64,000 bases of DNA from a virus: IMG/VR virus record IMGVR_UViG_3300020125_000159, positions 1 to 64,000 of that record, one strand, 5' to 3'. The notes under the pieces are model-generated. The model was not told the origin of the DNA. It was given only the letters and a program-made list of their open reading frames with translations, and ran no database searches. The position numbers and the translations under genes are program-made. Of the stretch, positions 1 to 64,000 are shown in pieces; position 1 is the stretch's first letter; every line of letters starts with the position of its first letter.

Positions 1-33
1 TGCGACTACTGTTACTGCAAGGATCAGAAATGA
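1..33 (+). CDS. C-terminal end of a zinc-ribbon microprotein (partial)
   Basis: The first eleven codons read CDYCYCKDQK and then stop. The Cys pattern (CxxCxC) and the ATGA overlap with the next start match the many tiny zinc-ribbon genes nearby, so this is probably the end of another one whose start lies left of the window. Only ten residues are visible, so the call rests mainly on context. Confidence 0.45.
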   Translation, partial: CDYCYCKDQK

Positions 34-221
34 AAAGACATATTGTGGCAAGATGTTTAGACTGTAGTAAGAGCATATGGATGGTTGCTCAGATAACTAA
101 ACATAAAATAGGGTATCCCAAACACAGGATAAAAGTAATTGATTCTAGTCAATACGACAAATTTGGATTCCCTCTAGACTCTACTGCTCGCAAAATGAAG
201 CGTGAAACATTTTATGGTTAA
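30..221 (+). CDS. small CxxC protein, 63 aa
   Basis: Small basic protein starting in the ATGA that ends the preceding gene. It has one CxxC pair near the N-terminus (RCLDC) and no second pair, so it may bind metal as a dimer or not at all. It overlaps the following zinc-ribbon gene by 20 bases, typical of the compact operons at this end. No function is recognised. Confidence 0.5.
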   Translation: MKRHIVARCLDCSKSIWMVAQITKHKIGYPKHRIKVIDSSQYDKFGFPLDSTARKMKRETFYG

Positions 222-432
222 TTATTGCCATAATTACTGTCAAGATTTTAGAGTAAAGCGCGACTATTCTATAGGACCTTATTGTTCAAGTTGTGAGTGT
301 CATGTGTCAGAAGACTCGTTAGTAGGAAATCTAGGCAATCTATGCAGATGTTGTAGGATGGGCGTACGACGTGTCTGTAAACTTCCTCTACATCAACGTA
401 ATAAATTGTGGAAGAAAGTGAAGAGGTATTAA
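202..432 (+). CDS. small zinc-ribbon protein, 76 aa
   Basis: Cys-rich protein with CHNYC, CSSCEC and CRCC clusters followed by a basic tail, consistent with one or two structural zinc sites and nucleic-acid or protein binding. It is the last gene of the short + strand operon at the left edge. Its 3' end overlaps by 4 bases the end of the opposing array of zinc ribbons. No specific family is recognised. Confidence 0.6.
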   Translation: MKHFMVNYCHNYCQDFRVKRDYSIGPYCSSCECHVSEDSLVGNLGNLCRCCRMGVRRVCKLPLHQRNKLWKKVKRY

Positions 433-542
433 AGTCTGCAATCAGGGCAGGCTTTTTCACTATGGTTTTTATCAGTAGTCAGTAAATTTATGAATCCTAT
501 CTTTTGCTTACAATAAAAACATCTGTTTATCTTCTTCGCCAA
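429..542 (-). CDS. zinc-ribbon microprotein, 37 aa
   Basis: TTG-started ORF with the zinc-ribbon pattern CFYC ... CPDC, ending RL-stop. It overlaps the end of the upstream gene (527-652) and is the last gene of the 429-2394 minus-strand array. The spaced Cys pairs, tight overlap and shared orientation support a real gene despite its length. Function is unknown. Confidence 0.55.
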   Translation of the reverse strand: MAKKINRCFYCKQKIGFINLLTTDKNHSEKACPDCRL

Positions 543-652
543 TGATATTCACTAATTGGTTCATGAATGAATTCAAATAGTCTCTGACACGTCCAACTAC
601 AATATTTTCTCCGTCTGTCTATTGGATGATTACATTGTTTGCAGTGTTTCAT
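527..652 (-). CDS. zinc-ribbon microprotein, 41 aa
   Basis: ATG-started ORF beginning MKHCKQCNHP with a second pair CSWTC, then a basic C-terminus. This is a compact treble-clef-like arrangement. The start codon lies in the ATGA that ends the upstream gene, implying translational coupling. Function is unknown. Confidence 0.6.
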   Translation of the reverse strand: MKHCKQCNHPIDRRRKYCSWTCQRLFEFIHEPISEYHWRRR

Positions 653-759
653 TTCTTATGGCATTTACAATTACAAAGTTTATTGTCGCATTTGGCATGA
701 TATCTAGCAGATAGTCCCCATGACATAGAACACCAATAGCCTACAACCTTATCTTTCAA
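649..759 (-). CDS. Cys-rich microprotein, 36 aa
   Basis: TTG start preceded by a good GGAGGA ribosome-binding site. The sequence has one Cys in the middle and a CNCKCH cluster at the C-terminus (six potential Cys/His ligands). It overlaps the next gene through ATGA and the upstream gene by 11 bases. It is probably a metal-binding microprotein of unknown role. Confidence 0.5.
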   Translation of the reverse strand: MKDKVVGYWCSMSWGLSARYHAKCDNKLCNCKCHKK

Positions 760-907
760 TTATTATCCTCCTTCTATTCTTCAATGAATTATGCGGCTTC
801 CTTCTAAGTCGACAACCACAATCTACGCAAAAAGTAATGTCTCTAGACTTTGTGCTGCTTTGACATCTTTTACAATAGCTACTGGTTTCGTAATTTACAC
901 GTACCAA
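749..907 (-). CDS. zinc-ribbon microprotein, 52 aa
   Basis: The product carries YCKRCQ and FCVDCGC, a classical two-knuckle zinc ribbon, followed by a strongly basic tail. It resembles the proteins at 1319-1540 and 9409-9866 in the CxxC-x(12-15)-CxxC-basic layout, so these look like one expanded family. The TTG start directly follows the stop of the upstream gene. The + strand ORF over the same DNA is its shadow. Confidence 0.6.
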   Translation of the reverse strand: MVRVNYETSSYCKRCQSSTKSRDITFCVDCGCRLRRKPHNSLKNRRRIIIER

Positions 908-1042
908 TCAGTCTATCCACTCTCTTTTTCCTTTTCTAAATTTGCCGCAAGGGCAATCGGCGAGCAAGCATTCCTTATTACCGTTAACGTGGTTATCTCT
1001 AGCGTGGCCACATCTCAAATTATTACACCACTGCGATTCCAT
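908..1042 (-). CDS. Cys/His-rich microprotein, 44 aa
   Basis: ATG start with an AAGGAG ribosome-binding site. The Cys/His spacing (CNNLRCGH ... CLLADCPC) suggests one zinc site, followed by a basic tail. It sits in the minus-strand array between the C2H2-like gene and a zinc-ribbon gene. Function is unknown. Confidence 0.55.
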   Translation of the reverse strand: MESQWCNNLRCGHARDNHVNGNKECLLADCPCGKFRKGKREWID

Positions 1043-1044
1043 TA

Positions 1045-1194
1045 TCAAAACTCCTTAGACAGATAATCAGTCTTAGAAAATCCATGAATCTCGTCTAAAT
1101 GTCGTCTTAAATCTTTCACTCCAACTCTGCAATTCATACATGTTATAATGTTATGTTGTTGACATTTGTTTATGAGTACACTATCTTTTGTCAT
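1045..1194 (-). CDS. C2H2-type zinc-finger microprotein, 49 aa
   Basis: The core reads CMNCRVGVKDLRRHLDEIHG: a Cys pair, a helix, then two His. This is the C2H2 finger layout common in archaeal and viral DNA-binding proteins. It differs from the four-Cys ribbons around it and may be a transcription regulator (inference). It starts at the ATG overlapping the stop of the upstream gene. Confidence 0.6.
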   Translation of the reverse strand: MTKDSVLINKCQQHNIITCMNCRVGVKDLRRHLDEIHGFSKTDYLSKEF

Positions 1195-1322
1195 GACTTA
1201 AACTTCACCTTTGTTCGTAGCATTCTACCACAATCAGAACAGCGTTTTTCAGTGGTTATTTTCCATTCACCACAAAACACACAACGTCTATAACCGTGAT
1301 TGTAATATCTTTGAAATTTCAA
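1191..1322 (-). CDS. zinc-ribbon microprotein, 43 aa
   Basis: TTG-started ORF with RRCVFCGE ... RCSDCGRM and a Lys-rich end: a textbook four-Cys zinc ribbon. It overlaps both neighbours by 4 bases. Function unknown; the basic tail is compatible with nucleic-acid binding. Confidence 0.6.
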   Translation of the reverse strand: MKFQRYYNHGYRRCVFCGEWKITTEKRCSDCGRMLRTKVKFKS

Positions 1323-1540
1323 TAATACACCCTCCCCACACTGCGTTTTCTATGTGCTTTTTGTCGTACTGAATTCTTGCATTCAGGACACCTTATGTAG
1401 ATTTTAGATACGACCAGTTGACAATTCCTACAATATGAGTATAAGTCATAGTTTATTCTTCCACAGTTTTTACCTTTCATCATTTCACTGCGACGTCTCC
1501 GCATCTCTGGAGTTCGTATGTACTGGCCAGGTCTAGGCAT
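1319..1540 (-). CDS. zinc-ribbon protein with NUMOD3-like N-terminus, 73 aa
   Basis: The N-terminal part (TPEMRRRRSEMMKGKN) resembles the short basic helix of NUMOD3-type DNA-binding modules. It is followed by a CRNC ... CPEC zinc ribbon and a basic tail. I start it at the ATG at 1540, two bases after the stop of the upstream ribbon gene. The longer open frame to 1606 would read through that gene out of frame. Confidence 0.6.
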   Translation of the reverse strand: MPRPGQYIRTPEMRRRRSEMMKGKNCGRINYDLYSYCRNCQLVVSKIYIRCPECKNSVRQKAHRKRSVGRVYY

Positions 1541-1541
1541 T

Positions 1542-1679
1542 TCAGTAGTATACCTTTCCACGTCCACGTAATGGCCTATCTCTGAGGAGAGAGCCACACT
1601 CATCACAGGCTTTCATGATTGGCCTTTTTTCTCCACACTTCATGCAGAATTTAAATTTGTTATAATCTATTTTTGACAA
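1542..1679 (-). CDS. zinc-ribbon microprotein, 45 aa
   Basis: TTG-started ORF with FCMKCGEK ... CDECGSLL and a GRGK-type basic tail. It is a four-Cys zinc ribbon in the same layout as its neighbours. It begins inside the last codons of the coiled-coil gene upstream and ends two bases before the next start. Confidence 0.6.
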   Translation of the reverse strand: MSKIDYNKFKFCMKCGEKRPIMKACDECGSLLRDRPLRGRGKVYY

Positions 1680-1957
1680 TCATTCAACTCCTTCATTACT
1701 TCCTCAACATTCTTCTTCACTCTAGCTCTAACTTCAGGAGATTCATTTTCCATACTCTTCTCACTACGTTTATACAACACTTCATTCAGCTTTGATTCCC
1801 ATTCGTTTTGACGTTCAAGTTTGTATAATCTTTCGTTTATCTTCTCAAGTTTTTTAGCAAGATCAGTATGGAATTCTTCTTTATCATCCTCCTCTAAATA
1901 GTCGAGCCTTTCTTCTATATCATGAAGTCTGTAATTTATTGTGTCGTAGTCGGTCAT
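1667..1957 (-). CDS. coiled-coil protein, 96 aa
   Basis: Charged, helix-rich protein dominated by heptad-like Leu/Ile spacing (RLHDIEERLDYLEEDD onward) and lacking Cys. It probably forms a coiled coil. I place the start at the ATG at 1957, which forms ATGA with the stop of the preceding gene; an in-frame start six codons upstream is less likely. No function is recognised. Confidence 0.6.
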   Translation of the reverse strand: MTDYDTINYRLHDIEERLDYLEEDDKEEFHTDLAKKLEKINERLYKLERQNEWESKLNEVLYKRSEKSMENESPEVRARVKKNVEEVMKELNDCQK

Positions 1958-2133
1958 TTCACAGACTCCGCCCAATTTATACAGTCAAGGCAGACGAAAC
2001 TAGAATTAGTGATTGAATCTGGATCTTCTTTAAACTTTCCAACTTTTACCTTCTTACAAATCACACATGTCAAAGGCTTTCTCTCATTCTTACGAAATTG
2101 TTCGAATGATTTGTGGGGATTTTCGTACTTCAT
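1954..2133 (-). CDS. zinc-ribbon protein, 59 aa
   Basis: The sequence has TCVICKKVKVG and FVCLDCINW, two Cys pairs separated by about 28 residues: a single zinc ribbon. ATG start in an ATGA overlap with the upstream gene; ATGA overlap again downstream. It belongs to the minus-strand array. Confidence 0.6.
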   Translation of the reverse strand: MKYENPHKSFEQFRKNERKPLTCVICKKVKVGKFKEDPDSITNSSFVCLDCINWAESVK

Positions 2134-2276
2134 GTCGTTTTTATGGAGTGTTCCAGATAGTTATTACAACTACAACGAGTTGCACCAGTATTATGTCTAA
2201 GAAGGCAGTGACCATCGCTATTCTCCGTATCATGCCAGCGCTTTTCATGACGACATCTCACACAAACTTCACTCAA
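2130..2276 (-). CDS. Cys/His-rich microprotein, 48 aa
   Basis: TTG-started product beginning MSEVCVRCRHEKRWHD, with a later CSC motif and several His. A His/Cys zinc site is likely. It overlaps the DUF2080-like gene upstream and the zinc ribbon downstream. Function is unknown. Confidence 0.5.
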   Translation of the reverse strand: MSEVCVRCRHEKRWHDTENSDGHCLLRHNTGATRCSCNNYLEHSIKTT

Positions 2277-2394
2277 CTGGAATACACCTAATCATCTTAA
2301 ACATCCATTCTTTGGGTACAATTACATGACAACTGCCGCCTACTGGTGTAGCCTGTTTAACCACTGGTCCTTCGATTACCCGTCGCGTCTCCAT
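2269..2394 (-). CDS. DUF2080-like small protein, 41 aa
   Basis: The stretch KQATPVGGSCHVIVPKEWM matches the pattern (x-P-x-G-x-S-x-x-V-x-VPKEW) of the DUF2080 family of small archaeal proteins often found on archaeal mobile elements. These have an AbrB-like look and are presumed DNA-binding. It is the promoter-proximal gene of the minus-strand zinc-ribbon array. I am fairly confident of the family; the regulatory role is inference. Confidence 0.6.
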   Translation of the reverse strand: METRRVIEGPVVKQATPVGGSCHVIVPKEWMFKMIRCIPVE

Positions 2395-2490
2395 TGTTGT
2401 ATTTCCTCACTTTTATTGATTGTATTAGGTCGTTGCATGTTTTATTGAATATAACAACATTAATATAAACCTATTACCTAACATAACATT
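2395..2490 (+). promoter_or_regulatory. divergent promoter region
   Basis: AT-rich gap between the minus-strand array and the + strand gene at 2491. It contains a TATA-like TTTATATT (minus direction) and the string TTACCTAACATAACATT just before the + strand ATG. A near copy of that string occurs at about 5860. This is pattern recognition only; no transcription start is known. Confidence 0.4.
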
Positions 2491-2763
2491 ATGTTTACCA
2501 AAAAAAGAGGTGGTGTAACCCAAAACAAAAAGACGTCAGTGGTTGATAAAAACCTTACTGACTATGAAGTGTTCAAAAAGAAGGTATATGCAAAACTGAG
2601 GAGCCATAAATACGGTTTGACATGGCATGAAATAAGGGATAAGGCAAAGCTACAACAGACTGTTCCTAATAATAGATGGACAAAGCAGTTGGAGAGAGAT
2701 ATAGGATTACAACGGGTTAAAGATGCTAGAGGTATGGTTTGGGTGTTAGTTCAATGTCAATAG
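2491..2763 (+). CDS. winged-helix-like DNA-binding protein, 90 aa
   Basis: Basic N-terminus followed by a compact domain (YGLTWHEIRDKAKL ... NNRWTKQLERDIGLQR ... VWVL) whose pattern of helix, helix and C-terminal beta hairpin suggests a winged helix. It is the first gene of the + strand block and overlaps the ParB-like gene, so it may regulate or assist it (inference). No exact family recognised. Confidence 0.55.
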   Translation: MFTKKRGGVTQNKKTSVVDKNLTDYEVFKKKVYAKLRSHKYGLTWHEIRDKAKLQQTVPNNRWTKQLERDIGLQRVKDARGMVWVLVQCQ

Positions 2764-3983
2764 AAAATATTCCATTAACGAAATTAAAGATAAGCGAACA
2801 AAACGTCAGAAAAGAGGTAGGAGATGTTTCTGAGCTTGCGCAATCTATAGCTGAGAAGGGTGTCTTACAACCACTTTTAGTAAGACCTGAGAATGGCAAA
2901 TATGGAATAATTATAGGTTCTAGGAGATACAGCGCAGCAAAGCAGGCTAAGGTGTATGATATACCTTCTACAATTAGAGAGATGAATGACGATGAGGCCA
3001 TGACTATTTCTTTGGTGGAGAATCTACAACGCGGTGATTTGCAACCAAAGGAAACAGCTGAGGCATTTGCATTACTGTTAAAGAATGGTCTATCAGTTAG
3101 GGATCTAGCTAAAAAGGTTGGTAAGAGCAAGACATATATTCAGTCTGTGGCAGGGACTGTCCAGATTCTGGACACTTTAGATAAAAATAATATCAGAACT
3201 GAGTCATATCCGACTGATGACAATAGAAGGTCTGGTAAATCTATTCCAATGTGGCATGTGTCTGACCTGGCTGATGCACTTGAACAAATAAAACATGATG
3301 GGATACATGAGATAACTGATGATAAAATAGTAGAGGTGGCAAAAGGGATATCTCCGCTACCAGAGAAAGAGACGCAAAAAGTGCTAAAGGAGTTCAAGAA
3401 TGATCCAACCAAACCAATAACCGAGGTCATATTCGATGTCCAACATCCTGACTTAAATCTAGGTGGAATGTCATTTGACTCTAGGGACGAAATAGAAGTG
3501 TCCGCCGAGAGTGAAACATCATCTGAAATGAACGGCAAATTTATCTATAATCTAAATCGAATAAACGAAGAATTCGACTTTTACACTATAGGATATGCAA
3601 ATAGTAGCGTCGAGCATTTCATAGAACGTTTAGAAGCCAAGAAAGTGAAGATGGTTATAGATACAAGAAATAGTGTTGTAAGCTTCTATAAGCCAGAGTT
3701 TAACGGCGACGTTATAAAGAAAGAGTTACAGAAAAAAGGAATAAAATATTCGCATATGCCTGAGTTAGGCGTTCCGAAAGAACGTAGACAATCTCTAAGT
3801 AGCGACAGTGACTATAAGACGTTATGGAAATGGTATGATAAAAATGTCATTCCAACACTAAACGTAAACATAAAATCTACAAAAATCGCATTTATGTGTA
3901 GAGAACTCGACCCAACACATTGTCATAGACATCGTATAGCTGCAGCGTTAGAATCGAAGGGAATGAAAAGTCTTGACCTCTGA
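2754..3983 (+). CDS. ParB-like nuclease/partition domain fused to DUF488
   Basis: The N-terminal ~190 residues are ParB-like: LKISEQNVRK, GVLQPLLVRP, IIGSRRYSAA and SLVENLQRGDLQP are the ParB/Srx motifs (CTP/nucleotide-binding fold), followed by a helix-turn-helix (LSVRDLAKKVGKSKTYIQ). A linker leads to a DUF488 domain in about the last 135 residues, with FYTIGYANSS near its start, MVIDTRN, MPELGVP and the C-terminal CRELDPTHCHRHR signature. I start it at the ATG at 2754; an in-frame TTG lies at 2739. ParB domains serve partition, transcription control or nuclease roles. DUF488 is uncharacterised. The fusion suggests that DUF488 is targeted to DNA (inference). Confidence 0.8.
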   Translation: MSIENIPLTKLKISEQNVRKEVGDVSELAQSIAEKGVLQPLLVRPENGKYGIIIGSRRYSAAKQAKVYDIPSTIREMNDDEAMTISLVENLQRGDLQPKETAEAFALLLKNGLSVRDLAKKVGKSKTYIQSVAGTVQILDTLDKNNIRTESYPTDDNRRSGKSIPMWHVSDLADALEQIKHDGIHEITDDKIVEVAKGISPLPEKETQKVLKEFKNDPTKPITEVIFDVQHPDLNLGGMSFDSRDEIEVSAESETSSEMNGKFIYNLNRINEEFDFYTIGYANSSVEHFIERLEAKKVKMVIDTRNSVVSFYKPEFNGDVIKKELQKKGIKYSHMPELGVPKERRQSLSSDSDYKTLWKWYDKNVIPTLNVNIKSTKIAFMCRELDPTHCHRHRIAAALESKGMKSLDL

Positions 3984-4227
3984 AGTATTTCCAAATGTAT
4001 ATGCTATATGTTGGTTTGCAGATGATGGTGATGCCATATTTGCTCTAACAACTACTAAACAAGATGCAGATACAATCATCAAAGAAACATTAGAAGAGTA
4101 TAAGGACTCAGTAGAAGAGGATCAACTTTCTATAAAACCATATCCACTAATCACATCGGAATATATCAGAAACTGGCGGGATGGTGTTATCAACGACCAT
4201 GTAATGGTGGAAAAAATTGGCAGATAG
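3973..4227 (+). CDS. hypothetical protein, 84 aa
   Basis: TTG-started gene overlapping the end of the ParB-DUF488 gene and the start of the next gene. Acidic, aromatic-rich small protein (YAICWFADDGDAIFALTT near the N-terminus) with an alpha/beta appearance. No family recognised. Tight overlap on both sides indicates that it is part of the same operon. Confidence 0.6.
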   Translation: MTSEVFPNVYAICWFADDGDAIFALTTTKQDADTIIKETLEEYKDSVEEDQLSIKPYPLITSEYIRNWRDGVINDHVMVEKIGR

Positions 4228-5005
4228 TCTAACAGAAGTTCATGAGGAAACTATTACTGTAATAATCAAGACATATCCTGAACGAGCCAGAAAGCATGGT
4301 ACTATTGTATGTGTAGGAGGAATAAATCAAAATGGTGAGCTACGTAGACTATACCCAATACCACATCTATTATGGTTGGATAGAAATATTAGTCCAAAAT
4401 ATGGATTTAGTAAATGGGATATAATTAAAACGAATATAGTACGAAACCCCAACGATCCACGTAGTGAATCACATAAAGTTGTAGATTGGAGAGACATTGA
4501 GGTTGTAGGTCATATAGGTACTAAGAATGGTGGTTGGGAACAGAGACGCAGATTATTAGCGCCCCATATATCGAGTGGGATGAAAACTCTAAATGAGAAT
4601 AAAACACATTGGGCTAGTCAGGGCATAATTAAACCCAGGAAGATCATAGATTTCGCTGAGACTGATAGGGTTCACATAAATGATGAAGCAGCAGAACAAG
4701 TAATGGATATCCAAATTAATCCTATACCTAAAAAAATTGGATTCAAGTTCAAGTGTGGAGATATAGATTGTCCTACATGTACTGGTGATAAAGATTATGA
4801 TAATCATTACACCATGTGTAGTGATTGGGAAGTGGCTCAAATGTATAGAAGAGATGGATTTGAGAAGACAAGACAACATATGATGAATATAGCAGAGACA
4901 AAGGATCTCTATTTGATAATGGGAACCCTTGCTCATAGATGGGCAAAGTTCATCAATGTGGGTATATTCTATCCACCAAAAATTGAGATGGTGATACAGA
5001 AATGA
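4217..5005 (+). CDS. conserved uncharacterised protein with Cys cluster, 262 aa
   Basis: The N-terminal motifs KTYPERARKHG, IVCVGGI and GELRRLYPIP are highly characteristic. I recall them from an uncharacterised bacterial/archaeal family that tends to sit near DUF488 genes, but I cannot verify that here. The C-terminal half has CGDIDCPTCTGD and a further Cys in MCSDWE, a likely zinc or Fe-S site, then a conserved-looking MGTLAHRWAKF segment. TTG start at 4217 overlaps the previous gene. The location directly after a DUF488 fusion supports a joint function, possibly in nucleic-acid modification (inference). Confidence 0.65.
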   Translation: MADSLTEVHEETITVIIKTYPERARKHGTIVCVGGINQNGELRRLYPIPHLLWLDRNISPKYGFSKWDIIKTNIVRNPNDPRSESHKVVDWRDIEVVGHIGTKNGGWEQRRRLLAPHISSGMKTLNENKTHWASQGIIKPRKIIDFAETDRVHINDEAAEQVMDIQINPIPKKIGFKFKCGDIDCPTCTGDKDYDNHYTMCSDWEVAQMYRRDGFEKTRQHMMNIAETKDLYLIMGTLAHRWAKFINVGIFYPPKIEMVIQK

Positions 5006-5391
5006 TAAAGTCTGTGTCTATAGTGACATACGAGGACCAATACTTTGATGATTATGGTAACGAGACAACTTATGGCAGTACTAATGTATTAGGTGTATTC
5101 GAGAATAAAACACTTGCCGAAAGATTCATTGAAAATGAACTTGAAGTATGGCTTATGGAAGAGCATGATTTTTTTGGCAATAATAATGATGGTTTGTTTA
5201 TTCTACGTACCAGACAGAGAGATACGTATCCAACATTCTTACAAAAACAATGGAATAAATATAATATCAAGAAATATACGATTCAACATGCTGGTGAATT
5301 AAAGAATGCACGAAAGCTTAACTTAATGAGAAAAGAACGATTTGCACAACAGACATTAAATGAAATGCATGAAGTGATTAATAATGACTAG
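5002..5391 (+). CDS. hypothetical protein, 129 aa
   Basis: ATG overlaps the upstream stop (ATGA). Acidic N-terminal half, basic helical C-terminal half (LKNARKLNLMRKERFAQQ). The length, codon pattern and overlap support a real gene in the ParB-DUF488 operon. I do not recognise a family. Confidence 0.6.
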   Translation: MIKSVSIVTYEDQYFDDYGNETTYGSTNVLGVFENKTLAERFIENELEVWLMEEHDFFGNNNDGLFILRTRQRDTYPTFLQKQWNKYNIKKYTIQHAGELKNARKLNLMRKERFAQQTLNEMHEVINND

Positions 5392-5494
5392 AGTAATTTG
5401 TCCACGTTGTGGCAAATACGGATTATTCAGGCCTTGGAAAGATGGTCATAACGGAAGGGGACATTTGGTATATCATAGAAAGCGGGATAACTAG
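5384..5494 (+). CDS. zinc-binding microprotein, 36 aa
   Basis: Starts MTRVICPRCGKYG and continues with several His in a basic segment (GHNGRGHLVYHRK). It has one Cys pair plus His ligands, a possible CCHH zinc knuckle. It overlaps the preceding gene by 8 bases and ends the operon. Confidence 0.55.
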   Translation: MTRVICPRCGKYGLFRPWKDGHNGRGHLVYHRKRDN

Positions 5495-5585
5495 CCAAAC
5501 CGATGTTACCTCGATCCCCTAACATCTATCGATATTAAAGCAGATATAACGATGGAACAGCAGAAGCAACTCAAACTGATATGAC

Positions 5586-5768
5586 ATGACACAGCGTAAA
5601 GGACAGAATCTCATTAATTATATTTATAAAACCAGAAAGAAAGCAATGCAACAAATAAAAGTACCTGGTTTTCCTGAAATAGAACATTTCCTACGATGTC
5701 AGAAAGTTGATCAAGCCATATTTTATATGTCAGACGAAGAGTTTGATAAAGCGATTTCTACTATCTAG
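5586..5768 (+). CDS. hypothetical protein, 60 aa
   Basis: Small basic protein followed by an acidic helix (MSDEEFDKAIST). About 90 bases separate it from the previous gene with no other feature seen. No family recognised; kept because it is a full open frame in the right orientation, but it could be spurious. Confidence 0.4.
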   Translation: MTQRKGQNLINYIYKTRKKAMQQIKVPGFPEIEHFLRCQKVDQAIFYMSDEEFDKAISTI

Positions 5769-5839
5769 TCGCTAATATCATTTTTTAGTTCTCTTAGGTG
5801 TTTTTCACCCGACTTGGCGCGCGCCGTAGAAGCCTCTGG

Positions 5840-5880
5840 ATACGTAAAACATATTAATTTTACCTAACTTAACAATAGCA
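5840..5880 (+). promoter_or_regulatory. AT-rich promoter-like segment before the Cas4-like gene
   Basis: Contains ATATTAATTTTACC followed by CTAACTTAACAA, closely resembling TTACCTAACATAACATT at 2474-2490. The repeat before two different + strand genes suggests a shared early promoter or operator. It also lies just upstream of the Cas4-like reading frame that lacks a normal start codon. Confidence 0.4.
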
Positions 5881-5975
5881 TCACGACAGAAGAGATACCA
5901 GATTACACACAGATAGCACTAGACGAACTTAGATATCGTTACTCAAAAAAGAGGGAAATAGGCCATGTTTCTGAT

Positions 5976-6539
5976 GTGGTCAATTGTCCCAGGCAACGTG
6001 TGTTTAAGGAGCTTAGTCCGACTGACGTCACCATGCGAGAGCTAAACTACTTCACCCGTGGAAAGGCGATGCACGAAGCCTTACAGGGATTGTTTCTTTC
6101 AAATCCACGCAGATTCAAGAAGGAATATCCAGTAGACTTCGAAGATACAGAGGCAACGATTGACCTATACGATAACAGGTTAAAGGTTGCGATAGAGTTC
6201 AAGACTCATGATACCGAAGATATCGAGCAACCTCACAAGTTTCATTTAGATCAGCTCAAATATTATATGGCAATACTAGATTTAGATAAAGGTGCCGTAA
6301 TTTACCAACTTCTGAGGCATAAAGGAGAGAAACCATTGAAACAATTTCCTGTTTATATGAAGAAGTGGGAGAGATTGGCCCAGTTAGCTAAACTTTCGTC
6401 AGAGATGGAGAGTCTAAAGAATGCAGTGGACAAGAAAGATCCATCATTAGCACGTGCCATTTATGACGATAAGGAGCTAAATTGGTTATGTTGGACATGT
6501 CCATTCAAAACTGAATGCGAAGGTATGCGTCCAACTTAA
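5976..6539 (+). CDS. Cas4/RecB-like PD-(D/E)XK nuclease with 4Fe-4S Cys set
   Basis: The frame has the Cas4/AddB-type architecture: CPRQRVF (Cys at residue 4 of the GTG-started form), a His in GKAMHEAL, ATIDLYD and IEFKTH (the D...ExK catalytic strand), QLKYYMAIL (QxxxY motif), and three C-terminal Cys (about residues 172, 175, 181) that with the first would hold a 4Fe-4S cluster. Such exonucleases act in recombination, replication or CRISPR adaptation; no cas1/cas2 is near, so a viral replication or repair role is likelier. GTG at 5976 is the first normal start, but conserved-looking coding continues upstream to about 5868, so the real N-terminus is probably longer (see findings). Confidence 0.8.
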   Translation: MVNCPRQRVFKELSPTDVTMRELNYFTRGKAMHEALQGLFLSNPRRFKKEYPVDFEDTEATIDLYDNRLKVAIEFKTHDTEDIEQPHKFHLDQLKYYMAILDLDKGAVIYQLLRHKGEKPLKQFPVYMKKWERLAQLAKLSSEMESLKNAVDKKDPSLARAIYDDKELNWLCWTCPFKTECEGMRPT

Positions 6540-6674
6540 TTGTACTACCGTTTTCATGTAAATGTCGTCACATTATTACACATACATGTAAGGTACGCCT
6601 AATATTATTTTACCCAATTGTTGTGTACTTTTCTTTAAAAACCTTTATTACTCACGCTACATGTCATCTTATAG

Positions 6675-6896
6675 ATGATTTTAACTCTCCTGAATCACGA
6701 AGGAAAGAAAGTTATAAAATTAGACTGTCAGTTTGAGATTGAAGAACACAATTACAGGAAAATGGAACAAGTAGCTAAAGACTTGGGGCTAACAACTATG
6801 GTTCAGTATATAGGCTATGCTATGAATAAGGTAATGCAAGCACACTGTACTGAGTCTAGTCGGGTCAGGTTGGAATCTTCTTTAGAAGCGCGTTAA
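6675..6896 (+). CDS. possible ribbon-helix-helix protein, 73 aa
   Basis: A strand (KVIKLDCQFEIEE) is followed by two helices (YRKMEQVAKDLGL and TMVQYIGYAMNKVM), suggestive of an RHH DNA-binding fold. It is preceded by an AT-rich CCTTTATTACT element. It converges with and overlaps the 3' end of the next - strand gene by 32 bases. Confidence 0.5.
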   Translation: MILTLLNHEGKKVIKLDCQFEIEEHNYRKMEQVAKDLGLTTMVQYIGYAMNKVMQAHCTESSRVRLESSLEAR

Positions 6897-7245
6897 TTCT
6901 GCTTCGTTCCTCTTCTAAGTGTTTAAGTTCTTCAGCTAGGGCTTTCTGATAATTGTCAATGTCTAGTTTCTGGTCTACGTTAGAAGCAGTGGTATCGCCA
7001 AATCTATTCTTCTGCCAGTTTTGAGCTGCCCAGTCCCTGGATTCAATATACCTATGTTTCTTTTCATAGTAGACTATCATTTCCATAAGAACATTTTTCA
7101 TAAGATCCTTTACACTTTCTATACCATATTTAGCTGCTTCTTCTATAACGATTTTTTGAAAGATCCTATCCAACTTTTTTGGGTATGCCAGGTATGAATA
7201 CTTTTCTCTAGTATCGTCTTTATCTATCTTCACCATTCTAGCCAT
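6865..7245 (-). CDS. hypothetical helical protein, 126 aa
   Basis: Mostly helical, charged protein. The middle (LDRIFQKIVIEEAAKYGIE) looks like an oligomerisation or DNA-binding helix pair and the C-terminus (ALAEELKHLEEERSRIN) like a coiled coil. ATG at 7245. It stands alone on the minus strand with its promoter in the 7246-7492 gap. No family recognised; a regulator is possible. Confidence 0.55.
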   Translation of the reverse strand: MARMVKIDKDDTREKYSYLAYPKKLDRIFQKIVIEEAAKYGIESVKDLMKNVLMEMIVYYEKKHRYIESRDWAAQNWQKNRFGDTTASNVDQKLDIDNYQKALAEELKHLEEERSRINALLKKIPT

Positions 7246-7492
7246 GTTTTATCACGCCCCTCCCTCTCTGCAAGGTATCTCATTTCTTTAATTATTGTAT
7301 GTGTCTAGAAACATTTAAAGCTTTGTAGACATTTGTGTAGAATATTTACAAATAATGGCAATACGAATACGTACTAATGTTGACATTTGACTCCTTTCAT
7401 ACCTAATATAGTATCATCATCTATATTTAGTTATGTGTTTATACACTATACCCGTAAAGATTTAATAACATGTACCTTTAAGTTATGTAGAT
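7246..7492. promoter_or_regulatory. divergent intergenic region with promoter-like repeats
   Basis: This AT-rich gap separates divergent genes. Near the + strand gene it contains TACCTTTAAGTTATGTAG (7473-7490). A near-identical TACCTTTAAGTTATATAA lies at 14733-14750 before the glycosyltransferase gene. I see no ORF of note here. Confidence 0.4.
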
Positions 7493-7612
7493 ATGACTGA
7501 CTGGACGGAAGAAGTGATTCGAATGAGAAAGGAACTGCACAAACTCTATGATTTTATGAACAGTCGCGACAATAAGGAGATTAAAGAATTTGTGGAGGAG
7601 AAGGTGAAATGA
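7493..7612 (+). CDS. helical microprotein, 39 aa
   Basis: Short, highly charged helical peptide (EEVIRMRKELHKLYDFM) ending in an ATGA overlap with the next gene. Amphipathic pattern consistent with a small coiled coil. It is the first gene of an operon running to 10858. Function is unknown. Confidence 0.5.
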   Translation: MTDWTEEVIRMRKELHKLYDFMNSRDNKEIKEFVEEKVK

Positions 7613-7890
7613 GTACAATACAGGTTCAAGAATATCAGCATAAGAAACCAAATGCTTTACTCAGGCAGGGTATTGGAAAATATAAACATATTCGTGGAGC
7701 ATCTAGTGATGGTAAAGATGGTAGATGTGCCATTGGTATAATGCTGTCCGAAACAGGTTGGGACGGCAAATCCCCCGCCCATGCTACCAGGTCATATGAC
7801 GGCATGTTTAGAAAAATTATTCGAATGAATGATGAGGAAAAGTTGTCACTCGAAGAGATATCCAATAAATTAGAGGAGATGGGATATTAA
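7609..7890 (+). CDS. small phage-type protein, 93 aa
   Basis: Contains LLRQGIGKYKHIRG and DGRCAIGIMLSETGWDG followed by a helix-rich end (RMNDEEKLSLEEISNKLEE). I have seen similar proteins (basic N-term, RCAxG core, DExxLSxxEIAxxLE end) in phage and host genomes without an assigned function. Translationally coupled to its neighbour by ATGA. Confidence 0.55.
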   Translation: MSTIQVQEYQHKKPNALLRQGIGKYKHIRGASSDGKDGRCAIGIMLSETGWDGKSPAHATRSYDGMFRKIIRMNDEEKLSLEEISNKLEEMGY

Positions 7891-7891
7891 A

Positions 7892-8512
7892 ATGGCCAAA
7901 CTATGTCAAAATTATACAAACCAAAAGACGGGTAAAACATACCCAGGCTGTGGTCAACCTCTAAAATGGGTAGACGAACAACCTTTAACTAAGGTGGGAG
8001 AGTGGCCTGGCGGGCGACCAAAATATGCAGGTCATTATGAACATTATGACGGCTCACCTAGCAGACATGACGACAGCAACCCACCAAATCAGAAAGCATA
8101 TCAACAGACGTATGCACCACAAATAGAACAATCGGATAAGGATCAAGCTAGATTACAAACAACAGGTTATGCAGATGCAAAATCTAGTTCATTATTTGAA
8201 CAATTTACTAATACCAAGCTGGAGCCATTCATGAAAATATTGGAACAGAAACTTGACAAGCTTATTGATAATGGAGAAACCAAAGCGGCAAGTAACAACG
8301 TTGGTATAGTGTCGCTAAGCAGAGATCTGGACAATCTAGCCACACTAATGGAGAATAGATTAGACGAATTAGGACAGAAATTCGACGCTGTTTTAAAGAC
8401 AACCTCATTTCAAGGGGCTGCTGAGCTCTACAAGAAGGAATCAGGAAATATCCTACCAGAAGGTGAAGAGAATGGCAACAACGGAGGAGATGAGGTATCC
8501 CTTGAAATTTAG
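7892..8512 (+). CDS. zinc-knuckle and coiled-coil protein, 206 aa
   Basis: The N-terminus has two or three Cys (LCQNYTN ... YPGCGQPLKW) and several His, suggesting a small metal site. Residues ~40-75 are low-complexity and polar. The remainder is helical with heptads (MENRLDELGQKFDAVLK). The C-terminus is Gly/Asn/Glu-rich. Likely an accessory DNA-metabolism or scaffold-type protein; no family recognised. Confidence 0.55.
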   Translation: MAKLCQNYTNQKTGKTYPGCGQPLKWVDEQPLTKVGEWPGGRPKYAGHYEHYDGSPSRHDDSNPPNQKAYQQTYAPQIEQSDKDQARLQTTGYADAKSSSLFEQFTNTKLEPFMKILEQKLDKLIDNGETKAASNNVGIVSLSRDLDNLATLMENRLDELGQKFDAVLKTTSFQGAAELYKKESGNILPEGEENGNNGGDEVSLEI

Positions 8513-8663
8513 GTTTACCCAACCTATCGCTAGCGAGGTTTCCACCACCGATGCTGTCAACGCGTGGGAGATGAGGCTCAGCTTATCAAGCCCTCTCCCA
8601 ACCACGATCTGTTGTAGACCTAGAAATTGTTCAAGGCGAACCCTGGCGGCCCCTCCCACCTAA
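8463..8663 (+). CDS. possible small protein, 66 aa
   Basis: This frame bridges the gap between two good genes and overlaps both, with possible starts at 8463 or at an ATG at 8472. The composition (Ser/Thr/Pro-rich with CCRPRNC) is not convincing, so it may be spurious. I keep it because this operon has almost no empty DNA. Confidence 0.3.
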   Translation: MKRMATTEEMRYPLKFRFTQPIASEVSTTDAVNAWEMRLSLSSPLPTTICCRPRNCSRRTLAAPPT

Positions 8664-9001
8664 AGGCCAGGGAGAGGGTGATCAAACTCTTGGAGAGTAG
8701 AGGCTTCACAGTTGAGCCTGACGAAGTAGAATTTAATGGCTGTCTTACCGAACTTGGAGAGCGAAATTATACAGCAGATATCGTAGCGACACTGCGATTA
8801 ATCGTAGAAATTGATGGTAAAGATCATGGTTCTAGGATTCACAAACATAAGGATGAGGTAAGAGACGATTATTTTAGACACATTCAGAATGCCCCCACCA
8901 TAAGAATCGCACAAGATGTAGCGGTAGGCAAAAAGAAAATGTCTGATGCGCTACTTATGGCTGAGTTTTGTTATCAAATTTTCAGTAAGGGAGTCATATG
9001 A
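8627..9001 (+). CDS. PD-(D/E)XK-type nuclease, 124 aa
   Basis: TTG-started protein with ERVIKLLESRGF, then NYTADIVATLRLIVEIDGKDHG. This is the D...ExK-type beta hairpin of Vsr/DUF559-like restriction-fold nucleases, here with ADIV and VEIDGKDHG as the catalytic strands. The fold assignment is by motif; the substrate (mismatch, repair or junction DNA) cannot be told. It lies one base before the zinc-binding gene at 9003. Confidence 0.6.
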   Translation: MFKANPGGPSHLKARERVIKLLESRGFTVEPDEVEFNGCLTELGERNYTADIVATLRLIVEIDGKDHGSRIHKHKDEVRDDYFRHIQNAPTIRIAQDVAVGKKKMSDALLMAEFCYQIFSKGVI

Positions 9002-9002
9002 A

Positions 9003-9266
9003 TTGTCGGAGTGCAGTTGTGGCAAAACTCACCGTTATATCTCACAATATAAAGATCAAAAATGTGATGCAATAGTTGGATATAAGCAAGGAAAATTAAC
9101 AATATTTGGTAGGGACCAAATAACACTGGTATGTGGTAAAAATGCAACTCATATATTTTCCACAACTAGTGCACGAATTGGCACTACTATCACAGATAGA
9201 CACTATCTTTGTGATGAACATTTCCAGAAGTTAGCAGTTGAAGAGTGGGGCATGGAGACAGTTTGA
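9003..9266 (+). CDS. Cys/His zinc-binding protein, 87 aa
   Basis: I start this at TTG 9003, one base after the upstream stop; an in-frame ATG at 8946 would overlap the nuclease gene heavily. The product begins with a CSCG knuckle and later has VCGKNATH and LCDEHF, giving four or more possible zinc ligands. Function is unknown. Confidence 0.55.
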   Translation: MSECSCGKTHRYISQYKDQKCDAIVGYKQGKLTIFGRDQITLVCGKNATHIFSTTSARIGTTITDRHYLCDEHFQKLAVEEWGMETV

Positions 9267-9412
9267 CCCACTCGCACCAGTGCAGGCAATGTGGCTGCCT
9301 AAGCGATTGCTACGACAACTACTGCACCGCTAAATTCAGTATACCTCGTTGTCGGGTAGGACAATGTAGTACTATAACGGTACCAAAGATAGTTTGGGAG
9401 CTTGCGCTATGA
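9263..9412 (+). CDS. Cys-rich microprotein, 49 aa
   Basis: TTG start within the previous stop (TTGA). Reads QCRQCGCLSDCYDNYC and later CRVGQC, so eight Cys in 49 residues. Ends with ATGA overlap into the next gene. Probably a multi-site metal-binding or disulfide microprotein. Confidence 0.5.
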   Translation: MTHSHQCRQCGCLSDCYDNYCTAKFSIPRCRVGQCSTITVPKIVWELAL

Positions 9413-9612
9413 CATTGGCGACGACGGCATATATGGCCAACAGCAAATACCTACACAACCAAAGATATTGTAGACGCTGCGCAAAGTGGTACGGTCCTGA
9501 AGAATGGACCAAATTCGAATCTCCCAACAAATGCAAATGTGGTAACAGGATGAGGGTCACGCCACGGGGAAAGTGTAGACAGAGAATGAATGAGTTGAGG
9601 GATTACATTTGA
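9409..9612 (+). CDS. zinc-ribbon protein, 67 aa
   Basis: Contains RYCRRCAKWYGPEEW and KCKCGNRMRVTPRGK: a four-Cys zinc ribbon with basic tail, the same layout as the proteins at 749-907 and 9609-9866. I start it at the ATG at 9409 (ATGA overlap). Confidence 0.6.
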   Translation: MTLATTAYMANSKYLHNQRYCRRCAKWYGPEEWTKFESPNKCKCGNRMRVTPRGKCRQRMNELRDYI

Positions 9613-9866
9613 CACTTCCTAGTTGTAAGGGTTGGTGTGACAGATATGGCGGCATAAGATCCTTAAAATCAATTCGCTCTACTGAAGGACGCATATCTTG
9701 TAAATATACTGGTGGGGTAAGGTACTGTCCTCGTTGTGAGAAATTCTTCCTGAAGGAAATAGCAGAACAATTTGATAGAGGAGTTTACTGTCCATGTTGT
9801 CGGACAAAGACCAGGGGTAGGGCTAGCAATGCAAGGGCGGAGGTGTTTGAACTTGTCAGTTATTGA
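9609..9866 (+). CDS. zinc-ribbon protein, 85 aa
   Basis: TTG start in a TTGA overlap. It has an additional Cys pair early (SCKGWCD), then RYCPRCEKFF and VYCPCCRTKTRGRA: a zinc ribbon with an Arg-rich end, clearly paralogous to 9409-9612. Probably nucleic-acid or partner-protein binding. Confidence 0.6.
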   Translation: MTLPSCKGWCDRYGGIRSLKSIRSTEGRISCKYTGGVRYCPRCEKFFLKEIAEQFDRGVYCPCCRTKTRGRASNARAEVFELVSY

Positions 9867-9954
9867 TGAGGAAGAGATAGGCTCAGAGGACCTTTACGAC
9901 TTGGATGAGGATGAGGGGGTAGAGGAGGAAGAGGGGGTTCAGGAAGATGACTAG
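9853..9954 (+). CDS. small acidic protein, 33 aa
   Basis: Runs of Asp/Glu dominate (EDLYDLDEDEGVEEEEG). I start it at TTG 9853, overlapping the previous gene's end; an ATG at 9829 is possible. Such acidic peptides may be DNA mimics or chaperone-like, but that is speculation. Confidence 0.45.
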   Translation: MSVIDEEEIGSEDLYDLDEDEGVEEEEGVQEDD

Positions 9955-10054
9955 CGTCGTTTCCACTCCAAACCAAGACCCTGTACCTAATAACACGACA
10001 TCCATCCATCATCCATCCATCCATCCATCCATCCAAGGAAAATGGTACAAATGA
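9947..10054 (+). CDS. microprotein encoded across a CATC tandem repeat, 35 aa
   Basis: ATG at 9947 lies inside the end of the acidic gene, and the stop forms ATGA with the likely start of the RHH gene at 10051. It thus fits the overlap pattern of this operon exactly. The repeat encodes HPSI units. Whether the peptide matters or only couples translation is open. Confidence 0.4.
   Translation: MTSVVSTPNQDPVPNNTTSIHHPSIHPSIQGKWYK
9999..10036 (+). repeat. CATC tetranucleotide microsatellite
   Basis: About eight near-perfect CATC units with one phase slip. A four-base unit inside a short reading frame would change frame when its copy number changes. Confidence 0.9.
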
Positions 10055-10374
10055 GGAAATACGAAGCCACCAGGGATATACATTTTACTATATCATTAGA
10101 CCAGTTGATTGAGATAGACAAATTTTGTGATAGTCATTATAAATCTTCTAGGAATGAAGGAATAAGAAAGCTCATTGAGGTTGGTTTAACTTGTATAAAT
10201 AATTGGAGTAAAATCACTAATCCCGAAGTTCTAGACCAATTACATAGCCAATTCGAAGAGGGTACCATAGTAGACGATATCCAAAAAATGCAACCTAAAC
10301 AGTTTGATGTTCTCTATTCAATATTTACAACTGAACATAAGGTTAGGTATGGAAAACAGGAGACTTTGCTTTGA
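10051..10374 (+). CDS. ribbon-helix-helix (CopG-like) regulator, 107 aa
   Basis: The N-terminal part ATRDIHFTISLDQLIEIDKF then SRNEGIRKLIEVGL has the strand-helix-helix order and NEGIRKLI signature of RHH DNA-binding proteins. The C-terminal half is helical and unassigned. I choose the ATG at 10051 because it forms ATGA with the preceding microgene; 10042 is also possible. Likely a transcription regulator. Confidence 0.65.
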   Translation: MRKYEATRDIHFTISLDQLIEIDKFCDSHYKSSRNEGIRKLIEVGLTCINNWSKITNPEVLDQLHSQFEEGTIVDDIQKMQPKQFDVLYSIFTTEHKVRYGKQETLL

Positions 10375-10583
10375 CCGAAGAAGAAAAGCTTGCAGTCCAC
10401 CTCTCCCGACGTTCCATTGACATTGTGCTGGTCATACTAAATTTGATATCCACAACTGAAAAAGGCAAACACAAACTACTGGATAAACTCGACATAAATC
10501 AAAGTGACCTGAACGAAATAAACCAGGCCATATCTAAAGCCAAGGAAGTAGCGGACAAACATCTTGGGGAGTTGTACCGTTAA
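10371..10583 (+). CDS. small helical protein, 70 aa
   Basis: TTG start overlapping the RHH gene's stop. All-helical, charged (LSRRSIDIVLVILNLIST ... AISKAKEVADKHLGEL). No family recognised. Its position suggests a partner of the RHH regulator or the following zinc-ribbon protein. Confidence 0.55.
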   Translation: MTEEEKLAVHLSRRSIDIVLVILNLISTTEKGKHKLLDKLDINQSDLNEINQAISKAKEVADKHLGELYR

Positions 10584-10858
10584 TGCAGGTATGTAACAAT
10601 CTATGCCACAGGTCATCAGTACCACGTGGCGACACTAGAAAGAATATCTATGAGACCAGGGTCTATTGTAGACTCTGCGAGTGTTACTTTTTGAAACCAT
10701 ATCCTTCTCACTGTGAATGCTGTACAACGTTAGTGCGACATGTGAAGGGGGGGCGGTTGAGGAAAGTGAAGTATGATTACAGTTATGGTTTTAAGAATGG
10801 TAGGTCGAGATGGATTGTAGAAGACATAAAAGCGGCTGTCGCGGCAGGGAGGCTTTAG
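10583..10858 (+). CDS. zinc-ribbon protein, 91 aa
   Basis: Contains VYCRLCECYFLKPYPSH then CECCTTLVR, a four-to-six Cys ribbon, and a basic/aromatic C-terminus. Same family layout as 9409-9866. It is the last gene of the operon starting at 7493 and converges with the microgenes at 10866. Confidence 0.6.
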   Translation: MQVCNNLCHRSSVPRGDTRKNIYETRVYCRLCECYFLKPYPSHCECCTTLVRHVKGGRLRKVKYDYSYGFKNGRSRWIVEDIKAAVAAGRL

Positions 10859-10865
10859 TCATTTC

Positions 10866-10967
10866 TTATTCTTGCATCTTCACTATCGACATCTTTTCCC
10901 AACATATATAACAATATGATTCATAGTTATCTATATAATTCTCATCACATCCTGAACATTTTTTCAT
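10866..10967 (-). CDS. zinc-ribbon microprotein, 33 aa
   Basis: MKKCSGCDENY ... YCYICWEK gives two CxxC pairs 15 residues apart. A GGAGGAGGAG ribosome-binding site precedes the ATG. It is the last gene downstream of the integrase. Confidence 0.55.
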   Translation of the reverse strand: MKKCSGCDENYIDNYESYCYICWEKMSIVKMQE

Positions 10968-11112
10968 TTCTTATTCTCCTCCTCCTTTTGTCATCCATCC
11001 ATTCATTTTTCCATGTCTTACAATCACATTTAACGCAAGCCATAATCATATAGTCTCGGTATATACGCAGTCCATGATCATTTGAGTCGTGAGGACAATC
11101 AGCGCATTTCAT
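10945..11112 (-). CDS. zinc-ribbon microprotein, 55 aa
   Basis: MKCADCPHDS ... ACVKCDCKTW then a very basic tail. The start lies six bases after the integrase stop, so it is probably co-transcribed with the integrase and could modulate excision (inference only). Confidence 0.55.
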   Translation of the reverse strand: MKCADCPHDSNDHGLRIYRDYMIMACVKCDCKTWKNEWMDDKRRRRIRNEKMFRM

Positions 11113-11118
11113 TTCTTG

Positions 11119-12291
11119 TTATTCCACCTTCTTCCTCATCTGCTCCTTGAATGCTTCGAACTCCATCTTCAATAAGGCTATCTGGCTATACACTTCGGCT
11201 GACTTTTGTTGCGATATACGTAGTTCATTCAACTCTTTTTGTAGTGTTGATATCTGGTCATCTTTATCTTCTAATTTAGTCTTAACGTCCGCTCCATGTG
11301 CTTCTATTTCTTCATACGATAGATATGTTAAGTAGGGTTCGATCTTATGAAAAAATGCTAATCTTTCACGTTCCGTCTTTCTGTAGTATGTACTACCTGA
11401 ATGGCCTATGAAGCCCTCACTAAAATCTTGATATCCTAAGTCTGAAATCGTTGTCTTTACAAATCGTCTGAATGAATGGAAAGTGATTTTATGGTGCCTT
11501 CCTTTATTACTATCTCTTGCCCCATATCCTGCTCTATCTAGTGATGCGCTAAAATGTCTTGATATGGCATGATACATATATTCTATTTCGACTCCCTGGA
11601 ATTTACCACTGCTAAAAAAGTAGTCAGTATCTTTGAAAGGTCTAACTACTGGTTTATTGTAATTCATTCTTTCTCTCTCTCTATATTTCTTCCACAACAA
11701 TAACTGTCTCGTACACTCTTCAGTCAGGTAGACAGTCCTTGCAGTTTCTGTCTTTGTGTTTTCTGCTTGTAATCGAATTTTACGTTTTTCAAAGTTAATA
11801 TCACAAAGTCGTATTGAGAGTGCTTCTGATGCCCTCATACCAGTAGCGGCTAATAACAAAGCATAAGTGAATAGCCTGACAGACGATTGACATGATTGTA
11901 TGATTTTCCTTACATCTGCCTTCTCTAATGCTTCTAGTTCTGGTTTTTTCCTTTTCACATTTCGAACTCTTAATTTAAAAATTGTCCGACTGATTGTTAT
12001 GTTGTTATACTCTAGGTAGACTTTGGCAGCAATCACTCTATTATTAATGGTAGATTTCGCTAAATTTCTTGATTGTAAATCCTGTCTGTAAGCGGTAAGA
12101 GCTCCATAAACATCAAACCTTTTTGTTTCAAGTGAAACGATAAAGCTATCTAGGTCCGTGTTGTATACTCTAGTTAGAAAGGAGTTGAAGTCGTTTAATC
12201 TCTGGGCATATGCCGTTCCAGTACCAGGCGAATCACCTGATACAACCTTACAAAAGTCCTCGATAGGCTTCGATAATACCAGTCGTTGCAT
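11119..12291 (-). CDS. int: tyrosine recombinase / integrase, 390 aa
   Basis: An N-terminal SAM-like core-binding domain (residues ~10-110) is followed by a catalytic domain with all expected residues: Arg in TGMRASEAL (R153), Lys in ENTKTETART (K180), HSFRRF (H272, R275), FIGHS (H297) and the nucleophile in STYYRKT (Y302 or Y303). Residues ~335-390 form a coiled coil rich in Lys/Glu, an add-on that may multimerise the enzyme. It would integrate or excise the viral genome. Start at ATG 12291. Downstream - strand microgenes follow closely. Confidence 0.9.
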   Translation of the reverse strand: MQRLVLSKPIEDFCKVVSGDSPGTGTAYAQRLNDFNSFLTRVYNTDLDSFIVSLETKRFDVYGALTAYRQDLQSRNLAKSTINNRVIAAKVYLEYNNITISRTIFKLRVRNVKRKKPELEALEKADVRKIIQSCQSSVRLFTYALLLAATGMRASEALSIRLCDINFEKRKIRLQAENTKTETARTVYLTEECTRQLLLWKKYRERERMNYNKPVVRPFKDTDYFFSSGKFQGVEIEYMYHAISRHFSASLDRAGYGARDSNKGRHHKITFHSFRRFVKTTISDLGYQDFSEGFIGHSGSTYYRKTERERLAFFHKIEPYLTYLSYEEIEAHGADVKTKLEDKDDQISTLQKELNELRISQQKSAEVYSQIALLKMEFEAFKEQMRKKVE

Positions 12292-12435
12292 CCGACATTA
12301 AGATAGAAAACTGGCCTTATATGTGTCTTGTTGTCACACAAAGGCAATTCTTTTAGTTATAACAAGGCACATAAAACGAGGATTTTTATCTTAATCCTCT
12401 ATTGTCATTTCTTGGTTTCTGACTCGTCCAACAAT
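12292..12435. other. gap upstream of integrase; hairpin and possible att region
   Basis: No gene seen. It contains an inverted repeat GAGGAT ... ATCCTC (12378-12399) and other short dyads around CTTGTTGTCACACAA. It could be a terminator for the HNH gene and/or hold attP, because phage attachment sites often lie next to int. No tRNA-like sequence was recognised. Confidence 0.35.
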
Positions 12436-12753
12436 CTAAGTTGGTATATTAGTTAAATATCTTGATACGAGATATTTGGGATAACGATCAAGGAAAAGTC
12501 TACTAAATGAAGGATATTTTATTGCGTCCCTGATACATCTATGTAACACTTTATGACATCGTACACATAGAGTTCGAAGGTTTTCTAATGAATGTTCTCC
12601 TCCCTCTTCTATAGGAATAATATGATGTGCCTCTATATCACCTGATTTGTTTATATCTGATTTATATCCACATATACAACTCCAGTTGTCACGTTGATAT
12701 ACTGCTATTCTTATCCTAGTAGGAATAGGATAGGTTGCAACAATAGTGGTCAT
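12436..12753 (-). CDS. HNH endonuclease, 105 aa
   Basis: A central CICGYKSDINKSGDIEAHH motif is followed by IIPIEEGGEHSLENLRTLC and VRCHKVLH: the HNH beta-beta-alpha metal site plus a Cys4 zinc site (CxC and CxxC). Free-standing HNH enzymes serve as homing nucleases, packaging nucleases or McrA-like restriction. Here it lies three bases after an RHH regulator, away from terminase, so its role is unclear. Confidence 0.8.
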   Translation of the reverse strand: MTTIVATYPIPTRIRIAVYQRDNWSCICGYKSDINKSGDIEAHHIIPIEEGGEHSLENLRTLCVRCHKVLHRCIRDAIKYPSFSRLFLDRYPKYLVSRYLTNIPT

Positions 12754-12756
12754 TCC

Positions 12757-12906
12757 TTATTTAACATGCTCCTCGTGAAACCTGATTAGTCTAGCCACTA
12801 TGCTGTCATAACTTTCATGCCTACTACCAAGTTTATCTAACTTGTCCCTGGTCTTCTTCTTTAACTGAATACTAGTAACTTCCTCCAATACTTGTCGTGT
12901 CTTCAT
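12757..12906 (-). CDS. ribbon-helix-helix regulator, 49 aa
   Basis: The sequence (VTSIQLKKKTRDKLDKLGSR, then a second helix and LIRFHEEH) is a canonical small archaeal RHH/VapB-like protein: one strand and two helices. It is first in the operon with the HNH gene. A perfect palindrome sits 28 bases upstream, so autoregulation and control of the divergent genes are plausible. Confidence 0.7.
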   Translation of the reverse strand: MKTRQVLEEVTSIQLKKKTRDKLDKLGSRHESYDSIVARLIRFHEEHVK

Positions 12907-12933
12907 AATGTTATATTTAATACTAGCTTGTGG

Positions 12934-12945
12934 GGTTATATAACC
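12934..12945. promoter_or_regulatory. 12-bp perfect palindrome, putative RHH operator/TATA overlap
   Basis: GGTTATATAACC is its own reverse complement. It lies where a TATA box would be for the RHH gene (about 28-39 bases before its ATG) and about 56 bases before the + strand gene at 13001. Small RHH proteins bind such dyads; occupancy would block the promoter. Inference from position. Confidence 0.45.
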
Positions 12946-13000
12946 TATAGCACCTATAATACCATAACCTTATAATATGGCCATACTGTTAGGAGGAGTG

Positions 13001-13108
13001 ATGTCGTGGAGAGCAAGGTTCGCCATTCTAGGGTCAATCTTTACAGGCGGTGTGTCTATCGCGGTGCTTTTTGGAGCCCCGCTTGCTGTAGAAGCAGGTC
13101 ATCAATGA
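13001..13108 (+). CDS. signal-peptide ORF preceding a secreted protein in another frame
   Basis: Preceded by a strong AGGAGGAG ribosome-binding site, ATG 13001 starts a 35-residue frame that is a textbook signal peptide: basic MSWRARF, hydrophobic core (ILGSIFTGG, IAVLFGAPL), AxA-like AVEA. It stops in ATGATG, where the frame of the secreted domain begins. Either a frameshift (mutation or programmed) separates signal and domain, or two coupled ORFs exist. Confidence 0.55.
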   Translation: MSWRARFAILGSIFTGGVSIAVLFGAPLAVEAGHQ

Positions 13109-13647
13109 TGGCGCAAACACACGCCATTTTTTTTAACAAGGGCGACATGATCTTTGGACGTAGCTTTAGCGAATGGACAGCAAAGTGGTGGCAGGCGTTC
13201 CGATACGCGAATTGGCGTCGGAATCTGGGACCTGTATTCATGATTCCTGGGGCGTGGATAGCCGAGAATGATAGTGGTATGGTTAAGGGTAATAATAAAT
13301 TCAAGATCAAACGTGACAAGGCAATCCTCTTTGCTGTAATCAATTGTATTCAGCAAGAAGAATACGTATTGCAATCAATTATGACGATGGTTAAACAAAG
13401 GATGGATGTTGTAGATGTACCAGCAATTCAATTCATGCTCGATGGAGAGCCTATGATGGATCATATATGTCGTGTGAACAGCCCTACATTCATGTTACAT
13501 GGAAATAAATGCGCTTCCGATGGGTTCTGGCTATTTTTGAGACCAAACACACTCGATCCAGGATACCATCTCATTACCTCGTATGGGACATGTAGCTCAG
13601 GAAAGACACAGATAGGAAATGACACGAACATCGAAATTATTCTGTAG
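13105..13647 (+). CDS. secreted-family domain without its own signal peptide, 180 aa
   Basis: Contains FGRSFSEWTAKWWQAF near the N-terminus, the hallmark (FGxSxxEWxxxWWQW) of a widespread family of exported proteins of unknown function that also occurs in thaumarchaea. The frame starts at ATGATG (13105/13108) overlapping the stop of the signal-peptide frame. The open frame reaches back to 13006, but that part is out-of-frame signal DNA. It is a paralogue of 13767-14498. Probably frameshifted or translationally coupled to the signal peptide. Confidence 0.6.
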   Translation: MMAQTHAIFFNKGDMIFGRSFSEWTAKWWQAFRYANWRRNLGPVFMIPGAWIAENDSGMVKGNNKFKIKRDKAILFAVINCIQQEEYVLQSIMTMVKQRMDVVDVPAIQFMLDGEPMMDHICRVNSPTFMLHGNKCASDGFWLFLRPNTLDPGYHLITSYGTCSSGKTQIGNDTNIEIIL

Positions 13648-13766
13648 ATTATGCGGCTCTTGGATCCATGTCAAAAATCTGAGGGACATAACCTGGCATC
13701 TATCTAATACACATATCGTCGACCAAGAAATCCTAGTCCGTGAGGGAATCATGATGAATTCTAACC

Positions 13767-14498
13767 TTGATCAGAGCTAGTCTCATACTCCTTTGTGCCC
13801 TGGTGTTTGCTCTAGGCGCGCTTGTGGGTCTCTCTGCGGTCGGTGCATGTATTGGTGACACATGTGGTGATTCAGAGGTCTTTGTTCATGATCCTAATGA
13901 GCCTCTCGTCTTTGGTCACACATTTTCCTATTGGTCAATTCAGTGGTATAAATGGGTGATGCCATTTCCACCATCTCAATCACCTGAGCTGGATCAGACA
14001 GGTAATGCGACACAGAATTCTCAACCAGGGGGCCCAGTCTATTATTTAGCTGGGGAGCATGGTGCATTGGCTCCTGATAGAAATATAACAATGCCCGCAT
14101 ACAAGCACGTTGTCTTCCCTGTTTTGAATACACTCGTGGCGTATTTTCCAGCACAAGATGGACCCTTCTCGTTCGTCAAGGAGACGGGGTTCGCCAAGCA
14201 AGCACAGATCGAATGGGGGCCAATATTTGATAAACCTGTTATTGTAGAGGCGTCGCTAGATGGTAGACCTCTAGGCATTGTCAGGGATGTCACGCCTGTA
14301 TTTGATCTCAAGATTCCCACAGAAAACGTCTTTCATGATGAATTGAAAGGTAGTGGCGATGCACGTGCTATAAGTGCTGGATATTGGGTCTTCCTTCTAT
14401 CAGGATTTAGCGCTGGAAATCATACCCTTGTTTTTTATGGACATTCAGATAATGGATATTTTGCTGGCGCGACATACCATATTCATGCCTATAAATAG
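13767..14498 (+). CDS. secreted protein of the FGxTxxxWxxxWYKWV family, 243 aa
   Basis: TTG-started protein with a clear signal peptide (IRASLILLCALVFALGALVG) and then VFGHTFSYWSIQWYKWV, GGPVYYLAGEHG, a Pro/aromatic core and a C-terminal GYWVFLLSGFSAGNHTLVFY beta segment. These mark an exported family, common in soil bacteria and thaumarchaea, with no known function. As virus cargo it may alter the host envelope or be a host-acquired gene. No late-promoter element precedes it. Confidence 0.7.
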   Translation: MIRASLILLCALVFALGALVGLSAVGACIGDTCGDSEVFVHDPNEPLVFGHTFSYWSIQWYKWVMPFPPSQSPELDQTGNATQNSQPGGPVYYLAGEHGALAPDRNITMPAYKHVVFPVLNTLVAYFPAQDGPFSFVKETGFAKQAQIEWGPIFDKPVIVEASLDGRPLGIVRDVTPVFDLKIPTENVFHDELKGSGDARAISAGYWVFLLSGFSAGNHTLVFYGHSDNGYFAGATYHIHAYK

Positions 14499-14781
14499 AT
14501 TTTAAAACTTCCAAGGTAGGCATTTGAGACCCACGAACTAAAGCGCAGGATTTTCGTCACCTATGGAAAACGCGCGTAATGTTAGTAATGTATATCGGAT
14601 TTATAAATACTACTAGTATCCCACTATAGCGCTAGGCTATATCTCGGGAATTTGCTGTTATTTATCCACCTCCTTCTATCTCCCCGTCTAACGAAATATA
14701 ACGGTGTTATAAATATAAGGTTTTCGTATAGATACCTTTAAGTTATATAAGTATATTAGATAGAGGTAACAAAGACGAATA
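14499..14781 (+). promoter_or_regulatory. intergenic region with promoter-like TACCTTTAAGTTATATAA
   Basis: About 280 bases without a convincing gene. It is AT-rich with several TATA-like strings. TACCTTTAAGTTATATAA at 14733-14750 almost repeats the segment at 7473-7490, suggesting a promoter class distinct from the late TTA(G/C)TTC element. Confidence 0.45.
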
Positions 14782-15510
14782 ATGCTCGACGAAAGTGTTC
14801 TAAAACTTACATTCGGGGTTGGAATTTCTTTCTATAATGATGTAAGGGGCTTGGAAAGATGTCTTAGATCGGTATACGGCAATATTGAGTATGTTCTTTG
14901 TGTTGATGGTAGGTACAGCTACAATAAAGATTTTGAGGGACCACTATCGACAGATGGTTCGCGTGAATACATACGTAGCATTGCACATGAGTTTAAGGGT
15001 CGTGGTATCTCATTAATTGACGCGCCAGATCTGACAGAAGCAAAGAAGAGACAGGTCTATGTTGATGCCACAAAGGATTATGGAATAGACGTTCTTCTAA
15101 TTCTTGACAGTGACGAATATGTTTTCTGCGCTGATTGGTGTGCTTTTCGCCATGAATGCTATCAAGCAATGGTTGTCCGCGATCATGGTTCATGGCAGAT
15201 CTACAACATACCTTTTCGTGAACCGATGAGTCGACCGCGTCTGTGGTTCCAACCATATAAAATTGAGGTGGGACCGTGCCATTATGATTTCACTCTTAAG
15301 GACGACGTAGAATGTAGAGAAATCAATCTAGGTGGAGATATAGTTCATGAAATTGGTAACATTGTGATTTCACATAAACACGACTTACGAACTGTAGAGA
15401 GTCAGTTCGCTCGTGAGAATTGGGAAAAACAGCAGGTAAGAGAAGAGGACATTCACAGAAACGAGTTGAGAGAAAAAATGAAAGCTGAACGTAAGGCTAG
15501 ACAGACATGA
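14782..15510 (+). CDS. GT2-like glycosyltransferase, 242 aa
   Basis: A GT-A fold is indicated by FGVGISFYNDVRGLERCLRS, YVLCVDGRYS, RQVYVDATKDYGID and the DxD-type LILDSDEYVF metal motif, followed by a His near the end (VISHKHDLR). It would transfer sugar from a nucleotide-sugar to a virion or host glycan. It overlaps the epimerase gene by ATGA, so the two probably work in one sugar pathway. Confidence 0.75.
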   Translation: MLDESVLKLTFGVGISFYNDVRGLERCLRSVYGNIEYVLCVDGRYSYNKDFEGPLSTDGSREYIRSIAHEFKGRGISLIDAPDLTEAKKRQVYVDATKDYGIDVLLILDSDEYVFCADWCAFRHECYQAMVVRDHGSWQIYNIPFREPMSRPRLWFQPYKIEVGPCHYDFTLKDDVECREINLGGDIVHEIGNIVISHKHDLRTVESQFARENWEKQQVREEDIHRNELREKMKAERKARQT

Positions 15511-16484
15511 ACTACCTCGTGACAGGTGGCTATGGTTTTATCGGCTCACATCTAGTCGAGAAGTTGATTGAGTCAGGCCATAACATAACAATCTTAGACA
15601 ATCTGAGCAATGGGCATTTAGAGAATCTTGCCAATATACACAACGAGACTTTCTATAGAACGACAGACGTACAAGACTGTGATAAGGTGGACTTTAGTTC
15701 TAGAGGAGAAAGAATAAAGTTCGACGGAATTTTTCATCTTGCTACTGCCCCACGATCCGCAAGTCTCACGAATCCTAAACAAGATATTGAGGTTAATTGT
15801 AAGGGCATGATCGCAGTTCTCGAGCTAGCAAGGAAACATGATGCTAAGGTCGTGTTTACAAGTAATAGTGGTATATACGGTCCTATGTCATATTATGATG
15901 ATATTGGTGTAAGTTTTCGGAATATAGGTATAAACGAATATGGACATAATGTGCCGACAACTCCTTATGATGCCGATAAACTAGTAGCCGAATATTATTG
16001 TAAGATATATCATAATGTCTATGGTGTCAGGTCCTGTGTCGTGCGATTCGCTACTGTGTATGGCGAACGTCAGACAGTGAATGAAGTATTGAACTGGCGC
16101 CCACTGGTTGCAACGTTTGTTAAGAATGTAGTGAACAATGAGGAAGTAGTGGTTAATGGTGATGGCGAACAAACCAGGGATTTAATCTATGTTAAAGATG
16201 CAGTTCAGGGAGTCATAAAGGCAATGGACAGTAATATCAATGATGCCGATATATTTTTACTGTCTACAAACACTGAGACTTCTGTTAATACTATTCTGAA
16301 GACTGTAGAAGCAATTGCTAAAAATAATGCTAAGATGATAAAATTCACAGAACCATTGAAAGGGGATATCAAAAGAATGAGGTATGACTATTCTAAGGCT
16401 AATAAAGTATTAGGATTCGAGCCACAATATAGTTTACAACAAGGGATTAGAGAAATGGTTAAACAGTTGCTGGTACAAACTTAA
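15507..16484 (+). CDS. NAD-dependent sugar epimerase/dehydratase (extended SDR), 325 aa
   Basis: GGYGFIGSHLVEKLIESG is the GxxGxxG Rossmann loop; ILDNLSNG follows; SNSGIYGP and YDADKLVAEYY give the Ser/Tyr-x3-Lys catalytic set; TRDLIYVKDAV is the typical C-terminal substrate-domain motif. It is GalE/UDP-glucuronate-4-epimerase-like. It supplies or converts a nucleotide sugar, presumably for the adjacent glycosyltransferases. The 3' end overlaps the opposing gene by 26 bases. Confidence 0.85.
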   Translation: MNYLVTGGYGFIGSHLVEKLIESGHNITILDNLSNGHLENLANIHNETFYRTTDVQDCDKVDFSSRGERIKFDGIFHLATAPRSASLTNPKQDIEVNCKGMIAVLELARKHDAKVVFTSNSGIYGPMSYYDDIGVSFRNIGINEYGHNVPTTPYDADKLVAEYYCKIYHNVYGVRSCVVRFATVYGERQTVNEVLNWRPLVATFVKNVVNNEEVVVNGDGEQTRDLIYVKDAVQGVIKAMDSNINDADIFLLSTNTETSVNTILKTVEAIAKNNAKMIKFTEPLKGDIKRMRYDYSKANKVLGFEPQYSLQQGIREMVKQLLVQT

Positions 16485-17337
16485 CGTAGGGATCTTTCGT
16501 TCCTACTACTAGCGGTATGTTAGGCCCATTATCTGATATTTTCATGTGCCAGAAGAAGGCAGAAAAATCACACCAGATTGGTATTCCTAACTCATGCATT
16601 TCATTACTCATTACGACATCATTGTTCATTCCTTCATGGGGTGGTAGCCCCATAATTTTATCATCAAGACTGAATGATAACTTCTCAGCAACATCTCTTC
16701 TTAGGATTGGGAACGGCTCACCCATAAATCGAACTGGTACTGGCTGTTGTTGTGACATTACTCGTTCGTATTCTTTTGAGCCAACTAGCATAGACCTGAA
16801 TATGTAGGGCCTTCTATTTCCAGTTGGTTGCATTGACACATTAAGAAAGTCTCTCTTTTCAGTATTGTCGTAATTTGCTACACCACAAACAAAACCATAA
16901 TCCTTCTCCTCGATATGTCTAAGTAATTTGTTTATGCTCTCGCTATTTACTACAAGGTCGTCACATAAAATTGCTAGGTGTGTGTATTCTTTATATTGCT
17001 CCAAGAATGCTTTGCGCATTAATCTGTTTGTCTGATGGATGGGATACCAATAATATATTAATTTGTCAAACCTAGTGAGATATCTATCTACTGCTTCATC
17101 AAACTGCTTCAGATCATGTGCTTTTTTGATTATCACAAGTAGTTTCACATGACTAGGTATTGTGATAGATGATGTATAACTTGCTGTCTTTTCAACTATA
17201 AGTAACTTCACATTGCCTTTAATATTACCGTCAAAGATTACCTGATCACCTGGACTTATCTGACTATGTGAACCATCGGAAATGCTTACTGTATAGACTT
17301 TGCCATCTATATCCATTTCTTCGAAAAATTTTATCAT
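16459..17337 (-). CDS. glycosyltransferase-like protein, 292 aa (paralogue 1)
   Basis: After ~65 extra N-terminal residues comes VKLLVIIKKAHDLKQFD, then YTHLAILCDDLVVN (acidic pair in a DxD position), GFVCGVANYDN, MGEPFPILRRDVAEKLSF and IPIWCDFSAFFWHMK. These fit a GT-A-type glycosyltransferase fold: metal-binding acidic pair, acceptor loop, late His. It is closely related to the next gene and more distantly to 20086-20745. Donor and acceptor are unknown; virion or host-surface glycosylation is likely. Confidence 0.65.
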   Translation of the reverse strand: MIKFFEEMDIDGKVYTVSISDGSHSQISPGDQVIFDGNIKGNVKLLIVEKTASYTSSITIPSHVKLLVIIKKAHDLKQFDEAVDRYLTRFDKLIYYWYPIHQTNRLMRKAFLEQYKEYTHLAILCDDLVVNSESINKLLRHIEEKDYGFVCGVANYDNTEKRDFLNVSMQPTGNRRPYIFRSMLVGSKEYERVMSQQQPVPVRFMGEPFPILRRDVAEKLSFSLDDKIMGLPPHEGMNNDVVMSNEMHELGIPIWCDFSAFFWHMKISDNGPNIPLVVGTKDPYVKFVPATV

Positions 17338-18017
17338 GTTGCTGGCACAAACTTAGTAAACGGCGGACGAGTGCCTACAACCAAAGGAATAGGATGGGCC
17401 TCTGACGTCTTCATATGGTAGAAGAAGGCCGAAAAGTCACAATAGATTGGTATATGTAAATCATAAGCTTCGGTGGACATTACCACGTCGTTGCAACAAC
17501 CCCAGGACGGATCAGAATATCCATTCATTCTATCATCAAGATCAAATGAAAAGCGCTCAGCAACATCCCGTCTTATTATTGGGAACGGTTCCCCCATATG
17601 AAGTATTTCGATAGGTTGAGGTTGAGACAAACACCATTTATGTTGTTCAGATCCAACTTCCACCCAGATATACATGTAGTTTCTTTTTCTACCAGTAGGA
17701 TATAGGGATACATTCAACATGTTTTTCCTTTCAGGCGTGTTGTCTACATTAGCAACACCACAAACAAAGCCATATCCATTCTCTGTGTGTTTTAATATTT
17801 TATTCACACTTTCTTCATTAACAATCAAGTCGTCGCAGAGTATAGCTAAGTGGGTATACTCCTTACTGAGCATGAATGCCTGACGTAATAAGGGCCTAGT
17901 TTGGTATATTGGATACCAGTAAAAGAATATCTTATCATATTTGTATAACACATCATCGACGGCTTTATCAAAGGCGGGTAGGTCGTGTGCCTTTAAAATC
18001 GCGACTAATAATCTCAA
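17334..18017 (-). CDS. glycosyltransferase-like protein, 227 aa (paralogue 2)
   Basis: Core sequence parallels the neighbouring gene: AILKAHDLPAFD, YTHLAILCDDLIVN, GFVCGVANVDN, MGEPFPIIRRDVAE and IPIYCDFSAFFYHMK, and both end with KFVPAT. It lacks the extra N-terminal domain. Overlaps the downstream paralogue by 4 bases, so a recent tandem duplication is likely. Divergent from the fibre gene at 18055. Confidence 0.65.
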   Translation of the reverse strand: MRLLVAILKAHDLPAFDKAVDDVLYKYDKIFFYWYPIYQTRPLLRQAFMLSKEYTHLAILCDDLIVNEESVNKILKHTENGYGFVCGVANVDNTPERKNMLNVSLYPTGRKRNYMYIWVEVGSEQHKWCLSQPQPIEILHMGEPFPIIRRDVAERFSFDLDDRMNGYSDPSWGCCNDVVMSTEAYDLHIPIYCDFSAFFYHMKTSEAHPIPLVVGTRPPFTKFVPAT

Positions 18018-18054
18018 ATTACTCTTTTTTATGCTAAGTAGATACTAAATAGGT

Positions 18055-19005
18055 ATGAGTATAGTAGCTAGTCCTACCCAACAGGGAACAGGGACGGGTG
18101 CACCTCCAGCACATCTACAGACAAATATCTTAAATGGTGGTGTAAGGATTGCCAGTTCGACTAATCCAGGAGTACAAAATGCTGTATACGTTATCACTGG
18201 TGGTCCTATAACGTCGAATGTTAATCTAGGTTTGCCAGCATTATCATCGGATGACACTATCGCAACACTTAATTCAAATAATGTGTGGACTTCACCACAT
18301 ACTTTTACTCAGGGACTAACAGCACAGGGGCCTATCAATGCAGCTTCAATAAATTCAACAGGTTCAATCAGTACTGCTAGTCTATTAGCGGGTTCGGTAA
18401 CTGCAAATGGTCCTATGAGTACAACTGGAGACTTTAATGCTGCTAATCTTGTCACCCCAGGCTCTCTACAGGTAGGTACAGCAGCTACTATAACAGGAGC
18501 AATAAACGCAGCAGGGACTACAAATCTAGGAACCACGATAGTTACAGGTAATCATACAGTTACTGGAACTACGAATCTGGGAACTACAAATACAGGCGCA
18601 CATACAGTTACAGGTGCACATACAGTTAATGGTAGTGCACAGATAAATGGGTCACATATTGTTTCAGGCACCTTTAACAATAGTGGTAATGGTTTCTATA
18701 TTATCTCAGGGAAGGTAACTCATAATCCCTCCACTATAACCTATAGTAGTGGGGGCAGTAACCACCTTACTCTAACTAATGATATTCTTGGAACGGATAC
18801 TGGTGTTTATGGAATCAACACTGGAGCAAGTCATGGTCTTGTAATTGCTACTACTCCATCCCAAATCTTAGGAATATTTAATCGTACCGCTACTCAGCAG
18901 GCAAGTTCGGGGAATGTTACAGCTCCAGCTACTTATACGACTGGCGTACAAAGTATGATAAATCAAATGTATACCGCTTTACGAAACTTTGGACTCCTTG
19001 CTTAA
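18055..19005 (+). CDS. tail-fibre-like repeat protein, 316 aa
   Basis: The middle has short repeats such as TGNHTVTGTTNLGTT and TGAHTVTGAHTVNG, typical of trimeric beta-prism/beta-helical fibre shafts. The N-terminus (QTNILNGGVRIASS) resembles attachment domains and the C-terminus (QMYTALRNFGLLA) resembles the terminal helix seen in many phage tail-fibre proteins. First + strand structural gene of the left fibre arm. Confidence 0.65.
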   Translation: MSIVASPTQQGTGTGAPPAHLQTNILNGGVRIASSTNPGVQNAVYVITGGPITSNVNLGLPALSSDDTIATLNSNNVWTSPHTFTQGLTAQGPINAASINSTGSISTASLLAGSVTANGPMSTTGDFNAANLVTPGSLQVGTAATITGAINAAGTTNLGTTIVTGNHTVTGTTNLGTTNTGAHTVTGAHTVNGSAQINGSHIVSGTFNNSGNGFYIISGKVTHNPSTITYSSGGSNHLTLTNDILGTDTGVYGINTGASHGLVIATTPSQILGIFNRTATQQASSGNVTAPATYTTGVQSMINQMYTALRNFGLLA

Positions 19006-19006
19006 A

Positions 19007-19333
19007 TTATTTATCTGGTAAATCTTCTATATTAATCTCTACAAATCGCCGTCTCTGACTGCCTTCTCTATGAAAAACGAATACTGGCTCCCTGTTTTCA
19101 TCCTTGCATTTACCACATAGATAAGCTATGGCACTACCGTCATGGTGTGCTGGTTTGTTTAGTGCACGTTTATGAGATATTGGTACTCTATAAATTCTGT
19201 CAGATACCCAGAGAAAGTCAAAACACGCGGAACAATGTAGAGCGCCTGGGTCAATCTGTGTGAGTCCTACTTCACGAGCCAATCTTTCTAATTCCGTATA
19301 AACCGCCATACTTCCGTAGCCATTATAACTCAT
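19007..19333 (-). CDS. zinc-binding protein, 108 aa
   Basis: Two Cys pairs (LHCSACFDF and YLCGKCKDEN) about 45 residues apart with intervening His indicate a zinc-binding domain, HNH-like in spacing but lacking a clear HNH catalytic His. It is the only - strand gene between two + strand virion genes and has no late element. Function is unknown. Confidence 0.55.
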   Translation of the reverse strand: MSYNGYGSMAVYTELERLAREVGLTQIDPGALHCSACFDFLWVSDRIYRVPISHKRALNKPAHHDGSAIAYLCGKCKDENREPVFVFHREGSQRRRFVEINIEDLPDK

Positions 19334-19338
19334 ACCTT

Positions 19339-19350
19339 TTAGTTCTCTAC
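19339..19350 (+). promoter_or_regulatory. late element TTAGTTCTCTAC
   Basis: 38 bases before the ATG at 19377; matches the TTA(G/C)TTCyy consensus. Confidence 0.6.
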
Positions 19351-19376
19351 TTACAATATAAAAGATACTAACATGT

Positions 19377-19553
19377 ATGTCGTCTGAAGTCGAAAGATTA
19401 GAACGCGAAAATCAGATACTAAGGAACGCATTGTCTGAATTAGAAGCAGAAAAAGCCACACTAGCACATACATTTCTAGGCTCTTCACTCCGAATTAGAA
19501 TGTTGTTACAGCCAACAACGGGACAGGAAAACAATGCCAATCCTGCCCAGTGA
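19377..19553 (+). CDS. coiled-coil microprotein, 58 aa
   Basis: Starts MSSEVERLERENQILRNAL, a leucine-zipper-like heptad helix, then a short tail. It overlaps the decoration-domain gene by 20 bases and shares its promoter, so it may be a partner or chaperone of that virion protein (inference). Confidence 0.55.
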   Translation: MSSEVERLERENQILRNALSELEAEKATLAHTFLGSSLRIRMLLQPTTGQENNANPAQ

Positions 19554-20049
19554 CGTTCTATACTATCTGAGTGGAGGAATAAGCAATACAGACCCTAATC
19601 TGTCGTTAGGGGGTGCAATAAGCTCAACACAATTCACAGATGATATGATGCACAATATGTTCGCAGATGTTACAGGAACTGAGACGACGACAGGAAGTAC
19701 GAAATATCGCTGTATCTATATTAAAAATAATCATGCAACGTTGACAATGGGGGCTGTAAGCTTCTTTATTAATACCGAGGCTTCTTCTCCAGACAACACA
19801 ATTAGGATAGGAGTAGGAACCTCTGCACTCAATGGGGTCGAACAGACAATAGCAGACGAGAACACTGCGCCTATAGGTGTGGCGTTTAGCGCCCCGACAA
19901 CTGCTGGCACTGGCCTTAGTATTCCCAACATTCCAGCTAACGAAACATTTGCGTTGTGGTTCCAGAGAATAGTAAATCCTTCAGTGAGTCGTGACTACTT
20001 TGGTAATACGTTTGTGTGGGAGATAAACTTTCAGTCTAGTTCGGTTTAG
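19534..20049 (+). CDS. YLSGG-type virion decoration protein, 171 aa (copy A)
   Basis: Features DVLYYLSGGISNTDPNLSLG, YRCIYIKNN, GVGTSALNGVEQTIADENTA and FALWFQRIVNP. The same order occurs at 57815-58327 and in the N-terminal 190 residues of 42319-43782. I have seen this all-beta module as a stand-alone protein in phage structural regions; a decoration or fibre role is likely. It follows a coiled-coil microgene under a late element. Confidence 0.6.
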   Translation: MPILPSDVLYYLSGGISNTDPNLSLGGAISSTQFTDDMMHNMFADVTGTETTTGSTKYRCIYIKNNHATLTMGAVSFFINTEASSPDNTIRIGVGTSALNGVEQTIADENTAPIGVAFSAPTTAGTGLSIPNIPANETFALWFQRIVNPSVSRDYFGNTFVWEINFQSSSV

Positions 20050-20085
20050 GTAAACTTTTTATGTTATGTATATGGAGTTACCCAT

Positions 20086-20745
20086 ATGTGGGGTAAGAAA
20101 AATAAAGAGGTCAATCCTCTGATTTGTTCAGCTAGCCCTCGTGACATCCCAGAATTCCTTGAAGCCGCTGCAAAACTACCTGCAGATAAACTCTTTGCGA
20201 AATACCATACCGAAAGAGAAGCATATCGTTTACTACGCAAATACTTCCTAGGCGCTAAGCAGTATACACATATGGTACTACTTAGCGATGACCTAATTGT
20301 CACCCCAAAAGAGTATGAAATGCTTTTGAATGATGTTAAGGAGTTTGACTATCCAGTAATCGCAGGCACATGCAATATACAATATGACACGCCTAACGAT
20401 TACGTTACTGGTAAAACCATACGTTATGGTAGATTTGTGGACTTATACAAAAAGGAAGAGTTATTCAAAGGCGATCCTATCAAGTTCTGTGAGTTTGACG
20501 GCTTTGCGCTTACATTCATAAGGAGAGATATTGTAAAGAAGATAGAATTTCATTCCAAGATGTATACTAGCACTGCATTCGATTATGCTTTTGCGCAAGA
20601 GTGTTTAGATCGAGGTATACCCCAACGCGTCGATACTCGTGTCAAGATGCTTCATTTGGCATGCAGGAAGGGCGCAGCCAAACAGGAAAATTGGGGCGTC
20701 GGCATCAAGCCGCCGACAATGATATTTGAGCGATACAATCCTTAA
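20086..20745 (+). CDS. glycosyltransferase-like protein, 219 aa (paralogue 3)
   Basis: Shares the core of the 16459/17334 pair: YTHMVLLSDDLIVTPKEYE, YPVIAGTCNIQYD, a GFALTFIRRDIV segment, and FDYAFAQECLDRGIPQRVDT followed by VKMLHL. GT-A-type metal pair (SDDL) and terminal His are present. It lies among virion genes, so it probably glycosylates a capsid/tail protein or the cell surface. More divergent than the other two. Confidence 0.65.
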   Translation: MWGKKNKEVNPLICSASPRDIPEFLEAAAKLPADKLFAKYHTEREAYRLLRKYFLGAKQYTHMVLLSDDLIVTPKEYEMLLNDVKEFDYPVIAGTCNIQYDTPNDYVTGKTIRYGRFVDLYKKEELFKGDPIKFCEFDGFALTFIRRDIVKKIEFHSKMYTSTAFDYAFAQECLDRGIPQRVDTRVKMLHLACRKGAAKQENWGVGIKPPTMIFERYNP

Positions 20746-20751
20746 CGTAAT

Positions 20752-20760
20752 TTAGTTCTC
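20752..20760 (+). promoter_or_regulatory. late element TTAGTTCTC
   Basis: 42 bases before the TTG at 20794. Confidence 0.65.
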
Positions 20761-20793
20761 TATTTCCATAGTTCACTTTCATTATCGTATAAT

Positions 20794-21453
20794 TTGACAT
20801 TCAGAGAACATACTATAGCAAGTGACGATTTAGCAGTTAAGGTCAAACGATATAACCCAGACAGTATTGGAAACAAAATCGGAAGATGGTGGGACGGTGT
20901 TAAGCATAAAACAGATCATGAACAACATTTCTTTCCAGAACCTAACTTTTCAGAGCATGTACGAGGTTGTGGATTTCTTACCGCAGAATGCAGGCGATGG
21001 GATGAAGAACTTGATGACTATACCGACTGGTTCTATCTGGCTAAAAATAAACACAATCTTTTAACACAGAATGGTAGAGACTATTTCCATGTTCAGTGTT
21101 ATGGAATAGCAGCTTCAATCTCAGCACAGACTGGAACAAACGGTATGAATTGGATAGGATTAACTAGTTCTACAAGCGCTCCACTTACAACTGATACTAT
21201 CTTAGTAGGCGAAATCACTACGAGCGGTCTTACACGAACGTTAGGAACTGTGGCTCACACGCTTTCTGCGACTACAACCACTGTGAGTAATACTTTCACC
21301 GCTACTGGTACGTTAACCAATGTTCAAGCATCCGCCCTCTTCAATTCTAACTCAGGAGGAGCTAACATTATATCACATGAAGCAACCTTTACGCCTACGA
21401 CGCTTAATAATAATGACCAGCTCGCGATTACGTGGACACTTACATTAAGTTAA
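20794..21453 (+). CDS. virion structural protein, probably tail fibre/baseplate, 219 aa
   Basis: The charged N-terminal ~90 residues lead to NLLTQNGRDYFHVQCYG, NWIGLTSSTSAPLTTDT and VGEITTSGLTRTLGTVAHTL, then a beta-rich end. This arrangement is a common phage fibre-associated fold; the - strand product at 46034 has a similar order of motifs. TTG start fixed by the late element 42 bases upstream. Confidence 0.55.
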   Translation: MTFREHTIASDDLAVKVKRYNPDSIGNKIGRWWDGVKHKTDHEQHFFPEPNFSEHVRGCGFLTAECRRWDEELDDYTDWFYLAKNKHNLLTQNGRDYFHVQCYGIAASISAQTGTNGMNWIGLTSSTSAPLTTDTILVGEITTSGLTRTLGTVAHTLSATTTTVSNTFTATGTLTNVQASALFNSNSGGANIISHEATFTPTTLNNNDQLAITWTLTLS

Positions 21454-21470
21454 GCCTTAACTGATAACCT

Positions 21471-21488
21471 TAGGCTAACAATAGCCTA
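21471..21488 (+). terminator. hairpin TAGGCTA-ACAA-TAGCCTA
   Basis: Perfect 7-bp stem with a 4-base loop directly after the 20794-21453 gene, followed by ATTTATT. Its placement before a gene lacking the late element suggests it ends the upstream transcript. Archaeal termination usually needs T-runs, so this is tentative. Confidence 0.45.
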
Positions 21489-21517
21489 TTTATTAGAGGC
21501 CGACTTTCCTCTTATTT

Positions 21518-22120
21518 ATGAAAGAACGTTGGTCAACAAAAAAATATTTTATCAATCCTCAACATTATATTAATTTAAAATGCGTTAAATGTGAGAAGCA
21601 ATTTACTAGGAAGAAGGGATATCATGAAATGTGTATTAGCAGAAGCAAAGGAAGAGGTCCATTCTGTTCTCCCAAATGTGCGTTAACTGGTAGAGTAGTT
21701 TCTGATACTGAAAGACAAAAGATTTCCGAATCTCAGAAATATATATCATTTCAAAATAGAGGTAGAAAAGGTCATCCAGTATCTCAGGAGACGAGAGATA
21801 AAATCAGGATGTCGAAGATAGGAATATCAAGTAAGACTGATTGGAATATAATCGCAACTGACGCAAGAAATCGTGGAGTATCTAAATATGTAGTAATGAG
21901 AGCGCCAATTCCAGATTATATTTTTGTTCAGAATGGTAGACTGGTTGCTGTAGAAATAGAAAAAGAGCAATGGGAAACTGGTATCAGATCAAAAATGAAT
22001 GAGTATGAGGGATATCATAGCAAATGGGATAAAGTTATTATTGTTTGGTACACTCCTGACAATATCAAAAGAAAAGAATGGACTTCACATAATGGTAGTT
22101 GGAATCTAGTTACCTCCTAG
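21518..22120 (+). CDS. free-standing homing-endonuclease-like protein (zinc finger, NUMOD3-like, PD-(D/E)XK-like), 200 aa
   Basis: An N-terminal four-Cys module (KCVKCEKQF ... FCSPKCALTG) precedes two NUMOD3-like helices (VSDTERQKISESQK; KGHPVSQETRDKIRMSKIG). A C-terminal domain with PDYIFVQNGRLVAVEIEKEQ has the PD ... ExE/K order of restriction-fold nucleases. This combination is typical of intron-type or free-standing homing endonucleases. It sits between two virion genes, downstream of a hairpin and without the late element, so it is probably an invader with its own promoter. Confidence 0.7.
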   Translation: MKERWSTKKYFINPQHYINLKCVKCEKQFTRKKGYHEMCISRSKGRGPFCSPKCALTGRVVSDTERQKISESQKYISFQNRGRKGHPVSQETRDKIRMSKIGISSKTDWNIIATDARNRGVSKYVVMRAPIPDYIFVQNGRLVAVEIEKEQWETGIRSKMNEYEGYHSKWDKVIIVWYTPDNIKRKEWTSHNGSWNLVTS

Positions 22121-22124
22121 ACGG

Positions 22125-22140
22125 TTAGTTCTCTCTTTTC
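22125..22140 (+). promoter_or_regulatory. late element TTAGTTCTCTCTTTTC
   Basis: 40 bases before the TTG at 22165; one of three almost identical copies in front of large fibre-arm genes (others at 24298 and 27537). Confidence 0.7.
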
Positions 22141-22164
22141 TTTTTCATTTAATTTATTTCATTA

Positions 22165-24267
22165 TTGACTAGGCCGATTAAAGGTTTAACAGGCATCGCC
22201 GCTACAGGCGATGGTACTCATTTTGGTAGTAACGATATTGACAAGATAAATGATCTTCTAACTGGAGGAGTTCAAGCAGGAGATCCAGTAACAATAAACA
22301 CTAATACGACTTTTGGTAGTGGTAACCTGAGGGCTACAAATCCAACTCTTACAAACATACTTTCAACTGCGATGTCACTCAGAAATCCAACTAACACATT
22401 CAGCTCTACGGTTGTTAATCCCACGGTTACCGCTAACTCTAACTTTCAATTCAACATTCCATATGACTATTATATTTTTATAGATCCAGACGATGGGAAT
22501 AAGTATAAGGCTAGGAACGGTAGAACTGGAGCAATAGACTATGTTGATTCCACTAATGCGGATGTAGTAATAAATGGCGCGATAAATTCCTTATCATCAA
22601 CTTCAACACAGGGAACTAGTGGACCCACCTTGAATGTCTGGACTGGTGGAAAGTATGGAAAAATATTTGTCGGCCCTGGGACATTCAGCGTTGCCAATTC
22701 CATAGTACTACAGAGCAATATCTCCCTGACAGGATGCGGACCTCACGCCACCACGTTCAAACTCCAGAACAGTCATGCCAATAATGCAAATTCTACCGTT
22801 ATGAAGAGTTTTAGATATGATAGTAAATCGTTCGAGGGTATAGGTGGCACATCGGCTGGGCAATGCGATATAGGAATACAGCTGTCACATTTCACAATAG
22901 ATGGTAATAAATCCAATAATGCCACGTTACTGGATGCAAATGTTAGAACTTCCACCGTCTCAGGTGGTATAGAAACCGCGGTCCCAAGCTGGGGTTTTGG
23001 AATTGCATTGTATGCCTCAGACACATACCTTGACGATATTGAGGTGTTTAATTGTAGGGGTGCAGGAATATGTATTTGCGGCCCTGCGGGCATCAACTAT
23101 TCTGATGGTAATGCATATACTAACGTTGGTATGACTAGACTATCGAATATATTCGCCTATACAAATGACCAACAAGGGATATTGAATCGAGGAGGGGGTT
23201 ATTTCATGTTGAATAATTTTGTAACAGCCCATAATGGTGAAGCAGGATATGATAGCGAGATCTGTGGGGGGGCCTCTCCGTTTTGGGCCGCTACATGCGC
23301 ATTTATAAGCAATGGCCAAATATTCCAAGATGGAGATAATCACGCAAACGAGACAAAGAGTGTATTTAATCCAAACGCATATGAGATGCGTATTTGTGGC
23401 GGTCATGTATTCATGACGAATTGTTGGGTTGAAGGACCAGATGGTCCAGGTGATGCGATAGTACTCGGACTATATGGATTATCAAACAATATGCCTCTTG
23501 GAAATGGTTTCCAACTAGGCACTAACTGTAGTACAATAACAATGAGAAATGTGTATATTGATAACTGTCACTATCAGGGACTCAGGGGCTCATCAAGCGC
23601 GCAAAGATGTGATATTGAGGCATATATAAATTGCGAAATAGAGACAGGTTGGGGCACACAATATGGTCAGGCTGGTGCATATTGGGCGGGTTCAACAGGA
23701 AACAAATTGGACCTGCATATCAAATATCTACCCTCTCCACCTGGTGATACGACTATATATCATCCAGCGTTTACCCTGGGGAATACATCAGGAGCTGCAT
23801 CCGATAATAATAATATCACATTACACTTAGCCGCAGTACAATATCTTATCAGATGGAATGCCTCCGCAGGAAATGGAAATATCATTAATATTATATACAA
23901 CCTTCGAACAGACGCGGCGGCAGCCCCTCTTGGTTTCTTTACACCAGATAGCACATCAATTGATTATACAAAGAACATTATCAATGTGCAGGCCGCAGAT
24001 TACGGACTCTCAACTGTAGGGTTTATGAGCCAGAATGGTGGTACTGCCACACTTACAGGAAATGCAGCAACCACCGTTTTTACAGTTGCTCATGGCCTAT
24101 TTGCAGCACCCAAAGTCGTAGAAACAAGAGCCAGTAACTTGGCGGCAGCCAATGCCCCAGCTTACTATACGACTGCAGATGCTACAAACATAACATTTAC
24201 TTTCGTCTCTGCGCCTGCTACTGGTAGTCTTACATACTGGTGGAATGCTAGAGTAAATGTTCAATAA
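22165..24267 (+). CDS. beta-helix tailspike protein, 700 aa (spike 1)
   Basis: The N-terminus RPIKGLTGIAATGDGTHFG is a virion-attachment module shared with the next gene, followed by a shared PYDYYIFIDPDD...NGRTGAI module. Residues ~160-560 are a right-handed beta-helix of the pectate-lyase type (AGICICGPAG, GGHVFMTNCWVEG), and the C-terminus (VFTVAHGLFAAPKVVE) is a small beta domain common at fibre tips. Such spikes bind or cleave surface polysaccharide; no catalytic residues can be assigned by eye. Start TTG, set by the late element. Confidence 0.75.
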   Translation: MTRPIKGLTGIAATGDGTHFGSNDIDKINDLLTGGVQAGDPVTINTNTTFGSGNLRATNPTLTNILSTAMSLRNPTNTFSSTVVNPTVTANSNFQFNIPYDYYIFIDPDDGNKYKARNGRTGAIDYVDSTNADVVINGAINSLSSTSTQGTSGPTLNVWTGGKYGKIFVGPGTFSVANSIVLQSNISLTGCGPHATTFKLQNSHANNANSTVMKSFRYDSKSFEGIGGTSAGQCDIGIQLSHFTIDGNKSNNATLLDANVRTSTVSGGIETAVPSWGFGIALYASDTYLDDIEVFNCRGAGICICGPAGINYSDGNAYTNVGMTRLSNIFAYTNDQQGILNRGGGYFMLNNFVTAHNGEAGYDSEICGGASPFWAATCAFISNGQIFQDGDNHANETKSVFNPNAYEMRICGGHVFMTNCWVEGPDGPGDAIVLGLYGLSNNMPLGNGFQLGTNCSTITMRNVYIDNCHYQGLRGSSSAQRCDIEAYINCEIETGWGTQYGQAGAYWAGSTGNKLDLHIKYLPSPPGDTTIYHPAFTLGNTSGAASDNNNITLHLAAVQYLIRWNASAGNGNIINIIYNLRTDAAAAPLGFFTPDSTSIDYTKNIINVQAADYGLSTVGFMSQNGGTATLTGNAATTVFTVAHGLFAAPKVVETRASNLAAANAPAYYTTADATNITFTFVSAPATGSLTYWWNARVNVQ

Positions 24268-24297
24268 GAAAAAGCCAGAAATGCATATAATAACTCC

Positions 24298-24310
24298 TTA
24301 GTTCTCTCTT
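24298..24310 (+). promoter_or_regulatory. late element TTAGTTCTCTCTT
   Basis: 43 bases before the TTG at 24341. Confidence 0.7.
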
Positions 24311-24340
24311 TTCTTTTTCTTTCATTTATTTCGTTAATTA

Positions 24341-27300
24341 TTGGTTAGACCTATTAAGAATTTAGCAGGCAGTATCGCCACAGGTGACGGTACTCATTTT
24401 GGTACTAATGATCTTGACCAGATAAATAATCTATTTACTGGCCAAGACCAGTCTGCCACAGATCCAGTAACAATCAATACTACTACAACATTTGGTGCTG
24501 GTAAACTACTGGGTGGTAACTTTCCATATACATATATTATATATAAATCTGGTAGTAATTTCATTGCTGATAGTGGACAGGGAATTAGTCCTAGTACAAG
24601 TACAAGCAATTCGGACTTTGCAACACTATTTAATAATGTAATTAGTGGCATAAATCCAGCTGGAACACCTACCCGTATTCAATTAGGGGCTGGGGACTTT
24701 CCTATTAACAATCTCATATCAATTCCACCATCTACAATTGGAAATATAGAGGTTAGAGGTATGGGTATGGGTGTCACAAACCTACTCATGAGTACTGGCC
24801 TGAATAGTCAAGGTGCTAATGACGCCATAAAGGTTGGTGCACTTACCGTGTCAAGTTCTGGGAATACTGGAACACTTACTGCTAACGCAAATATCAAAGC
24901 TACGACTGTGACAATGTCCACAGCAGACTCGGCAAAGTTTGCAGTTGATGATTATGTCTTGTTGGAGCACACTGGAATATATTCAGCAGCACCATCAGGT
25001 GGTGCACGACAGGGAGAAGTTCATAGAGTCACTGCCGTCAACACTGGCACAGGAGTTGTCACGTTAAACACTCCAATTCTTGCGAATTACACTACAGCGA
25101 ATACTGCACTGCTCATAAAGCTGACATTACTGACTAACGTTAAATTCGCACATCTTACCATAAAGAAAGATGTTGGAAATCTTACGTCAAGTACTATACA
25201 ATTCTTCACTGCATATCATGTCAACAACATGCAACTTGATTGTGTCCAACTGATAGACAGTGTTGCTAATTTCTATAGTGCTTTAACATATCAATCATGT
25301 ATAAACTCCTCTATAACAAATTGTTATATCCTACAGAACGCTGCTAACGCGTCCAATCAGCAGTATGGAATAGCGCTTACATCTCACTGTACTAACATAA
25401 TAGTTGATCATTGTAAGGCATATGGATCATGGAGGCATCCATTCGAAGTTACTGGAAGGACTAGTGTATCAGATCCATGCACTGCTGGACAAGGAAGAAA
25501 CGTCACGATTAGCAACTGTCTTTCAATAGGCTCTAACACTGGATCTTTTGATACTCATGCTGATGCAGATCAGGTAAGGTTTGAGAATTGTGCAGTTCTT
25601 GGAACTACAGGAGGAAATGGATTTGAACTGCGGTCTGCGAGACCAGTGGTGTCAAATTGCACTGTTAATGCTGCAGTGACTAGAGGTTTTGATTTATTAG
25701 AAGATGCGAGTGACGCACAAATAATAAGTTGTTCAGCATCAAATTGTGGAAATGAAGGACTGCGTATTCAGACAAATGTTAAAAGAGTGAAAGTCATTGG
25801 AGGTTCGTATAATAATAATAGTAATGATGGAATTAATGTAGCAATAGGTGCCGACTATACTGTAATCTCTGGTGTCAATGCCAATAACAACACCTTCAAT
25901 GGCATCAAAATAATAGATACAGATCATGTAAACATAAATGGATGTCTTACAACAGGAAATACTCTACATGGAATATATGTTAATGCACCAACACTCACAT
26001 TAAGTAATGTCAGTGTAAGTAATAATGATACTACAGGAAACACTCTTTCAGGCATATTATTAGATCCTAATGTGACTGGATCGTCGTCGACGTTTTTGGG
26101 CAACGGATTACTACTTAGAAACCCCGCTAACACATTTACTTCTACCATAGTCAATCCAGCGGTAACAGCCAACTCCACCCTTCAGTTTAATGCACCATAC
26201 GACTATTATATTTTCATAGATCCAGACGATTCTAGTAAGATTAAGTGTCGAAGTGGTAGGACTGGCGCTATAGAATCGTCGCATGCAACTAATGCAGACG
26301 TCCCAATACAGTACGCATTAAATCAACTTACATCAGGTGGATCTATATTTATAGGAATAGGTAGTTTTCCAATTACTAGTCCAATTACATCGTCTCATGG
26401 TATCAACATAGTAGGCAGTGGGAGAGGAAACACGACTCTACTTCACACAATGACAACAGCTGCAGCTCTAATATCTCTGATAGGTGACAATTCCATACTT
26501 GCAAGACTTACTGTAGATGGGAATTTTCCCACAAACTCAACTGCTGTATCTGCAGAGATATCCACTTCTGGTACAAATGTGATTATTACAGATTGTGAAG
26601 TGAAGAATTTCTTAACTCGTGGCGTAGCTAATTCTGGAAAAATAACACTTGCAAATTCAATTATAGGGCCTACTACTGGTACTGCCACTGGTTCCACTCC
26701 TGGCGGATTTTGGTCTGGTTCTTTGACTGCATGGAATAAGATAGAGAACTGTAGATTTGAAGGTATTAATGGTGGCGCTATGCTTTATACAGGATATACC
26801 ATAATTAGTGGTTGTATTTTTGGCAATAATAACAACGCCTCATTCGGTGGTGGTCAGCTTGCGGCCTCAACCAATGGAGTTGTCACTATAATAGAGAATA
26901 ATATCATATATCCTGGGGCAGTAGCTGGAGCAACAGGACTGGAGGTGAATAATGGTGATCATTTCGTCAGAGGTAATTGGATAAATGGACAGGCCTCGGC
27001 AGGAATAGCTGTTAATCCAAGCGTTCCTATTGGTAATACTGTCATATCTGACAACGTTATATCTGGTTGTGGAACAAGCGGTATTCAGTTTATTGCTGGT
27101 GGGTCAGGACAGCAGTATTTTCAAATAAAAAATAACAACTGTAAAGGGAACGGTCATTATGGTATAGAGATTGGTGTAGCGGCGCATAATAACTACACTA
27201 TCACAGGCAATATACTTTATGGAAATACACTAGGTCAGCTTCTAGACAATGGGACTGGCACTAGTAAAACTGTGATTAATAATATTGGTTATAATCCTGT

Positions 27301-27532
27301 AACACAATCAGCAATAACTGTTACTACCTCACCATTTACATATACGAACATTGACGGATATCCAGAGGTCGTGACAGTAATAGGCGGAACAGTAAGTCTA
27401 ATTCAGCTTAAAAGGGGAGCAACAACAATCACACTTTTTACATCAACCCCAGGCTCGGTTTACTTACAGCAAAATGATGCTGTGGTTGTAACATACAGTT
27501 CGGCACCTACAATGGAGAAGTTCCCACAATAG
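24341..27532 (+). CDS. beta-helix tailspike protein, 1063 aa (spike 2)
   Basis: Begins with RPIKNLAGSIATGDGTHFG, the same attachment module as spike 1. It has a first parallel beta-helix (residues ~80-580, many N/G-rich turns such as NNSNDGINVAIGADY), then a second copy of the PYDYYIFIDPDD ... SGRTGAIE module near residue 620, then a second beta-helix. It therefore looks like two spikes in series. Probable surface-glycan receptor binding or depolymerisation. TTG start after the late element. Confidence 0.75.
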   Translation: MVRPIKNLAGSIATGDGTHFGTNDLDQINNLFTGQDQSATDPVTINTTTTFGAGKLLGGNFPYTYIIYKSGSNFIADSGQGISPSTSTSNSDFATLFNNVISGINPAGTPTRIQLGAGDFPINNLISIPPSTIGNIEVRGMGMGVTNLLMSTGLNSQGANDAIKVGALTVSSSGNTGTLTANANIKATTVTMSTADSAKFAVDDYVLLEHTGIYSAAPSGGARQGEVHRVTAVNTGTGVVTLNTPILANYTTANTALLIKLTLLTNVKFAHLTIKKDVGNLTSSTIQFFTAYHVNNMQLDCVQLIDSVANFYSALTYQSCINSSITNCYILQNAANASNQQYGIALTSHCTNIIVDHCKAYGSWRHPFEVTGRTSVSDPCTAGQGRNVTISNCLSIGSNTGSFDTHADADQVRFENCAVLGTTGGNGFELRSARPVVSNCTVNAAVTRGFDLLEDASDAQIISCSASNCGNEGLRIQTNVKRVKVIGGSYNNNSNDGINVAIGADYTVISGVNANNNTFNGIKIIDTDHVNINGCLTTGNTLHGIYVNAPTLTLSNVSVSNNDTTGNTLSGILLDPNVTGSSSTFLGNGLLLRNPANTFTSTIVNPAVTANSTLQFNAPYDYYIFIDPDDSSKIKCRSGRTGAIESSHATNADVPIQYALNQLTSGGSIFIGIGSFPITSPITSSHGINIVGSGRGNTTLLHTMTTAAALISLIGDNSILARLTVDGNFPTNSTAVSAEISTSGTNVIITDCEVKNFLTRGVANSGKITLANSIIGPTTGTATGSTPGGFWSGSLTAWNKIENCRFEGINGGAMLYTGYTIISGCIFGNNNNASFGGGQLAASTNGVVTIIENNIIYPGAVAGATGLEVNNGDHFVRGNWINGQASAGIAVNPSVPIGNTVISDNVISGCGTSGIQFIAGGSGQQYFQIKNNNCKGNGHYGIEIGVAAHNNYTITGNILYGNTLGQLLDNGTGTSKTVINNIGYNPVTQSAITVTTSPFTYTNIDGYPEVVTVIGGTVSLIQLKRGATTITLFTSTPGSVYLQQNDAVVVTYSSAPTMEKFPQ

Positions 27533-27536
27533 CACT

Positions 27537-27550
27537 TTAGTTCTCTCTTT
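27537..27550 (+). promoter_or_regulatory. late element TTAGTTCTCTCTTT region
   Basis: About 36 bases before the TTG at 27573. Confidence 0.7.
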
Positions 27551-27572
27551 ATCTATTTCTCATTTATTTTTA

Positions 27573-27959
27573 TTGCCTAACACTAGTCATAAGTTTGACC
27601 CTACTAATTGTAACTATACCAGTTGGAGTCCTGATACATGTGGTTGTATAATAACATATGAATGGGATAAATCAACTAGAGATACTCCTGAGATAAGGGA
27701 GCATAGGCCTGTTCATGAAGACGTTCTAATTATCGGTCAGGACGGTCAGCCTATAAATCATAATAAAAAATGTGAACATCATAAACACTTACCTGACACA
27801 AAGGCTCATTTTGATACCATTCTAGAGGAAAACCAGCGTAAGAACAAAGCTCATGCAGAGATAGGTATTGACAAACAAATAACATGGGAGTTTGATTCTA
27901 AACGCAAATTGCATATATATCACGAAGGTAAGAAAGTTCTAGAAGTTGCCAAAAGTTGA
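27573..27959 (+). CDS. small phage-type Cys/His protein, 128 aa
   Basis: Contains WSPDTCGCIITYEWD and a later KKCEHHKHLPD segment, then EENQRKNKAHAEIG. I recall this order (W-x-PDTCGC ... C-x-HH ... ENxxKN) from uncharacterised proteins in phage structural regions. The Cys/His set suggests a bound metal. It overlaps the following beta-sandwich gene by 4 bases and may assist its folding or assembly. Confidence 0.6.
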   Translation: MPNTSHKFDPTNCNYTSWSPDTCGCIITYEWDKSTRDTPEIREHRPVHEDVLIIGQDGQPINHNKKCEHHKHLPDTKAHFDTILEENQRKNKAHAEIGIDKQITWEFDSKRKLHIYHEGKKVLEVAKS

Positions 27960-29233
27960 CGACTCTGGCCTATATTGTAGGTTCATATTATTTAGGTAAT
28001 ACTAATACTGCAAATACAACTACCTTCGCCACTTTAGCAGGTAATACTCTCGCTAATCAGGTTACGGAGGCTAATGTTCAAACTAGGTTCAGAGACGCTG
28101 GCAACTTCACTAATCTATTGATACGGGTTATTGCTAATACTTGTTCAGCGACTACGACTTGCACTTTAAGAGATAATTCAGTATCAGTTAACAACACTGT
28201 AAGCATACTTACAGGACAGACGTCAGGAGAATTTGAGGATACAACACCACATACTGATACTATAACAGCAGGCCATGACTATAATCTTACAGTCGTTCCT
28301 GCTGGTGGTTCGACAGGTGTTGTAACGATATCAGTAATTAGGACACTTTTTAATACAACAACAAATACAGCTACAAGATTAGTATGTAGTAATGGTAACG
28401 CAATTACTGCAGTAAGTACAACATATTACAATGTGATATCTGGAGTAAGTGGAACAACTAACACTACTGAGGCTCCAGCTAAATGCCGCCAGTTACTGGC
28501 AGGTACAATGAATAATATGATGGCGGAAGTATCTGCTAATAGCAGGACGACCACAACCACAGTAAACAGCAGACTAAATGGCGGTAACGGAGCAACGACT
28601 ATCTCAATATTAACATTGGCAACGGGAATAAAAGAAGACGTGACATTGACTAATGCCGATACAATTTCTGTAAATGATGATTATTGTACTGCTTATACTG
28701 TAGGAAATGACTCTAGTAAATCAATAACATTTAGAAACATTGCAGTAACATTCGTGTCTACTGCAGGATACACACAATGCTCAGTTGGTGATTCTATAGG
28801 CCTTGTTCCTATCGTTACAGTAGCCAGATTTATACCAATATCTGGACGATATTATAACTCTGGTACAACCGAGTCACAAGTTCAAATGAAAGCAGGAGAA
28901 ACTAAAAAGTTTACTAATTTAACCATAGTTTTATCTGCACAGTCAGGTACAGGAACTGTAAACTTTAGAAAGAATGCTGGTAATGGTGTCCAAACTGTTT
29001 CAGTAACAGGTACAGGTGCATTCACAGATACGACTAACGTCGATTATGTAATATCTACAGACGAAGTTAATTATGCCTTTAGTGCTGGTGCCACTACAGG
29101 TAATACAGTTAACTCTTTGTCTTCCTGGGCCTTTGGCAAGGCCTTCGGCCTTGCAGAAACCACCACGATATCAGAGGTAATACCGAAAAGAAAAATAGGT
29201 AGACTATCAAAGCCAGTGTTTACCCATACTTAG
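27956..29233 (+). CDS. beta-sandwich repeat virion protein, 425 aa
   Basis: Three consecutive ~130-residue units begin similarly (YIVGSYYLGNTNT; TRLVCSNGNAITA; RFIPISGRYYNSG) and share internal LLAGTMNNMMAEVS/TRFRDAGNFTNLLIRV-type strands and GxTT-rich turns, indicating three Ig-like/jelly-roll domains in tandem. Probably a fibre or decoration protein. The last 30 residues are basic (PKRKIGRLSKP). TTG start overlapping the preceding gene. Confidence 0.6.
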   Translation: MTTLAYIVGSYYLGNTNTANTTTFATLAGNTLANQVTEANVQTRFRDAGNFTNLLIRVIANTCSATTTCTLRDNSVSVNNTVSILTGQTSGEFEDTTPHTDTITAGHDYNLTVVPAGGSTGVVTISVIRTLFNTTTNTATRLVCSNGNAITAVSTTYYNVISGVSGTTNTTEAPAKCRQLLAGTMNNMMAEVSANSRTTTTTVNSRLNGGNGATTISILTLATGIKEDVTLTNADTISVNDDYCTAYTVGNDSSKSITFRNIAVTFVSTAGYTQCSVGDSIGLVPIVTVARFIPISGRYYNSGTTESQVQMKAGETKKFTNLTIVLSAQSGTGTVNFRKNAGNGVQTVSVTGTGAFTDTTNVDYVISTDEVNYAFSAGATTGNTVNSLSSWAFGKAFGLAETTTISEVIPKRKIGRLSKPVFTHT

Positions 29234-29237
29234 TTGT

Positions 29238-29250
29238 TTAGTTCTTTACT
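29238..29250 (+). promoter_or_regulatory. late element TTAGTTCTTTACT
   Basis: 40 bases before the TTG at 29278. Confidence 0.65.
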
Positions 29251-29277
29251 TTAGTCTTTAAGTAAAGATATAGTGAT

Positions 29278-29757
29278 TTGGGCGAATTTGTAACTACAGT
29301 TAATGCTACTAGTAATAGTTCAGCAAATACTGCTGACACATTTATAGAGTTATCTGGGGTAATTTTAGGAGTTAAACGTATTAGGGTAAGGCTTGGAGAT
29401 GGCACTGCTACTGCAGGTCTAGATAATGATTATATAGTTAGTATAGCCCGAAAGACAGCTGGCGGTGCCACTGGAACTAGTGGAACGATTACAAAAATGA
29501 ATATAATGGGTGCTGCTTCTGGCGCTACGGTTAACGTTAAGAACGGTACTGGTGCTTTCACAACAGCCACACAACAAGCAGTATTAGACTCGGCAGTGAT
29601 AAATGGGCGTGCAATTTTTGAATGGGTAGCTAGAGACGAAGACGATATAATAAGAAATCATTTCACAACTGGTAGTGGGGGAATTATAGCAGTAAATATA
29701 GCGAGTTCAGTAGTATCACAAAAGTTTCAAGTATCGGTTTTCTGGATCGAATACTAG
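29278..29757 (+). CDS. virion structural protein, 159 aa
   Basis: An all-beta, Gly/Thr/Ala-rich protein (VKRIRVRLGDGTATAG ... GTITKMNIMGAASGATV) ending in a hydrophobic strand KFQVSVFWIEY. The composition and the late element 40 bases upstream indicate a virion protein. No specific family recognised. Confidence 0.55.
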   Translation: MGEFVTTVNATSNSSANTADTFIELSGVILGVKRIRVRLGDGTATAGLDNDYIVSIARKTAGGATGTSGTITKMNIMGAASGATVNVKNGTGAFTTATQQAVLDSAVINGRAIFEWVARDEDDIIRNHFTTGSGGIIAVNIASSVVSQKFQVSVFWIEY

Positions 29758-29769
29758 TGATAAAGTAAT

Positions 29770-30426
29770 GTGGCTTTACCTCTTGATGCTATAGTCCCGA
29801 TATATTATTCAGCTAGTGTAAACATAGCATCAACTAACAGTCAATCGCTTCAGCCAGCGATGGCTCCCCTTCTTCTTATACAACAAGGGGCTTACTTAAA
29901 AAATATAGATAAAAGATTATTTCAGAAACTAGACACAATATTCCAAACAGTTCCAGGCACTAATGAGGTCATAGCGATATACGAGTCTTTATTACACAAA
30001 GTCATTCCCAAAATTGCGGCAGATAATGTTTCTATTGGAGCAGGGTCTATTCTGCGTAAAGCGCTTCCAAAGATAACAACAGGTAACGTCGTAATATCGG
30101 AAGCCATAAGAGTGTTGAGAAGTTTAAGTAGAGCGCTCTCAGAGACTGCCATCGTAATACAGGGTAATGTAGTAGAAACCCCTGCAAAGGTCGTTAGTGA
30201 AGTAGCAGTTGCAATATCTGATTTGATAACCATGAAAGCGATTCCTTACATAGCAGAGACGATAGGCATTTCAGACATGATTGGTGCGATCAAAGCTAGA
30301 CTTTTCTTACACTTTAACGAGCCTGCTATCACAGTATCAGATGGGGTAAACAGAGTTCTTAAGGCGGTCAGAACAATGATTGAGGGTAAATGCAGTATAT
30401 TATTTAGTGGGTTGGGGCCTGAATAA
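29770..30426 (+). CDS. repeat-containing virion protein, 218 aa
   Basis: GTG-started. The N-terminal module LPLDAIVPIYYSASVNIAST is nearly duplicated at the start of the next gene. It then has several ISIGAGSILRKALPKITTG-type repeats, a short version of the repeat region in 30426-33434. Likely attaches to the same virion site as its larger neighbour. Confidence 0.6.
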   Translation: MALPLDAIVPIYYSASVNIASTNSQSLQPAMAPLLLIQQGAYLKNIDKRLFQKLDTIFQTVPGTNEVIAIYESLLHKVIPKIAADNVSIGAGSILRKALPKITTGNVVISEAIRVLRSLSRALSETAIVIQGNVVETPAKVVSEVAVAISDLITMKAIPYIAETIGISDMIGAIKARLFLHFNEPAITVSDGVNRVLKAVRTMIEGKCSILFSGLGPE

Positions 30427-33400
30427 TGACATTACCTATAGATTGTATTGTTCCAGTATATTACAGCGCGTGTGTTAACGTCGCGTCAACAAACAGTCAG
30501 TCTTTAGTTGTAAACTCCCCTCCAATTCTGCCGCCTAGACAATCAACACCCCCGCAGGTCAGAGTCGATAACGTATTTAACGCTAGTGGATTTTCTGGAC
30601 TTGCTGAAGCTGTATCAATATATGATAACCTTTTTGCTGCTAGGCAGAAAATCTCAACGATTACAGATAGTGTTTCTGTGTCGGATTCAATTAAGAGATC
30701 GATATGGAGAGGTATTTTAGAAAATATATCTCTAGGAGCTTTAGTTTTTAATGGAGCAACGAAGATAGGTACTGGTAACTATGTTCAGCTAGACAGTACA
30801 GCGCCGTTTACGAACGCACTCACTGTGGTTGCATGGGTGAAATTTATCAACGCTGATAATAGAGGATTTGGAGGGGTTATATCGTTCATAAATGGCTATT
30901 TTGGTAACAGATTACTACTAGACGAGGACGCGCAAACCATATTATTTGAGACCGCTACAGTGTCGAATGCTATAGTTGACTGTTCGTATACTCTTCCAGG
31001 CACGGTATTTTCAAACACATGGCATCATTTCGGAGTTGTTTATGACGGCTCGCAGATGCAGATTTATTTTGACGGTTCACCAGTAGGTACTCCAGTTAGT
31101 CAGTCTGGCACCCTTCTATCAGGAGGTGGAAAACCGCTTATTGGTCTAGGCTCTTCAAACGCATACTTCTTACATGGAAATGTGGCAGAGCTAGCCCTAT
31201 ATAATAGTGCATTAAGTGCGTCTGATATTTCGAATGTATATAATAACGGCGCTAACACTGTAACTACAAACCAGATTAGCTACTACAAATTCAACGAAGG
31301 TAGCGGACATATTATACATGATTCCACTGGTTCAATTAACGGACAGATAATCAATGACCAGTTATGGAGTACTGACGTACATAGTCCACTTCCGAACCCA
31401 TCAATATATCAAGGACGTTTTGGATTAGAAACTATAACTCGTCGTATATCACCATTTATAGCTGAAACCATATCTATAGTTCAACAGTTCCTTAGAAAGC
31501 CTATTCCATTCATACGCGAAAATATAGTCATTGAGGACATGCTGAATAACATATCTAAAATTATTGCCTTATTTGAGCGAGTATTAGTAGGGGATGGTAG
31601 CGGATATACATCAGGATTTAATAGCGGATTTACCAATTTTCCATCTATACTTATAAAAGTCATTCCGAAAATAACGACTGAAGTTGAGACCATATCTGCA
31701 GTTTTATCGAGAAAGGTCGTTCCTAAAATCTTATCACAAATTATAACCATTTCGGATTTATTGAAAATTACTACATTAATCAGAATGATATTCGAGACTG
31801 TTAATGTAGGAGACGGTAGTGGATTCGAAATAGATTCATTCACCAGTGCATTTATTAATATTCCGTCAATACTCATAAAAGTTATTCCAAAGATCACTAC
31901 TGAAACTATTTCAATAGCGGAAGTACAACTAAGGAAGGCTATACCCAAACTCACATCACAAACTGTTACTGTCTCAGGATTAGTCAAGGGAATCAGAGCT
32001 ATAATATTATTACAGACAGTCACAATACTAGATTCGAGAATCAGAAAGGCGTTGCCGAAAGTTACCACTCAAACAACTAATATATCAGACTCGTTACTGC
32101 GTAAACCAATACCAAAGATTACTGCAGAAATAACTTCGATATCTCAACAGTTATTACGAAAGGTCGTTCCAAAGATCGTAACCCAGACGGCGACAATAAT
32201 AGAAAGTCAATTAAGAAGAGTCATACCCAAAATAGCGTCAGAGACGACCACCATACTAGGTGTAGTGGTTGGAATTAAAGCCAAATTCTTCACTCTCTTG
32301 GAGACAGTAACTCTAGGAGCTGGAGCAGTAAGTAAGATAGCAAAGCATCTTATAGCCGAAAGCGATAGCGCAACAATATCAGAGTCGTTATTGAGGAAGG
32401 CCATTCCAAAGATTACAGCCCAGCTTACTACGATAACAGAAGGGACAATTAGACGTGTTATACCAAAGATACTTACCCAGACTGTCACAATAGTCCAAAC
32501 ACTACTAAGAAGGATTCCAATATCTCTATCAAATACTACTTCGATACTAGACGCTTTAACTAAGATAGGAATTCATTTGAGATCCATGTCAGATGCTATA
32601 ACCATATCTGAATCTAGATTAAGAAAGGCTATACCCAGTATAGTTACAGCAGCCATAACAATATCAGACTCTAGACTTAGGAAAGTTATTCCAAAGATAT
32701 CTACAAGCGTTATATCTGTATTGGATTCTCTCCTTGGACCTGGAGGACATCTTGCTAATCTAATAGGTATAGTTGCAATATCGGAACAACTTAAAGGAAT
32801 AGCAAAGCATGTTAGAGCAACTACAGATACGACTACAATATCAGAGTCATTATTAAGGAAATCATTAATGCGACTATCTGAAAGCATTGCAATAGTAGAC
32901 TCTAGACTTAGGAAGGTTATTCGACCTATCTCAACTCAGACTATTACAATATCAGACTCTAAAGTTAGAAAGTTCATACCAAAGATATCTACGCAGACTA
33001 TTACACTACTGGGCACTGTCGTTGGTCCTATAAGACGTGTAATGTCTATACTACAGACTATTACAATATCCGAGTCCAGAGTCAGAAAAGTAATACCTAG
33101 GATTGCAACTCAGACGGCGACGATATCTGACGCGATTAAGATTCCAATAATAATAAAGATCATCGAGGCGATATCGATTGTAGAGTCACGACTGCTAAAG
33201 ATATTCAGAGGAATTATTCAGACAATCACGGTATCAGATAGTGTATCAAGACAAGGACAGGTACAGTCTACTAGGACTGTAGTCTATACGTTATACAGAG
33301 ACGTGTCGAAGACCTCTGGAATGCCTAGCGGTGGTGCTGGCTTTGGTGAAATGACTCATCGCCCAATACCTATCGATCCCTATATTGTAAATTATGAGAT

Positions 33401-33434
33401 GGAGTATCGCAAACGCTGGAAAGGTGAATATTAA
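30426..33434 (+). CDS. giant repeat protein with LamG domain, 1002 aa
   Basis: The N-terminal module (LPIDCIVPVYYSACVNVAST) matches the preceding gene. Residues ~95-320 form a LamG/concanavalin-like lectin domain (TVVAWVKFINADNRGFGG, FSNTWHHFGVVYDGSQMQIY, YYKFNEGSGHIIHDSTG). The rest (~330-970) is about thirty copies of a 17-20 residue unit approximating TITISDSxLRKxIPKIxTQ. Adhesin-like: lectin head plus long repeat stalk. The repeat type recurs at the C-terminal side of 55477-57684. Confidence 0.7.
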   Translation: MTLPIDCIVPVYYSACVNVASTNSQSLVVNSPPILPPRQSTPPQVRVDNVFNASGFSGLAEAVSIYDNLFAARQKISTITDSVSVSDSIKRSIWRGILENISLGALVFNGATKIGTGNYVQLDSTAPFTNALTVVAWVKFINADNRGFGGVISFINGYFGNRLLLDEDAQTILFETATVSNAIVDCSYTLPGTVFSNTWHHFGVVYDGSQMQIYFDGSPVGTPVSQSGTLLSGGGKPLIGLGSSNAYFLHGNVAELALYNSALSASDISNVYNNGANTVTTNQISYYKFNEGSGHIIHDSTGSINGQIINDQLWSTDVHSPLPNPSIYQGRFGLETITRRISPFIAETISIVQQFLRKPIPFIRENIVIEDMLNNISKIIALFERVLVGDGSGYTSGFNSGFTNFPSILIKVIPKITTEVETISAVLSRKVVPKILSQIITISDLLKITTLIRMIFETVNVGDGSGFEIDSFTSAFINIPSILIKVIPKITTETISIAEVQLRKAIPKLTSQTVTVSGLVKGIRAIILLQTVTILDSRIRKALPKVTTQTTNISDSLLRKPIPKITAEITSISQQLLRKVVPKIVTQTATIIESQLRRVIPKIASETTTILGVVVGIKAKFFTLLETVTLGAGAVSKIAKHLIAESDSATISESLLRKAIPKITAQLTTITEGTIRRVIPKILTQTVTIVQTLLRRIPISLSNTTSILDALTKIGIHLRSMSDAITISESRLRKAIPSIVTAAITISDSRLRKVIPKISTSVISVLDSLLGPGGHLANLIGIVAISEQLKGIAKHVRATTDTTTISESLLRKSLMRLSESIAIVDSRLRKVIRPISTQTITISDSKVRKFIPKISTQTITLLGTVVGPIRRVMSILQTITISESRVRKVIPRIATQTATISDAIKIPIIIKIIEAISIVESRLLKIFRGIIQTITVSDSVSRQGQVQSTRTVVYTLYRDVSKTSGMPSGGAGFGEMTHRPIPIDPYIVNYEMEYRKRWKGEY
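31430..33250 (+). repeat. LRK-x-IPK / ITISDS tandem protein repeats
   Basis: Degenerate ~50-60 bp units encoding alternating TITISDS and LRKxIPKI segments. Copies differ at DNA level, so the array is old or under protein-level selection. Confidence 0.75.
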
Positions 33435-33439
33435 TTTAG

Positions 33440-33607
33440 TTGACAAATAACGAATCAAATAATCTTAATCAGTTGAGCGAGGAAGAGGCAGAAGAACAGG
33501 AATTTTATCAGGCACTTATCGAATGCTGGACTGACACTAACGAGCAGTTAGCACAATTTAATGAAACTTTCAAGCGATATGTTGATTTCAAAGTAGGCAC
33601 AACATGA
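33440..33607 (+). CDS. small acidic protein, 55 aa
   Basis: TTG-started, overlaps the next gene by ATGA. Acidic N-terminal half (LSEEEAEEQEFYQALIE) then a short helix. It precedes an extremely basic protein, so the pair could interact (inference). Confidence 0.5.
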   Translation: MTNNESNNLNQLSEEEAEEQEFYQALIECWTDTNEQLAQFNETFKRYVDFKVGTT

Positions 33608-33957
33608 GCCATTTTCCTCCAGCCCAGGTAGTTCATAACCCAACACAATCTAAGGTAAAGAAGCAGAAGAAGATCAAGGCACCAAAAAGACCAAAGCTCG
33701 TACATGTCAGGAAGCTTAGGGTTAGGAAGCCAAAGAAGCTGAAGGTTAAGAAGCTAAGGAAACCAAAGAAGCTTAAAATTAAAAAGATTAAACTTAGAAG
33801 TGTTAGAGTCAGACATCCGAGAGTTAGGAAAGGAAGAAAACCAAGAGTCTACCATCCTAGAAAGCCGAGGAAGGCCAGAAAACCTAAAAAGGCTAAATTT
33901 GTGTATAGAGGGCCTTCAGTTGGTCAGATCTATAACGCTTTATTCCCGAATGGTTAG
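33604..33957 (+). CDS. Lys/Arg-rich basic protein, 117 aa
   Basis: More than half of the residues are Lys/Arg/Pro in short repeats (KLRVRKPKKLKVKKLRKPK). A DNA-condensing or glycan/surface-binding role is possible. Located at the very end of the + strand fibre arm, converging with the largest - strand gene (4-base overlap). ATG start coupled to the acidic gene. Confidence 0.6.
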   Translation: MSHFPPAQVVHNPTQSKVKKQKKIKAPKRPKLVHVRKLRVRKPKKLKVKKLRKPKKLKIKKIKLRSVRVRHPRVRKGRKPRVYHPRKPRKARKPKKAKFVYRGPSVGQIYNALFPNG

Positions 33958-36900
33958 AAGTAGAATGTACCTGCGATATCTTGTCCTGTGTAAGGCGTCC
34001 ACTGACCACTATAGCCCATAAAGACATTAACTTTACCGCCTGTTCCATAACTAGGATATTGTCCTGTAGGAGCGAACTCAATTAAAAGGCTATGGTTTCC
34101 GTCAAAGGCATCATAAGCATTGCTTGCTACAAGTATATAATTAAGTCTAGGATCAATGTCTGGTTGTTGTTTCATCCATAACATTATTCTGTCTCCCGCT
34201 TTCAAAGTGTAGCCTGTGGGAAGAGATATAAGGAATCTATAGTTGGTTGCGAATGTTGATATACTACTTGCATCAGTTTGTGGACCTGATGCTATGAGCG
34301 CCCCAGCTGAGTTAAATATAACGATTTGTAGAGTACCAACAGGATCACCAACCCTATATAACGTAAGATCCACTTCGCTTATGGTAGTACCTATCAGTTT
34401 ACTCTGGTTATCGTTAAGTATCTCACCCACCATAGCGGTAGTCCAGAATTGTCCGTATAGATAGTGCACTCCGACTCCAGCTCCCGATCCAGCTGCTCTG
34501 ACATTATAGCTAACTGTGCTGACAGGGGGAAGTGTTCCAGGTGGTGGGGTAGCTGACGTCCACGCTATACCAGACAAATCCACTGCATTGATATTAGGAA
34601 GTCCTGCATCTGACCAACTACTACCATTAGATTTATACATGGAGCTATTTGGACCGTCGTATGAATTACCACCTACAATCAATCTTCCTATTACCTGAAC
34701 GCTATTATTAATATCCCCTCCACTGTATTCAACGACTATGTATGTGTTAACTGTGTTAATGTGTGTGTTACCATAATTGAAGAAATTAAATTGTTGTGGA
34801 CCTGCTGATACAGTAGGTATGTTAGATGTACTAATACTACCGAATGAATATGTTACAAGTCCTGTAGTATTTTCCAAAAGATACACGGAGACATTACCTG
34901 TAGGATTACCATTCTTCATTAACCAAACGTCTATCTCATATATCGTCTTACCTATCAGAAGGCTTGCACCGTTTACTGGAATCTCAGCCACTTTTGTTGG
35001 GCCTCCATTATATATTGGATATCCGCCTACAGTCGCCCCACCACTACCAGGAGGGATACCACTTACATTGTATATCTGAGTAGGCTGTACTCCTGTTTGA
35101 CCTGTAGACCAAAATCCGCCTGCTATATCTGTTCCAGTAAGAGTAGCTGCAACTCCGTTTACTACATCCATAGCATTACCGTTAGCGCCATCATACAGAG
35201 AGGTAGTGTCGGTTTGCACTTGAACGTAATTATTAATGTCGCCGCCTGTAAATTCTAATGTGACTATATCACCTACTGCTAATGTATAATTAGACAATGA
35301 AGGGGTCTTGAAAGATACAGATTGATATGCGCTACTTAGAACATTAGCGTTTATTGTTCCATACGTAGCTACAATGCTGTCGTCAACTCCTCTTCTAATG
35401 GTACATGTTATTGGAGCAGGGACACCAGCAATTGTTGGAAATCCAACTATTCGTAAGTTAAACATTGCTTCGGCTAGGATTTTATTATAGAGCAAAGACG
35501 AAGTGTTAATTACTTTCTGTCCTGCTCTTTGTGCTAATGTTGTAGCACCACTCATATTAATTTGGCTGGCAGTACCTGGAATTAATGGGCCTAGTTGTGT
35601 CTCACCTTTATGAGCATTAGGATCTATTCCAATATTACATCCCCCACTATCATCTACTATTACGCTATAAACGAACTTACAGACGTTGTATGCGTTTGGT
35701 CCTATTGTTACTGCTGGTGGTAAAGGTGGTGGGCCAGACGGAGGTGAAGGGGACGGGGGGCCGCCAGTAATAGAAGTATCAATTTCGCGAATTGACATCC
35801 ATTTATAATTGACCCAAGGACTAAAATCGTCCCAATAAAACGCGATTAAAGGGCCTCCCCAAATAATTATTTCATCGGGATTGCCACCGCATAAATTATC
35901 TAAAAATCCCCAACCTCCTATATCTGTAGTCGAGTTCACTTTTTTCCATGTGACTCCGTCGCCTGAGTCATTCCACCAGTGCTCCATGCGGACTCCAGTA
36001 ACTCTACCAGTATTCTTATCCACGACATTGAATAGGATAAATTTCTCTCCAACCCACCTCTTCAGTACGCTAGAAAAACTGAAAGTAGCTTTTCTGTCAT
36101 CCGCATGTGCTTCGTGGAAGTGCTCCTTTCTATGTCTGTGTTCTTCATGTCCTGGATCGCAACGTGTCTCAATTGAGTAACAAGAACCTTGACAATTACC
36201 TTGTAGATTGTGTGAACCTGTTCTGCATTTAATTCCAAAATGGAATAGACCTTTTGGTTTAACAGATTTTATACCATCTATGTTGTGGAAGACTGTTACC
36301 TCCACGTTCTTCCAGTCTTTAGGACCTTGTATAAATTGACGTGCCCTACAGGTTTTGTGATCCAAGTCCTTTCCACCTGAGGCCTGAAAGCTATAGCCAG
36401 ATAGAGTAGAAACGTAAAATAAGACATCGTCATTATTGGATAAATGAAATGACCCATCTCCGTTTACAATTTCCTTAATCGACCGAGGTATACCTAATAC
36501 TCTCGAATCTCCTTTGAGTCCATTTTGAGAGAGATACCATGATTGTCCAGCCGCTAATGATGGATATATTTCAGTCACCCCAAACTTATCTCGTGTTCCA
36601 GTAGCTACAGTTGTAGGAGGCTGTGTGTTGGCAGCGGGTGGTATGGGTGATAGATTATTAGCTGGATTAGAAGTAGGAGGTATTGTAGGAGTTGTGTTAG
36701 AAGGTGGGCTAGGGAGTATAGGGTTTTGACTAAAAACGTCTATTTCTCTACATGATGCATATTTGATATCTACATCTGTTATATTATTTAGGACAAACTT
36801 ACACAGCGGCCCACCCCAAGTAATGACTGTATTATTCGAACCACCACAAGCTGGATTACCACCACCCCAATTACCCTGATCAGTATATGACAGAGCTTTT

Positions 36901-38378
36901 GTCCATATGTTTGAATTGTTACTATCTATCCAATGCTCTGTTATTGCAGAGGCTCCATCCTGTAAATTATATACTACTGTTTTTATTCCTATCCATTTCC
37001 CAATCCATGCAGAGAGTCCAGTAGGAATAGTGGTTGTAGTTACTGGATTAGCAGCGCTTGGGGTAACGCCTGCAGTATGTTGTAAGTCTTTTAGAATGGT
37101 GCATTTGCCTGATGTTGGTGTAACTACGTGGTGATAATCAGACGCTTCGCATGATTTTGGAAATCCATTCAGTATCGTAGCATCATTTAAATTTCTTGCA
37201 CCTCTCATATGGTGACTGATACTTGGTTCTCCATTATGTGAAGACGAAGAGACAGCATTAATCCTATAATAACATGTTTGTTCTACATTGGTCCAGTCCA
37301 TCGCGTCCTGCATGAACTTTTGGGTTTTAAGAGTAGCCTGATTTAATGTGATCGAAGCCTCTGTAAATCCATTATTTGCTGCTATATGATAGGTTATATT
37401 TCCACTACCTGTTATCTTAAAGCTGCCGTCTGCATTAGTGGTACAAGTAGTGCCGTCTATAACGTGACGAGGGTCAGTATTTGGAGTTGCAGACAGGAAC
37501 CAACTACTACCTCCTATCTTATCCAGATATAGTTTTACGATTTTAAATATATCACATTGTGTCGCAGGCGGTGGTGCAGGGGTACCTGAAACTCCTGAGC
37601 TTGGCGGATTGGTAGTTGGTACTGAAGTTGGTGGTGCAGTGACAAATTGATATGTTCCATGTCCTCCAATCTGATTATTTATTGTATAATGTGCAGTACT
37701 TGGAAGTATCACGAAATATAGAATTGGGTCTGCATTTGCCTGAGGATTAGGTAAGGTTCCAGCATTAATCGCCTTAGATATAACTCCCTGTATATCTGAC
37801 GCCTGAAATGTTGTTGGCGGCGTGGTAGTATCTATAGCTGCGAAATTGAATATTGGAGTGTTGCAACCATACTCTCTAAGATTATTATAAAATGCGGTGT
37901 TAGTTAGAAGTGTCTGTACGCCTCTCTTTATTTCATCTGCTGTTCCAAGAGTAGGATTAGCTGAATTTGTAAATGTCCAGGCTGGACCCCAGAACAACAT
38001 TGCAATAGTACACTTACTAAGAAGTGTACCACCAGAATACGTAAACGTAGTATTAGCAGTATTAGTTGACGAGGCAATTCCTGGAATAACACATCCACCA
38101 CCTGCGTTTGAATAATAGCTAGTTGACCAGCAATTAACTCCTACAGTATTTGTGTAGTTGCCGACTCCCTTTGTAACCTCGCAATTATCAGCTATTTCAC
38201 AAGGCGGACTACCTGGACAGAATGTGTTTGAAATCCACCCAGGTACACCCGCATTTGCGTTAGGGTCTGTAATTGCTTCTAATATCTCATGAGAAATGTA
38301 AATCTGAACGTCTGTACCAGTGCCAGGTGTAGAATTCCACGTAGCCGCCCACGCGTAATATACACTATTACTGGTCAT
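33954..38378 (-). CDS. giant multidomain virion protein: permuted zincin-like domain, two lyase-like domains, three beta-sandwiches, 1474 aa
   Basis: Residues 1-105 carry YYAWAATWN, SHEILEAITDP (H30-E31-x-x-E34) and CEIADNCE, the C-terminal half of a zincin-like secreted-protease family. Residues ~110-250 (LFWGPAWTF, FYNNLREYG, ILYFVILPSTAHY, GGHGTYQF) look like the N-terminal half of the same family. The domain thus appears circularly permuted. Two domains (~275-555, ~590-870) match the DWxNVE...WGGP...REID module of the two upstream genes. Three ~170-residue beta-sandwich units end with YDG and DIAG-type motifs. Pro/Thr linkers separate domains. Probably a tail-tip adhesin/enzyme. ATG start 39 bases after a late element. 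Confidence 0.65.
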   Translation of the reverse strand: MTSNSVYYAWAATWNSTPGTGTDVQIYISHEILEAITDPNANAGVPGWISNTFCPGSPPCEIADNCEVTKGVGNYTNTVGVNCWSTSYYSNAGGGCVIPGIASSTNTANTTFTYSGGTLLSKCTIAMLFWGPAWTFTNSANPTLGTADEIKRGVQTLLTNTAFYNNLREYGCNTPIFNFAAIDTTTPPTTFQASDIQGVISKAINAGTLPNPQANADPILYFVILPSTAHYTINNQIGGHGTYQFVTAPPTSVPTTNPPSSGVSGTPAPPPATQCDIFKIVKLYLDKIGGSSWFLSATPNTDPRHVIDGTTCTTNADGSFKITGSGNITYHIAANNGFTEASITLNQATLKTQKFMQDAMDWTNVEQTCYYRINAVSSSSHNGEPSISHHMRGARNLNDATILNGFPKSCEASDYHHVVTPTSGKCTILKDLQHTAGVTPSAANPVTTTTIPTGLSAWIGKWIGIKTVVYNLQDGASAITEHWIDSNNSNIWTKALSYTDQGNWGGGNPACGGSNNTVITWGGPLCKFVLNNITDVDIKYASCREIDVFSQNPILPSPPSNTTPTIPPTSNPANNLSPIPPAANTQPPTTVATGTRDKFGVTEIYPSLAAGQSWYLSQNGLKGDSRVLGIPRSIKEIVNGDGSFHLSNNDDVLFYVSTLSGYSFQASGGKDLDHKTCRARQFIQGPKDWKNVEVTVFHNIDGIKSVKPKGLFHFGIKCRTGSHNLQGNCQGSCYSIETRCDPGHEEHRHRKEHFHEAHADDRKATFSFSSVLKRWVGEKFILFNVVDKNTGRVTGVRMEHWWNDSGDGVTWKKVNSTTDIGGWGFLDNLCGGNPDEIIIWGGPLIAFYWDDFSPWVNYKWMSIREIDTSITGGPPSPSPPSGPPPLPPAVTIGPNAYNVCKFVYSVIVDDSGGCNIGIDPNAHKGETQLGPLIPGTASQINMSGATTLAQRAGQKVINTSSLLYNKILAEAMFNLRIVGFPTIAGVPAPITCTIRRGVDDSIVATYGTINANVLSSAYQSVSFKTPSLSNYTLAVGDIVTLEFTGGDINNYVQVQTDTTSLYDGANGNAMDVVNGVAATLTGTDIAGGFWSTGQTGVQPTQIYNVSGIPPGSGGATVGGYPIYNGGPTKVAEIPVNGASLLIGKTIYEIDVWLMKNGNPTGNVSVYLLENTTGLVTYSFGSISTSNIPTVSAGPQQFNFFNYGNTHINTVNTYIVVEYSGGDINNSVQVIGRLIVGGNSYDGPNSSMYKSNGSSWSDAGLPNINAVDLSGIAWTSATPPPGTLPPVSTVSYNVRAAGSGAGVGVHYLYGQFWTTAMVGEILNDNQSKLIGTTISEVDLTLYRVGDPVGTLQIVIFNSAGALIASGPQTDASSISTFATNYRFLISLPTGYTLKAGDRIMLWMKQQPDIDPRLNYILVASNAYDAFDGNHSLLIEFAPTGQYPSYGTGGKVNVFMGYSGQWTPYTGQDIAGTFYF

Positions 38379-38410
38379 TAATTAAATAAAAAGTTAAAAA
38401 GATAAAGAGA

Positions 38411-38417
38411 GAACTAA
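38411..38417 (-). promoter_or_regulatory. late element TTAGTTC(TCTCTTT)
   Basis: 39 bases before the ATG at 38378; the TAG stop of the upstream gene is inside the element. Confidence 0.7.
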
Positions 38418-39676
38418 TCCTCTAGGTTCTGATATATTTCGTCGTCTTTGAATACATCGTCGTTTACGTTTGTGCTTGCCCGATGCTCCTCACCCATCAA
38501 CTTCTTTGTTGGATCAATACTTCGGATTGATTGGAATTTCACGTCATAGTCCTGTAGGTTATCTGATCTGAACACCGTCAAAGGACCGCCGAAGACTATC
38601 GGAGGACTACCTGATTTGCTTGGAGGAATGTTGCAGTTACCAATAGAGCCTCGCGGTCCCCATTGGTCATGGTCTACCATCGAATGTGTTTTCTTCCATA
38701 CATTGTTTCCATTCTCATCTGTCCAATGCTCCAGTTGCACTGAGCCGTCTGGTAAGTTGTATACGATTGTCTTGATTCCGAACCAAGACCCTAACTTGAA
38801 GTTATATGCGCTGTTGTTGTTGACACCTGAGATATCTGTACTGTATCCTGTGGTATGATATAAGTCTTTTTCATATTTCTGACGCGCTAAACCATTAGAA
38901 CCTTTATTGCAGTAGATATTCGCATGATAATTGTCCGAACAACCTAATGCGCATCCACATGGTCCGACACTAGTACTACTTGTTGTGCTTCTCTGTCCAC
39001 GCATGACATGTTCTATATGCGCCTCTCCATTTGATGAGCCACTTCCTACTTGATTGATTCTGTAGTAACTAGTCATTTCGATATTCTTCCAGTCCATTGA
39101 ATCTTGCATGAATCCTTGTTGTGCACATTTTGTAAAGTCGGTGCAAAGCTTGCTCTGATTGAATCCCCCATCTTGTGTGATTGCACCTCTAATCTCAATC
39201 TGTCCTTTGATCTTGAACGAACCGTCTCCGTTGGCAATGTATTTTGGTTTGTAACTATTGCTTGCCTCTGGATTATTGCCACGTGGGTCAGAGGATGGGT
39301 CGTTGGTCATGAAGTAATTAGAGCCTGGTCCATCTCCGTAGATTTTGGTAACACCGAATTGGTCTACATTACCTGGAGTCGGGGTAGGAGTTGGTGTTGG
39401 AGTAGGAGTAGGAACTGGCGTAGGAGTCGGCACTGGAGTTGGTGTCGGAGTAGGGGTAGGGGTTGGCGCGGGTACTGGAGTCGGACTAGTTTTTAAAATT
39501 TGTAAAATTTGATTTGCAATATCTGTTAACTTAGATATGGCTGCTAAAACTGCTGCCTCATCAGGTTTTTTTGGTGGCTTTGGTTTTGGCTTGCCGTGCT
39601 TAGCGAGAAATTCGTCGTCGGTGAGGTTTACTAAATCGTTTTCCTCACTTATTAATTGATCATCTATTGACATCAA
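38414..39676 (-). CDS. PT-linker plus jelly-roll (lyase/lectin-like) virion protein, 420 aa
   Basis: The N-terminal ~60 residues are charged and helical. Residues ~65-105 are a PTPTPTP linker. Residues ~106-400 form the domain with FGVTKIY, NGDGSFKIKG, DWKNIEMTSYYRIN, GSWFGIKTIVYNLPDGSVQL, NVWKKTHSMVDHDQWG, FGGPLTVF and SIRSID. I recognise this as a beta jelly-roll family widespread in thaumarchaeal and bacterial secreted proteins, of uncertain function (glycan-binding or lyase-like). Likely tail adhesin. Confidence 0.6.
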   Translation of the reverse strand: MMSIDDQLISEENDLVNLTDDEFLAKHGKPKPKPPKKPDEAAVLAAISKLTDIANQILQILKTSPTPVPAPTPTPTPTPTPVPTPTPVPTPTPTPTPTPTPGNVDQFGVTKIYGDGPGSNYFMTNDPSSDPRGNNPEASNSYKPKYIANGDGSFKIKGQIEIRGAITQDGGFNQSKLCTDFTKCAQQGFMQDSMDWKNIEMTSYYRINQVGSGSSNGEAHIEHVMRGQRSTTSSTSVGPCGCALGCSDNYHANIYCNKGSNGLARQKYEKDLYHTTGYSTDISGVNNNSAYNFKLGSWFGIKTIVYNLPDGSVQLEHWTDENGNNVWKKTHSMVDHDQWGPRGSIGNCNIPPSKSGSPPIVFGGPLTVFRSDNLQDYDVKFQSIRSIDPTKKLMGEEHRASTNVNDDVFKDDEIYQNLED

Positions 39677-39701
39677 TAACTAAAGTGTCAAAAATGATAA
39701 A

Positions 39702-39710
39702 GGGAACTAA
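39702..39710 (-). promoter_or_regulatory. late element TTAGTTCCC
   Basis: 34 bases before the TTG at 39676 (37 before the adjacent ATG). Confidence 0.65.
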
Positions 39711-39715
39711 AATCC

Positions 39716-41899
39716 CTATTTCTTCAGTCTAACGTCCCATGTGGTATCTACTTCGAAAGTAGAATTTTTACGTTGTTCGCTTCTCTTCTTATACAATGCA
39801 TGGCGTGAATGTTCGCTCTGATGTAACGCTGTTCTTTTACTGGCCCTATCTATCTCAGTCCATGTTTGCCCATTGTCGTAACTGACTTCTTCATACCCGC
39901 CACTTGCGAGTTGGTATTGTTTTGGTATTACTTTTAATTGATCCATATCTGCCGTTTTTGGTAACTCATTGAACCAGTTTGGAAATACGAAGTCTGATAA
40001 AATCACTCCATCTATTTCATAGAAGCTACTCTCACATGGGTCACATAACTCCTGATACATTAGACATGGTTTGCCTGAAGGATCTAATCCCTTTAAGGTG
40101 ACGTTTGCTGATGGGTCACCTATACATTCAATTATTTCATGACTGAATCCTATGCTTGGTGATTCTCCCGCTTGTTTTTCTGTCTTTGTGAAAATCTTGG
40201 AAAGTGGTTCTCCGTTTGGACCCACATCATGATAAGCTAAGGCGCCTGGCGAATCTGACGTGTCTAGGAATACACAATACCAATCGGCTATGGGTGGTTT
40301 TTGTGACTTTGGTATGAATACGAAATCTACTGAACTTCCCCATACTGGAGCCACATCTCTATCACACTGTTTCTTTAGAGCAGCCATCCATTTCTGTACG
40401 TCTGCATCTGTTGTATCGGTGCTCAGATTTTGTACTGCTATGACACCCATAATCTTTACTGGTGTAGGCGTAGGTACTGGAGTAGGCGTCGGGGTAGGTA
40501 TTGGTGTTGGGGTTGGAATGGGGGTGGGTGTAGGTACTGGCGTTGGTGTGGGTGTTGGAATTGGTGTAGGAGTTGGGGTAGGGGCAGGTGCTCCTGGAAT
40601 TGAGACTATGGCTGAAGTATGATCTGCGACATTGTTTTTGTCTGTTACATATAGAACGAATGTGAGATGATGGTCTATTTCATGACCTCCAGACTTGTTA
40701 CTTGGAGCAGTAAAGCTAATCTTTGGACTATTTTTATCGGCAATTGTTGCAGTTGTTCCACCTGGTTGTGTCCATGTGAATTTCAATCCATCTCCTGAAC
40801 TAGAAGATGCGTCCAATGTGACTGTATCTCCTGCATTCGCAACTGATGAAGCTGGACTAATTATTGCTTTAACTGTCAATGGTGTAGGAGTTGGCGTTGG
40901 AGTAGATTGTAGAGAAGTAAGTATTTCATTGAATGTCGGAGTCAAAGCGTTTAACGCATTAAGAATAGGATCAGGGCCTGGTGTGGGTGTCGGAACAGGG
41001 GTTGGCGTTGGCACAGGTGTTGGGGTAGGAGTGGGCGTAGGTACAGGAGTTGGTGTTGGGGTGGGTGAAGGAGTACCACTAAAATCTATCTCTCTATCTG
41101 ACATTAATGTAAAGTCTACATTCTCCCATCCGTCTACTCGTATCTTGTCAGCCTGACATTTCCATGTACACTTTATACCATATTTTGGACTACCTGTATC
41201 TTCCCAAGTCGCGGCTAATTGCCATGTGTTATTTGGTTTGCCTGTAGAATCGAAAGGAGTTAAATCAACATAATATTCAAATTGACTTGTAGATTTATCG
41301 GCTGATACTTTGTGAACTGATTTAATACCTACCCAAGTATTGTTTGCCATTACTGGCACATGTATAATTTGTTTTACGTTTGGAACATGTTCATATGCTA
41401 GATGAGTATAATTCCAGTTTGCATATACGCCGCTACTATTACTAGGTGTAGGATAATTAGTTTCGACAAGTGATCTAATAGTGTCGTCGTCTCCCCCATT
41501 CACTTTACAAGCAAGTGAGGTATGAACGCCTAAATTGTTATGACCTCTGATATATCCAGTGAGTTCATGGCATTGAATGCCTTGTGTGTCATATAAATAT
41601 CCAGGGTTGTTTGCATATGAGTATTTTTGTTTCTGTCTTTTGCCTCCTCCTGGAATCATACATAAACGAATAGTTCTACCAGATGGAGAACCAGACGCAT
41701 AATTAACTACGTTTCCTGGAGTATTATAATAAACAAGACTACCTTCTGCGTTCCTTGTAACAGGAGCGCTACTGTTTATATTATCGAAATCGAAATGTGA
41801 GTCCGTTCGTGGGTCTTTAAGTGATAAATCAAGATATACTGCCGAACCACCAGAGGCAGTCGGATAAATTTCTGCAACGCCGTCTTTTCCTATGTTCAT
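39716..41899 (-). CDS. multidomain virion protein: jelly-roll, PKD, zincin-like domain, 727 aa
   Basis: Order: jelly-roll related to the two downstream genes ([20 protein letters not shown] ... MSDREID, ~1-275); PT linker; PKD/Ig-like domain (~343-430: [23 protein letters not shown]-type end); PT linkers; C-terminal zincin-like domain (~500-680) with [12 protein letters not shown] (HExxE) and [18 protein letters not shown] then FVFPNWF. The last domain matches a family I know from virion and secreted proteins with putative metallopeptidase motif. It could cleave the S-layer or glycoproteins during entry (inference). Confidence 0.65.
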
Positions 41900-41927
41900 A
41901 TAAGAAAGAGACTGTGAAAATGATATA

Positions 41928-41936
41928 GAGAAGTAA
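41928..41936 (-). promoter_or_regulatory. late element variant TTACTTCTC
   Basis: 37 bases before the ATG at 41899. Confidence 0.55.
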
Positions 41937-41968
41937 GGATTATATCACTTGATACATAATATAACCGT

Positions 41969-42322
41969 ATGCGTAAATGTTCCATTTGTAACTCATCGTA
42001 TACGTTTAAGGATAGTCGAGGACGTGAGCACTGGTATAATGTTAAAATCGCTCCTACATGTGAGAAATGTAATAATATATACAATAAAAATCCTAACCGT
42101 ATAAAATTCATGGGTAAGTATATTGTTATCAAAAATCCAAGAATAGGAGTTTGTAATTTATGTCGTGCAGTTAAAGGATTTGATTGTAAAAGGACACAGA
42201 TGCATCATGATAATGATATTTACAATATAAATAATCCTATTAAAAATACTATAGAGTTATGTGTTATATGTCATAATAAAACAAAGAATGTATTCGGTCA
42301 CAACAAAAAGAGTGTGGATTAA
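41969..42322 (+). CDS. HNH-family nuclease, + strand insertion among tail genes, 117 aa
   Basis: MRKCSICNSS, PTCEKCNNIY, GVCNLCRAVKG, TQMHHDNDIYN, ELCVICHNK: three Cys pairs plus the HH-x-N-type HNH core. It is the only + strand gene in a long - strand structural block, has its own AT-rich upstream (ACATAATATAACC) and lacks the late element. It behaves like a free-standing homing endonuclease. Its 3' end overlaps the neighbouring gene by 4 bases. Confidence 0.75.
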   Translation: MRKCSICNSSYTFKDSRGREHWYNVKIAPTCEKCNNIYNKNPNRIKFMGKYIVIKNPRIGVCNLCRAVKGFDCKRTQMHHDNDIYNINNPIKNTIELCVICHNKTKNVFGHNKKSVD

Positions 42323-43782
42323 CTCTTTGTAATAGTGAATGTGTCTAGCGCGACATTGCCTATATTGAAAAACGTTCCAGTGCAGAGTGTGGCCGCATTC
42401 GTGAAGGCAAGATAAAGATATCCAAAGTCGGCATTATCTGTATATGCTATCCAATTCGGTGTAGGTGTTGTGAATGCAAGAGTAGAATCGAGTGGTTGTC
42501 CTCCTGTTCCCACATTGATCATGATAGGCGCTAATGGATTGATATAAGCATTGGTTCCTGTTACTGTAGCGGTGGGAGTGGTTGGGTTATTATAGAGTAT
42601 AGGATATGTTCTTTGATAATTGTAAGGGTGACCTGACAATACTAAATCTACACCATATTGATCAAATAGTGGATGGTATGCTGCACTAAACGAAGTAGGT
42701 ACATAAGCTCCGACTGGACCAGTACCGCCGTCGTTGTACATGGGTTGGTGATAGCAAACTATTGTCCAGAAGATATTTCCATTCTTAGACGCTGCTGCCA
42801 AATCACTAGCCACGAAGTTATATTGGGGACTGGGATTAACATAAAGAATCTCTGTATTCATTACAAGAAAATGAATAGGTCCGTAATTGAAGCTATAATA
42901 TGGGGTAGTTAGGTGATAATGATTCAGGTAATTGTTCAGTAATGCGGGCTGTGCTGATCCTGGAACCGTTGTATATATTTCCTGATCTCCTAATACCACA
43001 TGAGTTATGGAATCAATAGCACTAGTCATACTGAACCAACATGCGGGATCAGTAGTTAATGCTAAATCTCCTAGTCCTATGAATCGTTGTAAAGGTGGTA
43101 CACTTGTAAGCTTTCCTGCCAAATCATTGATATTTTGTTGTGCTGTGACACTCGCACATGAGAAGCTTCCTGCTGCACCTACACCAAAATCAGGGACTGA
43201 CGACGGTGTTGGTTGGGACGCGCCCTCGACTCTGACGACTACTGAATCTTGAAGATATGGAACTGGGGTTGCGTTAGCCGCGACTATACGATCTAACCAT
43301 ATGGGGTAATAATCACCTGCGTTTAATTTACCTATATATAACGCATTAAATATCGAAGTTGGTTGACTAAAGACTACACCCGCGGGCGGAGTAGTATGAT
43401 CATCTGCTAATAATGCTGGAGTTGAATTAACACCGCCAGCGCCTAAACCCATTTTAAAGCTAACGTCCTGATCGCTGTTAAGAGTCTCGAACCAGATATA
43501 ATTATTCCTTAACGTCGTCCCAACAGCAGTATTCTGAACATAAAAGCAGCGATACTCATGTGTTTGACCTGCTGTTGCCTGTGTAATACTCACAAAATCA
43601 TATAGATTAGAAGGTGCTCCAGAGGTTATTGCCCCTAATGTTATCAAAGAGATTGCTCCTCCTATACTTGAACCACCAAAAGGATTATTCACACCACCTG
43701 AAAGAAAGAATTGTATGTTACCAGATTGTATTGGTGCTGGAGGTAAGGGAGGGCTTGTTGGTGGTGGTGGTGAAGTACTCAT
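42319..43782 (-). CDS. YLSGG-type decoration domain fused to degenerate metallophosphoesterase, 487 aa
   Basis: A Pro-rich start is followed by a decoration module (residues ~22-190: IQFFLSGGVNNPFGG, YRCFYVQN) paralogous to 19534-20049 and 57815-58327. Residues ~197-487 follow the calcineurin-like/purple-acid-phosphatase order: GLGDLAL (238-239), VLGDQEIY (normally GNHE/D), CYHQPMY (H345), LSGHPYNYQRTYP (384-394; normally GHxHxYERT). Several metal ligands are substituted, so activity is doubtful and a binding role is plausible. Overlaps the upstream gene by 4 bases. Confidence 0.7.
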   Translation of the reverse strand: MSTSPPPPTSPPLPPAPIQSGNIQFFLSGGVNNPFGGSSIGGAISLITLGAITSGAPSNLYDFVSITQATAGQTHEYRCFYVQNTAVGTTLRNNYIWFETLNSDQDVSFKMGLGAGGVNSTPALLADDHTTPPAGVVFSQPTSIFNALYIGKLNAGDYYPIWLDRIVAANATPVPYLQDSVVVRVEGASQPTPSSVPDFGVGAAGSFSCASVTAQQNINDLAGKLTSVPPLQRFIGLGDLALTTDPACWFSMTSAIDSITHVVLGDQEIYTTVPGSAQPALLNNYLNHYHLTTPYYSFNYGPIHFLVMNTEILYVNPSPQYNFVASDLAAASKNGNIFWTIVCYHQPMYNDGGTGPVGAYVPTSFSAAYHPLFDQYGVDLVLSGHPYNYQRTYPILYNNPTTPTATVTGTNAYINPLAPIMINVGTGGQPLDSTLAFTTPTPNWIAYTDNADFGYLYLAFTNAATLCTGTFFNIGNVALDTFTITKS

Positions 43783-44087
43783 CCTTTATCTTCAACCATC
43801 CTATTTCCATCGTCATGAAGTGTTATTCTCTTTGGTCCCAATGGGACTACTTTCTTATAAGTTTTATAGTCTTTTATTGTGTCCTGGATTACCTTTAACT
43901 TGGATAACTCGTTATTGATATCATGTTTCTCACTTAGATTAGCCTCATTATTGATATTTCCAGCTGTGAAAGTCCCGTATATATCTCCATTATCATATCC
44001 CCATGTGACATCAATACCCCGTTTTGATGGTATATAGGTAGAAGGATTGATATCACGTAACTTAACGGTCTTACTAAATATGGTCAT
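43779..44087 (-). CDS. small tail-associated protein, 102 aa
   Basis: Contains VTWGYDNGDIYGTFTAG then a long charged helix (NNELSKLKVIQDTIKDYKTY). It sits between two fibre genes with no gap; possibly a fibre chaperone or baseplate connector. No family recognised. Confidence 0.55.
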   Translation of the reverse strand: MTIFSKTVKLRDINPSTYIPSKRGIDVTWGYDNGDIYGTFTAGNINNEANLSEKHDINNELSKLKVIQDTIKDYKTYKKVVPLGPKRITLHDDGNRMVEDKG

Positions 44088-44089
44088 AA

Positions 44090-45001
44090 TCAGAACCAGA
44101 CGTCGTTATCCACGCCGACTAACACAGCACCATAAATATACAGATTCTTTGGAGTAGTATTAGTTGTAGTAATCCCAAATCTCATAGTCTTATCTGCGTC
44201 AGCCGCTCCGCTGTTGGGAAGATTTGTGGTCTTCGTGGTTGCCACTGTCTGATCTACGGTACCAATTATATTAGTGGATGGAGTATATGCAAATTTGATA
44301 CCATGAACACCATTGAAAGGTTGAGTTGTATTTGTTACAGTTCTAGTCGTTCCGTCACAACTGACCAACTGGTAAGTTGTACCAGTGCTATCACAGAACT
44401 CGAATCCTAGAGATTTGGTGATTCCAGCAGCGGAACCAGCGCTTTCTATATTTATTCCAATTCTTCCTTGAAGAAAAGTTGTTACTGTCTGCTGTTCAAC
44501 TTTTGCCTGAAACTTTATCTTACTTCCAAAGTCTACTGTTATTCCTCCAATATCTGCTTGTGCTACAGCACTCGTAGTAACACCAGTACTAAGATTGACA
44601 CGCCATCGGTTAGCTGAGATGTTATCTGTGATTGTTCCTGAACTTACAATTGAAGTGAAAAAGTTTGCTACTCTTGGTGATATATAATTTAGATATATCA
44701 ACTGTCCAGTGTTTGATGCAAGGATATCTGAAAATAAGCCTCCTGTTGAAGCTAGATTAGTGCTATGATCATGTGTTGTCATAGGAAGCATCGCTACCCA
44801 CGCATTGTTGGCAGCATTCCTTTGATACATTGTGTTAGCAGTAAAAGCACCTGCACTATCTGTTGAAAATACTAATTGTCCAGGATATGTGGAAGACATA
44901 GCACTAAGATTAGCGGAAGTATCAATTGTTACAGTTTTTTGGTTTAATCGAGCTGCGCTGTCCGAATCCGAACCTGCAGTCCACACGCCTCCTGCTGACA
45001 T
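44090..45001 (-). CDS. tail-fibre-like protein, 303 aa
   Basis: N-terminal part has the PGQLVFSTDSAGAFTANTMYQ motif (a common 'YPGQ' fibre module) then LPMTTHDHSTNLASTGG. The C-terminal ~180 residues are a jelly-roll (GITVDFGSKIKFQAKVEQQT ... MRFGITTTN). Virion fibre or receptor-binding protein. ATG start 41 bases after a late element. Confidence 0.6.
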   Translation of the reverse strand: MSAGGVWTAGSDSDSAARLNQKTVTIDTSANLSAMSSTYPGQLVFSTDSAGAFTANTMYQRNAANNAWVAMLPMTTHDHSTNLASTGGLFSDILASNTGQLIYLNYISPRVANFFTSIVSSGTITDNISANRWRVNLSTGVTTSAVAQADIGGITVDFGSKIKFQAKVEQQTVTTFLQGRIGINIESAGSAAGITKSLGFEFCDSTGTTYQLVSCDGTTRTVTNTTQPFNGVHGIKFAYTPSTNIIGTVDQTVATTKTTNLPNSGAADADKTMRFGITTTNTTPKNLYIYGAVLVGVDNDVWF

Positions 45002-45033
45002 TAATAATTTATTGTCTGTTTTTTATAAAGATA

Positions 45034-45041
45034 GGAACTAA
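45034..45041 (-). promoter_or_regulatory. late element TTAGTTCC
   Basis: About 40 bases before the ATG at 45001; overlaps the end of the upstream gene. Confidence 0.6.
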
Positions 45042-46030
45042 GCGCTAATCAATGAAGCGCCTGCTGTTGCAACTGCTCCAAAAGCTATACTGCTAGTAGT
45101 AATCATATTTGTATTAAGATTAGTAACTTCTGCCTGTGTCAGAACTTTCTCTCTGTAGTAACGAAAGTCAGCCATATTTCCCATAAAGAATCCGTCATTA
45201 ACTGCATTGCTTCCGACATACATATTCGTCCTAACATTTGGAAAAGTCGAATCAGTTGGAGTATCAACTATAAGTTTGCCATTAGCGAACATGTCTAATG
45301 CATTAACATATGTCGGATGGACACCATTACTTACATTATAAGTCATGACTACCCAATTCCATGTATTTAATATGAGTGGTGTTGTAGTAGTTACAGAGCT
45401 ATGACTAACTCCTCCACGATAAATCCATGAATGAATAAAGCCGTTAGTATCTATAAATAAAGCCCACATATCGTTAGGGCCATCAATCTTCTCAGCTATG
45501 AATCTTTTTGCTCCTGTGGGAGTGGCAGCAAATGTGGTCGGATAGATAAGTGCAGCTACTGAGAATCCAGTTGTGGTTCCTAGCATCTGAATATTTGTAT
45601 GATCAGCGATTTCAATAGCCTGACTTGTGCCGTCGAAATTCATTGCTATAGTACCAGCAGCTCCGTAGCCTTTGTCTGGACCAATTGCAGCTGTAGGCGT
45701 CTGCCCCAGAATAGTTCCTGAATTGCCTTGAAATGATGCATCTCTTACCACTTTTCCCCATGCGTCGAACCTATACCAGCATGTCAATGTTTTCAGGTCA
45801 GGTTCAAAAGGTATTTTAAATACTGTAGTTTTTGGTTTAGAGCTAGCGAAGCCTTGTTCCTTATACTGATTTATTGAGTTTGTAACCTTGATATAATTCT
45901 TGGTATCTCCAGTTTGTAGTTGTAGTGTTTGAGCTTCGAATTGTGCTAGTCTCTCAGATAGAAGTTTGTAACGCGCAGCTAGTGGGTCTAACGAGTACTT
46001 CCTAATTTGATAAATAAAATTTGAACTCAA
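45038..46030 (-). CDS. LamG/ConA-like lectin-domain virion protein, 330 aa
   Basis: The first ~75 residues are helical (RYKLLSERLAQFEAQTLQLQ). They are followed by a LamG/concanavalin fold: LTCWYRFDAWGKVVRDAS, MNFDGTSQAIEIADH, GFSVAALIYP, NTWNWVVMTYN, ADFRYYREKVLTQAEV. Probably a glycan-binding tail protein. TTG start directly follows the upstream stop, so it is co-transcribed with the next gene. Confidence 0.65.
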   Translation of the reverse strand: MSSNFIYQIRKYSLDPLAARYKLLSERLAQFEAQTLQLQTGDTKNYIKVTNSINQYKEQGFASSKPKTTVFKIPFEPDLKTLTCWYRFDAWGKVVRDASFQGNSGTILGQTPTAAIGPDKGYGAAGTIAMNFDGTSQAIEIADHTNIQMLGTTTGFSVAALIYPTTFAATPTGAKRFIAEKIDGPNDMWALFIDTNGFIHSWIYRGGVSHSSVTTTTPLILNTWNWVVMTYNVSNGVHPTYVNALDMFANGKLIVDTPTDSTFPNVRTNMYVGSNAVNDGFFMGNMADFRYYREKVLTQAEVTNLNTNMITTSSIAFGAVATAGASLISA

Positions 46031-46033
46031 AAA

Positions 46034-46672
46034 CTAAACACTATATTGATAGAGGGCATGTGACAAAGTAAAGAAGTCAACATTGACTGTATGCGTAACC
46101 CCTTGTCCAGTTGGATAAACAGTTCTAAATAACATAACGCCAGAGTTCGGATCATCAAATACAGCGCCTTCATTTACGGTGCAAGAAGCAATAGAGGGTG
46201 CGAAGAATCCTCCAAATCTCATAATCGCGCCTGCTGCGGTTTGAAAACCGTCTGAAGCTAAACCTACTCTTGCAACTTCGGACTGTAATTGATAGTCTGA
46301 AGCAGAGACAGGATTACTACCAGAACCAGCAGCGAAGTGTGTAAAGTATCCGTTAGCTGCCCCGAATCCAGAGTTTAATCCTACAGAGTTGGTGACAAGT
46401 TCGGCTATCCTAACAAGGCCATCATTTACGACCTTGTTGGTTGATTTGCCGACATGTGTCGGTTCAAACTCCGTGTCGTCTACTGTTTGGTCATTCCATA
46501 ATCTATCCAATTTGTCTGAAAATGAATCACTATAAAGTTTAACTTCCCAATAATTTTTGTTAACTGTAGCATGTCTTATTTTAGTAAATATTTTTGAAAT
46601 ATAACTGAGACTATCAAGATCCCAACTGGCACAATATCCTATACCATGGCGTTCTAGTTTAGAATCTTGCAT
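46034..46672 (-). CDS. virion protein, tail-fibre-associated, 212 aa
   Basis: Starts MQDSKLERHGIG at 46672, 35 bases after a late element; the longer frame to 46720 would translate that element. It contains VVNDGLVRIAELVTNSVGLN, YFTHFAAGSGSNPVSASD, ARVGLASDGFQT and a beta-rich end. The N G x x x I A ... S x P ... D x x L x x E x x R pattern is common in phage fibre/baseplate proteins and loosely matches 20794-21453. Confidence 0.55.
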   Translation of the reverse strand: MQDSKLERHGIGYCASWDLDSLSYISKIFTKIRHATVNKNYWEVKLYSDSFSDKLDRLWNDQTVDDTEFEPTHVGKSTNKVVNDGLVRIAELVTNSVGLNSGFGAANGYFTHFAAGSGSNPVSASDYQLQSEVARVGLASDGFQTAAGAIMRFGGFFAPSIASCTVNEGAVFDDPNSGVMLFRTVYPTGQGVTHTVNVDFFTLSHALYQYSV

Positions 46673-46698
46673 GACATTAGGATTTAAAAATAAGAAAA

Positions 46699-46707
46699 GG
46701 GAACTAA
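46699..46707 (-). promoter_or_regulatory. late element TTAGTTCCC
   Basis: 35 bases before the ATG at 46672; overlaps the end of the hub gene. Confidence 0.65.
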
Positions 46708-48539
46708 CTAATAGAATCAACTAAAAAGTCGACATACTGCACACATAGCAACGACACATACGAAGCGCCATGTGGGTGAGATGGTCTAATTCCTCCACCA
46801 CTTGGCAGGGAGCTTCCCATCTGCCCACTAGATGTACCAACAGCGGTAAAATTATAATCCACCTGCTGTATCTCTACTGCAATTGATTTAGGCGGTGCTA
46901 TTCCTGATAGTGTGTCAACTAGATCAACTAACTGACCTGGTAACCATACAAAATTATTTGGAATAGTAACATATGACATTCCGAACTGTCGTATAGGTTT
47001 AGCAAGAGATGCAAGTATACTAGAAGCATATGTCTGCATAGTCTGATTATCGGTGATAAAACTCACATCATGTACTGCTTCTACCAGTCCGTATTTGTTT
47101 ATGGATAGGGGGTCGCTTGCCTCTGTTAATAGTCTCAAGTTTTCAAAGAATCCATGGGTATAGACTGGACCAGTGCTAGATACGGACCAGCCACCTGTGT
47201 CAGTCTTAAGTGGAAACTGATTTCTGGCCTCAGTGCTTGGATCTAGGACAGCTTGTCTTGTTGCGCTAAATCTGTTTTGAGTTGTAGTGTCCCCGTCATT
47301 ATGCCAGCGCACAGTATTAGATTCGTCAGTGCCCTTTGCGTAAAGGACGATCCAATAAGCTACATTAGGCTGTAAGTTCTGGACATACCACTTATAATTA
47401 AAATCGAATACTGACGTAGGAGTAGGCGGTATACTAGATAATGGAATCTGGAAGTTCATCAGGATAGCACCTGTTGGAAATCCTGTACCTCTATCTTGTA
47501 CAAGTGCGCCTGTTACGGCTTGCACCCCAGCAGCACCCCCAGTTCCAACTGTGGATAAAGTTAGCGCTAGATTCTTTAGCTGTGCACTACCAGGGATTAT
47601 TTGTTGTGCAATGTCCTTATTGAATAAAGAGGTATAGCCAAGGTTTGTACTACCAGCGACATTTGCCTTTGGTGCGATTGTACCACCTTTTAACCATAAA
47701 CGATTAGCGAATCCATCAGCCTGGTCACATGAGTCAACATATGAATACGGACCAGTCCAATATGCCGTCTTGTCGGCTAGGTCATTATCGCCCATCCCAT
47801 TCTTAATAGTAATTCCTGAATGTATTGCTGTGGGATATCTGAAAAATATATCATCGTTTTCTATTCCCCATATCGCGCCACTATAATCTGCTATCTTGTT
47901 TAGAGCTGCAGAGGCTTCAACTAATGGTTGTTGTATTCCAGGAATAAAATTATTCACTCGTGGGTCTATACCATTCTCTGTGAACTGTCCTTGAGAGATT
48001 AGAGTAGGACTTGCACCGAGTGGTAACTGTGACGTGCCTTCAAAAACAGTCTTAAATAAATTATATGCTACCATAGACTGGTCAGTAGTTGCACTGGCTG
48101 AATTATCTACTGAGCTGCGAGTAGCAAACTTTTGAAAATCAATTATGCGTTCATTACAAACAATCTGGCTTCCATATCCTTGAAATATATAATATAGTAT
48201 TCCAGTATCATCTCGATTAACCGTAACCTTCTTACAATATCCATGCAGAATATCTTGATAACTTGTTGCTGTCTTGCCTGCCGATATTATTACACGATTG
48301 CCTAGCCCTACCTGCGTCCTATCTATCTCTTGCTCATTGTCCTCAACGAATATCGAAAATGTTCCAGCTTGGTTGAGTGCCACTGACACTATTACCTGAA
48401 TTACCTTTATGCTATTCGCAGTAGGATTGAATGAGTCATAAGTAAGTAATGTAGTGGTGTTATCATTTGATAACATGGTAACTTTGACTCTGAGTTGTTG
48501 TATGTATGAGGGGTCAGAGGTAGTAAGTCCTGCACTCAT
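46704..48539 (-). CDS. tail hub/baseplate-like protein, 611 aa
   Basis: The N-terminal ~130 residues (QVIVSVALNQAGTFSIFVED, RVIISAGKTATSYQDILHGY) have the beta-barrel pattern of phage hub proteins that follow the tape measure. The middle (FQKFATRSS, LNKIADYSGAIWGIENDDIF) resembles gp27/gp44-type hub domains. Immediately downstream of the tape measure, overlapping by one base, it is the expected position for hub or Dit/Tal. Catalytic domain not seen. Confidence 0.65.
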   Translation of the reverse strand: MSAGLTTSDPSYIQQLRVKVTMLSNDNTTTLLTYDSFNPTANSIKVIQVIVSVALNQAGTFSIFVEDNEQEIDRTQVGLGNRVIISAGKTATSYQDILHGYCKKVTVNRDDTGILYYIFQGYGSQIVCNERIIDFQKFATRSSVDNSASATTDQSMVAYNLFKTVFEGTSQLPLGASPTLISQGQFTENGIDPRVNNFIPGIQQPLVEASAALNKIADYSGAIWGIENDDIFFRYPTAIHSGITIKNGMGDNDLADKTAYWTGPYSYVDSCDQADGFANRLWLKGGTIAPKANVAGSTNLGYTSLFNKDIAQQIIPGSAQLKNLALTLSTVGTGGAAGVQAVTGALVQDRGTGFPTGAILMNFQIPLSSIPPTPTSVFDFNYKWYVQNLQPNVAYWIVLYAKGTDESNTVRWHNDGDTTTQNRFSATRQAVLDPSTEARNQFPLKTDTGGWSVSSTGPVYTHGFFENLRLLTEASDPLSINKYGLVEAVHDVSFITDNQTMQTYASSILASLAKPIRQFGMSYVTIPNNFVWLPGQLVDLVDTLSGIAPPKSIAVEIQQVDYNFTAVGTSSGQMGSSLPSGGGIRPSHPHGASYVSLLCVQYVDFLVDSIS

Positions 48540-51500
48540 TACGTGAAACCACTATTTGCGAATGCATACTTGTTAGTAATCTGCGCCATCTGTTTACCAT
48601 CTACCATAAGGTTTACAACTATAGGCTGACCATATAGAGATGAGCCTGTATTTATTGTAGTAACTCCAGGATTAATTGTGGCTCCGAATGGAGAACCTGG
48701 AGCAAAGCTACTCGGAGCGTTTTGTCCTGTAAATGCTTGTCCTGTCTGAGGATTGGTTAATGATCCTCCTGTCGTAGGCGAAAACCCTTGTTGTTGACCT
48801 GTTGCTCCACCTCCTAAACCTAGCGCACCCTTAACTTGATTTACTAGGTTCGTTATGAAACTCTGAACTGCAGTAGTTAATGCGTTCACAAATGCGTCTG
48901 CGGCTGCTTTCCAAGCATTAGGATCTACTAATACCTTGAGTATCTTTTCTGCGTCTTTTTCTGCAAGAGTTAACGCCGTGTCTATTGCTTGGTTTGCCTT
49001 ATCGTTCAATGATTTCCAATTATTAAGGTCGAATAATGGTGCTATGATTTGTGTTACATCCTTAGCTGCAAGCTTAAGTGCCGCGTCTATCGCCTTGTTA
49101 GCACTATCATTCAGCGTCTTCCAATTGTTAACATCGAAAAGCGCTTGTAACATCTTTGTAACATCCTTACCTGCTATAGTTAGCGCCGCATCTATTGCTT
49201 TGTTAGCACTATCATTTAGTGTCTTCCAGTTATTGATGTCGAATAGCGCTTTCAATATATTTGTAACATCTTTACCTGCAATCGTTAACGCTGTATCTAT
49301 CGCCTTGTTAGCGTTATCGTTTAACGTCTTCCAGTTATTAAGGTCAAACAACGGCGTGAATATTGTTGTTACGTCCTTAGCCACAATTTTAAGTGCTGCG
49401 TCTATTGCTTGATTAGCCTTATCGTTTAATGATTTCCAACTGCTAAGGTCAAACAATGGTCCAAAGATAGCAGTAACTGCGGCTGAAATATTTTTAAATG
49501 TGAGTGCACTTTGTAGAGTAGCAATAGCCTTAGGAATTATCGGACCCCAACCTTCTGCGGTAAACAGCGGTCCGAATATAGAGGTGACGGCCTCTGAGAT
49601 ATTTTTAAATGTGAGTGCACTTTTTAAGGCAGCGGCTGCTTTGGGGATTAATGTTGCCCAATTGTTTATATCGAATAATGGAGCGAATAATTTACCAATA
49701 TCTTGAACATTAGGAGCAAAAGATCCAAATAAGAAATCCACAAGTAATTTACCCATCTTGCCCTTATTCTTGTCGAACTGATCTCTTAGGTAGTTAAGAA
49801 ATGAATCAACTGCACCGCCTATTGCCCTCTGTGCTGCATCTCCTGCAGCTGCTCCTGTAATTGCTTGAGCAACCATATTCCAGAAAGCACTACTAACTTT
49901 AGTCTGCGCTTGCTTTCCAGTCAGATAACTATCTAGAGCATCAATTATAGCGGCTCCAGCATTATCCATTGAACCAGTTTTAAATAATGCCTGTAGAGCC
50001 GAGTTTATAGCGTTACCAACTTTCGTGATTACTACTGGTATATTCGTTATAACAAATTTAAATGCATCCTCTATTGTTTTCATTATTGCCTGACCAAGTA
50101 TCTGGGCGTTACTAGTATCCTGAGTAGTGCCGATCTGAGCAATTTGACCAACAATACCGACATCCTTAGTGCCTGTCGAAAGTCCTCCGAGAGTCGTTGG
50201 GGCGAATGGACTGCCCATTGCACCTGCATTCCGAAGAACACCTTTTACTGCACTCCCTGAAGTACCAAAAGGATCTTTAAGGAATGTCTGAAGTTTATCT
50301 ATAATATCTTGTATATCTTTTCCAATAGGTGTCTTAATAATCTGGTCGTGTATTTCCTTGATTGCCTTTGGAATCTCACCTGTGTTATTGAAGAAGCCCT
50401 TTCCAGTAAGTCCCAAGTTGTCTGCTAAAGCACCGATTAAGTCGACGAATGGTTTTAACGCAGGAACCTGCTGTACCAAACCAGCGGCGAATTTGTCTAT
50501 TGAGTCTCTAACTCCATTAAAATTCGTGGCTATTGCAATCAAAGCCGCAGCCACAGCTGTAATAGCTATTCCAATTAGTCCGAACTTTAGTGGAAAACTC
50601 GCACCTGTACTTGCTAATGAATTCACCCCTTTCTCTGCATCTCCTGTTCCACGTGCTAACACACCTATAGCTGTAGAAAATGCACCTACGGCCTGAAGAC
50701 CTGTTGAGAGAAGTGTCGCTGCGAATCTTTCATGGGCTATTCGTGCTGCCTCGATCCTTACAGTTTGTTGTTCTGTTGATGCATTATATTTGGCTATTTT
50801 ATCATTTATACTCGTTATATCCTCCCCTAGTTTAGTGGTGGTACCGCTGGCCTTACCCTGAGACGTACTAATTTTATCTACAGCCGTGGCCCCAGCCTCT
50901 GTATCCTTAGTCAACATTTGTTGTGCCTTCTGATACCTTTCGACAGCTGATGCATATTGTGTACTGTTTCTACCAAATTTTTCAAGTGCTACGTTTACTT
51001 TTTCTTGGTCTATTGCTATTGTTTCCTTGTCCGTCTTTACCTTACCCTCTATTTGTCCTACCTTTTCATAGGACGTCCCAAGCTTCTCATTAGCATCTGA
51101 TCCAGACGCGACGTCCTTGTTATACTTATCCATTGCTTTTTGTATACCTAATAACTGAGTATTTAAGCTGGCAGCTCCCGTGTCTACTCTGGCTTGTGTC
51201 CTTTGCATAGCTTCATAACCTGAGGCAACCCCTACAGAGCCACTTGCTACCGTAGATAATGACCCTCCTAATATGAGCATATTACTGCCAAGATTACTAG
51301 TGCCTGTCGATAAAGTTTGAACAGAGCCGCCAGCCGTACTAGCATTGGTTCCTAGAGTACTTATGTTGGAACCTGCAGTATCAGCATTAGTTCCAATACT
51401 ACCTATATTAGTAGCAGCGGTACCAGCGTCTGTTCCTAGAGTTTCTATACTAGTAGCAGCTGTATTAGCATCGGTGCCGAGAGTATCTACCGAAGTAGCA

Positions 51501-52117
51501 GCGGTACCAGCATCGGTGCCCAAAGTGTCTATATTTGTAGCGGCAGTACCAGAATCTGTTCCGAGAGTATCGATACTCGTACTAGCAGTACCACTATTAG
51601 TGCCAAGAGTATCTAAAGCCGTGTTAGCAGTATCAGAACTTGTGCCTAGACTATCCAGACCCGTATTAGCGGTATCAGCACTTGTTCCTAATGAATCTAA
51701 ACCAGTATTTGCCGTGTCAGCATTCGTTCCTAATGTATCTAAGGAGGTATTAGCAGTATCAGCGCTAGTCCCCAACGAACCTAAATTAGTATTAGCAGTA
51801 TCAGCATTAGTACCTAGAGTATCTAATCCAGTGCCAGCAGTATCAGAGTTAGTTCCAAGAGTATCTAGACCTGTTCCAGCAGTATCTGCGTTAGTCCCTA
51901 GTGTACCTAAAGCAGTATTAGCAGTATCGATATTCGTTCCTAACGTACTAAGATTAGTTTCAGCAGTACTAGAACCAGATCCCAAACTGTCTAGACTTTG
52001 GCCCGCCGTATCTGCCGCTGACTGTAATGACTGTAGTTTTTGAGAAAGGTCATCTAGGGCGCTACTAAATTCGTCTGCTCCCGTCAGGGCTACCTCTACC
52101 GATAACTGGTTACTCAA
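48539..52117 (-). CDS. tail tape measure protein, 1192 aa
   Basis: A very long helical protein. Residues ~45-275 are ~14-residue repeats (LDTLGTNADTANTG). The middle is coiled-coil. A hydrophobic segment at ~510-530 (GLIGIAITAVAAALIAIAT) precedes amphipathic helices. Towards the C-terminus there are six 35-residue repeats (LFDINNWKTLNDSANKAIDA). Length, hydrophobic segment, repeats and position after the chaperone and completion genes are diagnostic. It sets tail length (1192 residues predicts a long flexible tail, order of 180 nm by the usual 1.5 Å per residue rule). TTG start 43 bases after a late element. Confidence 0.85.
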   Translation of the reverse strand: MSNQLSVEVALTGADEFSSALDDLSQKLQSLQSAADTAGQSLDSLGSGSSTAETNLSTLGTNIDTANTALGTLGTNADTAGTGLDTLGTNSDTAGTGLDTLGTNADTANTNLGSLGTSADTANTSLDTLGTNADTANTGLDSLGTSADTANTGLDSLGTSSDTANTALDTLGTNSGTASTSIDTLGTDSGTAATNIDTLGTDAGTAATSVDTLGTDANTAATSIETLGTDAGTAATNIGSIGTNADTAGSNISTLGTNASTAGGSVQTLSTGTSNLGSNMLILGGSLSTVASGSVGVASGYEAMQRTQARVDTGAASLNTQLLGIQKAMDKYNKDVASGSDANEKLGTSYEKVGQIEGKVKTDKETIAIDQEKVNVALEKFGRNSTQYASAVERYQKAQQMLTKDTEAGATAVDKISTSQGKASGTTTKLGEDITSINDKIAKYNASTEQQTVRIEAARIAHERFAATLLSTGLQAVGAFSTAIGVLARGTGDAEKGVNSLASTGASFPLKFGLIGIAITAVAAALIAIATNFNGVRDSIDKFAAGLVQQVPALKPFVDLIGALADNLGLTGKGFFNNTGEIPKAIKEIHDQIIKTPIGKDIQDIIDKLQTFLKDPFGTSGSAVKGVLRNAGAMGSPFAPTTLGGLSTGTKDVGIVGQIAQIGTTQDTSNAQILGQAIMKTIEDAFKFVITNIPVVITKVGNAINSALQALFKTGSMDNAGAAIIDALDSYLTGKQAQTKVSSAFWNMVAQAITGAAAGDAAQRAIGGAVDSFLNYLRDQFDKNKGKMGKLLVDFLFGSFAPNVQDIGKLFAPLFDINNWATLIPKAAAALKSALTFKNISEAVTSIFGPLFTAEGWGPIIPKAIATLQSALTFKNISAAVTAIFGPLFDLSSWKSLNDKANQAIDAALKIVAKDVTTIFTPLFDLNNWKTLNDNANKAIDTALTIAGKDVTNILKALFDINNWKTLNDSANKAIDAALTIAGKDVTKMLQALFDVNNWKTLNDSANKAIDAALKLAAKDVTQIIAPLFDLNNWKSLNDKANQAIDTALTLAEKDAEKILKVLVDPNAWKAAADAFVNALTTAVQSFITNLVNQVKGALGLGGGATGQQQGFSPTTGGSLTNPQTGQAFTGQNAPSSFAPGSPFGATINPGVTTINTGSSLYGQPIVVNLMVDGKQMAQITNKYAFANSGFT
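48935..49440 (-). repeat. 105-bp (35-aa) repeats in tape measure gene
   Basis: About five to six tandem copies encoding FDxNNWKxLNDxANKAIDxAL with diverged synonymous sites. Confidence 0.8.
51290..51985 (-). repeat. 42-bp (14-aa) repeats in tape measure gene
   Basis: Roughly sixteen copies of a LDTLGTNADTANTx unit with spaced Leu/Thr. Copy-number change would alter tail length. Confidence 0.8.
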
Positions 52118-52153
52118 ATCGCGATATAGTTCTACCCCTTAGTTATATGATAG

Positions 52154-52160
52154 GAACTAA
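52154..52160 (-). promoter_or_regulatory. late element TTAGTTC(CTATC)
   Basis: 43 bases before the TTG at 52117. Confidence 0.65.
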
Positions 52161-52169
52161 ATTCCTACC

Positions 52170-52517
52170 CTACAATAATACAGTCGAATTAAAGTCGTCG
52201 ATTATATCCTGTGCAGTATACTCGTCGAAGACAACGAAAAAGAACGGTTGTGCTGTCTGAAAGCGAGTCCCCATCTCTACATAAATCGAATAATCAGCAG
52301 TAGAAGATACCTGTGCTGTTGTATCGTCCGAGTTTGTAACACTAATATGGTCTCTTAAAAACCCAGTATCAACTGGTGCTCTCTCCTGCATTTTTTGTAC
52401 CATTTCATCTGCTATTTTCTTTGGTTCTGAAGATTGAAAGTCTTTGACCTTTTGCGCTACGTCTTTAAAATGAGAAGCTATATCTTCTGCTCCTGTGACT
52501 GTAAATGTAACGTCCAT
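52170..52517 (-). CDS. HK97 gp10-like neck/tail-completion protein, 115 aa
   Basis: ERAPVDTGFLRDHISV ... ADYSIYVEMGTRFQTAQPFF is the hallmark of the HK97 gp10/tail-completion family (APVDTGxLR ... YxxxVExGT). Usually encoded between connector and tail tube; here it lies between the chaperone and tape measure. Start adjacent to the chaperone stop. Confidence 0.75.
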   Translation of the reverse strand: MDVTFTVTGAEDIASHFKDVAQKVKDFQSSEPKKIADEMVQKMQERAPVDTGFLRDHISVTNSDDTTAQVSSTADYSIYVEMGTRFQTAQPFFFVVFDEYTAQDIIDDFNSTVLL

Positions 52518-52714
52518 TACCAGGACTGCCTCTTTGCCTTCACTTCAGATTTCCAGCGTTCCTTCTCCATGTTATATCTCTCTGCTTCATTTTGTATATG
52601 TTTCATTGATATCATATTAGCTATATCTTCTTTGTAAACTTCATGATCTTCTGAGTATTCCCATGGCCTAACGTGGAATTGGTCGAGCATTATGAATTGT
52701 TTGTATATTTCCAT
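52517..52714 (-). CDS. tail-assembly chaperone, frameshifted C-terminal extension (gpT-like)
   Basis: From the ATG this encodes 65 residues (MEIYKQFIMLDQFHVRPWEY onward). The same frame is open and coding-like ~37 codons further upstream (YPKFVDSFTILFREGS), overlapping the end of 52768-53217. The position between tail tube and tape measure is that of gpGT, made by a -1 ribosomal frameshift. So this is probably not an independent gene but the extension of the upstream one. Confidence 0.65.
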   Translation of the reverse strand: MEIYKQFIMLDQFHVRPWEYSEDHEVYKEDIANMISMKHIQNEAERYNMEKERWKSEVKAKRQSW

Positions 52715-52767
52715 TTCTTGTGAATTAAGTTTGTAGCTACCTTCACGAAAGAGGATTGTAAATGAGT

Positions 52768-53217
52768 CTACGAATTTGGGATACCGTATATGGTCCTGAT
52801 ATTTTGACTTTCAAGTATTCTTTTAACTATTTCAAAGTCTGATACCTCAAACTCTTCTGCAGTCATACCAAGATAATAGAGTGCTGCCTTTTGTAACACT
52901 TCCATATTCTTTGCTGATCTCTCTGGTGAGGGACGCATCTTTGCAGCTTCAGCCCTCAATCTTTCAAGCTCTGAATAGTCTTTTGTTTTTATTTTCTTTC
53001 TAGTATAGGTTTTTGGTGTACCATCAACTTCTATGGTAAACTCGTTCATAGGAGTATATTTTTTGACATCTCTTAATTGAGCATCATTAAGTTGTGATAG
53101 TAATGGCTTCCATTCCTTTCCTTCTGTTATAACTGGGTCTATTGTAGTTGTTTCAGCAGGAGGATTGAAAGTATCTGATTCTTTAGACTTTTCCTTTTCT
53201 TGGTCTTCTTGCGACAA
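52768..53217 (-). CDS. tail-assembly chaperone (gpG-like), 149 aa
   Basis: Follows the tail tube gene as gpG does. Disordered N-terminal part (KEKSKESDTFNPPAETT), then a beta-strand pair (EFTIEVDGTPKTYTRKK) and helices with AALYYLGMTAEEFEVSD. Ends ...GIPNS-stop, with CCCAAAT two codons before the stop (one codon separates them). TTG start 36 bases after a degenerate late element (TTAGTTAGT). Confidence 0.65.
   Translation of the reverse strand: MSQEDQEKEKSKESDTFNPPAETTTIDPVITEGKEWKPLLSQLNDAQLRDVKKYTPMNEFTIEVDGTPKTYTRKKIKTKDYSELERLRAEAAKMRPSPERSAKNMEVLQKAALYYLGMTAEEFEVSDFEIVKRILESQNIRTIYGIPNS
52774..52780 (-). promoter_or_regulatory. -1 ribosomal frameshift heptamer C CCA AAT
   Basis: In the chaperone frame the codons read ATC CCA AAT TCG TAG, so CCCAAAT fits X XXY YYZ. 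Slipping back one base joins CCC AAA TTC GTA GAC, the frame that continues to 52517. Confidence 0.6.
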
Positions 53218-53245
53218 TAGTTTAAAGGTATGTTTGCTTACTATT

Positions 53246-53254
53246 AACTAACTA
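53246..53254 (-). promoter_or_regulatory. degenerate late element TTAGTTAGT
   Basis: About 36 bases before the TTG at 53217. Confidence 0.4.
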
Positions 53255-53255
53255 A

Positions 53256-54200
53256 TTAGCCGCTAACAGCGACCTGTTGTGCAACTCCCGAAAATGTTAT
53301 AGTCTTGATTTTGTTTGCAGTTGGTGAGTCTGGGGTGTTGAATTTATCTAGGTATAGATTGGTGAAGTTTAGGGTGACTGGACCAACTGAATTGAGTTGG
53401 TATGACGCGGTTCTTGCAGTTAGCGCAATTGCGTCTGAGATAGTGTCGAATGGTCCGCCTGTTCCATCAGCTGACACATCAGTGTATATAATATCAAAGT
53501 CTACTGTGATATCTCTATTAGTCGGTTCGAGGTATTTAATTACAGATTCGCCGAGTGGTTTTATTTTGTCGAGGTTATGAGTTACACCAGCCTTGAATGT
53601 TATAGTATCATATGACTTTCCATTAATTGTAAGTGGATGTGAGCCTCCTGTTAATCCTGACCACGGTGGTACAGTGGTAGAGTTTGGAGCACAATACGAT
53701 GGAGTACCTGCACCGCCTGCACCTACGAATGTAGTAGCTGGAGTATTCAGCACAGAAGCAACCATAGTTTGAGTTACTTCTACTTTTGTCTCTGTAACTG
53801 AAATCTCTATTTTTTCTGTACGAGCGCCTTTTACAAGATAGAAGTATTCAGTAGCGTTAACAGTCTGAGACCAGAGAATAGATAATGATCTGTATATGTT
53901 GCCGACACCTGTCGCGCCAGTGCTGCTAAAGTATTCTGTCCCATATTTCATGAACAAACTGTTGAAAGGCTGATACTTTAGGACGATGTTATAAAGTTGG
54001 CCTGATTTTACTTCTTGGTAAATATCCCTGGAGCCTAACTGTCTATTTTTAATCGATTGAATATCTATGCTGAGTGCAAGATCAGTGATAGCTCCACAGC
54101 TTGTAAAAACTGGTGAAGTTGGTGTGGTTGCGTATGTTGCCTCTTCCACGAACTGTGGGATTCTCGTAAATTTATAAGCACCAGTTGGTTGATACGACAT
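53256..54200 (-). CDS. major tail (tube) protein, 314 aa
   Basis: N-terminal IPQFVEEATYATTPTSPVF followed by FNSLFMKYG, ATEYFYLVKGARTEKIEI (the typical G(x)RxxKxxI of tube proteins), ITVDFDIIYTD and LNFTNLYLDKFNTP. The arrangement is that of siphovirus major tail proteins with an insertion (~165-205). Position before the chaperones supports it. ATG start; a late element lies farther upstream (~80 bases). Confidence 0.7.
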   Translation of the reverse strand: MSYQPTGAYKFTRIPQFVEEATYATTPTSPVFTSCGAITDLALSIDIQSIKNRQLGSRDIYQEVKSGQLYNIVLKYQPFNSLFMKYGTEYFSSTGATGVGNIYRSLSILWSQTVNATEYFYLVKGARTEKIEISVTETKVEVTQTMVASVLNTPATTFVGAGGAGTPSYCAPNSTTVPPWSGLTGGSHPLTINGKSYDTITFKAGVTHNLDKIKPLGESVIKYLEPTNRDITVDFDIIYTDVSADGTGGPFDTISDAIALTARTASYQLNSVGPVTLNFTNLYLDKFNTPDSPTANKIKTITFSGVAQQVAVSG

Positions 54201-54265
54201 AACTAGTTAGTCTCCGATTTGATTGTAAACACTTTAAATTACTCGATATGTAAGTTAGAGGTAAC

Positions 54266-54282
54266 GAAAATAGAGAACTAAT
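54266..54282 (-). promoter_or_regulatory. late element TTAGTTCTCTATTTTC for the tail tube gene
   Basis: RC of the segment that also contains the + strand start at 54281. Distance to the ATG at 54200 is about 80 bases, longer than elsewhere, implying a leader of ~40 bases. Confidence 0.5.
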
Positions 54283-54475
54283 GACTTGGGAAAAGAAGAA
54301 TGTTACAGCACCGATAGTCGATATACCTAAATACCTCGTCTACCTTATCTACCTTAGGTATAAAGAAATGACAAAATCGGTAAAGGTAGACGACGAGGAT
54401 TACTCTTACGTCGTTAAACAAGCGAAATATGGCGAATCATTTGCCAAAGTCCTAAAGAGGCTGTTAAAGCGATGA
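54281..54475 (+). CDS. small antitoxin/RHH-like protein, 64 aa
   Basis: KSVKVDDEDYSYVVKQAKYG ... ESFAKVLKRLLKR resembles VapB-like (strand, helix, GESFAKVLKRLL helix) archaeal proteins. It is read from + strand, divergent from the tail tube gene, with the ATG inside the minus-strand late element. Probably a DNA-binding regulator; no toxin partner seen next to it. Confidence 0.55.
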   Translation: MTWEKKNVTAPIVDIPKYLVYLIYLRYKEMTKSVKVDDEDYSYVVKQAKYGESFAKVLKRLLKR

Positions 54476-54786
54476 ATAGGGGATTAATCATATTTGGAAT
54501 GATATGTACTATAATTGGTACGATGATTGGATTCTATTTGATATTCAGTTCGCCCATGCCTAGATTCATATTGTTTGGAGAAGCTCATGCGCAGACATCC
54601 AATCTCGACGAATTATCGGGTTATATGAACACATTATCTGCATTTACTAGCGCTTGTAATAATGCCCTTGATAATCAGGCAGTTCAGGCCGCATGTGCAC
54701 AGATATTCAATGAAGAACATGATTTACTAAAACCATTCATGGATCAGAATAGAGATCTGATGTCTAGGGTGATACTTGGACCTTAG
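54472..54786 (+). CDS. single-TM/secreted protein, 104 aa
   Basis: N-terminal hydrophobic segment (IIFGMICTIIGTMIGFYLIF) followed by AHAQTSN, an AxA-type cleavage site, and a helical domain with two Cys about 16 residues apart (TSACNNALDNQAVQAACAQI), probably a disulfide outside the membrane. Overlaps the previous gene by 4 bases. Function is unknown. Confidence 0.6.
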   Translation: MNRGLIIFGMICTIIGTMIGFYLIFSSPMPRFILFGEAHAQTSNLDELSGYMNTLSAFTSACNNALDNQAVQAACAQIFNEEHDLLKPFMDQNRDLMSRVILGP

Positions 54787-54788
54787 AA

Positions 54789-54959
54789 TTGTTCGACAAG
54801 AAGCCTCAAGCGGTTCAGGTAAAGTGTGGAAGTTGTAGAAAGAAATTTCTACCTGAAGCCATTAAGGTTATGACTACCATTAGAGGCTTCATGGTCTACG
54901 CATGTCCCAATTGCCATACTGTGTTCAACGTACAGTCTAACTCAGTGATTGCTAAGTAG
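54789..54959 (+). CDS. zinc-ribbon protein, 56 aa
   Basis: TTG start two bases after the upstream stop. VKCGSCRKKFL ... YACPNCHTVF is a standard zinc ribbon. Converges with the tail-completion gene (8-base overlap). Confidence 0.6.
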   Translation: MFDKKPQAVQVKCGSCRKKFLPEAIKVMTTIRGFMVYACPNCHTVFNVQSNSVIAK

Positions 54960-55440
54960 TCGTCGCTATGAAGTAGAGAATCTCTATTTGCACAACTGCC
55001 ATCCAAAGGTCTGTAACTGCATCCCTAACAGGAACATCAACAGTTCGAATGACACGCATATAGCCACCATTCGGACCTATCGTTGGCACATTCCTTCTAT
55101 TTATTTGAATTATTGACTCTAATGAACGTTTTATATCGTCAAGTTCTATAGGTCTAGTTCTAGTATTTTTGCGAACAAAGATATGAGCGTCTACAAAGTC
55201 TGTTGCCGTTTCATACTGCCATCCTATAACTAAAGGACTCCTATCTATCGATCTATCTAGAAAGTGAATCTGATATGAACCGTAACCATCCCACCATAAA
55301 TTTCTAAATTTAATTTGTGTTGATTTTACTAGTGCGGTAGCATCAGGCCAGTTAGCCATTGCCCAATTCTTTAACGTTAATGACATGGGCTCTGTTAGGT
55401 TGCCCCCTCCTGACTTGCCTGGGACGACTACACTACTCAT
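54952..55440 (-). CDS. tail terminator/completion-like protein, 162 aa
   Basis: LKNWAMANWPDATALVKSTQ, VIGWQYETATDFVDAHIFVR and MRVIRTVDVPVRDAVTDLWM follow the alpha/beta pattern of phage tail-terminator proteins, and it lies between connector and tail tube genes. ATG at 55440, 36 bases after a TTACTTC variant element. Confidence 0.5.
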   Translation of the reverse strand: MSSVVVPGKSGGGNLTEPMSLTLKNWAMANWPDATALVKSTQIKFRNLWWDGYGSYQIHFLDRSIDRSPLVIGWQYETATDFVDAHIFVRKNTRTRPIELDDIKRSLESIIQINRRNVPTIGPNGGYMRVIRTVDVPVRDAVTDLWMAVVQIEILYFIATTT

Positions 55441-55467
55441 ATTCTATATAAGACGAAGAAAGAAGTA

Positions 55468-55476
55468 AAGAAGTAA
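55468..55476 (-). promoter_or_regulatory. late element variant TTACTTCTT
   Basis: 36 bases before the ATG at 55440; another ACTTCTTTC follows nearby. Confidence 0.5.
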
Positions 55477-57684
55477 TTAACGAAGACGTCTTGAAAGTCC
55501 TAACATTTTACTGACTATTGAATTTACATTATTCAATCGTGCAGTATGTCGTCCTGGAGGCCTAATCCTTCTATGGTCAGAGATTATTCCTTCTATTTGT
55601 ACTGTATCATTCATAGAGAATCTGAATGTCATTTGTCCACGACCTACAGAGTCTGAGATACGGATTTGGGCTAATACCTTTTGTGCATGACGGAACTCTA
55701 ACGGTTCAATCATGTTTATACTTGGTCTAGGTAATCTATGTTGTGATTCAGTAATACCTACAGTATCGCCTATGAAACGTCTAACTCGTCTACTTATAGA
55801 TTCGGTAATATTCATTTTTGTCGTAGTGTAAATCTTTGTTGTGGGAGTAAGGTCAGTCCAAATACTTCTAAATATTTTCTTTATTCGTGTGGCAATGTCA
55901 GATATTGATATACCTGTTTCTATTATGATTCTGGGTATAATCCTTGTTTTTGATAAAGCACTAGATATTGATATAGTCTGTGTTGATAGTGTTATTTTGT
56001 ATAGTTTTCGTGTTAGTATTGACTCTAATGACGCAATGGTTTCTGTCAGACGTCTATTATACTTACCTAGTTTTGTTAATAATTCAGATATCGTTATAGT
56101 CTGCGTAGAGAGTTTTGGTTTAGCATTTCTTAATTGAGAATCCGTTATCGATATAGTGTCCGAGATTGACCTGGTTTTTAGTGGTCCACTACCAGCTAAT
56201 GCGTATAGGAGAGTCCGTATTGATGTTATTCTAGCTTTTAGTCCATACTTCAGAGTTCTGACTGTGGATAATAATCTCTTTCTTAGATAATATTTGAGTG
56301 TCCTTTGTGTCCCAGCAATTCTTTTTCTAAGATAATATTGTAACGTTCTTTGTGCTACAATCCTAGATTTTAAAGAATATTTTACAGTTCGCTGTGTTGA
56401 TAGTAACCTAGCTTTTAATCCATATTTGACGGTTCTAGCAGTAGAGGCTAGTCTTTTCTTTAATGAATATTGTAATGTGCGTGCAGTACTTGCTAATCTC
56501 TTCTTTAGACTATATTGTAACGTTCTTTGTGTTGTTAAAAGTCTTAATTTTAATGCATATTTGACTGTCCTCTGCGTTGTAAGTAGTCTCTTTTTTAATG
56601 CGTATTTTATTGTTCTCTGTGTTGATAACAGTCTAGCCTTTAAACCATATTTGATTGTTCTAAGTCCTACTCTTCTAGCTTTGAGTCCGTAGATTAGAGT
56701 TCTTTGGGTACTTGCTATTCTTTTCTTTAGGGCATATTGTATTGTGCGCTGTGTTGATAACAGCCTTTTATGTAGATAGTATTTTACTGTTCTAACTCCT
56801 GCAATTCTTGATTTTAAAGCATAGTTTACGGTTCGTGTGGTACTAGCCAGTCGTTTTTTTAATGCATAATTTACAGTCCGCGCAGTACTGGCTAATCTCT
56901 TATGAAGAAAATATTTTACCGTTCTAGCAGTACTGGCTAATCTGGTTTTTAATCCATAATTTATAGTTCTAGCAGTAGATAAAAGTCTCTTCTTTAACCC
57001 ATATTTTATAGTTCTTGCAGTACTGTTTAGGTTTGAAACTGTAGTGAATACTAATGTATCTGTTGCTGCGCTAATGAATGAAGCACATGTTGTTGCACTT
57101 GCTTCGGTAGTACCGTCAAAATAGAATGTATCAGTGAATGCAGTTGAGGCTCCCTGAGTTGTCTTAAATATTATCTCAAATACTATTACGTCACCGACCT
57201 GAGTTGTTACTGCGGAACCTGAAAATGTCCCGCTTAGTGCTACCTCTGAAGTACTAGCCTCTGAGAGTGTTATTCCAGTTGCACTATTAAGTATATTTCC
57301 AACTTTTGAACCGCCAGCACTTGGACGCCACACATAACATGTTACGTTAGCGGTTGCACTTGTAGTTGTAGGAAAGTTTGCACTTGCAGAACTTTCCTTC
57401 GCGGCAAAAGAAAAAGTCCATGTCTGTGCGCTTATAGACGTAGAAGATAAGGGAGGACTTACAAACTTAGTAAAGTAATAATTATTTGCACTAGTATTTG
57501 CGAGAGAGGTGACTGCTATACTTGTCTGTAATGTACCAATAGTGCTATTCATCAGACGGTTTACTGTTTGGGCATCACCGCCAGTACTAGTAACTATAGT
57601 TAGTGCAGACTGTGTGGCTTGAGGAAGTGTTCCGTGTCCTACTAATGTGTTACTTGAGGCATGAAGATATAATTTTGTCGCTAT
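55477..57684 (-). CDS. repeat-rich virion adhesin with probable ATA start, 735 aa
   Basis: The region 57684-57553 encodes ATKLYLHASSNTLVGHGTLP and continues in frame into the ATG at 57552. This is the normal N-terminus of a common phage fibre module (MATKLYxH...GTLP...), so the start is probably ATA at 57684. Residues ~45-215 are a jelly-roll (YYFTKFVSPPLSSTSISAQT; VIVFEIIFKTT). Then come 19 copies of a ~15-residue RTxKYxLKxRLxST repeat, followed by STQTITISELL-type repeats as in 30426-33434 and a basic C-terminus. Confidence 0.6.
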   Translation of the reverse strand: MATKLYLHASSNTLVGHGTLPQATQSALTIVTSTGGDAQTVNRLMNSTIGTLQTSIAVTSLANTSANNYYFTKFVSPPLSSTSISAQTWTFSFAAKESSASANFPTTTSATANVTCYVWRPSAGGSKVGNILNSATGITLSEASTSEVALSGTFSGSAVTTQVGDVIVFEIIFKTTQGASTAFTDTFYFDGTTEASATTCASFISAATDTLVFTTVSNLNSTARTIKYGLKKRLLSTARTINYGLKTRLASTARTVKYFLHKRLASTARTVNYALKKRLASTTRTVNYALKSRIAGVRTVKYYLHKRLLSTQRTIQYALKKRIASTQRTLIYGLKARRVGLRTIKYGLKARLLSTQRTIKYALKKRLLTTQRTVKYALKLRLLTTQRTLQYSLKKRLASTARTLQYSLKKRLASTARTVKYGLKARLLSTQRTVKYSLKSRIVAQRTLQYYLRKRIAGTQRTLKYYLRKRLLSTVRTLKYGLKARITSIRTLLYALAGSGPLKTRSISDTISITDSQLRNAKPKLSTQTITISELLTKLGKYNRRLTETIASLESILTRKLYKITLSTQTISISSALSKTRIIPRIIIETGISISDIATRIKKIFRSIWTDLTPTTKIYTTTKMNITESISRRVRRFIGDTVGITESQHRLPRPSINMIEPLEFRHAQKVLAQIRISDSVGRGQMTFRFSMNDTVQIEGIISDHRRIRPPGRHTARLNNVNSIVSKMLGLSRRLR
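56172..57016 (-). repeat. 45-bp (15-aa) RTxKYxLKxRLxST tandem repeats, 19 copies
   Basis: Units of 14-15 residues, strongly basic, with invariant Arg-Thr, Tyr, Leu and Arg; synonymous sites diverged. Confidence 0.85.
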
Positions 57685-57814
57685 GTCTGCTCAGCCTAAA
57701 AATAGAGAAAGAAGTAGAGACTTAGGAAGTAACTAGTTTATTCCAAGGTGCTTGCCCTTTTTTATGTCCCATTACATAGGATAGAGGTATTGCGAATATA
57801 TAAATTATGCGGAC

Positions 57815-58327
57815 TCAGGCAGCTGTGTCTCCATCCGTTTCAAACTTAAAGGTATTCGCATCAACTGGAGTAGCTAATGATGCATTAATCACCCTTTTGA
57901 ACCATACTGCTTTTGTTGCGCTTGCTACCATATCACCTATAACTAGACCAGTAGCGTAGGTAGTTGGCGCTGAAAATGCTGACAAGCCTGTCGGTGCAGT
58001 CGTAATGTTTGTTATAGTTTGTTCAGTAGCATTGATTGCTGACGAACCCAAAGCCATAGTAATCTCATCTTCTGTTGACGTAGTTATCTGAGTAACATAA
58101 ATCTGAGCTGAAAAGAATGTTTGTGCTGAAGTATTTTTTACATAGAGACAAAGATAGTCTGTAGAACCTGCCAATGTTTCTGTCCCTGCTGCATTTGGGA
58201 AAAGATTTGCCGCACTGTTATCCACTAACTCTGTTGTGCTAATTGCACCACCTAGAGCTAATGCGGGGTTTGTGTTAGCTGCACCACCACTTAAATAATA
58301 TTTTATATCCGCTGCTAAAACTGCCAT
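57815..58327 (-). CDS. YLSGG-type virion decoration protein, 170 aa (copy C)
   Basis: KYYLSGGAANTNPALALGGA, YLCLYVKNTS, GSSAINATEQTITNITTAP and AVWFKRVINAS parallel 19534-20049 and the N-terminus of 42319-43782. It lies directly after the head-tail connector gene, so here it may be a head or neck decoration. ATG start 43 bases after a late element. Confidence 0.6.
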   Translation of the reverse strand: MAVLAADIKYYLSGGAANTNPALALGGAISTTELVDNSAANLFPNAAGTETLAGSTDYLCLYVKNTSAQTFFSAQIYVTQITTSTEDEITMALGSSAINATEQTITNITTAPTGLSAFSAPTTYATGLVIGDMVASATKAVWFKRVINASLATPVDANTFKFETDGDTAA

Positions 58328-58361
58328 TTATTACAGGGAATAAAAAGTCTGAAGAAAAGTA

Positions 58362-58370
58362 GAGAACTAA
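58362..58370 (-). promoter_or_regulatory. late element TTAGTTCTC
   Basis: 43 bases before the ATG at 58327; the upstream gene's TAG stop is inside it. Confidence 0.65.
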
Positions 58371-58804
58371 CCTATTACATCTTCATCCGAACCAAACGCC
58401 GCGTCTCTATTGCTAGAGTCAGCAGCACCAGGTAGACTACGGTATATAGGGGCGTTAGGATTCAACGGATATGTTCTATAAGGTGCTGAAAGAACGAATA
58501 ACGACTCTGGGCTTGATTCGCGTATCGAGAAGCAGATATCCATCGCCTTACTGTAATGAGCATCACCCTTTCCATTCTCATCTTCGAAATGATCCCTGAT
58601 CCATGATGAAGCGAAATATTCACTACTCTCTTTGATAAGCGGATAGATAGGATCGGTTATTTGATAGCCTGAATGACCAGTCTCTGATTCTACTCTAGCA
58701 TCACCATACTGAACGGCTTGTTGAAAGTCGGCATCACTAATATCTGCGGTATCAATATTTCCAGCTAATTTTCTTGCTACAACATAATCTCCATAAGGTG
58801 GCAT
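58367..58804 (-). CDS. head-tail connector (adaptor) protein, 145 aa
   Basis: ISDADFQQAVQYGDARVESE, DPIYPLIKESSEYFASSWIRD is the helical pattern of phage head-completion/adaptor proteins (HK97 gp6 / SPP1 gp15 type), where a DxxIxxAIxxADAxI helix leads to ...AxxxlaaxyI. It lies between capsid and tail genes as expected. Confidence 0.65.
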   Translation of the reverse strand: MPPYGDYVVARKLAGNIDTADISDADFQQAVQYGDARVESETGHSGYQITDPIYPLIKESSEYFASSWIRDHFEDENGKGDAHYSKAMDICFSIRESSPESLFVLSAPYRTYPLNPNAPIYRSLPGAADSSNRDAAFGSDEDVIG

Positions 58805-58807
58805 ATT

Positions 58808-58981
58808 TTATATCAGTGTTTCTAATAGTGCGTCGTTATAATATGAATTAAAACCAGTCGGGTATATCTTGGTCGTTATCTCCTTACCACAAACAACACA
58901 GTAAAAGATGATTTTGGTTTCTGATACCTTGACTGCGTCACAGACTCTGCCACATTTATGAACAAAACTATTTGGTATCAT
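58808..58981 (-). CDS. zinc-ribbon protein, 57 aa
   Basis: HKCGRVCDAV ... FYCVVCGKE gives two Cys pairs (CxxxC and CxxC). ATG overlaps the stop of the upstream zinc protein. Lies just upstream of the connector gene. Confidence 0.55.
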   Translation of the reverse strand: MIPNSFVHKCGRVCDAVKVSETKIIFYCVVCGKEITTKIYPTGFNSYYNDALLETLI

Positions 58982-59181
58982 ATCATTTTCTTTTTTTGTT
59001 CGGTCGTGAACTTTGCGTTATCGTTCTCAGGAAATATTTTATTGGTAGGAGTATAATCGCATGTACCAGTTACGGTACGACACCATGAACAAAGTATCTT
59101 GTATTGAGTATTAGACGTGCGCACCCATGTCTTTGTGCTAGATGCGCAGTCGTGAGGAAATTCTACTCGCTTAGATACCAA
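58978..59181 (-). CDS. Cys-rich small protein, 67 aa
   Basis: Contains FPHDCASSTKTW, LCSWCRTVTGTC. Probably zinc-binding with the three Cys plus His/Cys nearby. TTG start 36 bases after TAGTTCCC. Function unknown. Confidence 0.55.
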   Translation of the reverse strand: MVSKRVEFPHDCASSTKTWVRTSNTQYKILCSWCRTVTGTCDYTPTNKIFPENDNAKFTTEQKKKMI

Positions 59182-59209
59182 TAAAACATTAAAAATGAAA
59201 GAAGGGGAA

Positions 59210-59217
59210 GGGAACTA
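59210..59217 (-). promoter_or_regulatory. late element ATAGTTCC
   Basis: 36 bases before the TTG at 59181; first base deviates from the consensus. Confidence 0.5.
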
Positions 59218-59583
59218 TTTCTTTGATGGTACTCCAACATTTCCTGTTAGAGCGTTAAGTTCATCTAATATCTTTTTCAATGCGGCTTTGTCTGCTTCTG
59301 TATTTGCCACAACGAGGTTGATATCGGTTCCGCTTGCTTCTAGCTTAGCCTTTAGTTCAGGTGATAAGTCAGTTGCTGCTTGTACCAATCCGATAAACTT
59401 GTCATGGTTCGCTACAATAGCGTCATGTGCTTCATTAAGGTATTTTGTAATCGTGTCTATCTTAGCTGTATTCCATCCGTGATTTCGCATCTGTTTGGCT
59501 ATTACGCCGATAATCGCGCCTCCGAATGCTGCTATAATTCCAATATTGTCATATAATATCGTAAGTGAGTCTGCTACTACCAT
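59215..59583 (-). CDS. single-TM holin-like or membrane protein, 122 aa
   Basis: The N-terminal hydrophobic helix (IGIIAAFGGAIIGVIAK) is followed by a helical soluble part (KYLNEAHDAIVANHDKFIG ... ALKKILDELNAL). The topology fits membrane-anchored coiled-coil proteins; a holin role is possible but unproven. Start 39 bases after a late element. Confidence 0.55.
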   Translation of the reverse strand: MVVADSLTILYDNIGIIAAFGGAIIGVIAKQMRNHGWNTAKIDTITKYLNEAHDAIVANHDKFIGLVQAATDLSPELKAKLEASGTDINLVVANTEADKAALKKILDELNALTGNVGVPSKK

Positions 59584-59615
59584 TATAAAACAAGAAGATA
59601 TGAAGAAAGAATTAG

Positions 59616-59622
59616 GAACTAA
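59616..59622 (-). promoter_or_regulatory. late element TTAGTTC(CTAATTC)
   Basis: 39 bases before the ATG at 59583. Confidence 0.6.
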
Positions 59623-59643
59623 TGTTTGGTAAGGTTGCCCAGA

Positions 59644-59964
59644 TCATTTGGTCTCATGGGTTTCGTTGCCTAGAACCTCTTTCAGTAAGTGTTGGGTATT
59701 TAATTGTACTCCTGGCAAGTCTTGAAGCTCTTTGATTAATGTCTGCCGTTGATTGTTTGATAGATTGCCTTGTGCGTTTAGTTGTTCTTGACTGAGACTG
59801 TGTAGTGAATCTAGTTTATCATTTATCTGTTTGACTACTATCTGTCCTTGTTGTTGAGCTAGTTGTTGTTGTTGAATACTGGTATAAGTCTGATACGCGT
59901 ATATAGTGCCCACCATGACTATAAGAACGGATAATAATGTAATGATAAAATGCGTTGGTTCCAA
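59644..59964 (-). CDS. single-TM Gln-rich coiled-coil protein, 106 aa
   Basis: TM helix at residues ~6-24 (FIITLLSVLIVMVGTIYAYQ), then a Gln-rich helix (SIQQQQLAQQQGQIVVKQIN) and further heptads. Same topology as four neighbours. TTG start; divergent from 60013-60558. Confidence 0.55.
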   Translation of the reverse strand: MEPTHFIITLLSVLIVMVGTIYAYQTYTSIQQQQLAQQQGQIVVKQINDKLDSLHSLSQEQLNAQGNLSNNQRQTLIKELQDLPGVQLNTQHLLKEVLGNETHETK

Positions 59965-59970
59965 TTTTAA

Positions 59971-60008
59971 TTACTTCTTGTAAACTAAATTAATGAATAA
60001 AGAAGTAA
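59971..60008. promoter_or_regulatory. head-to-head pair of late elements TTACTTCTT / AAGAAGTAA
   Basis: TTACTTCTT at 59971-59979 is 42 bases before the + start at 60013, and its inverse at 60000-60008 is 44 bases before the - start at 59964. The symmetric placement shows the element is directional and start-linked. Confidence 0.65.
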
Positions 60009-60012
60009 TATA

Positions 60013-60558
60013 TTGACTGAAGATTTCATTGTAGCCGCTTATCCTGTTATCTCAATTCTAATAGGAGTAGGGACTTTAGGTGGTTTTATTTATAAAATGG
60101 GCGCTTGGATTAATAAGAAGGCTGAAACTAAAGCTGCTATTCTTAAAGAGGTTACTGAGAAGAAAGCAGATGAACTTAGAAAATATGCTGAAGAAGTGGC
60201 TAAAGAAGTCAGAGATATTAATGAAAAACAGATAGCGGATCTTCAGAAAAGATTAGATGGTTTAGAAGACAAGATAGACAAAGTTTTCCAGAGGGCTGAC
60301 CTTGTAAATGGTAATGTTTCGAACATCAGAACAGACATAGCAGACCTACAAGAGGATTTGCTTGAACTATATTCTGCGGATGATATAGAGTATGAACAGA
60401 ATGAAGATAGTGGTAGACATATAGAAGTCGACAAAGGCAGAGGACGTGATTCAGTATCTTCAAGAAAGAACAGAAAGCGTGTTGACCTGAATAGAAGATT
60501 AAAAAGGAGAAAGATAGAATCGGATAGAATTGAACAGTCTGAAAGGGAGAAACGATAG
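60013..60558 (+). CDS. single-TM coiled-coil protein with basic tail, 181 aa
   Basis: N-terminal TM (PVISILIGVGTLGGFIYKMG), a long coiled coil (ELRKYAEEVAKEVRDINEKQ and onward to ~120), then an acidic patch and a very basic C-terminus (LKRRKIESDRIEQSEREKR). TTG start after the late element. Might bridge membrane and DNA or cytoplasmic partner (inference). Confidence 0.55.
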   Translation: MTEDFIVAAYPVISILIGVGTLGGFIYKMGAWINKKAETKAAILKEVTEKKADELRKYAEEVAKEVRDINEKQIADLQKRLDGLEDKIDKVFQRADLVNGNVSNIRTDIADLQEDLLELYSADDIEYEQNEDSGRHIEVDKGRGRDSVSSRKNRKRVDLNRRLKRRKIESDRIEQSEREKR

Positions 60559-60561
60559 GTT

Positions 60562-60765
60562 TTATCCTACCTCAATATGTAGTTCTACTCGTTGATACCC
60601 ATTAGTCAAAATAATTCTGTCTAGGTCACGCGATCCAGTCCGACCTACTCCCATTCTTTCTTTCAGTCCTTCTCGGAACACATTATTAAGCGAATCATAT
60701 TCTGCTTGTGACATCTTTATGACGTCAATCTGCTCTTTTATCTCCTTTATTTTATACTCGGTCAT
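60562..60765 (-). CDS. hypothetical protein, 67 aa
   Basis: Helical N-terminus (KEIKEQIDVIKMSQAEYDSL) and beta C-terminus. ATG start 42 bases after a late element, so it is probably a virion-phase gene. No family recognised. Confidence 0.5.
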   Translation of the reverse strand: MTEYKIKEIKEQIDVIKMSQAEYDSLNNVFREGLKERMGVGRTGSRDLDRIILTNGYQRVELHIEVG

Positions 60766-60800
60766 GTATAATGATATAGAATAACAAAAAGTGAAGGTAA

Positions 60801-60807
60801 GAACTAA
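60801..60807 (-). promoter_or_regulatory. late element TTAGTTC(TTACC)
   Basis: 42 bases before the ATG at 60765. Confidence 0.65.
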
Positions 60808-61134
60808 TTACTTGCTCATATGTGTTAGGTTGTTCAGTATGTCTAACTGAATTTGGCGGTTTATGAGTATATCTTTGTAGTTCTGCGCTATCAATTTATC
60901 AGTGTGATCTGTCTGGTTGTCTATATGCAATGATTGATTTCCTATTATATTCAGTAGGTGGTGATTGTCAAGGGCAACTTCTTGTAGATTTGTTACCTGA
61001 TCTTTAACTTCAGTATCTATTTTTGAGACTGTGTTATTAATACTGAACATAGTGAGAGATAGTAATCCTGCTAGCATACCCAGAATTATGAAATCAAGTA
61101 TGTATAATCTCCACATATCATTCAGTCCTCGCAT
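60808..61134 (-). CDS. single-TM coiled-coil protein, 108 aa
   Basis: TM helix LYILDFIILGMLAGLLSLTM (residues ~10-30), then a helical region with repeated Asn/His/Asp (SLHIDNQTDHTDKLIAQN). Overlaps the next membrane protein gene by 17 bases. Confidence 0.55.
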   Translation of the reverse strand: MRGLNDMWRLYILDFIILGMLAGLLSLTMFSINNTVSKIDTEVKDQVTNLQEVALDNHHLLNIIGNQSLHIDNQTDHTDKLIAQNYKDILINRQIQLDILNNLTHMSK

Positions 61135-61402
61135 ATCTATGGTCTAACTCTACATTTTTTAGTCTTAAGTCAAGTATGTCGCATAGTCTTAATGCATCAT
61201 TTGATTTTTGATACAAATCCTTAACATCAGCTCTAATCTCCTTTATATCTTCTTTTACCTCCTTAACCTCATATCCAGTGAGTCCTTGCTTAGCATCATT
61301 CCTTCCTTCCTTCTTTAGAAAGAATACTAATGCAGTGAGGGCAGGAACTATAAACGTCAATAAATAAGGCCAATATTCAATCTGCATGATAAAATCAAAC
61401 AA
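61118..61402 (-). CDS. single-TM coiled-coil protein, 94 aa
   Basis: TM helix PYLLTFIVPALTALVFFLKK, then a charged heptad segment (VKEVKEDIKEIRADVKDLYQ). TTG start 43 bases after a late element. Confidence 0.55.
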   Translation of the reverse strand: MFDFIMQIEYWPYLLTFIVPALTALVFFLKKEGRNDAKQGLTGYEVKEVKEDIKEIRADVKDLYQKSNDALRLCDILDLRLKNVELDHRYARTE

Positions 61403-61438
61403 CTCACTAGAGATATAGTGGAAAAAAAGTTAGGATAA

Positions 61439-61445
61439 GAACTAA
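61439..61445 (-). promoter_or_regulatory. late element TTAGTTC(TTATCC)
   Basis: 43 bases before the TTG at 61402; directly follows the stop of the 30-aa TM gene. Confidence 0.65.
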
Positions 61446-61538
61446 TTATTTTGTCCTTCTAAGGTAACGAATCTCCTGTAAGATTATCGAGCCTGTAATT
61501 ATGGACATCCACACAACCCACGCCCAGTCTGGCAGCAA
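61446..61538 (-). CDS. single-TM microprotein, 30 aa
   Basis: TTG-started peptide WAWVVWMSIITGSIILQEIR with a basic end (RYLRRTK), almost entirely one membrane helix. Placed one base after the RHH gene's stop. Could be a small holin-like or regulatory membrane peptide. Confidence 0.45.
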   Translation of the reverse strand: MLPDWAWVVWMSIITGSIILQEIRYLRRTK

Positions 61539-61539
61539 T

Positions 61540-61722
61540 TTATTTTATATTTAGTTTTTCTTTAAGTATTTTCTCTATGACTCTTGAACGTGCACCAGTA
61601 GTTAGTCCGAATTCCTTGAATGCACGTTCGTCTACTGCGTCTAAAAGTCTTAGAGACATTGACACATTGACAGGAGTCTTCCGATCGCTAGGGTTCACTA
61701 GTTCCTTCTGTTTGCTAACCAT
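61540..61722 (-). CDS. ribbon-helix-helix regulator, 60 aa
   Basis: VNVSMSLRLLDAVDERAFKE (strand then helix) and ARSRVIEKILKEKLN (second helix) are a clear CopG/RHH fold. It overlaps the upstream small gene by 8 bases. May regulate genes of this right-hand block. Confidence 0.65.
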   Translation of the reverse strand: MVSKQKELVNPSDRKTPVNVSMSLRLLDAVDERAFKEFGLTTGARSRVIEKILKEKLNIK

Positions 61723-61867
61723 CTAGTAATTTCACCTCTGTAATCTTATCTATCATTGACCTCAATCTCACCATCTCTTCAGTTGCAATGTCTAACTTAA
61801 TTTTGGAAATTATAGACTGCACCACTATCTGGGATTTAGGGTCAAGGCCAATTAGGTCGTCAGCCAA
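61715..61867 (-). CDS. small helical protein, 50 aa
   Basis: TTG-started; DLIGLDPKSQIVVQSIISKI then a charged helix (EEMVRLRSMIDKITEVKLL). Overlaps both neighbours (8 bases each), which supports it as a real operon member. No family recognised. Confidence 0.5.
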   Translation of the reverse strand: MADDLIGLDPKSQIVVQSIISKIKLDIATEEMVRLRSMIDKITEVKLLDG

Positions 61868-62084
61868 TTCCATTATTTCCCTTTTTCTCTGGTTCTTTTG
61901 ATTCTATTGGTGTCTGTGATGATTCGGGGTAAGGTGGTATAAGTCCACGAATTATTTTTGTAGCGTCTTCTGGATCTCGGAATTCTATCATATGACTGCC
62001 CTTTTCATAATAAACGGTTCCGATTGCAAAAGGTTTCTTGGTCCTTTCTAGCTTAATTGTGAATCCTAAATGATATTCAGTCAT
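61860..62084 (-). CDS. hypothetical protein, 74 aa
   Basis: Beta-rich N-terminal part (YHLGFTIKLERTKKPFAIGT) and a Pro/Glu-rich disordered C-terminus. Two bases after the zinc-ribbon gene's stop. Possible capsid-associated small protein by position; not recognised. Confidence 0.5.
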   Translation of the reverse strand: MTEYHLGFTIKLERTKKPFAIGTVYYEKGSHMIEFRDPEDATKIIRGLIPPYPESSQTPIESKEPEKKGNNGIG

Positions 62085-62086
62085 AC

Positions 62087-62227
62087 TTATTCCTCTTTTA
62101 TTGCGTCACGCCCACTTCCGCAGTCACAGCCTGCGTTACCCCACATTATACCGCCAGAGCCGTCATGATACGCGACCTTAGGGAGTTCTTTGTATTTTTG
62201 GCCGCAGTTACTACAAACTAATCCCAA
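62087..62227 (-). CDS. zinc-ribbon microprotein, 46 aa
   Basis: MGLVCSNCGQKY ... AGCDCGSG gives a CxxC plus CxC metal site with an Asp/Gly-rich loop. TTG start directly adjoins the stop of the 62228 gene. Confidence 0.55.
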   Translation of the reverse strand: MGLVCSNCGQKYKELPKVAYHDGSGGIMWGNAGCDCGSGRDAIKEE

Positions 62228-62839
62228 TTATTCTTTCACTGGTCGTTTGCCTTTAACTTCAATCTCTGGGTTGGGAGCACCAGGTTTTACACCAGTCTTA
62301 CCTAATGTAACTAGTTCGTCGAATGATAGGTTACGAAAGTCTTCATACTCAAAACCAGCATACATTCTCCCACCTGGAGTTTCCACGTAGAAAGTAGTTG
62401 CTGCGTCAATCTTGCCCTCTTCAACTAATTTGTCTAGAAGCTTTGGGTCATATTCTATAGGGTAAATTGTCTCATGTCTTGCTATACCTACACATACAGT
62501 CTGACCTGTCAATTCGTCGAACTGGTATTGTCCTATTGGTATGTTATACTTGCCATTCACTACGAACTTTTCTATTTCGTTGTCTCTGTGGTCGTGGCCG
62601 TGATATTCTTCATAGAAGTATACTGCCTCATTTGTATTTCTGAAACTACCTTTTCGTACTCTGTGTATTTGTTGAATGTGGACTTTTGTATTTTCTCCGT
62701 CTACATTCTTCTGGTCAAATATTGCATGGACTTGGTGTTCTGATGGGGGGATATAGTCTAGATTAGGATTGTTGTTATAAAATTGCTGTACTTTTTCATG
62801 TGCCTGCTTAAAGAAAGCAGCGTGTTCTGGTCTTACCAT
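62228..62839 (-). CDS. hypothetical protein near capsid gene, 203 aa
   Basis: Follows the major capsid gene. N-terminal helix (FFKQAHEKVQQFYNNN), then a beta-rich region with His/Asp-rich YHGHDHRDNEIE, and a helical FRNLSFDELVTLGKTG end. Own late element 41 bases upstream. Could be a head accessory protein; no family recognised. Confidence 0.5.
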   Translation of the reverse strand: MVRPEHAAFFKQAHEKVQQFYNNNPNLDYIPPSEHQVHAIFDQKNVDGENTKVHIQQIHRVRKGSFRNTNEAVYFYEEYHGHDHRDNEIEKFVVNGKYNIPIGQYQFDELTGQTVCVGIARHETIYPIEYDPKLLDKLVEEGKIDAATTFYVETPGGRMYAGFEYEDFRNLSFDELVTLGKTGVKPGAPNPEIEVKGKRPVKE

Positions 62840-62873
62840 TTATATAACATGTTTGGCAAATAGTACTCATAGA

Positions 62874-62880
62874 GAACTAA
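62874..62880 (-). promoter_or_regulatory. late element TTAGTTC(TCTATG)
   Basis: 41 bases before the ATG at 62839. Confidence 0.65.
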
Positions 62881-62893
62881 ATTGGAACACTAT

Positions 62894-63010
62894 ATGTTAA
62901 GATGGCGATGCGACGACTGTGGGAAGGTATACAGATTATATCCTCATACTATAATACATGATAAAATTTATTGTGTTGATTGCTTAGAAAAAGAGAAAGT
63001 TATAGGCTAA
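62894..63010 (+). CDS. zinc-ribbon microprotein, 38 aa, + strand
   Basis: MLRWRCDDCGKVYRLYPH ... YCVDCLEK, a clean four-Cys ribbon. It is oriented against its neighbours between capsid and the 62228 gene. ATG start. Function unknown. Confidence 0.5.
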   Translation: MLRWRCDDCGKVYRLYPHTIIHDKIYCVDCLEKEKVIG

Positions 63011-63035
63011 AAATTGCCTTAGTGTGGTTTGTATT

Positions 63036-64000
63036 CTATGCTGCGCCTGTTAGTTGTCTGATCCGACCTGGTACCAGAATCACGGGTAGAGACCAGTCAC
63101 GATAAAGATATCCGTCTACGCCTTCTAGCTCCAAACGATATTGAGCAGTCCTAACGGGGCCCTGTAGCATAGCTACAGCTTTCCTATCGAAGACCGCCAT
63201 TATCGTACTTGTCATCTCGTTATCAACATACCAGGTATAACCAGGAAGTCCTGGAACTTGGTTGATGATCTTCGCCATGGACATATCGGGCATTGGGATG
63301 GCCTGGAGCACTCCTTTTATAAATGTGGAACTTGCGTACGACCGCCAAATCTGGTCATGAGATGCAATTACGTTAGGTGCACCATTATTCGCAAATATCG
63401 TGTCGCTGACTGTGCCTATGTAGACTCTTGGGTCGAATGTGTTGTGATCTGTGGTGAAACCTGTCCATGCTCCGCCTGCTGAAACACCTGTAGCAGTAGC
63501 TAATTTTGTAGCTATCTTATTGCTTTTCAGACGTTTGAAGTCAGTTACAGCCGTGTCAACTTGTTGTTTATACAGATCATGTACCGTTCTCAGCTGTGCC
63601 TCATCAGTGATTTGGATAGTAGCTACATCTTTTGTCAAGTCATAGCTAGTTCTTGACACTGCTGCTCTCGCTGGGATTGGTGCTACACCTTCGGGAACTC
63701 CCTGCTGGGCCGTGAATCTCGTGTATGTGTCTACCTTCAAGTCAAGTTGTGGTGTTCCTATTGTCGTCAACGCTTGCTCTAACACGAAAGTTCTGAGCTC
63801 GGTTCCGACCATTTCCGCCATCACGTTTACGACGTCGATAGCTGAAAAGTCTGCTTCAGTTCCTACACTTGCCTGTCTGGTATGACCATTCTTACGAGTC
63901 TTAATGTCTGCGTATTCACGAGCGATATTCTGCCATTCACCTTCGTATGGATCTTCTATTGCTTTGAAAACGTCGTTTGTCTTTCCACTCTTTAATTGTT
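63036..64000 (-). CDS. major capsid protein, HK97-fold (N-terminus outside window)
   Basis: The frame is open to the right edge: beyond the ATG at 63824 it continues with coding-like sequence (IARYADIK-like region, TRQASVGTEADFSAIDVVN), so the start lies past 64000. ASHDQIWRSYASSTFIKGV, GYTWYVDNEMTSTIMAVFDR and LYRDWSLPVILVPGRIRQL match the E-loop/P-domain layout of HK97-type capsid proteins (late 'vfd..a..l..gp...e' and 'r...p.....i..l' segments). It is the head shell protein; portal and terminase should follow beyond the edge. Confidence 0.7.
   Translation of the reverse strand, partial: QLKSGKTNDVFKAIEDPYEGEWQNIAREYADIKTRKNGHTRQASVGTEADFSAIDVVNVMAEMVGTELRTFVLEQALTTIGTPQLDLKVDTYTRFTAQQGVPEGVAPIPARAAVSRTSYDLTKDVATIQITDEAQLRTVHDLYKQQVDTAVTDFKRLKSNKIATKLATATGVSAGGAWTGFTTDHNTFDPRVYIGTVSDTIFANNGAPNVIASHDQIWRSYASSTFIKGVLQAIPMPDMSMAKIINQVPGLPGYTWYVDNEMTSTIMAVFDRKAVAMLQGPVRTAQYRLELEGVDGYLYRDWSLPVILVPGRIRQLTGAA

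Follow-up and report, generated by a model that had tools for sequence, protein, structure and literature searches.

The window analysed here is a 64,000-nt stretch of a 92,695-base (92.7 kb) record from a tailed virus. From position 2394 down to 429 its minus strand carries 13 consecutive ORFs of 36–96 codons in an uninterrupted chain, exactly as described in an earlier reading made from the letters alone (the sequence-only reading), and the count of about fifteen genes given there is reached by adding two plus-strand ORFs at 30–221 and 202–432. The commonest family in the arrays, family A, has two CxxC pairs placed 6–20 residues apart and followed by a near-invariant Arg and a basic tail, and was sought with a profile built from four of the array paralogues; the profile for family B was built from viruses of ammonia-oxidising archaea (AOA), across which this family has 21 members. 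The features of the window that bear on the chain are the following.

2461–2470, minus strand: candidate TATA-like sequence GTTTATATTA upstream of the operon, read by eye
About 10 nt ahead of the operon's first ATG, minus strand: GTGAGG, a Shine-Dalgarno-like motif, read by eye
2269–2394, minus strand: gene 1, 41 aa, AbrB/DUF2080-like, GGSCHVIVPKEW (NCBIfam DUF2080 match at 20.2 bits, just below the curated cut-off of 22)
2130–2276, minus strand: gene 2, 48 aa, family B zinc protein, CxxCxH....H...C....CxC (AOA-virus profile)
1954–2133, minus strand: gene 3, 59 aa, two CxxC (weak zinc-ribbon match)
1667–1957, minus strand: gene 4, 96 aa, acidic coiled coil
1542–1679, minus strand: gene 5, 45 aa, family A zinc ribbon with a VYY end (family A profile)
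1319–1540, minus strand: gene 6, 73 aa, family A zinc ribbon with a VYY end (family A profile)
1191–1322, minus strand: gene 7, 43 aa, family A zinc ribbon (family A profile)
1045–1194, minus strand: gene 8, 49 aa, C2H2 finger, Ros/MucR-related (Pfam ROS_MUCR at 26.9 bits, passing the gathering cut-off of 25.4 and covering 44 of 123 profile positions)
908–1042, minus strand: gene 9, 44 aa, family B zinc protein (family B profile)
749–907, minus strand: gene 10, 52 aa, family A zinc ribbon (family A profile)
649–759, minus strand: gene 11, 36 aa, Cys-rich (CxxxxC, CxC)
527–652, minus strand: gene 12, 41 aa, treble-clef-like (Pfam DUF2116 at 19.7 bits, below the cut-off of 26.8)
429–542, minus strand: gene 13, 37 aa, two CxxC
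30–221, plus strand: ORF
202–432, plus strand: convergent 76-aa ORF, distant family A candidate with a VKRY end
9394–9612, plus strand: 72-aa family A variant, YCRRC...CKCGNRMRVTPRGK, with a TTGA overlap to the following gene
9609–9866, plus strand: 85-aa long-form family A, CKGWC...YCPRC...CPCC, with a VSY end
10583–10858, plus strand: 91-aa long-form family A
10945–11112, minus strand: 55-aa family B zinc protein adjoining the integrase (family B profile)
11119–12291: tyrosine integrase

Layout of the chain and chance expectation

The sequence-only reading had nearly all of these genes carrying CxxC pairs and joined by ATGA/TTGA overlaps. Nine of the 13 ORFs do carry CxxC, but genes 1 and 4 are not zinc proteins, and 4-nt ATGA/TTGA overlaps occur at only about five of the 12 junctions, the remainder being overlaps of 8–16 nt or gaps of 0–2 nt. 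The further arrays listed in that reading also shrink on inspection: those at 54789, 62087 and 62894 are single genes, those at 58808–59181 and 10866–11112 are pairs, and the one at 9003–10858 resolves into a tandem pair (9394–9866) and one more family member at 10583–10858.

When ORFs were chained with overlaps of at most 16 nt and gaps of at most 5 nt, the region gave a chain of 13 ORFs, nine of them with CxxC, against maxima of 4 and 4 in 300 dinucleotide-preserving shuffles of the same region, the 16-nt limit having been set after inspection of the junctions, and hence fitted to the observed operon, with the shuffles given the identical limit. Under a stricter overlap limit of 8 nt the chain is only six ORFs long, a length equalled by shuffles. 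Counting strict micro-ORFs (no longer than 140 aa, with two or more CxxC and not beneath a long ORF), we found 15 in the window versus 0–4 in shuffles; the more than 20 tiny Cys-rich proteins claimed for the window are reached under a looser definition only. The density of strict micro-ORFs is 2.3–9.9 per 10 kb in the window virus and two related viruses, and 0–0.6 per 10 kb in stretches of T4, HVTV-1, HTVC008M, P-SSM2 and SPO1.

The host and the distribution of family A

The terminase of the window virus is 39% identical to that of the Nitrososphaera provirus Pro-Nvie1. Terminase relatives were reached via a nine-sequence alignment, and single-protein searches for relatives with ParB-DUF488, terminase and capsid gave no matches. 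The same record holds a multicopper oxidase gene, typed only as such; multicopper oxidases of the MCO1 type are known from soil AOA viruses (PMC11849493, PMC9859776). Together, the terminase match, the integrase and the multicopper oxidase point to a Nitrososphaera-like AOA as the most likely host and to a virus that is probably temperate.

Family A homologues were found by profile search in 17 of 23 AOA virus records, in all 61 sampled genomes of the host family, Nitrososphaeraceae (1–36 copies each), and in 36 of 121 genomes sampled across the phylum. The four Cys are invariant among 20 viral sequences and R33 is nearly so; host members align with the viral ones and are detected by the profile down to E 1e-16. 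Another AOA virus, L030, is laid out like the window, with a five-gene tandem family A array (604–1427) followed directly by a C2H2 gene homologous to gene 8, and its family A members share their VKRY end with the window ORF at 202–432, which the profile search of virus records missed. Host proteins occur in a long form, MTCKGICIRHKAQKPVGSGRYASGQKRCQICEIFIKWDGLWCPCCGYRLRTKPRNLKYK, and a short form, SRIDYNFFNYCSTCELKYPKQILRCKDCNQKVRTRPWHR. An N-terminal CxxxC, comparable to the CKxxC of the host long form, is present in the products of 9609–9866 and 10583–10858 and absent from genes 5, 6, 7 and 10, and these four are similar to the host short form. Profile comparison establishes the homology of family A between viruses and hosts, and the ORF densities establish the enrichment of micro-genes in AOA viruses.

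In one closed host chromosome the 27 family A matches are dispersed. The canonical host copy is nearly invariant, and some host copies contain stop codons. Host homologues are partly syntenic, with Dph2-like and UbiD-like genes (assigned by eye) as conserved neighbours that give no functional clue.

Arrays differ in family make-up between viruses. Besides family B there is a third family (W), present in contig L008 as about fourteen ORFs in a row, and the arrays therefore arose from different families. Within the window, family A paralogues are only 19–38% identical to gene 5, and in a weakly supported tree they interleave with the copies of other viruses and of hosts. This mixing argues against recent tandem duplication of the window family A genes, which we rejected; judged by identity and tree position, the window paralogues are old and diverged and not fresh duplicates. 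The rapid duplication and diversification proposed in the sequence-only reading is not upheld by these strongly diverged, interleaved paralogues, nor by orthologues whose dN is well under dS. Only in contig L008, and there for a family other than A, would a fresh expansion be plausible.

Selection and the viral C-terminus

Substitution rates were compared between Cys-rich micro-genes of AOA virus contigs that are at least 55% identical with dS of 0.1–2. The median dN/dS over 120 such pairs is 0.24, the pairs being non-independent, mostly from families other than A and exclusive of the window's own operon, for which no relative close enough for dN/dS was found. In the same pairs Cys is conserved at 704 of 735 positions, versus 4769 of 6631 for other residues. 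By these measures purifying selection acts on the Cys-rich micro-genes that AOA viruses carry, and two expectations attached to the original proposal, such selection and homologues with conserved Cys in related viruses, have been borne out.

The viral copies of family A differ from the host copies at their C-terminus. A C-terminal Tyr, mostly as Arg-Tyr, is found in 13 of 27 viral members, against a background of 9 of 555 long ORFs; among host copies it is found in 1 of 54 (Fisher p 6e-7 against the viral 13 of 27, a value that is too small because such tests assume independent sequences). A second viral set, drawn from other parts of the AOA virus records, gave 8 of 13; it is partly orthologous to the first and hence a partly independent repeat, and about six virus lineages are represented overall. 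About half of the viral family A members lack the Tyr tail. Within the sequences compared, enrichment of a Tyr or Arg-Tyr C-terminus is a property of the viral family A copies only. The sequence-only reading had noted neither this tail nor the wide spread of the family among the host archaea. We considered whether the Tyr is a by-product of the TTGA overlap and rejected this, since several Tyr-ending genes stop with TAA or with TAC-TGA, and the stop/start overlap thus does not force a Tyr. Proteasome docking of the HbYX kind, considered for the VYY ends, was dropped because most viral ends are Arg-Tyr and incompatible with it. A shared viral tail without a host counterpart suggests small viral regulators that dock on a common host partner.

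Relation to known proteins and possible functions

No Pfam or NCBIfam model matched family A at its trusted cut-off, and its PHROG matches were weak. The Pfam DZR double zinc ribbon reached 22.7 bits at best, under its gathering cut-off of 27.3, and PF01020 (L40e) and PF03604 (Rpo12) were unlisted up to E 1 among those array proteins that were scanned; searching host genomes with the latter two told us little, since these models scarcely pick up even the hosts' own proteins. AlphaFold2 predicts a two-hairpin ribbon for gene 5 at a mediocre pLDDT of 75.8, and gave a poor model of the family A long form (pLDDT 61.4). Structure searches returned L40e, Nop10, Spt4 and TFIIE-alpha, none of them significant (E at least 0.18), and the best PDB profile matches include YfgJ, Rpo12/RPB12, Fin and L40e at E 0.002–0.05, those to Rpo12 and L40e being weak at E 0.005–0.05. 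The ribbons of Rpo12, L40e and TFIIE-alpha share with family A the zinc-ribbon fold, a similar spacing and a basic C-terminal stretch, a likeness that comes with weak matches only. These remote matches point weakly to proteins seated on the transcription or translation machinery. For gene 8, the likeness to Ros/MucR regulators is confined to the finger region, its product being 49 aa.

Small CPxCG zinc-finger proteins have been defined as having fewer than 100 residues and two CPxCG-related patterns 7–40 residues apart (PMC2253796), and by inspection genes 5, 6, 7 and 10 are of this type. Archaeal examples are Brz of Halobacterium, a small zinc-finger protein required for transcription of a neighbouring gene (PMC2253796), and, as cited in PMC13370731, HVO_2753 and HVO_0758 of Haloferax. 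Abundant in archaea, these proteins are likened to family A by pattern and size, having, like the array ribbons, fewer than 100 aa and two CxxC knuckles, but they are host-encoded and without described viral arrays. We know of no Arg-Tyr tail among them.

Zn-ribbon genes are already known as common in AOA mobile elements from the portions of PMC6563490 used here, where arCOG08677, with 12 counts, is the fifth most frequent arCOG among thaumarchaeal integrated elements (Table 1). Its proteins, like family A, are small Zn-ribbons often met with in the mobile elements of this group of hosts, and it is probably the same as, or overlaps with, family A, the two being linked by name in PMC6563490 alone. 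Unlike for viral family A, those portions describe neither arrays nor a C-terminal motif. The literature we searched yielded no report of the viral Arg-Tyr tail, and the arrays and the tail look new.

The best explanation of the locus is an operon of minimal zinc-binding proteins (families A and B and a C2H2 finger) together with an AbrB-like protein and a coiled coil; the genes are real, conserved and functional and belong to a known kind, and their arrangement is unusual. Given the remote matches, the basic tail, the Ros/MucR-like gene 8 and the Brz precedent, a regulatory role is the most likely one, and at slightly less than an even chance we propose that the host-related zinc ribbons are small regulators of host transcription or translation that dock via the shared C-terminus. 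The ribbons would fold around zinc, ribbon and basic tail would bind the machinery with which the host transcribes or translates, or the nucleic acids of that machinery, and the C-terminal Arg-Tyr would dock on one shared partner. During infection the several paralogues may then regulate the expression of host or virus, whether in competition or each on particular genes.

The variation of the arrays, with different families in different viruses, and their position outside the structural genes would also suit a counter-defence battery in which every micro-protein has its own host defence protein to block or distract and the arrays track varying defences; one member weakly matches a Lar-like restriction alleviation protein in PHROG (E 0.0068). 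We consider such a battery unlikely, as ubiquitous and partly syntenic host homologues are unusual for a dedicated anti-defence protein and the orthologues examined are under purifying, not positive, selection. Direct homology to the host long and short forms, the near-invariance of the canonical host copy and the systematic difference in tail between virus and host fit mimics that retain the ribbon, swap the tail and compete in the host protein's complex as dominant-negative or re-targeting subunits; with array members only ~20–40% identical to one another and to the host forms, Cys excepted, we regard this too as improbable. Buffering of zinc or copper by small Cys-rich proteins during infection, which the multicopper oxidase of the same record might favour, is very improbable for proteins that have only 4–7 Cys in ribbon spacing and, unlike metallothioneins, a conserved Arg and basic tail outside the metal site. 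That the ORFs are chance products or functionless duplication debris is barely credible: they are very small, codon-usage scoring trained on structural genes was uninformative and gave the array ORFs no support, and stop codons occur in some host copies, but the shuffle tests, the conserved-Cys homologues and dN/dS contradict it.

Extending the regulatory reading, the viruses may have adopted a ubiquitous host zinc ribbon, trimmed it to 40–70 aa, copied it repeatedly into overlapping arrays and given it a C-terminal Arg-Tyr, specific to the viruses, for one host receptor, which would yield combinatorial, interchangeable micro-regulators that reprogram the host; this bolder scheme we offer as a doubtful one. 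Nitrification in soils and in the sea is influenced by AOA viruses, whose non-structural genes are, to our knowledge, nearly all unexplained. Family A is a conserved, uncurated protein family common to these viruses and their hosts, the gene calls of whose genomes are worth checking for such tiny zinc-ribbon genes, and its C-terminal Arg-Tyr is a short, testable handle for finding the partner.

Overlapping ORFs in the methyltransferase gene

L003, a further stretch of the same virus record, carries two overlapping ORFs:

L003:14114-16390 (record 90114-92390), minus: DNA methyltransferase ORF with an intein-like insert
L003:15370-16098, minus: endonuclease ORF with an HNH_3 match (E 6e-7)

The HNH_3 ORF is nearly coextensive with the insert but in a different reading frame and, because it covers the insert in this way, both frames of the insert stretch are apparently read.

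Genes at and beyond the zinc array

Window 2757-3983, plus: fusion of a ParB N-terminal domain and DUF488, immediately adjoining the array of tiny, mostly putative zinc-binding proteins
L008:15348-17867: tandem run of about 14 small ORFs, marked by the pattern CxxC...CWSC and by a helix, AIxxEMxEML, that is conserved

The run in L008, a 99.7-kb contig of another AOA virus, is a zinc array distinct from that of the window.

Sugar-related, repeat-protein and oxidase genes

Window 14782-18017 and 20086-20745: genes that by eye resemble those for glycosyltransferases and sugar epimerases
Window 55477-57552: protein of the tail region in which a motif resembling STARTVKYxLKxRL recurs many times
L002:16181-17239 (record 76181-77239): two collagen-like proteins with Gly-X-Y repeats
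L002:18653-19879 (record 78653-79879), minus: multicopper oxidase gene

Read by eye, the sugar-related genes are interspersed with structural genes, and two adjacent proteins among them (16459-18017) resemble each other. The multicopper oxidase gene, in another stretch of the record (L002), is a feature shared with other soil AOA viruses, from which such genes, in their case of type MCO1, have already been described (PMC11849493, PMC9859776).
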